A DNA stretch of 20,275 nt from a virus. The notes under the pieces are model-generated. The model made no database searches. It was not told where the DNA came from and saw nothing but the letters and a program-made list of their open reading frames with translations. Shown piece after piece: positions 1 through 20,275 of the stretch. Position 1 is the first letter of the stretch. Each line of letters starts with the position of its first letter. The translations under genes and the position numbers were made by a program. The stretch lies in the IMG/VR virus record IMGVR_UViG_3300024264_001571, positions 1-20,275 of that record; one strand, 5' to 3'.

Positions 1-62
1 CTCAAATAGGAGATTTCGTTGGCCATGCCCAGAACAATGTTCCTTTTTAAACAGTGTATCTA
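1..62 (-). other. Probable intervening segment between tmRNA halves
   Basis: In permuted tmRNA genes a spacer that is cut out by RNA processing separates the CCA end of the acceptor piece from the 5' end of the coding piece. These 62 bases follow the CCA end directly and hold no open frame of note and no clear tag-peptide frame. The role is inferred from position only. Confidence 0.4.
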
Positions 63-126
63 TGGTGGAGTCGCCGGGTACCGCCCCCGGGTCCAGTATA
101 GCGTTTGAATTGCTTCAACGTTACAT
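63..126 (-). ncRNA. ssrA: Acceptor half of a permuted (two-piece, alphaproteobacterial-type) tmRNA; coding half lies beyond the left edge
   Basis: Read on the minus strand, the segment ends in an encoded CCA at 65-63, preceded by the acceptor strand CGACTCC (73-67) and a T-arm-like hairpin: CCGGG (90-86), seven-base loop GGCGGTA, CCCGG (78-74). This acceptor and T-arm layout, with a T loop lacking TTCGA, matches what I know of alphaproteobacterial tmRNA; it does not match a normal tRNA. A small hairpin with a GCAA loop (TTGAA/TTCAA) lies near the 5' end. A strong promoter begins transcription near 125, so only about 63 nt precede CCA. That is too short for a one-piece tmRNA but right for the acceptor piece of a circularly permuted one. 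The partner 5' acceptor strand (GGGGTCG or similar) is not found in positions 1-62, so the coding half should lie past the edge. tmRNA rescues stalled ribosomes and tags the nascent protein for degradation. Confidence 0.75.
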
Positions 127-131
127 ATATA

Positions 132-160
132 TTTATACACTAGTTTCTAGTGTTTGTCAA
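132..160 (-). promoter_or_regulatory. sigma70-like promoter of the tmRNA, overlapping a late-promoter motif
   Basis: On the minus strand a perfect TTGACA (160-155) is followed after 17 bases by TATAAA (137-132). The -10 is part of the octamer TATAAATA (137-130), which is the T4-type late promoter motif, so the RNA may be made both early by host-type polymerase and late. The -35 contains the stop codon (TGA, 159-157) of the upstream gene. Confidence 0.75.
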
Positions 161-477
161 GTCTTTTTTCGGAATGTTGCTAATCCAAAACGACTTTCGG
201 GCTGGCGCAAGCCTGCTCTAACAACCAGCTCACCTTCTGCGTTATACTTGTACAAGTATTCACGCTGATTTTTATTGTGCCAATCCACACCAGTCAGTCG
301 TACTAGAAGTTCTCTAGGATACTCGTAGTGAGCAAACTGATCTGAAATATACTTTTTATCTTTAAGATAGTACCAAGTGGTCCTACGCTTAAAATACTCA
401 CGAGTAAACGCCTTAAAACTTACATCATACTCTTTGGTAATATGCTTGGGCAACTTGAGAAAGTCGCTCTCGCGCAT
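157..477 (-). CDS. Conserved-looking hypothetical protein, 106 aa
   Basis: I do not recognise a family. The protein is basic and rich in Tyr and Lys, with a run of aromatic residues around residues 30-45 and no membrane segment. The frame is open to a TTG at 504, which would overlap the upstream gene. I prefer the ATG at 477, ten bases after the stop of the gene at 488-793, because most genes here use ATG; no clear Shine-Dalgarno sequence supports either start. It is the last coding gene of the operon that begins with the HAD nucleotidase. Its stop codon lies inside the -35 box of the tmRNA promoter, so the operon abuts the RNA gene. Function unknown. Confidence 0.7.
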   Translation of the reverse strand: MRESDFLKLPKHITKEYDVSFKAFTREYFKRRTTWYYLKDKKYISDQFAHYEYPRELLVRLTGVDWHNKNQREYLYKYNAEGELVVRAGLRQPESRFGLATFRKKT

Positions 478-487
478 TAGCTGTCGA

Positions 488-793
488 TTAGGTAAATGTA
501 TCAAGTTTTTTTTGCGCTTTAGTAGATACTTTTTTATCTGGATCTACAATTTTGCGAAGCCAGCTATCGGCAATATATGCTTTAGGTGATGGACCTAATT
601 GTATGTTTAGATCATCTGCTTCAATCCACCAGTAATGATCATGAACTGCGCAGAAGCACTGCATACCAAATGCCGTGAACTCTTCACCTTGTTCAAATTT
701 TCCAATGTATTCTGATACATTAACAATTCTACCTACATTACTAGGATTAACACTAAACACAATAACTGCTTTATCGCCTTCCCCTACATTCAT
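488..793 (-). CDS. Hypothetical protein, 101 aa
   Basis: Soluble protein with an acidic N-terminal half. It has a beta-strand-like pattern around residues 8-70, including a CFCAVHDHYWW stretch where Cys, His and Trp cluster, and a Lys-rich C-terminal tail. The hydrophobic/polar alternation suggests a small beta barrel that could bind nucleic acid or a metal, but no family is recognised and this is only a guess. The ATG overlaps the TGA of the upstream 56-codon gene in an ATGA arrangement, which indicates translational coupling within the HAD-IscA operon. Confidence 0.75.
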   Translation of the reverse strand: MNVGEGDKAVIVFSVNPSNVGRIVNVSEYIGKFEQGEEFTAFGMQCFCAVHDHYWWIEADDLNIQLGPSPKAYIADSWLRKIVDPDKKVSTKAQKKLDTFT

Positions 794-960
794 AGTCCTA
801 TTAGTCCCCAGCCGTGATTAGCAATAGCATTTGTTATAATAGCAAGACAGGTAGCAATGTGCAGTAGCACCCAGGCGGTACGTACTATTGCTACTTTGTC
901 TGCTTTGTCGTCTTCATTATACGCTTTTTCGCCGATGGCTTTACACCAGTATTCCCACAT
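790..960 (-). CDS. Small membrane protein, 56 aa
   Basis: A 56-codon frame starts at the ATG at 960, which overlaps the TAA stop of the IscA-like gene (TAATG), and ends in TGA at 792-790, overlapping the next start (ATGA). Both junctions are the tight overlaps used throughout this phage, so the frame is very probably a gene although it is short. It begins MWEYWCKAIG, continues with an acidic/Lys-rich stretch, and has one hydrophobic helix at about residues 24-45, ending GWGLIGL. Small proteins starting with a W-CKAIG-like motif are, to my recollection, common in T4-like marine phages. A single-pass inner-membrane protein of unknown function is the best description. Confidence 0.75.
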   Translation of the reverse strand: MWEYWCKAIGEKAYNEDDKADKVAIVRTAWVLLHIATCLAIITNAIANHGWGLIGL

Positions 961-1295
961 TAGACTATACCGTCAAAGTTTATACTAACTCCGCAGCCGC
1001 AACTGCTCTGAGCGTTTGGATTTCTAATTTCAAAAGTTGATCCGATGATAGACTTAACATAATCTATTTCTGATCCTGCTAGAAATACTAAACTATGTGC
1101 GCTTATTGCAAATGTACCCGTGTCGCACTCAATTGTAAAATCGTCTGCTTGTAGTTCATCTACTTGAGAAGTGCCCCATTCATATTCAAAACCTGCACAC
1201 CCGCCGCCTTTGATGTTAAGAGTAATAGCATGACACTCATTTTCTTTACAAAGTGTACTAACTTGTTGATTTGCAGCAGGTGTTAACGTAATCAT
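960..1295 (-). CDS. IscA/ErpA/HesB-type iron-sulfur carrier
   Basis: A 111-residue A-type Fe-S carrier. It has the three family cysteines: Cys33 in GGGCAGF and Cys99 and Cys101 in the C-terminal SCGCG motif; length also fits (about 107-115 aa). Proteins of this family accept a [2Fe-2S] or [4Fe-4S] cluster or iron from a scaffold and pass it to apo-enzymes in the cytoplasm. It follows the HAD gene by 13 bases with an AGGAAAAAC ribosome site and is coupled to the next gene. A NifU-type protein is encoded elsewhere in the window (9051-9398), so the phage carries two pieces of Fe-S delivery. Which subfamily (IscA, ErpA, SufA) cannot be told from sequence alone. Confidence 0.9.
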   Translation of the reverse strand: MITLTPAANQQVSTLCKENECHAITLNIKGGGCAGFEYEWGTSQVDELQADDFTIECDTGTFAISAHSLVFLAGSEIDYVKSIIGSTFEIRNPNAQSSCGCGVSINFDGIV

Positions 1296-1308
1296 TTTTT
1301 TGTTTTTC

Positions 1309-1884
1309 CTATTTGGTTACTATCTCATAAAGTTCTTTCCAGTTAGTTACATGTTTTGCACTTCCTGTATAGTCTTTATTATGTTCATGAGCAATTAGAA
1401 TACCATCTAGTCCCATGTTAATACCACAGTCTACATTCTCTGGCTTGTCTTCAACCCAATAACATCCTGTGTCACGATATTGCTCAAGTACTTCATCTTT
1501 ATCAGCACCAGTGTCTAGATAAACATACTTTTCAAACACACTGTCTCCAAACATCTCACGCAAGTTCTTAGTACGCAAGTGCTGTGAATAGTCATCGTTG
1601 CTCAAACTAGTAATAGCATGAAACACGTAACCATGTTCTGCATGTAGCTTCTTAACATAATGGATAGCATCACGTAGTGGAGGAAGTTTACGAATCCACG
1701 CACTTTCGTTAAACATGCGCACTAGTCGGTTAGCTTCGTCCTTTTCCATATCATACATTGCTGCAATCGAATATTGACGAGTTTCATTTTTTACATAACC
1801 ATGACGCTTCATCCATTGATCGAACGCATATTCCCAATCGAACAATACGCCATCACAATCAGTTAAAATACATTTATCTTTCAT
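1309..1884 (-). CDS. HAD-family phosphatase, 5'(3')-deoxyribonucleotidase-like
   Basis: A 191-residue HAD protein. Motif I is DCDGVLFDW (Asp9 nucleophile, Asp11 acid/base), a serine motif II lies in ITSLSND, and the acidic motif is VEDKPENVDCG. The small helical cap after motif I and the D-x-DGVL-x-DW pattern resemble 5'(3')-deoxyribonucleotidases (NT5C type). These remove phosphate from nucleoside monophosphates, which would fit nucleotide-pool control beside the nrd genes. The longer frame reaches 1929, but the promoter's -10 box ends at 1920 and transcription should start below that. The ATG at 1884, preceded by an AAAGGCAAAG stretch, is therefore the likely start. It heads the operon HAD, IscA-like, 56-aa membrane protein and two hypotheticals. 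Confidence 0.82.
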   Translation of the reverse strand: MKDKCILTDCDGVLFDWEYAFDQWMKRHGYVKNETRQYSIAAMYDMEKDEANRLVRMFNESAWIRKLPPLRDAIHYVKKLHAEHGYVFHAITSLSNDDYSQHLRTKNLREMFGDSVFEKYVYLDTGADKDEVLEQYRDTGCYWVEDKPENVDCGINMGLDGILIAHEHNKDYTGSAKHVTNWKELYEIVTK

Positions 1885-1919
1885 ATCTTTGCCTTTTCTA
1901 TTTGCCTTGTTATGTATGT

Positions 1920-1948
1920 ATACTAACATCAGTTTTGAAGTTTGTCAA
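1920..1948 (-). promoter_or_regulatory. sigma70-like promoter of the HAD-IscA operon
   Basis: Minus strand TTGACA (1948-1943), 17-base spacer, TAGTAT (1925-1920). It sits just after the stop of the Sm-like gene and about 30 bases upstream of the ATG at 1884. Confidence 0.7.
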
Positions 1949-1950
1949 GT

Positions 1951-2241
1951 CTAAACTACTGAAATTCCAGATGTCTGCGAAGTGTATTGCTTACTAATTT
2001 CACCTTCAGTTTTTGCAACACAACTTACTGAAGTTGCTTGTAAAACAAATTTGGCCTCAGGTGATACACTAAACATAAACGGAGCAAGTCCTAGTCCTTG
2101 TTGTTGCATAATTAATACCATTGGCTTTTTTAGTGTAAAAGATTTATCATCTTCTTTTTCTAAGCGAGCAACAATTTCTTCGCCTGAACTTAATTTTAGA
2201 GACACGTTGTCTCCTACTTTGTATGGTGCTTCAATTAACAT
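1951..2241 (-). CDS. Sm-like (LSm/Hfq-fold) protein candidate, 96 aa
   Basis: Residues 8-45 read as the strands of an Sm barrel: KVGDNVSLKLSSGEEIVARL, a bend, then EKEDDKSFTLKKPMVL. This resembles the Sm1 motif, in which a strand, a Gly turn and a second strand precede an acidic loop. A Sm-like protein of putative cyanophage origin has been structurally described, and this protein looks of that type; that assignment comes from memory and fold pattern, not a search. The remaining half is Gln/Gly/Ser-rich. Sm-like rings bind RNA, but no target is known. The start overlaps the glutaredoxin stop (TAATG), so it is co-translated with nrdB and glutaredoxin. The HAD operon promoter follows at once. 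Confidence 0.72.
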   Translation of the reverse strand: MLIEAPYKVGDNVSLKLSSGEEIVARLEKEDDKSFTLKKPMVLIMQQQGLGLAPFMFSVSPEAKFVLQATSVSCVAKTEGEISKQYTSQTSGISVV

Positions 2242-2492
2242 TATAGTGTTAGTCCTGTTCCGTTGTAACCTGTTTCTTCTAGGTACGTACCTAGTTTGTC
2301 GTATCCGCCAATGCTTGTACCGTTTATTTTTATCTGTGGAAAGGTACGTGCTCCAGGGAACATCTCTAGTACTTCTTCACGAGTAAAGTCTGTACCAAGT
2401 TGCTTGTATGTGTATTTTAATTGTCTTTGCTCACAAAGTGCCTTTGCTCTATCACAGAAGGGACACTGTGTCTTGCCATAAATTTCAATCAT
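2241..2492 (-). CDS. Glutaredoxin
   Basis: An 83-residue classical glutaredoxin. The active-site CPFC is at residues 10-13, the cis-proline motif TFPQI at 50-54 and the glutathione-binding GGYD at 62-65. It should reduce ribonucleotide reductase (and other disulfides) with glutathione, as phage T4 NrdC does. The ATG overlaps the nrdB stop by four bases (ATGA), and its own stop overlaps the next start, so production is coupled to NrdB. That placement makes the reductase its likely main partner. Confidence 0.93.
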   Translation of the reverse strand: MIEIYGKTQCPFCDRAKALCEQRQLKYTYKQLGTDFTREEVLEMFPGARTFPQIKINGTSIGGYDKLGTYLEETGYNGTGLTL

Positions 2493-3619
2493 AAACTAAA
2501 TCCTTTAAATGTGTCTTCGCCTACATCCTGCTTGGTACCGCCGCTTACATAACTTGTAATTTCAGTTTCTTGCGGAGCAACTTGTACATCTGCACCTGAA
2601 ATCCATTTCTGTGTCCACGGTAAAGGATTAGCTTGTGAAGTAGTGTATGGGCTTTTTAGATTTACGTTAGTCATTCGACGTGTGCAAATCCATTCAATGT
2701 ATCCACTCAACAACTCTGTGTTAAGTCCAATCATTGATCCATCTTTGAACAAATACTCTGCCCAAGCCTTCTCCTGATCAACTGCATCAACAAACATTTG
2801 AACGCATGCTTCTTCTGTTTCAGCTGCAATCTTTACATAGTCTGGATCGTCTTTCTTAAGAATCTTTAGCAACATTTGTGTACTTGCTAGGTGCAAGTTT
2901 TCATCACGGGCAATAAGTTTAATAATCTTAGCATTGCCTTCCATTTGCTTCATCTCTGCAAACGCCCAACTACATGCAAAGCTTACATAGAAACGCACAC
3001 CTTCTAGAATGTTTACACTCATTAGTGTAAGCCACAACAATTTCTTTAGCTCATAAAGATTAACTGTAATCTTCTTGCCGTTAACTGTATGTGTTCCTTC
3101 GCCTAGCAACTTGTACCAGCGTGTAGTTTCAATTAAGTCATCGTAGTACTTTGAGATGTCTCCAGCACAGTCTGCAATCTCTGCAATGTCCATCATCTCG
3201 TCAAAGATTTTACTAGGGTTGCTGTACACGTTACGAATAATATGTGTGTACGAACGTGAGTGGATTGTTTCGGAGAACGTCCATGTTTGGATCCAGTTCT
3301 CAATCTCTGGCAGTGAAACAATAGGAGCAAATGCTTCTACTGGCGCACGACCTTGTACACTATCTAGTAGAATCTGACGCTTCAAGTTACTTGTAAAGAT
3401 GTGACGCTCGTGTTCGCTAAGAGATTTAAAATCTTTGCTGTCTTTGGTTACATCAACTTCTTCAGGACGCCAAAAGAATCCTAGTTGCTTGTCTGTAAGT
3501 CCGTCAAAACTTTTGTACTTTAGCGTGTCATAACGCTGGATTGTAGGACCGCCCGTTGGATCCAAAAATGCTAATACTTTTGTGTGGTCTGCTTTATTTT
3601 CAGTGTTAAAAACGCTCAT
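2489..3619 (-). CDS. nrdB: Ribonucleoside-diphosphate reductase class Ia, beta subunit (NrdB)
   Basis: A 376-residue R2 protein carrying the diiron-tyrosyl radical cofactor. The ligands are all present and shifted by +2 from the E. coli protein: Asp86, Glu117 and His120 with radical Tyr124 in ETIHSRSYTH, Glu206 in ILEGVRF, Glu240 and His243 in RDENLH. The C-terminal tail (EDTFKGFSL) is of the kind that docks on NrdA. A Tyr radical rather than a Phe variant marks class Ia/Ib chemistry. The closeness to enterobacterial NrdB motifs is striking. It lies 69 bases after nrdA but has its own promoter, so it can be made separately. It is followed by coupled glutaredoxin and Sm-like genes. Confidence 0.97.
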   Translation of the reverse strand: MSVFNTENKADHTKVLAFLDPTGGPTIQRYDTLKYKSFDGLTDKQLGFFWRPEEVDVTKDSKDFKSLSEHERHIFTSNLKRQILLDSVQGRAPVEAFAPIVSLPEIENWIQTWTFSETIHSRSYTHIIRNVYSNPSKIFDEMMDIAEIADCAGDISKYYDDLIETTRWYKLLGEGTHTVNGKKITVNLYELKKLLWLTLMSVNILEGVRFYVSFACSWAFAEMKQMEGNAKIIKLIARDENLHLASTQMLLKILKKDDPDYVKIAAETEEACVQMFVDAVDQEKAWAEYLFKDGSMIGLNTELLSGYIEWICTRRMTNVNLKSPYTTSQANPLPWTQKWISGADVQVAPQETEITSYVSGGTKQDVGEDTFKGFSL

Positions 3620-3655
3620 CTATTCTGTTACCCTTGTGTGTATATCTATAGTACT

Positions 3656-3685
3656 ACTATAACACGCCCCTGATGGGCGTGTCAA
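3656..3685 (-). promoter_or_regulatory. nrdB promoter with a perfect inverted repeat in the spacer
   Basis: Minus strand TTGACA (3685-3680), 18-base spacer, TATAGT (3661-3656). An 8-bp perfect inverted repeat, ACACGCCC (3662-3669) and GGGCGTGT (3675-3682) around a 5-base loop, fills the spacer and the edge of the -35. It may be an operator, or a weak terminator hairpin for nrdA; no T-run follows it. Confidence 0.65.
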
Positions 3686-3688
3686 GTA

Positions 3689-5983
3689 TTAAATTGTGCA
3701 ACCTTCGCAATCTTCCTCGTCTACTTCAACGACTTCAAGTTCGCCCATCATCTTGTTAACATCAACTTCGCCTTGTCCGTCATTGGTGTTGAAGTAATAT
3801 AACTGCTTGCCGCCTAGCTTGTAGAACATCAAAAGATGCTGTAACATTGTGCTCATTGGAATCTTTTCATCTTCAAAGAAGATTGGATTGTAGCTAGTAT
3901 TTACACTAACGCCTTGATCAATATATTTCTGTAGCACAGCCATAATCTTAATATAACCTTCTGGTGACTTCTGATCCCACAGCAAGTCATACTTGTTTTT
4001 TAAACGCTTATACTCAGGTACAACTTGCTTTAGTACACCGTGCTTGCTCTGCTTGATACTAATTAAACTACGTGGTGGTTCAATACCGTTTGTAGCGTTA
4101 GCAATCTGTGCGCTTGTTTCTGCAGGCATTAGAGCCATTAGCGTACTGTTACGAATGCCTGTATCTTTTAGCTGTGCTCTAAGTGTATCCCAATCCATGC
4201 GCTCAACATGCGGAACCAATTCATCTAAGTCTTTCTTGTATGTTTGGTTAGGTGTAATACCGTGTCCGTACTTTGTTTCCATGTTGCCACTTGGTGCGCC
4301 GAACTCTGTTGCAAGGTCAGCACTTGCTTTAATCAAGTAGTAACTCCAAGCTTCTGCCCATTCGTCTACAAGTGCAAGTCCATCTGCATCAATATTCTGA
4401 TAGTTTAAGTCATGCTTGGCTAACCAATATGCAAAGTTAATAATGCCAACGCCTAAAGGACGGCGCTTCTCTGTAGATAACTGTGCTGCTAGGATTGGAT
4501 AGTTCTGGTAGCTTAGTAGTGCATCAAGTCCACGTACTGCTAAACGACATACACGTTCAAAGTCTGCTGGAGTACGAATGTTGCCCCAGTTGATTGCACT
4601 AAGAGTACATAGGCTAATCTCGCCTTCTGGATCGTTTAGATCTTTAAGCGGCTTGGTTGGTAAATCAATCTCTGCACACAAGTTGCTCTGTTTAATAGGC
4701 GCAACATCAGGAAGGAATGCACCGTGATCGTTAGCATTGTCTACATTCTGCAAGTAAATACGTCCTGTGTTCTTACGCTCTTCCATAAAGCTACTAAACA
4801 ATTCACTTGCTGCAATAGTCTTCTTGCGTAGTCGTGTGTTGCGCTCTGCTGTTTCGTATAGTTCACGGAACTTGTCTTGGTCTGCAAAGAACGCATCATA
4901 CAATCCAGGCACATCTGCAGGCGAGAACAAAGTTATATCGCCGCCTGTTACTAGTCTTTCATACATCAGCTTGTTGAACTGTACACCGTAGTCCATGTGT
5001 CGTACACGGTTCTCTTCGGTGCCTTTGTTGTTCTTTAGCACTAGCATGTCTTCTACTTCAAGGTGCCATACAGGGTAATATATAGTTGCTGCGCCGCCAC
5101 GTACACCGCCTTGGCTACATGACTTTACCGCACTTTGGAAGTGCTTGTAGAAAGGAATGATTCCTGTGTGATAAGCGTCACCTTTACGTATGGGGGAGCC
5201 GATAGCACGGATACTTCCTCCACCAATCCCAATGCCTGCCTTTTGTGAAACATACTTAACAACTGCGGCTGCTGTAGCATTGATGCTATCTAAGCTATCG
5301 TCTGTTTCAATAAGCACACAACTTGAGAACTGACGCTGTGGTGTACGCACTCCTGCCATAACAGGTGTAGGCAAACTAATGTCGTGTAAGCTAATAGCAT
5401 CGTAATAATCTTTTACCCATTTCAAACGGGAACTAGCTGGATAGTCTTGGAATAAACTTGCTGCAATAAGAATATAGCACATCTGCGGTGTTTCAAATAT
5501 TTCGCCGCTTACTCTATTCTGACATAGATACTTGCCACGTAGCTGCTCCATAGCAACATACGTTAAGTTTTCATCACGCTCGTGTTTGATAAATGCATTA
5601 ATACTATCCCACTCTTCGTCACTATACTTTGTAACAAGTTCTGAATCGTAAAACCCACTTTCGGTATTGCGGTCAACTAGTTTTTTTACATGCCAAGGTT
5701 CAAAGCCGCCGAAAACTTCTTTGCGCAACGCATAGTTAACTAATCTGCCACCAACATATTGATAGTTAGGAGTTTCTGCGCTGATAAGATCAGCGGCAGC
5801 TTTGATTAGTGTTTCTTGGATCTCTTTACTAGTTACACCGTTATAAAACTGTATCTGACTTTTAAGTTCAACTTCACTTGGGCTTACTCCAGTAATATCT
5901 TCACATGCATAAAAAACAACCTTATGTAGTTTTTCAATATCTAGTGGCTCTTTCTGCCCGTCTCGCTTAGTGACTTGAATCAT
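3689..5983 (-). CDS. nrdA: Ribonucleoside-diphosphate reductase class Ia, alpha subunit (NrdA)
   Basis: A 764-residue R1 protein, close to E. coli NrdA in length and sequence. It reduces ribonucleoside diphosphates to deoxy forms. An ATP-cone fills residues 1-90 (starting VTKRDGQ), so dATP/ATP activity control is probably retained. Active-site residues are Cys222 (QFSSCVL), Asn434, Cys436 and Glu438 (NLCAEI) and Cys459 (SLCTLS). The radical-path tyrosine pair is in LYYFNTND near the end, and the C-terminal reducing pair is Cys759/Cys762 (CEGC). No intein or split is seen. The ATG has an AAGGACG ribosome site, and a TATAAATA late motif sits upstream. nrdB follows after 69 bases. Confidence 0.98.
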   Translation of the reverse strand: MIQVTKRDGQKEPLDIEKLHKVVFYACEDITGVSPSEVELKSQIQFYNGVTSKEIQETLIKAAADLISAETPNYQYVGGRLVNYALRKEVFGGFEPWHVKKLVDRNTESGFYDSELVTKYSDEEWDSINAFIKHERDENLTYVAMEQLRGKYLCQNRVSGEIFETPQMCYILIAASLFQDYPASSRLKWVKDYYDAISLHDISLPTPVMAGVRTPQRQFSSCVLIETDDSLDSINATAAAVVKYVSQKAGIGIGGGSIRAIGSPIRKGDAYHTGIIPFYKHFQSAVKSCSQGGVRGGAATIYYPVWHLEVEDMLVLKNNKGTEENRVRHMDYGVQFNKLMYERLVTGGDITLFSPADVPGLYDAFFADQDKFRELYETAERNTRLRKKTIAASELFSSFMEERKNTGRIYLQNVDNANDHGAFLPDVAPIKQSNLCAEIDLPTKPLKDLNDPEGEISLCTLSAINWGNIRTPADFERVCRLAVRGLDALLSYQNYPILAAQLSTEKRRPLGVGIINFAYWLAKHDLNYQNIDADGLALVDEWAEAWSYYLIKASADLATEFGAPSGNMETKYGHGITPNQTYKKDLDELVPHVERMDWDTLRAQLKDTGIRNSTLMALMPAETSAQIANATNGIEPPRSLISIKQSKHGVLKQVVPEYKRLKNKYDLLWDQKSPEGYIKIMAVLQKYIDQGVSVNTSYNPIFFEDEKIPMSTMLQHLLMFYKLGGKQLYYFNTNDGQGEVDVNKMMGELEVVEVDEEDCEGCTI

Positions 5984-6012
5984 TCTTACGTCCTTTTTGT
6001 TTAATAGTTGAA

Positions 6013-6020
6013 TATTTATA
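6013..6020 (-). promoter_or_regulatory. T4-type late promoter motif upstream of nrdA
   Basis: Exact TATAAATA on the minus strand, about 30 bases before the nrdA ATG. The TAA stop of the preceding 140-codon gene (6018-6016) is inside the motif. Confidence 0.6.
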
Positions 6021-6438
6021 TGCAGTTAGTCATGTCGTAGACTAGATGCGGTTTATACTTTTTAGCAAATTTTTCATACGTTAGTATTATTTTTTCGCTG
6101 CCTAGTGCCCAATTCTTATCTAAAACAAGATGGTACAGATAACCTTTTTCATCATCTGTACTGATATGTATCTCAAATTCTGAACCTGTAAAACGTTCTG
6201 TTAACTGTAAAGAAAAGCAGTAACCTAGTACACGAGTAAAGGAGCAATATTGGTTTTCTTGTAATAGTTCCCACGGAGAAGGCCAACATGCCTGGTCCCA
6301 TGGATCAGTATTTAGTGATGAATTAGGAGATGTACTGTAAAAACTAACAGTATCCTCTAAAGGTGTCTGAGATTGTTCAAGATGATTTCTAAACTCTGAC
6401 CAGAGTATAAGTTGTTCTTCATAATTTTTATCAAACAT
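6016..6438 (-). CDS. Hypothetical protein coupled to the tail fibre, 140 aa
   Basis: No family is assigned with certainty. The N-terminal third is acidic and helical, the middle holds DPWDQACWPSPWELL and a hydrophobic VLGYCFSLQL stretch, and the C-terminal third is mixed alpha/beta. The TPWEL/SPWELL type of motif occurs, as I recall, in conserved small proteins of marine T4-like phages. Its ATG overlaps the tail-fibre stop (TAATG). Strict coupling to a large beta-helix fibre suggests a fibre assembly factor or chaperone, or a fibre-associated structural protein; this is inference from position alone. There is no signal peptide. Confidence 0.78.
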   Translation of the reverse strand: MFDKNYEEQLILWSEFRNHLEQSQTPLEDTVSFYSTSPNSSLNTDPWDQACWPSPWELLQENQYCSFTRVLGYCFSLQLTERFTGSEFEIHISTDDEKGYLYHLVLDKNWALGSEKIILTYEKFAKKYKPHLVYDMTNCI

Positions 6439-8318
6439 TAAATCACTATTTGTTTTGTTTTGACTCTAAACTTCATTCTTGTAGCCGATGTCGATGACAA
6501 ATCTGATACATTGCTTTTTACCACAATAGTTTCGTTGTCTCCGTCTCCGTCTATATCATCTATTATAGCATCAAAACTAACACTGTCAACATATATTTCG
6601 TCTCCTGCGTAATCGTAGTCGTCGGAAACAGTAATGTTAGAACCGCTAGCATCTGTAGATATTTTTAATGTTCCTGATCTTACGGCAGTATAGCCACTTG
6701 ACCCTTGGGCAATATAATCTATTACAAAACTTTGATTTGCAAGGTTAGGCAATCTAAAGATTGTTTGAGACTGTCCGTCTCTTATAGTAATTGCATGTTC
6801 AAATCCCCACTCAAAATTACACGGTCCGGTAACTTCCGGAATGTATGGCACTTGAGTAATAATAGATGACAATATACTGTAACCAATAGTGCCGCTAGTT
6901 AGGTGAGGAATATTTACTGAAAATTGCGTAGAGCTATCTACACTTACAACTGTTACAGTAGATGCACCTAGTTCGCCTGTTCCTGTGTCAACTACTACCA
7001 GTTGTCCAGGAACAATACTGCTAGTGTCAGCTGTAACAAGCCTAACTTCGCCTGCATTAATTGTAGCAGTGCCTGTAATGATAGTACCCTGTGTATAGGA
7101 CAATACTTTAGTTCTAGTAAAGAAGTCGCTGACACTTTCATTGCCAAGTTTAGCAAAGGTAATTACGGGATAAACTGGTTGTGCGTCTGATCCTCCGTCG
7201 TTACCACATGTAATAAATCTGTTGTTTCTACTTACGTTGTATGTTCCTTCAGTAATTAATAATGCTTCTCTGTTACAGTTCTCAAAAACACACTCTGCAA
7301 AAATGTTATTGTGTGGACCAGTAGCAGTACCGTTTGCTTCATTTCCGTCAATAAGCATATCTTTACCAAATGCTACACCGTATGCAAGATTACTAAAGTT
7401 AGATGTTGTAATTGTATTGTCGTTGATATCCCAGTTTGAAACAACGCCATACGCAAAACCATCTACATGACAATTAGAAAATTCATTTCGAACTGTTTCG
7501 ACACCGCCATTTTTGCTGTTTAAACTTAGTCCGATATCAAAAGTGTCACTGCTATCTACTGGTACTCCGTCAGTGCTTGTCCAAATTCCTGCAATTGTAA
7601 GATTTTCAAAGTAGCTATCACGACAGCTTTGAAGTACAAGGCCTGACGATACACTTGTTGTTTGTAATGTCATGCCTTCTAAACGTATATTTCTTGCTTG
7701 CGTATTATACTCTCCATTAAGGACATAGCTTCCAGGTGTACTTTCGTCACTAACTGTAGTAAACACACTCTTCTCGGCTGTCTCTTGCACGATAATAGTT
7801 TTACCTGCTCCGTCGCCTATTATTGTTGCATGAGGAGGAATATATATTGTATCTGTAATTCTATATGTGCCTGCGTTAATTCTTAGTAATACTCTGTCAC
7901 CTACATTTGATTCGCTGCCATTATTAAGATATAATTGATCTACAGCACGTTGTAATAATGCCGTTGCGTCTTGTGTATTTTTGCCTGTTGCTCCAAAAGA
8001 ACGAATACTTATATTGTCGTCAAGTCTTTGTTGCAGTGTTCTTACAACTGGGTTAGATGAATCAGTACCTGTTTGAACTGATCCTGTACCTTCTTTGTAA
8101 ATATAATCTTTTGCAATTTCAAATAAATCATCACGATCAGTTAAAATCTTTGTATTGCCAACTTGCGGTGCACCTTCTGCTACTGAGCCGTTCCCAATGT
8201 AAAGTTCTTGTGAATCTATGGCCCAGCCAAGCTCACCCGAAGCCAATTGAGGTAGACCAGATGCAGTATTTTTTCTGCCTCGTCTTAGTTGTATGCGACT
8301 GATTTGTACGACTGCCAC
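6438..8318 (-). CDS. Tail fibre/tailspike with right-handed beta-helix (pectate-lyase-like) domain
   Basis: A 626-residue protein. Residues 5-70 form the phage fibre N-terminal domain (QLRRG, then LASGELGWAID and LYIGNG) that joins fibres to the tail. From about 105 (IRSFGATG, then NAGTYRITDTIYIPPHATIIGDG) to roughly 400 it is a pectate-lyase-3-type beta-helix with Asn/Ser/Gly-rich coils. The C-terminal 200 residues are beta-rich, Thr/Val/Asp-heavy and probably receptor-binding. A sugar-degrading active site cannot be proven from sequence, so it may be an enzyme or only a binding spike. The start is GTG with an AGGAG site eight bases upstream. A CATAAATAC late motif precedes it, and a 140-residue coupled protein follows. 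Confidence 0.88.
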   Translation of the reverse strand: MAVVQISRIQLRRGRKNTASGLPQLASGELGWAIDSQELYIGNGSVAEGAPQVGNTKILTDRDDLFEIAKDYIYKEGTGSVQTGTDSSNPVVRTLQQRLDDNISIRSFGATGKNTQDATALLQRAVDQLYLNNGSESNVGDRVLLRINAGTYRITDTIYIPPHATIIGDGAGKTIIVQETAEKSVFTTVSDESTPGSYVLNGEYNTQARNIRLEGMTLQTTSVSSGLVLQSCRDSYFENLTIAGIWTSTDGVPVDSSDTFDIGLSLNSKNGGVETVRNEFSNCHVDGFAYGVVSNWDINDNTITTSNFSNLAYGVAFGKDMLIDGNEANGTATGPHNNIFAECVFENCNREALLITEGTYNVSRNNRFITCGNDGGSDAQPVYPVITFAKLGNESVSDFFTRTKVLSYTQGTIITGTATINAGEVRLVTADTSSIVPGQLVVVDTGTGELGASTVTVVSVDSSTQFSVNIPHLTSGTIGYSILSSIITQVPYIPEVTGPCNFEWGFEHAITIRDGQSQTIFRLPNLANQSFVIDYIAQGSSGYTAVRSGTLKISTDASGSNITVSDDYDYAGDEIYVDSVSFDAIIDDIDGDGDNETIVVKSNVSDLSSTSATRMKFRVKTKQIVI

Positions 8319-8345
8319 TGCGGAATCTCCTAAGTTTTATTACAT

Positions 8346-8354
8346 GTATTTATG
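8346..8354 (-). promoter_or_regulatory. Late promoter motif upstream of the tail fibre
   Basis: CATAAATAC on the minus strand, 28 bases before the GTG start. The nuclease stop TAA (8352-8350) is embedded in it. Confidence 0.5.
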
Positions 8355-9054
8355 CGAACTTTTCGTAATACATATACACTCTATTATACCATTCGTTGCG
8401 CCAGTCATCATACTCGTGCGGCCATACATCAAACTGCTGATATGTTTCGCCACCAAGTTCCATTCCGTCATCTCCGCGGCTACACATAAAGATATGTCCT
8501 TCACGAATGTTAGTGCCGTAGATTTCGTTGTGTGCTTCTGCGTATGCTACTAGCTGTAAGAAGTAGTTCTGTACATACTCTAGCTTCTTAGGCTTGTTAG
8601 TTTGCTTAAAATCCATTATGCAGGGCTGTCCTTTGTACTGTCCTACTAGGTCAGTTGTGCCTGCATACATCTGCGGAACATAAAGAGCAACTTCACTACC
8701 CCATATCTCATCTACATCGCCCATTGCGTGTTCTAAGACTTGCTGTGCCATTGCGTGTGCTTTTTTAGCAAATGGATTGCTACCCGGAGTAGGCATTACA
8801 CCTGTCTCAACATAGTCTTCCAAATACTTGTGCATACGTGTGCCAACACCTGCGGCTTCTGTAGTAATTTCTCGTGCTTTGGTTTCGCCTACACGTTTGC
8901 GCCAAGCAATCAATCCTGACTTATCACTTGTAGCATCAAGGATAGTTGTAACACTTGCCACAGCACCTCCATCGGGTGTCATGTATTTGCGTTTGCCGTC
9001 AATCTGCTTTCGTGAAATTGGTGTGTAGTCGTACTTCTTTTGAATTAGCGTCAA
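8350..9054 (-). CDS. PD-(D/E)XK (RecB/Cas4-like) exonuclease
   Basis: A 234-residue nuclease of the PD-(D/E)XK fold. His75 lies in GTRMHKYLE, the metal-binding Asp135 in AGTTDLVG, and Asp148-x-Lys150 in IMDFKQ; a Gln-x3-Tyr motif (QLVAYAEA, about 167-171) follows. This order is that of RecB-type nucleases. Only two cysteines are present, so unlike Cas4 or AddB it should not carry an Fe-S cluster. Likely roles are degradation of host DNA or recombination; these are inferred. The start is a TTG that overlaps the NifU stop (TTGA). A strong AGAGGAG site at the right distance supports it over later ATGs. Confidence 0.85.
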   Translation of the reverse strand: MTLIQKKYDYTPISRKQIDGKRKYMTPDGGAVASVTTILDATSDKSGLIAWRKRVGETKAREITTEAAGVGTRMHKYLEDYVETGVMPTPGSNPFAKKAHAMAQQVLEHAMGDVDEIWGSEVALYVPQMYAGTTDLVGQYKGQPCIMDFKQTNKPKKLEYVQNYFLQLVAYAEAHNEIYGTNIREGHIFMCSRGDDGMELGGETYQQFDVWPHEYDDWRNEWYNRVYMYYEKFA

Positions 9055-9398
9055 TCTTTAGACTCCTCTGGCAGATTATACTCAGCTTCCCATCCAGCTT
9101 GCCCGAATGGATCATTGTTCATGTAATAAGGACTTACATTTGAAAACGGATCATCAATGCCTTCTACTGCATTTACTTCGGGAATTAAACTTGTCATCAT
9201 TTGCTCAATGCCATGTTTGAGTGTCATAGTACTGCCAGCACACCCTGAGCATGCACCGCTTAACTGCACAGTTACAACGCTGTTTTCAAAGCTGACAAAG
9301 TTTACTTCGCCGCCGTGTTGTGCTACTGCTGGGGTTACATACTGTTCCATTACTTCTGTAATGTTTTTAACTACATCTTCTTGCGATCGTTCAGTCAT
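9051..9398 (-). CDS. NifU C-terminal-domain Fe-S scaffold protein
   Basis: A 115-residue protein with one NifU C-terminal (Nfu) domain at residues 8-85. The cluster-binding CxxC is Cys50/Cys53 in GACSGCAGSTMTL. The last 30 residues are an acidic tail with many Pro, Asn and Tyr, not part of the usual domain. Nfu proteins carry a [4Fe-4S] cluster between two monomers and hand it to target enzymes. The frame extends to 9431, but that would overlap the -10 box. The ATG at 9398 with TAGGAGC upstream is the clear start. It is coupled to the nuclease gene, though the nuclease lacks cluster cysteines. Confidence 0.93.
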   Translation of the reverse strand: MTERSQEDVVKNITEVMEQYVTPAVAQHGGEVNFVSFENSVVTVQLSGACSGCAGSTMTLKHGIEQMMTSLIPEVNAVEGIDDPFSNVSPYYMNNDPFGQAGWEAEYNLPEESKD

Positions 9399-9421
9399 AA
9401 AAAAAGCTCCTATTAATGTAT

Positions 9422-9450
9422 ATAATAACATTAAATAGGAGCCTTGTCAA
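9422..9450 (-). promoter_or_regulatory. sigma70-like promoter of the nifU-like gene, flanked by an inverted repeat
   Basis: Minus strand TTGACA (9450-9445), 17-base spacer, TATTAT (9427-9422). An inverted repeat spans 9406-9417 and 9430-9442 (GCTCCTATT...AAT with one extra base). One arm lies in the spacer and the other contains the ribosome site AGGAG. Confidence 0.7.
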
Positions 9451-9458
9451 CTGTTATA

Positions 9459-9839
9459 TTATAGTTTTGCGCCTACATCAGTTGCACGTTTTGCCATTGT
9501 ACTAACATCGTCGGTACCTTTGTCGCCAACTTCTGTGCTATCATTGTCGTTATTAGGTGCTTGTTTCTTAGTGTTTGGCTCAATGCCGTCTTTATCAAAG
9601 TTTTTAATTAATGGTTTAACGGATGGATCAGTATCATATGCCGCCTTAAACGTATCATATGTAAATTGTTCTGCTCCTACGTTTTGCATAATTTTATTTA
9701 AATCTATATTTTTTACACCAGGTTTTGGTGTAGTAGGAGTGTCAAAATGTAAAAAGACAGCGTCCCCTTTTGAGTCGGCGCTGCCTATTACTGTTCTTAA
9801 AACTTGGACAAGTTTTACGCTATCAACGCTTTCTATTAC
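9459..9839 (-). CDS. -1-frame extension of the upstream acidic protein (126 codons), or an independent 76-aa protein
   Basis: From the GTA at 9839 to the stop at 9459 this frame is fully open: 126 codons. It has no ATG, GTG or TTG until the ATG at 9689, which has no clear ribosome site. The upstream 50 codons read like genuine protein (SVDSVKLVQVLRTVIG, then SKGDAVFLHFDTP), and the later part has KNFDKDGIEPN and an Asp/Asn/Thr-rich linker. It begins exactly at a run of nine A that contains A_AAA_AAG, in the frame reached by a -1 slip from the gene at 9836-10789. So it is either the tail of a frameshift fusion of about 443 residues, or a gene whose start was lost by a one-base homopolymer error, or a 76-residue protein alone. 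Function unknown. Confidence 0.65.
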   Translation of the reverse strand, partial: VIESVDSVKLVQVLRTVIGSADSKGDAVFLHFDTPTTPKPGVKNIDLNKIMQNVGAEQFTYDTFKAAYDTDPSVKPLIKNFDKDGIEPNTKKQAPNNDNDSTEVGDKGTDDVSTMAKRATDVGAKL

Positions 9840-10789
9840 TTTTTTTTTGAAAGTATAGACGCTACTTTGCGGCTTTTTTCAGCAATAACTTGTTTGTTAT
9901 ATTTTTTTGATTCACGCTTTGCACGGCCTGCTTCATCGCTGCCTCCAGCTGCTGCATCAGCGGCGCCAAATTCGTCTACTGAATCTAAATCAGTTGCGCC
10001 TGCTTCCATGTCCATGTCCATTGACGGTTCCATGTCCATGTCTGGCATTGGTTCGTCTGCTCCCATCATTGGAGCGTCACCTTCGCCTGTTAACATTTGT
10101 ACACCTTGTGTTAGTGCGCCTCGTGTTGTTTCCATTGCTGCATACATTGCTTCCAGTGCTGGCTTAACTGTTGCAGTAAATTGCTCTGACACTTGTGAAC
10201 CATGTTCATCGCGGATAGCATCAGCTAGTTCTAGCATGGATTCAGTTTGCATTTCTGCTGTGTCTTCCATCCAACCTGTAACTTTATCAACCATGTCTTT
10301 AGAAGCCATAACAAGTTCTGCTTTATCTTCTTCGCCTTCACGAATAACAGTTTCACCAACTGGCTTTTTCTTTTTATCTTTGATAGCTTTTTTCATTGGC
10401 TCTTCTTTGTCGCCATCTTTGTCAACGTCAAGGAAGTCTGGCTTAGCAGCTTCATCAGTCTTTGCTTTTCCTGTGCCGCCACAGTCTGGGCAACTCTTAG
10501 GACAAGTATCATCACAATCATCTGTTGATTCACCAATAAGTTCGCGCTCAGTAATCTCAGCATTTAAAACATCAAGGAAGAGTTTTGATTTTTGATATGC
10601 TTCGCCCTGTACGTTATTGAAACTTTCATTTGTTTCAACTTGACTTAACTTGGTTCTCATTTTATTACGACTATCTTGTAATTGCTCAAGTGTGAATCTT
10701 TCTAGTGCAATACGCTGCCCGAATTTTTTAGCAAGACTCTCGTTTAAGCTTGCTGCTGTTACTGGTTTTGAAATTTCATTAATGTTCAT
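9836..10789 (-). CDS. Acidic head/scaffold-like protein with Cys4 motif and Asp-Met-rich tail, 317 aa
   Basis: Not assigned to a named family. The N-terminus MNINEI, then SLNES, carries a prohead-protease-like site (Leu15-Asn-Glu17/Ser18). Residues 30-85 are helical, including NVQGEAYQKSKLFLDVLNAE. A possible zinc knuckle follows (Cys92, 96, 100, 103; CPDCGGTGK resembles DnaJ repeats). Next come an EF-hand-like DVDKDGDKEEP segment near 121, a helical middle, and an Asp/Met-rich stretch (MPDMDMEPSMDMDME) before a basic C-terminus ending SKKK. High acidity and the cleavage-like site suggest a prohead core or internal head protein. This is inference. It ends at a slippery A-run that could fuse it to the next frame. 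Confidence 0.78.
   Translation of the reverse strand: MNINEISKPVTAASLNESLAKKFGQRIALERFTLEQLQDSRNKMRTKLSQVETNESFNNVQGEAYQKSKLFLDVLNAEITERELIGESTDDCDDTCPKSCPDCGGTGKAKTDEAAKPDFLDVDKDGDKEEPMKKAIKDKKKKPVGETVIREGEEDKAELVMASKDMVDKVTGWMEDTAEMQTESMLELADAIRDEHGSQVSEQFTATVKPALEAMYAAMETTRGALTQGVQMLTGEGDAPMMGADEPMPDMDMEPSMDMDMEAGATDLDSVDEFGAADAAAGGSDEAGRAKRESKKYNKQVIAEKSRKVASILSKKK
9839..9845 (-). promoter_or_regulatory. Candidate programmed -1 frameshift site A_AAA_AAG
   Basis: In the zero frame the gene ends TCA AAA AAA AAG TAA TAG, giving the heptamer A_AAA_AAG, the slippery site used in E. coli dnaX, directly before the stop. A weak hairpin (AAAACTT/AAGTTTT, 9799-9816) lies 22 bases further on, farther than is usual for a stimulator. 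The run of nine A could equally cause polymerase slippage. Confidence 0.5.
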
Positions 10790-10828
10790 TACAACTCTTC
10801 CTGATGTATTTGTGTTTTATGCTATTAT

Positions 10829-11257
10829 TTAGCTATTTCTATAAATGTATTTATCTAACTCGCGTTTTGCATTGTCAACATTTTGTCTTGCTATGTCGTA
10901 TCTAACAGATATAACGTCTTGTTTCATGCAATCGGTTGTTTTTTTAAGCGTATGATTATAAAATACACAATCATTATACCACTTCTGTATATTTTTGTCA
11001 AGATCTAAAATTGAGTCTGTTTTAAACGCACCTCTAGATAAAGTCTTTGCTAATGCAAGTGCCGCTGTCTTTGAAAACGTTTCAGCAACCATAGCATTTT
11101 CTTCGCAGTCAAATAATTTATGTAAGCCTTTGCTTGATCTTACTACAAATTTTCCAATGCGAATACTGTTTCCTTTTTTATACGGAAACAATACAGGATC
11201 GATGTTAGCATTTAGAATTTCTTCTAACTCTCTAAGAATTTTTTCTTTATTGATCAT
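10829..11257 (-). CDS. Hypothetical protein, 142 aa
   Basis: Soluble alpha/beta protein, basic overall. Residues 1-20 are helical (KILRELEEILN); a beta section with GNSIRIGKFVVRSSKG follows; then an Ala-rich helix (KTAALALAKTL) and the C-terminal WYNDCVFYNHTLKKTTD with a helical tail. The WYNDCVFYxHT motif is one I associate with conserved proteins of marine T4-like phages, but no function is known. The ATG overlaps the end of the upstream 67-codon gene by 11 bases, which suggests coupling. Confidence 0.8.
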   Translation of the reverse strand: MINKEKILRELEEILNANIDPVLFPYKKGNSIRIGKFVVRSSKGLHKLFDCEENAMVAETFSKTAALALAKTLSRGAFKTDSILDLDKNIQKWYNDCVFYNHTLKKTTDCMKQDVISVRYDIARQNVDNAKRELDKYIYRNS

Positions 11258-11450
11258 TTTTTACAACCAGTACTTGTCCATTACTAATAACTTTACTTAC
11301 CAAACTCTTACGTATCAAATTAGTAATTATGAATTGTTCTCTTTCATTGAAACTGCTGAAAGCTGTATGCTTGTCTATTGTTTCATAGATAACACGTTCT
11401 TCGTTTGTAATATAAATTTCAAACGATTTTATTAGCTCGTTAATCTTCAT
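11247..11450 (-). CDS. Hypothetical protein, 67 aa
   Basis: Small protein starting MKINELIKSFEI, with a predicted helix-turn-helix-like middle (FNEREQFIITNLIRKSLVSKV) and a C-terminal beta hairpin (ISNGQVLVVKN). That layout, helices then a wing, could be a small winged-helix domain; I hold this weakly. It overlaps its neighbours on both sides by 11 bases. The N-terminal M-K-I-N-E pattern recurs in other proteins of this cluster. Confidence 0.75.
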   Translation of the reverse strand: MKINELIKSFEIYITNEERVIYETIDKHTAFSSFNEREQFIITNLIRKSLVSKVISNGQVLVVKNDQ

Positions 11451-11679
11451 CTGCTATAGCAACTGTTTCACCGGCTCTAGGCGCGGTCGACTTATTCCTG
11501 TTCATAGAACTGTTGTTGTTGTTTTTATTAATTTTTAGTTTGCCTTGTTCGTCTCGCGAAACTGCATTAGGATTTTTTCGAGTATCAATTGTAGTAGCTG
11601 TACCGTCGCCATTATCAATCTCAATTTCGTTACCTGAGTTGCGTTTTACTTTTGCAGTGGTTACTTCATTAACTTTCAT
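11440..11679 (-). CDS. Hypothetical low-complexity protein, 79 aa
   Basis: Begins MKVNEVTTAKV. Residues 15-50 hold a compact GDGTATTIDTRKNPNAVSRD section that looks like a conserved beta motif. The remainder is Asn/Ser/Lys-rich (KINKNNNNSSMNRN) and probably disordered. Its length and composition suggest a structural or linker protein. No family recognised. Its stop overlaps the next start. Confidence 0.72.
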   Translation of the reverse strand: MKVNEVTTAKVKRNSGNEIEIDNGDGTATTIDTRKNPNAVSRDEQGKLKINKNNNNSSMNRNKSTAPRAGETVAIADED

Positions 11680-11681
11680 AA

Positions 11682-11966
11682 TTATCCTCTTTTGTTCAGT
11701 TGCTGGATTCTTTTACTAGCTGGATTAATACGCTTAGTTCTCTTAGCTTTTCTTGCAAGGCGCGGACCTAATCTAGCTTTAGTTACTTTTAGTGTTTTGC
11801 TTTTCTTTAGATTAGGAGCAGCAAAGCATTGTTGCATCTTAGCAACTACTCTGCCTTTTCGTTTACCAGAGGTACAACGATACTTGCGCACAACCTTCTT
11901 TCCAGAACGTGCCCAAACTTGTTTTTCTTCTATTTTATCGGTTTTAAAAAATTCTCGTAATAACAT
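11682..11966 (-). CDS. Very basic DNA-binding-like protein, 94 aa
   Basis: About a third of the residues are Lys or Arg. After a start MLLREFFKTD, there is a conserved-looking core YRCTSGKRKGRVV, a second Cys in QQCFAAP, and a tail LGPRLARKAKRTKRINPASK. The two cysteines (about residues 31 and 47) could bind a metal or form a disulfide. The charge indicates binding to DNA or RNA. Presence in a block of probable virion genes suggests an internal head protein that condenses or accompanies DNA, but a ribosome-targeting or host-directed role is possible. There is no clear ribosome site; a GATAAATA late motif lies just upstream. Confidence 0.8.
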   Translation of the reverse strand: MLLREFFKTDKIEEKQVWARSGKKVVRKYRCTSGKRKGRVVAKMQQCFAAPNLKKSKTLKVTKARLGPRLARKAKRTKRINPASKRIQQLNKRG

Positions 11967-11971
11967 ATAGT

Positions 11972-11979
11972 TATTTATC
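11972..11979 (-). promoter_or_regulatory. Late-promoter-like motif before the basic protein
   Basis: GATAAATA on the minus strand, ending six bases before the ATG at 11966. If used, the message would start almost at the start codon (leaderless or nearly so), which fits the lack of a ribosome site. Confidence 0.4.
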
Positions 11980-11987
11980 GAGAAAAG

Positions 11988-12227
11988 TTACATTTGTAAT
12001 ACAATTACGATTACTGTAGAAAGTAATCCTGCGATTACTGTTCCTGCGGTACCAATTAGTACTTTGGTCATCGATTTTTGACCTTCTACAATATCGCTGT
12101 GGATATTGTCAATTTTTTCTTCAACATTAGTAAGACGCTGATCTAGTTGTTCGTAACGAAGAGCGCACAAATCTACGTGTGCTTCTAGATTTTCTTTTTC
12201 TAAGTTTGATGTTGGCGTAGTAGCCAT
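11988..12227 (-). CDS. Small coiled-coil protein with C-terminal membrane anchor, 79 aa
   Basis: Residues 8-50 are a heptad-like coiled coil (YEQLDQRLTNVEEKIDNIHSDI). Residues 55-78 form one hydrophobic helix (IGTAGTVIAGLLSTVIVIVL) ending near the C-terminus. This layout resembles XhlA-type phage membrane proteins linked to lysis, or a tail-anchored accessory protein. A lysis role is only suggested by architecture, and no endolysin is in the window. The ATG has an ACGGAGAAATT ribosome site. A GATAAATAC motif about 75 bases upstream may start the message. Confidence 0.8.
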   Translation of the reverse strand: MATTPTSNLEKENLEAHVDLCALRYEQLDQRLTNVEEKIDNIHSDIVEGQKSMTKVLIGTAGTVIAGLLSTVIVIVLQM

Positions 12228-12302
12228 ATAATTTCTCCGTAAGTAAACTCGTTCGTTAGCCTTTTGGTGTGGTTTATATGCCTATTATTAATTGCCTTCA
12301 GT

Positions 12303-12311
12303 GTATTTATC
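12303..12311 (-). promoter_or_regulatory. Late promoter motif upstream of the coiled-coil membrane protein
   Basis: GATAAATAC on the minus strand, with the TAA stop of the 130-codon gene (12309-12307) embedded. It would give a leader of about 70 bases. Confidence 0.45.
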
Positions 12312-12699
12312 TAACTCTTTCAAAAAATATATTCCTACGGCCATGATTCGAAAGAGTGATAAACAACCCTTTGTCAAGCTTTGCTGTTTCGTCTAAGTTA
12401 GTTATAATAGGTACTAAATCAAAGTCAGCGTCTAGTAATTCTACAGAAGTTGACCCTTCTGCTTCTACATAAAATTCTGTGGTCCATACGTTTTGTTTGC
12501 CTTTATAATTACTGCCAAACCCTAAATCAGCAATCAAAACGTTCTCAACTGTAATTTTAAAATCTACAGCGTTAGTTCTAAGACCTATTGTATTATAAAA
12601 GGTATTAAAGTTTGCCTGTTGATTTACTAGCCTCGGAGCTTCATGTCGACGGGCTTCTGTTTGTGTTATATCTACTAGTGTATGTGCTTTAAATATCAT
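12307..12699 (-). CDS. Hypothetical protein, 130 aa
   Basis: A soluble beta-rich protein with no cysteine. A helical or extended N-terminal part ends near RRHEAPRLVNQQANFNTF; the central section is VLIADLGFGSNYKGKQNVWT; C-terminal strands end SNHGRRNIFFERVR. The layout fits a small virion or tail-associated protein of marine T4-like phages; this is from general resemblance only. There is no Shine-Dalgarno sequence, and a CTTAAATAC motif ends four bases before the ATG. The gene lies after a terminator, so it needs its own promoter. Confidence 0.78.
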   Translation of the reverse strand: MIFKAHTLVDITQTEARRHEAPRLVNQQANFNTFYNTIGLRTNAVDFKITVENVLIADLGFGSNYKGKQNVWTTEFYVEAEGSTSVELLDADFDLVPIITNLDETAKLDKGLFITLSNHGRRNIFFERVR

Positions 12700-12702
12700 A
12701 CA

Positions 12703-12711
12703 GTATTTAAG
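12703..12711 (-). promoter_or_regulatory. Late-promoter-like motif, weak
   Basis: CTTAAATAC on the minus strand, between the terminator and the ATG at 12699. It shares only the TAAATAC core, but a promoter is required here because a strong terminator lies just upstream. Confidence 0.35.
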
Positions 12712-12713
12712 TC

Positions 12714-12746
12714 ATAAAAAAAGAGCCACTTAAAAAGTGACTCTTT
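12714..12746 (-). terminator. Rho-independent terminator after the 83-aa gene
   Basis: A 12-position stem (12720-12731 with 12735-12746, one C-A mismatch) around an AAA loop is followed on the minus strand by seven T (12722-12716). It is the strongest terminator in the window. Confidence 0.85.
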
Positions 12747-12803
12747 AGTGTGACGCCTGCCATTACGGCCATAATCACGGTTCCTAAGGTAGTAAGGAAT
12801 TAT
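12747..12803 (-). other. 3' untranslated region with a 23S helix-69-like antisense stretch
   Basis: Between the stop of the 83-aa gene and its terminator. On the plus strand it contains ACGGT then CCTAAGGTAG (12783-12792), the ten bases of the conserved 23S rRNA helix 69 region; the minus-strand message would therefore be complementary to rRNA. A 5-bp hairpin (TTCCT/AGGAA) covers the same bases. May be chance. Confidence 0.3.
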
Positions 12804-13055
12804 TTAAGCTGCAAATGTTGCTACTAGTGAAATACCAGATACTGCTTCTGCGCCGCCTGGTCCACCTTGTACTGCAACGTGGTTGCCGTTTGCTACACCT
12901 TCAACTGCTGCGATTGTTCCGCCGTATGTTGTTGTGATTGATTCACATGCTGCTGCTACTGTAATTGTTCCAGTTGCTACTGCATAGATGTATGTTGTTG
13001 GGCCTAGGCCACTCTTTGCAACTACTGCTGCGTTTGGGTTTGATACTACTGCCAT
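12804..13055 (-). CDS. Small Ala/Val/Gly/Thr-rich, probably abundant virion protein, 83 aa
   Basis: Begins MAVVSNPNAAVVAKSG and continues with alternating beta-type residues (TYIYAVATGTITVAAAC), then a Gly-rich run and a short hydrophobic end. The frame extends to 13094, but the ATG at 13055 has an excellent AGGAGAATATAAA ribosome site. An 8-bp hairpin stands in the leader and a strong terminator follows, giving a private short transcript typical of very abundant phage proteins. It has one cysteine, and no signal peptide or membrane helix that I trust. A capsid decoration or tail-decorating protein is my best guess; no family is recognised. Confidence 0.82.
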   Translation of the reverse strand: MAVVSNPNAAVVAKSGLGPTTYIYAVATGTITVAAACESITTTYGGTIAAVEGVANGNHVAVQGGPGGAEAVSGISLVATFAA

Positions 13056-13085
13056 TTTATATTCTCCTATGATCTCTAAATGGAC

Positions 13086-13104
13086 ACTTTGCACTCTGCA
13101 AAGT
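13086..13104 (-). promoter_or_regulatory. Stable leader hairpin of the 83-aa gene
   Basis: Perfect 8-bp inverted repeat ACTTTGCA/TGCAAAGT around a three-base loop, about 30 bases upstream of the ATG and just downstream of a TAAATAC motif. 5' hairpins protect phage messages from RNase E in T4; the same role is inferred here. Confidence 0.6.
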
Positions 13105-13113
13105 TCTACATTT

Positions 13114-13122
13114 GTATTTACC
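13114..13122 (-). promoter_or_regulatory. Late-promoter-like motif before the 83-aa gene
   Basis: GGTAAATAC on the minus strand. Predicted transcription would begin just before the leader hairpin, which makes the arrangement coherent although the octamer is imperfect. Confidence 0.4.
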
Positions 13123-13140
13123 TCTTAGACAAAAAAACTG

Positions 13141-13494
13141 CTATTTAGAGGCTTTTTTGGCTCTCTGATGCAAATTTTTCAGTAAATTGACATAAGCAGG
13201 GCCAGCTTTTACAATATCATGTATCATATCAACTGCCGGCTTGTATCCATTTGCTATGTTAACAGGCACTGTTCTTCCGTCTTGTACTTTGTCTACAAAT
13301 ATCTTTGCTTTTAATGCATTTTGCTTACCGACAAGATAACTATAAAGTGCTATTTCTCTCTGCGAAACTAATTTAGTTACGCGATCAAGAGCATCTTCGT
13401 CAATTTTTTCTAGATCTAAACTTTCAATAAGTTCATCAAATTCTCGATCTGTTAAAATATCTTGATCGTTAACAATAGCTTTAATAAAGTCCAT
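13141..13494 (-). CDS. Hypothetical protein, 117 aa
   Basis: Mostly helical. The acidic first half (MDFIKAIVNDQDILTDREF, then LIESLDLEKIDEDAL) is followed by a mixed second half ending in a basic NLLKNLHQRAKKASK. A LIES sequence at residues 22-25 fits the T4 prohead protease pattern [L/I]-x-E/[A/G/S]. It follows the 143-codon gene after three bases. Context suggests a head-associated protein. No family recognised. Confidence 0.78.
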   Translation of the reverse strand: MDFIKAIVNDQDILTDREFDELIESLDLEKIDEDALDRVTKLVSQREIALYSYLVGKQNALKAKIFVDKVQDGRTVPVNIANGYKPAVDMIHDIVKAGPAYVNLLKNLHQRAKKASK

Positions 13495-13497
13495 TAA

Positions 13498-13929
13498 TTA
13501 TCTTCTTGCTCTTGCTGCTTTGTCTGCTATTGCTGCCATTTCATCATCAGATGCTTGGGTAAAATCATCGTCGCCTTCGTCGTCTAGTCCACCATCACGG
13601 TTGTCAGTTTTTAAATCTCCATGTGTTTGGAAAATCTTTTCTGCATATGCTAATAACTTTTTAATAACATTAGGAGTTGTTCCTGTTGTCTTCACTAGCT
13701 CTTCAAGACTACCAGGACCAAATGTTGTACCAAAGCGTGTAAGTGCGTCACCTACTTTAGCCATAACATTTGATAACTCGTCATCTTTTGTAGTAACTGC
13801 TTGATCCATTAAGATTCTACCATACGCAGCTAATTTTTTTTGAATCGGCGTTGATTCCATTCCTTCATCTAAAACATCTTTTGTAATATTATTTAGATGA
13901 TCTTCAAACTCTTTTAAATACTTTTCCAT
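13498..13929 (-). CDS. Hypothetical protein, 143 aa
   Basis: Helical and acidic. The N-terminus MEKYLKEFEDHLNN, then VLDEGMES, carries a Leu20-Asp-Glu22/Gly23 cleavage-like site. Residues 30-110 are predicted helices, and the C-terminal part is a strongly acidic low-complexity segment (DGGLDDEGDDDFTQASDDE) before a basic end ARR. The GGAGAGAT ribosome site lies inside the end of the ligase-like gene. An acidic tail of this kind is common in prohead core and scaffold proteins; this is inference. Confidence 0.8.
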   Translation of the reverse strand: MEKYLKEFEDHLNNITKDVLDEGMESTPIQKKLAAYGRILMDQAVTTKDDELSNVMAKVGDALTRFGTTFGPGSLEELVKTTGTTPNVIKKLLAYAEKIFQTHGDLKTDNRDGGLDDEGDDDFTQASDDEMAAIADKAARARR

Positions 13930-13930
13930 T

Positions 13931-15190
13931 TTATCTCTCCACTGATCTGTTTGCTTTTGTAAAAAATTCTCTCGGTACTAATTTTATATCACCTTCTGGA
14001 TGTGCTAGTACATATCCTTCACCGCCAGTACCGTGTGTGCCTTGTGCAGCCGGTCCTTTAGATCCTATACTTGCTGTAATATCAGCTTCTTGTGATTCAA
14101 ATTGATTAATAATGTTATCTTTTACTTTCATAATGCCGTGTACAACATTCCATAACGCATTAAAACCATCAACATTATTGTTTATAATTTCAATAATTTT
14201 TTGTTGCTTTGGTTTACTTACTTTTGATTGTGCAAGCCAGATGCTAAAACCTTGTGCTAAGTCTTTTATACCTGTGTCAACTTTACTATTCAAATATGTA
14301 TAAAAAATAGTTGGTAAGTCAGACAATCCTGGACGTCTTGTAAGTATGTCGTCTATTTGTGCAGCATGCTTTGCTACCATAGCTTGCAGCGTTTTAATAT
14401 CATTGTCGTTGACTTGCGGGGCTTGCTGTGCCACTACTGGCGGAAGAACTAATACTTCATTACCTAAAAATATATCTCCATTTTGTAGCGTACCTTCGGT
14501 ACCATTAGCATCTACTTCTCTATGTATAACAATACCTGTTTTACTTGCTGCGATTTTCTTACCTATTTCGCTGTCAACCTTTACATCATATGTTACTATG
14601 TTTGGAGTAAAATGATATCGACCGTCTTCTATCTCAGGCGTATTAAAATAAAGCAAATCTCCTTTAAAGAATCCTCTGTAGTCTTTTGGTGTTGCTCTTT
14701 CATACTCGTCAAAGATGTTTTTCATATTATTAATGAACGGTCCATATCCTTCTGGATTCTTTTTATATCCAGGACGATTCATTAACATCTGTTCTAAGTC
14801 GTTAGCACTTGTTGATTTACCGTTATAACCTTTAGCGCCAAACCCTGACTTGTCTGTTAGTACAAAGTTACCCTGCTCGTCACGTCCAAATATAACAGCA
14901 GGACTTCCGTCCCATTTAATTGTTACATCTGTATGTTTGCCTTGCTCTAAACTCTTTAAACTTTCAATAGCACGGACAGCACCCTTTGATCCTTCCCAAA
15001 AGATAATATCTTCTGCATGTTGGATACGTGCTTCAGCTTCGTTTAATTGACTTTCGCCTACTAATCTACCACGGAATGGGTGTTCAGTACGGCCAGGCTG
15101 TGCCTTAGGCATAGGTTCTTTACCACGTACTTTATCGGCATTCTTTTGCTTACGCCTAGTTTCTACTATTTTAAATTCATTAAATTTCAT
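13931..15190 (-). CDS. KxDG ligase-like covalent nucleotidyltransferase, 419 aa
   Basis: The sequence VTIKWDGSPAVIFGRD holds Lys92-Trp-Asp-Gly95, the lysine-AMP motif I (KxDG) of ATP-dependent DNA/RNA ligases and capping enzymes. Candidate motif III is YRGFFKGDLLYF (171-182) and motif IV is TGIVIHRE (218-225; usual form EG-V-K). Motif V is not clear. The C-terminal half (about 255-400) is helical and unlike known OB domains. The first 60 residues are basic and contain two cleavage-like sites, IVE/T (8-11) and LNE/A (49-52), so a processed form starting at Ala52 is possible. It overlaps the nucleotidyltransferase gene by four bases (ATGA). I believe this belongs to an uncharacterised marine-phage family. 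The substrate (DNA, RNA or protein) is unknown. Confidence 0.75.
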   Translation of the reverse strand: MKFNEFKIVETRRKQKNADKVRGKEPMPKAQPGRTEHPFRGRLVGESQLNEAEARIQHAEDIIFWEGSKGAVRAIESLKSLEQGKHTDVTIKWDGSPAVIFGRDEQGNFVLTDKSGFGAKGYNGKSTSANDLEQMLMNRPGYKKNPEGYGPFINNMKNIFDEYERATPKDYRGFFKGDLLYFNTPEIEDGRYHFTPNIVTYDVKVDSEIGKKIAASKTGIVIHREVDANGTEGTLQNGDIFLGNEVLVLPPVVAQQAPQVNDNDIKTLQAMVAKHAAQIDDILTRRPGLSDLPTIFYTYLNSKVDTGIKDLAQGFSIWLAQSKVSKPKQQKIIEIINNNVDGFNALWNVVHGIMKVKDNIINQFESQEADITASIGSKGPAAQGTHGTGGEGYVLAHPEGDIKLVPREFFTKANRSVER

Positions 15191-16110
15191 TTATTAAACG
15201 CTCCGGAAATCATTACAGAACTATTTAACAATGATCCAGACAATTGTCTAATTCTATCCAATTGCTTGTCTGCTAAACTCTCTGTTTGAGCAGGAGCTCT
15301 GTCAGCAATGTCTTTTGGTATTCCAATATCCTGTACTTGTCTGTTTTTAACAAAACTATCTAGTATTCTGTTTACATCTTCAGGTGTGTAATTCTTTTCC
15401 ATTGCAGCTTTTAAACTTTCATAACTGTTTAAGTCTGCGGCACTGTCTAGTCCTAGTCCTTTTGCAATGCCGTTAGCATCTTTGATTGGTGTGCCAATTA
15501 TTTCGTTATTGTTTTTCTTTGTATAACCTTCGCCGTTCTTCTTTGCTACAGGTGTACGTTTGACACGTACTAGGCCATCTGTAGGGCTCCACATCCAGCG
15601 TTCGCTTTCAACTGGGCGGCCGTCTTCAATTTGTTCTTCACTATCTTGACGCTGATATACAGCACACATAGTTGCAAGCATCAAGTTACGAAACACACCT
15701 TTGTATTGTGATTCTGTATCACTAGGTGAATGATAATAAGTTTTCATCCAGCCCGGATCGCCTGGCATAAAGTCTACTTGTACAAATCCTGTACGAGGTT
15801 TAGTTGCTTGTTTGTTTTGATCGTAATTAACAATCTTTACCTTTGTCATAATAACACTTGACTTAGCAATGTCAAGTACCAAAGGTGTTGCTTCAATCTT
15901 CTTAACTAGTTCTGGTATTGCATCAGGCGCTACTTGTATAGCAACATCAATGTCGCCACTAAACTCTTTTTTGCCAACTGACCCAAGTACATTATTCTTT
16001 AGGTCAATGCCTAATGCTTTTTCTAGTGCATCAAGCGTAGGATTAATCTCATCAATATGAATAGGTCCTACTCCTGGCATGCTTCCGCCTTCAAATAGTT
16101 TATTCGTCAT
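15187..16110 (-). CDS. Pol-beta-fold nucleotidyltransferase, 307 aa
   Basis: Residues 43-58 contain GS then SGDIDVAI, the Gly-Ser and Asp-x-Asp (Asp53, Asp55) of the Pol-beta nucleotidyltransferase fold, and Asp113 in FVQVDFM is the likely third metal ligand. After this the protein has helical regions with a TPTDGLV-like turn and a basic RVKRTPVAKKNGEGY segment. The frame opens earlier at a TTG, but the ATG at 16110 is preferred; it overlaps the end of the 86-codon gene by 11 bases. The N-terminus MTNKLFEGG holds an LFE/G cleavage-like site. It is coupled to the ligase-like gene, so the two probably act on one substrate. The reaction (AMP, CMP or UMP transfer) cannot be told. Confidence 0.78.
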   Translation of the reverse strand: MTNKLFEGGSMPGVGPIHIDEINPTLDALEKALGIDLKNNVLGSVGKKEFSGDIDVAIQVAPDAIPELVKKIEATPLVLDIAKSSVIMTKVKIVNYDQNKQATKPRTGFVQVDFMPGDPGWMKTYYHSPSDTESQYKGVFRNLMLATMCAVYQRQDSEEQIEDGRPVESERWMWSPTDGLVRVKRTPVAKKNGEGYTKKNNNEIIGTPIKDANGIAKGLGLDSAADLNSYESLKAAMEKNYTPEDVNRILDSFVKNRQVQDIGIPKDIADRAPAQTESLADKQLDRIRQLSGSLLNSSVMISGAFNK

Positions 16111-16360
16111 TATTTTTATTCCCAATCACTTTGTTTATACTTCTTTTAAATTTTCTAGGATCGCCAGTTCTAATTGAGTTAATAAAGCGTCTTTCAAGTT
16201 CTCCAGCAGTTTCAGCATCATAGGTATTAGATATCTTATTAAGTAAATTAATTGCACTTTCTATAATAGTACTACCAGTTGACTCGATTAAAAGGTCATT
16301 ATTTCTGGATCTATCTAAATTGTTAAGCTCTTCTAGTATACTTCTAGTACGTTTTTTCAT
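16100..16360 (-). CDS. Hypothetical helical protein, 86 aa
   Basis: First gene of the late minus-strand cluster. A basic start is followed by helices and two sites matching [L/I]-x-E/S: LIE/S at 24-27 and IIE/S at 32-35. The remaining 50 residues (helical, basic) would be the mature form if cleaved. A CGGAG ribosome site precedes the ATG. Coupled to the nucleotidyltransferase gene. No family recognised. Confidence 0.75.
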   Translation of the reverse strand: MKKRTRSILEELNNLDRSRNNDLLIESTGSTIIESAINLLNKISNTYDAETAGELERRFINSIRTGDPRKFKRSINKVIGNKNNDE

Positions 16361-16378
16361 TTAACCAACTCCGTTAAT

Positions 16379-16406
16379 GTATTTAGTTTATGTAAACTAT
16401 AAATAC
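16379..16406. promoter_or_regulatory. Near-symmetric divergent late promoter
   Basis: On the plus strand TATAAATAC (16398-16406) points at the lipase; on the minus strand CTAAATAC points at the 86-aa gene. Between them is a perfect palindrome AGTTTA-TG-TAAACT (16385-16398). The whole block is an almost perfect inverted repeat with one extra base pair per side mismatch. Confidence 0.6.
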
Positions 16407-16439
16407 GTGTACAATGAGGCAACACACTAGGGGGCAAAC

Positions 16440-17201
16440 ATGTCTATAACAAAAATGTCTTTTCCTGAGCGTTCATTATTATTTGCTAAACTGTCTAGTA
16501 TTGCGTATAATGATAATGTCAAAGAGGTTAAAAGTCAAGTAAAAAAATTAGGATTCACAACTGTTGAGTTCTATAACAGAGACGGCGCACAAGCATACCG
16601 CTTTATGAACAAAGAAGACTTGGTAATTGCGTGTCGTGGAACACAACCAACAGAGTTTAATGATATCAAAGCAGATCTAAATGCTTTGCCTGTTATTGCT
16701 GAAACAATTAGTAGAGTACACAAAGGATTCAAAGACGAAGTAGACGAACTTTGGCCTATGGTGTGCGAAGATATTGCACGTACAGCTAATGTAGGCAAGA
16801 AGCTATGGATATGCGGACATAGTTTAGGTGCAGCAATGGCAACTATAATGGCCAATCGTTGCGAGTGCGATACAGCACTAAACAATCCAGAGGAACTATA
16901 CACATATGGTTCACCGAGAGTAGGTTGGCCAACATATGTCAAGAGCTTTGGCACTGTACATCACAGATGGAAGAACAACAACGATATAGTTACAACTGTT
17001 CCTCTAGCACTTATGGGCTTTAGACACTGCGGTAATCAGCATTACTTAAATGCATATGGTAACCTTCGTAAGCCTACTGGCTGGCAGATGTTTAAAGATA
17101 AAATGCGTGGCATGTGGATGGGTATCAAGCAAGGTAAGATTGATAACTTCTCAGATCATTCAATGGTTGAATACATTAAGCACATCAGTAAACTAAACTA
17201 A
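16440..17201 (+). CDS. Class 3 lipase (alpha/beta hydrolase)
   Basis: A 253-residue lipase_3 protein and the only clear plus-strand gene. The catalytic triad is visible: Ser128 in GHSLG (126-130), Asp182 in NNDIVTTVP and His240 in [16 protein letters not shown] (154-162) and the oxyanion CRGTQP (65-70) are also typical of the family. There is no signal peptide, so it would act in the cytoplasm or after lysis on membrane lipids. Aid to lysis, or use of host lipids, is inferred. The ATG has an AGGGGG site and a TATAAATAC late motif upstream. Its stop overlaps the prs stop on the other strand by three bases. Confidence 0.93.
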
Positions 17202-18127
17202 AAGAATAAACTACTAACTGACTCTTCATTAGTTACTCGACGAATTGCTTCACCAAACAAAGTCGCGACACTAACCTGTCGTGTCTTTTTGCAGTTCTTA
17301 GGACAACGGTCTGCAATGCTGTCAGTGATTACCAGTTCTGTGAGTACACTCTTCTCAACTTTCTGACATGCTTCGCCACTCAGTACACCATGTGTGATAT
17401 ATGCACGAACACTTAGAGCACCTGCATCCATAATAGCTTTGGCTGCGTTGCATAGTGTACCGCCGCTGTCAATAATATCATCAACTAGAATGGCGTGTTT
17501 GCCTTTAACATCGCCGATCAAGTTCATGACTTCTGACTTGCCCGCTTCTGGACGCATCTTATCTACTATAGCAATGTCTGCATGGAACATGTCTGCAAAC
17601 TTCCTAGCACGAACAACGCCGCCTGCGTCTGGGCTTACAAATACTGTGTCTTCTGCACCTATATTGCGTTTAATGTCTTTGGCAAACACCAAACGGCTTG
17701 TTAAGTCATCAACTGGAATATTAAAGAACCCTTGTATCTGTCCTGCGTGTAAGTCCATTGTAAGCACTCTATCTGCGCCTGCTGTAGTAAGCAAGTCTGC
17801 AATTAGTTTTGCTGTAATAGGTGTCCTACTGGCGCTCTTACGGTCCTGCCTAGCATACCCAAAGTAAGGAATGACTGCTGTGATTCTACTAGCACTTGAA
17901 CGTTTGGCAGCATCAATCATAATCAACAATTCCATTAAACTATCGTTAACTGGAGTAGCAGTTGATTGAATAATGAATACATCTTCTCCGCGAATGTTAT
18001 CTAAAAACTCTACACTTATTTCTCCGTCTGCAAATGTTGCTACTTTAGATGGTACTAGAGTTGCAAAGGTGTTGTCTGCAATCTCCTGTGCTAACACTGG
18101 GTTAGCGTTACCTGCGATGATTTTCAT
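17198..18127 (-). CDS. prs: Ribose-phosphate pyrophosphokinase (PRPP synthetase)
   Basis: A 309-residue class I PRPP synthetase making PRPP from ribose-5-phosphate and ATP. The FADGEI motif is at 32-37, [11 protein letters not shown] at 87-97, the metal-binding [11 protein letters not shown] at 125-135, the flexible-loop Lys190/Arg192 in DKMRP, and the PRPP loop [10 protein letters not shown] at 215-224. The end SSLFF is normal for the family, so it is full length. I choose the ATG at 18127 (AAGGGA upstream) over a TTG two codons earlier that overlaps the preceding stop. PRPP feeds nucleotide and NAD synthesis; other phages carry prs with NAD-salvage genes, but none is in this window. It follows the dehydrogenase-like gene on the same message. 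Confidence 0.97.
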
Positions 18128-18129
18128 TT

Positions 18130-18867
18130 TCAATTAGTTCCCTTTCTTATGTTACTGTTATAGTTAATTGCTTGTTCTAGTATTGATAATTCAACGTTAT
18201 TTCTTTGTGCAGTTTTAACTAATGCCGATGTATCTTTAGGAAAACAGTGTCCGCCAAAGCCACGCTCGTCCGATATAAAACTATGACTGTCGCCGATGCG
18301 TTCGTCCATTGTTGTATAGTGTGCAACGGCTGAATACTCAACATCCAATGCATCGCACAAATCATACATCTGATTAAAGAACGCAACTTTAAGTGCAAGG
18401 AAACTGTTGCGAGCATATTTGGCTAGAATAAGTTCTTCTGGCTCTGCAACTTCTACATTAACACCAAACACATCACGCCAGAAGCCGCAGGAGTTGCCTC
18501 CTATCAACATTAAATCCATGTTCTGCAAGTCTTCTACTGCTGTTGCTGCACGTAGGAACTCTGGCGAAAACGCTATCTGTCTATTAGGAAATGCATCTAC
18601 TAACATATCCCAGCCTTCTACACTAATTGTACTTTTAATTAGAATAGGTACATCCGGTGCTGCTTCGATAACATTAAACACATTGTCCATATGACAACTG
18701 CCATCTTGTCTAGGCGGAGTTGCTACACAAACAATAACTGCGTCAGCATCATCGTAGGAGTTAGTGTATCCTAACTGAGGATCGTTAATAAAAACTTCAT
18801 GTTTAAATTTTAAAACTTCGTAGTGAGCTTTACCAACAAACCCGTATCCTGCAATTAATATTTTCAT
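18130..18867 (-). CDS. Short UDP-glucose/GDP-mannose 6-dehydrogenase-like protein
   Basis: A 245-residue protein. The Rossmann motif GYGFVG is at 7-12, CVATPP near 47-52, SPEFLR at 101-106, a catalytic-type Lys150 in [12 protein letters not shown], and the catalytic cysteine Cys208 in [13 protein letters not shown]-binding and central domains are present, but the C-terminal UDP-binding domain (about 100 residues or more) of the usual 390-450-residue enzyme is missing; the gene ends cleanly and is followed by prs, so it does not look like a random break. It would oxidise a sugar nucleotide twice, for instance for phage or host glycans. Activity without the third domain is uncertain. The longer frame to 18903 overlaps the promoter, so the ATG at 18867 is the start. 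Confidence 0.85.
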
Positions 18868-18894
18868 GAGTGGTCCTGTGCTGCTATACTTGTA

Positions 18895-18922
18895 ATTATA
18901 CATTCATCGAGCTGTATGTCAA
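18895..18922 (-). promoter_or_regulatory. sigma70-like promoter of the dehydrogenase-prs operon
   Basis: Minus strand TTGACA (18922-18917), 16-base spacer, perfect TATAAT (18900-18895). It stands directly after the transporter's terminator. Confidence 0.82.
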
Positions 18923-18926
18923 GAGA

Positions 18927-18954
18927 AAAGGTTGTGCCGTCGAACACAACCTTT
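18927..18954 (-). terminator. Rho-independent terminator of the transporter gene
   Basis: A perfect 10-bp stem AAAGGTTGTG/CACAACCTTT with an 8-base loop, followed on the minus strand by TTTTCTCTT. It lies six bases after the transporter stop. Confidence 0.75.
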
Positions 18955-18959
18955 CCAAA

Positions 18960-19919
18960 TTAATAACCGTTTGGTACTAATACATAATGAATCATTAGCA
19001 CAATAGCTACTGATGCACCTAAGCCTATCATCATCTTTTGGAAGTCTCGTGCTACCAAAGGAAACACGCTCTTAAACTTCATCTTACCTGTGAAGCTTGC
19101 AATAGCAAGTTCACGTCCTGCAAGCATACCAACGAACACCCAAGTAGTTGACATAGGTATATCGTTCAGCTCTTTGAAGAAGTACAAACACAACCAATAG
19201 AATAAATCAATTAGTGTCGCACTACGCACATATCTTGTGTTGTGCTTTTCTAGTACAATGTTTTGTATCTTGCCGCCGCGTTCTCTAAACATAAAGAACA
19301 AGCCAACTACAAATACTACACTGACTAAGAACATCAAGTCCAGTGGAACTTCACGTGGAAGGAATACAGCGATGTTAGCCATATCATGTGACAACCAAGT
19401 CCACCACAAGCCTCCTGTTGCTACCCATTGTGCTATGCGCCAATAGTCCTTGTGTTGTTCTTTGACTGGTGCTGTTTCGTCCATTACTCTACTAATAAAG
19501 TACCAAGCAAAGTATGCAAACATTGCTGCAATGCCGTAACCCATTATGGATTTCATCAACATCTTTTCTAGCACAAACGTACTTGCGAAAGCACTTAACA
19601 CTAAAAAGGATGTAGATACCGGAACTCCCATACGTGTTAGTATAACAAGTACGCCCGGTGCCATAGCATGATACCATTGTACCTCTTGCCATGGAATCTT
19701 GTTTAGTCTGCCGTAACTGATGTCTCCACCATTTACACTCCAGCCATACCATAGTGTGGCTAATAGGACAGCGGATGCCGCAATCCATAACGTCTTATAA
19801 GTAAATCTCTCATTGTTTGATGCCATCCATGTACCGAGAGTTTGTACTGAATCATTTGCTATCACAGCGTATGCTGCGAATAGGAACCCGACTAGGCTCC
19901 ATAAGGTGAGTGCGTCCAT
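18960..19919 (-). CDS. PiT-type inorganic phosphate transporter
   Basis: A 319-residue integral membrane protein with about eight hydrophobic segments. Both halves carry the inverted-repeat signatures of the PiT (SLC20) family: ANDSVQTLGT at 21-30 matches the GANDxANxxGT motif and HDMANIAVFLPR (177-188) its second copy; PVSTS (99-103) and PMSTT (254-258) match the PVSTT motif after each. It would take up phosphate with a cation gradient. It is shorter than usual bacterial PiT proteins (about 420-500). Phosphate limits phage DNA synthesis in the sea, so the role is clear though untested. It has its own promoter, structured leader, AGAGGAG site and terminator. Confidence 0.82.
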   Translation of the reverse strand: MDALTLWSLVGFLFAAYAVIANDSVQTLGTWMASNNERFTYKTLWIAASAVLLATLWYGWSVNGGDISYGRLNKIPWQEVQWYHAMAPGVLVILTRMGVPVSTSFLVLSAFASTFVLEKMLMKSIMGYGIAAMFAYFAWYFISRVMDETAPVKEQHKDYWRIAQWVATGGLWWTWLSHDMANIAVFLPREVPLDLMFLVSVVFVVGLFFMFRERGGKIQNIVLEKHNTRYVRSATLIDLFYWLCLYFFKELNDIPMSTTWVFVGMLAGRELAIASFTGKMKFKSVFPLVARDFQKMMIGLGASVAIVLMIHYVLVPNGY

Positions 19920-19936
19920 TAGTTTCTCCTCTGCTT

Positions 19937-19986
19937 GCCGTTTTTACCACGGCGCTCACGTTAAAGGTAGGCTCGACGTTGCCTAC
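19937..19986 (-). promoter_or_regulatory. Structured leader of the transporter gene (two hairpins)
   Basis: Hairpin 1 is GTAGGC/GCCTAC with an 8-base loop (19967-19986), starting right at the predicted 5' end; hairpin 2 is GCCGT/ACGGC with a 7-base loop (19937-19953), about seven bases ahead of the AGAGGAG site. It may stabilise the message or control ribosome access. No known riboswitch is recognised. Confidence 0.5.
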
Positions 19987-19995
19987 TGATTATTT

Positions 19996-20023
19996 ATTGT
20001 AGCATCTATTACAAGCGTGTCAA
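19996..20023 (-). promoter_or_regulatory. sigma70-like promoter of the phosphate transporter
   Basis: Minus strand TTGACA (20023-20018), 16-base spacer, TACAAT (20001-19996). The predicted start near 19988 leaves a 69-base leader. No Pho box is evident. Confidence 0.75.
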
Positions 20024-20275
20024 ATGATGATTACGGTATGCATTGTATGCATAACGGCTATTTGCATAAAGCATTTGATTTTCAGTAAGTATGGCTGTAC
20101 TATTATATAAATAACAGTGTTAAAAGCGTTGCAATGACGGTTTTGACGACACACATAGACACATTGGATAGACAATGCGGATCATCCATCCGTTACAAGT
20201 GATTGACGAGCACCAAAGGTGCTTGCACCGCCGGGGAAGTTCCGGGGTATTGCTTTCCTCAAGCATCCTAAAAAC
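20024..20275. other. Non-coding stretch with several hairpins, right edge
   Basis: No convincing gene. It carries TATAAATA on the plus strand (20106-20113) and, further right, a richer-GC segment with hairpins: CGGAT/ATCCG (near 20179-20193), GAGCACC/GGTGCTT around AAA (near 20208-20224), CCGG/CCGG (near 20232-20246) and TGCTT/AAGCA (near 20251-20265). A minus frame open from the edge to about 20124 is Cys-rich and unlike protein. This may be an RNA gene or the leader of a plus-strand gene past the edge. Confidence 0.35.

Follow-up and report, generated by a model that had tools for sequence, protein, structure and literature searches.

The tmRNA locus lies on the minus strand at positions 1-160 of the window, by which we mean the whole 20,275-base virus contig that was analysed, and the record ends at base 1. 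In the direction of transcription, the locus begins with the -35 element TTGACA (155-160), which is kept among relatives, followed after a 17-base spacer by the T4-type late octamer TATAAATA (130-137), also seen in relatives, with the -10 element TATAAA inside it. The next segment, GTAACGTTGAAGCAATTCAAACGCTATACT (95-128), is the 5′ part of the acceptor-piece RNA and belongs to a conserved leader class; going by the alpha_tmRNA model, its pairing partner would be the 3′ part of the coding piece. The T-arm (74-90, from cmscan and folding) has the stem CCGGG/CCCGG and the T loop GGCGGTA, and is followed by the 3′ strand of the acceptor stem, CGACTCC (67-73), and by the ACCA tail (63-66), both recognised by cmscan; T-arm, acceptor strand and CCA together read GGACCCGGGGGCGGTACCCGGCGACTCCACCA (positions 94-63). 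The last feature is the intervening segment (ITS), of which the window holds the first 62 of 82 bases (1-62), identical at 62/62 positions to those of a related contig, L045. An earlier note on this DNA had described a CCA-ending acceptor and T-arm with a non-TTC T loop downstream of a TTGACA-17-TATAAA promoter, with a late octamer within the -10; all of these are present, the arm at 63-94 and with the loop GGCGGUA, which differs from UUCGANU. The figure of 60 bases that it gave for the distance from the promoter does not hold as given, since the -10 lies about 35 bases from the T-arm and about 65 from the CCA end.

The octamer TATAAATA occurs in 84 of 113 distinct upstream regions of relatives, and TTGACN-N17/18-TATAAATA stands at the equivalent place in 81 of them; the remaining phages, which do not have the hybrid promoter, mostly keep a sigma-70-like site. 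TTGACA-N15-19-TATAAATA was found at none of the 120 bacterial loci among the matches listed. Within the window the tmRNA promoter is the sole hybrid early/late site of its type, and an exact search of other contigs with the window's promoter sequence gave no match.

The locus was compared with the models for permuted alpha-type tmRNA (RF01849 / RF04321). The cmscan of the window returned alpha_tmRNA at 35.6 bits (E 3.7e-7) and tmRNA_permuted at 31.6 bits (E 0.0041), both below gathering and with the match truncated at the record edge. The order of the parts is the permuted one, in that a CCA-ending acceptor 3′ strand and T-arm are encoded ahead of the coding part. ARAGORN called no tmRNA in the window and the RF01849 search of the record itself gave chance matches only, in both cases because the gene is cut by the end of the record. 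A REN-SRE match at window position 18775 scored 21.5 bits, where the cut-off is 41, and was rejected as chance.

Exact copies of the 32-base acceptor arm were found in 93 IMG/VR contigs, and at least 120 contigs from bacterial genomes, for the most part Rhodobacterales, have it too; this recurrence, with that of the promoter at the equivalent place in relatives, shows that the locus is no chance resemblance. As a pointer to the host of this phage, the Rhodobacterales-type arm is only a lead. tmRNA genes are common integration sites, and the identity of the 32-mer to many Rhodobacterales tmRNAs could therefore mean that the locus is a prophage attachment-site remnant, in which an integrating element has copied the 3′ end of a host tmRNA gene. 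We consider this very improbable, because among phages the promoter, leader and coding half are conserved and are unlike their host counterparts, the gene content is T4-like (RNR, exonuclease, PRPP synthetase, virion structural protein), and no integrase was found among the proteins examined. The host two-piece tmRNA of alphaproteobacteria (RF01849; Caulobacter, Rhodobacterales) has the same arrangement as the window, acceptor half, ITS and coding half, and the Rhodobacterales gene shares the 32-base arm, but leader, promoter and coding piece differ from those of the phages, as does the ITS, a 22-28 nt hairpin in the host genes.

The window shows an acceptor half and nothing beyond it, which is also what would be expected of an orphan half acting as a decoy tRNA-like RNA that inhibits the host tmRNA. 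There is a precedent for such a molecule in mycobacteriophage DS6A, whose tmRNA consists of the tRNA-like domain only, and a similar molecule strongly inhibits tmRNA (PMC4131195). We give this reading very little credence, as a coding half is present in every readable relative, including the contigs that share the window's 62 ITS bases. Six IMG/VR contigs (L045, L364-L368) carry these bases; in all six the cassette goes on after base 62 as GTTGGCAGTGTATCTTTGAT, is closed by the stem TAGATACACTG/CAGTGTATC, and is followed, after the full 82 nt, by a coding half. The window holds the TAGATACACTG arm of this stem, while its partner CAGTGTATC falls beyond the window. L045 has 20 further ITS bases beyond those in the window, followed by GGGGTCG..., the pairing acceptor strand of the coding half; this gives the same acceptor stem as in the window, GGGGTCG/CGACTCC, paired 7/7, and a G3-U70 alanine identity pair for which U70 is present in the window strand CGACUCC and G3 is taken from L045. 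The two contigs are about 79% identical over window positions 2066-3619 (the nrdB region); L045 itself ends soon after its coding half begins.

In those contigs with the exact arm that are long enough, the coding half is always there, starting TGAT-GGGGTCGAAATAGGATCGAC or a variant, and nearly all relatives with no more than four differences from the window's leader have a coding half that starts GGGGTCGAAATAGGATCGAC. Our best guess is that the coding half of the window's phage starts GGGGTCGAAATAGGATCGACTGGTAGTTAATAG, as it mostly does in relatives of its leader class. Complete relatives gave full matches to alpha_tmRNA of 81-142 bits, over gathering; L045, itself truncated, scored 84.9 and 68.1 bits, compared to 35.6 and 31.6 for the window. 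The closing stem and coding half of the contigs with the same ITS therefore indicate that the gene is complete and that the window merely ends 20 bases short. In our assessment it is highly probable that positions 1-160 hold the promoter together with the acceptor piece of a permuted ssrA gene, itself complete, from an uncultured marine phage of T4-like kind. The reading of the earlier note, a two-piece, circularly permuted tmRNA of alphaproteobacterial type, is supported by cmscan and by the coding halves of relatives, and the GGGGTCG strand that it predicted was found in L045, 20 bases past the window's end. Its proposed alpha_tmRNA scan does give a match, although a truncated one below gathering; and the "half" that it saw is real as acceptor half and promoter but, judging from the relatives, belongs to a complete gene that the end of the contig interrupts. 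In megablast no phage record matched the window as a whole, and with blastn the full gene of a relative found nothing more than fragments among phage isolates, namely in phages of Roseobacter and Rhodobacter and in one unclassified record. Of the 82 exact-match contigs that reach at least into the beginning of the second half, ARAGORN recognised 44, and this standard tool thus misses many such permuted phage tmRNA genes.

Phage-borne two-piece tmRNAs have already been published (Melnitz; PMC9004378). The Methylophilales phage Melnitz (MZ577097) resembles the window in being a T4-like marine phage with a permuted alpha-type tmRNA (Rfam matches of 106.7 and 113.4 bits) and in having TTGACA-N17-TATAAATA directly 5′ of it, and differs in its T-arm and in its acceptor stem (GGGGGCG/CGCCTCC). 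Within the 142-nt ITS of Melnitz lies an unannotated frame of 54 codons, SD-led, that starts MFKWLSKTRLVVITRDYF and extends into the coding piece (L281:15985-16437), whereas the window's ITS has no ORF. A glutamine riboswitch was rejected as content of the Melnitz ITS, as it lies downstream of the gene. Pelagibacter phage Mosig (MT647606) also has a permuted alpha-type tmRNA (67.6 bits), with another T-arm and a short non-coding ITS. That the ITS tolerates cargo is known from one with a tRNA-Ala gene and another with a repetitive element (PMC11915505); no protein gene or exchangeable cassette of a phage ITS was found in the passages of that paper that were consulted. The phage permuted tmRNA is a known kind, and the new aspect is the exchangeable, sometimes gene-bearing ITS, the most unusual part of the locus and one that the earlier note had missed.

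In the host bacteria the ITS is 22-28 nt long in 105 of 116 measurable loci, and forms a hairpin in Rhodobacterales; in the phages it ranges from 29 to 266 nt, and the 105 distinct phage sequences fall into 55 clusters, or cassette types. At ITS positions 2-9, the arms of the closing stem are 99.1% paired, compared to a mean of 80.3% (maximum 84.3%) in 2000 shuffles of the arms among clusters, and these sequences indicate that the phage ITS is closed by a covarying stem. Rfam scans of the cassettes gave no match other than tmRNA, and the cassettes therefore match no known RNA family. A coding role for the window's ITS was rejected, as no ATG frame in the full cassette exceeds 14 codons (shuffle p 0.44). 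Forms related to this cassette in L380 and L032 have the common ends TGTTT...TTGGCA and part of the core, and suggest that it is a structured RNA. Several distinct and conserved families of ITS RNA cassette, with no Rfam match and apparently structured, were observed in three groups of contigs: L010, L036, L066, L221, L256 and L272; L012, L043, L058 and L063; and L052, L065, L222 and L377-L394.

Other cassettes carry small protein genes. In 13 of the 55 clusters there is an SD-led frame 27 codons long or longer, compared to a mean of 0.85 (maximum 5) in dinucleotide shuffles and to two SD-led frames on the reverse strand of the same clusters. In many of the nested genes the SD sequence, AAAGGA or TAAGGA, doubles as the closing stem's 5′ arm, and the TGA of the conserved TGAT provides the stop codon. 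The ITS of L263 encodes a PGDYG protein (29.2 bits, Pfam cut-off 27; phrog_419, 4e-12). A 62-aa family nested in 30 contigs has a median dN/dS of 0.18 (maximum 0.36, 20 distinct sequences), and the acceptor stem that it splits remains fully paired; outside the ITS, members of this family are free-standing, lie immediately 5′ of the tmRNA promoter, or are found beside tRNA genes. A small protein family of marine phages, MEIIWHILLTVCSGSTC...EYICKPVGS (L283-L362), was likewise observed in ITSs, just 5′ of tmRNA promoters, or between tRNA genes. The open-licence papers searched gave no description of ORFs within a phage ITS. It is unusual for the gene of a stable RNA to contain an insert that can be removed and swapped and that in some cases is a protein gene; with this architecture, transcription from a single promoter gives both the ribosome-rescue RNA and a cargo.

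The cassettes are shared between otherwise different genes. Genes with GGGGTCG, GGGGCTG and GGGGATG stems, and with differing leaders, carry the window's 82-nt cassette in identical form; it is found with another closing stem in L370, and is the second insert of a tandem in L366 and L368. Another cassette was found behind three stems, and a few compensatory changes are visible in its alignment. These shared cassettes lead us to infer ITS exchange between tmRNAs with different acceptor stems. Three different ITS cassettes stand in tandem inside one phage tmRNA gene in L387 (~6500-6830), where the linkers make a GC-rich stem of their own around the middle cassette. In L372 (~3737-3868, minus) the window's cassette lies outside any tmRNA, 3′ of a gene read from its ORF as capsid-like, and is flanked by near-identical, terminator-like direct repeats of 27 bases, TTTGATGGGGGCTACTTTxGTGGCCCC. 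L372 is the only contig with this insertion site, so it may be a chimaera; an empty site was looked for and none was found.

The junctions always read CCACCA, cassette, TGATGGGG, and since identical cassettes lie between different stems, the shared flanking homology is only about 8 bases. Short-homology template switching would explain both the tandem inserts and the L372 repeat. No enzyme of a dedicated mobile element was found; such an element behind the cassettes is possible, and recombination is somewhat favoured over it. Heavy recombination is typical of T4-like phages, and the L366 and L372 junctions share TGATGGGG and CCACCA, which are usable for template switching. The sharing of ITSs could accordingly be plain homologous recombination together with conservation of structured RNAs, the ITS being no special slot and the nested ORFs incidental. 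We rate this as a serious alternative, at somewhat less than an even chance; it has to accommodate identical 82-nt cassettes between different stems with about 8 bases of homology per side, and the excess of frames (13 against 0.85) and the dN/dS of 0.18 show real genes in the ITS. More tentatively still, we propose that the phage ITS is a docking site for mobile cassettes, RNAs or small genes with their own closing stems inserted between ACCA and TGAT, which would move between phages and occasionally elsewhere in their genomes, and whose RNA or protein would be a second product of the tmRNA transcript. Genes of this architecture provide a direct handle on the way in which stretches of 80-270 bases are swapped where the flanks have only about 8 bases in common.

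The way in which the window-type tmRNA would work can be outlined from knowledge of the family. Transcription by host sigma-70 RNA polymerase early and with the phage late sigma factor later would produce a single precursor RNA, in which CGACUCC pairs with GGGGUCG and the ITS is looped out on its own stem past an ACCA/UGAU internal loop. Host tRNA-processing enzymes would cut after CCA and before GGGG, releasing the ITS; the annealed pieces would be charged with alanine through G3-U70 and then bound by host SmpB, and the charged tmRNA would rescue ribosomes stalled in infection and add a degradation tag specified by the phage. The ITS, removed from the mature RNA and therefore free to vary, would serve as an exchangeable slot, with a small protein gene in some phages and an ORF-less structured RNA cassette in others, including the window. 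No SmpB gene was found in 13 phage records, Mosig and Melnitz among them, so host SmpB must serve, and a phage tmRNA working with it is the best reading of these genomes. A role in infection with host SmpB was proposed earlier for Melnitz (PMC9004378); the use would probably be ribosome recycling or tagging of host proteins. These genes offer a handle on phage use of trans-translation in infection and on the roles of the released cassettes.

The pairing of the relatives agrees with such an outline. The tmRNAs with nested genes (n = 30, chosen with no demand for pairing) have six acceptor-stem types, paired 7/7 in 30/30 cases and all with G3-U70, and in another set, selected on the ends of the cassettes, all acceptor stems but four are 7/7. 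The tags of 117 relatives comprise 60 distinct sequences, with the endings LAA (97), IAA (10), MAA (8) and EAA (2); the 115 of 117 that end in LAA, IAA or MAA are a count of intact frames and not an independent test, because the tags were picked by a simple rule requiring such endings. Unusually long tags of 29-31 residues (AKATINNGEFTFVNFGALNDFAVNEDFALAA) were observed in L007, L073 and L085. The tags of L006 and L018 end in LEAA, with no hydrophobic residue before AA, and might be poorer protease substrates.

Elsewhere in the window, host-like metabolic genes for Fe-S biosynthesis (IscA type, 960-1295), a NifU domain protein (9051-9431) and PRPP synthetase (17198-18133), all on the minus strand, and a class 3 lipase (16440-17201, plus) were observed near nrdA/nrdB and a glutaredoxin-like gene. 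Positions 6438-8318 (minus) encode a tail-fibre-like protein that combines an N-terminal Mtd domain with a beta helix like that of pectate lyase.
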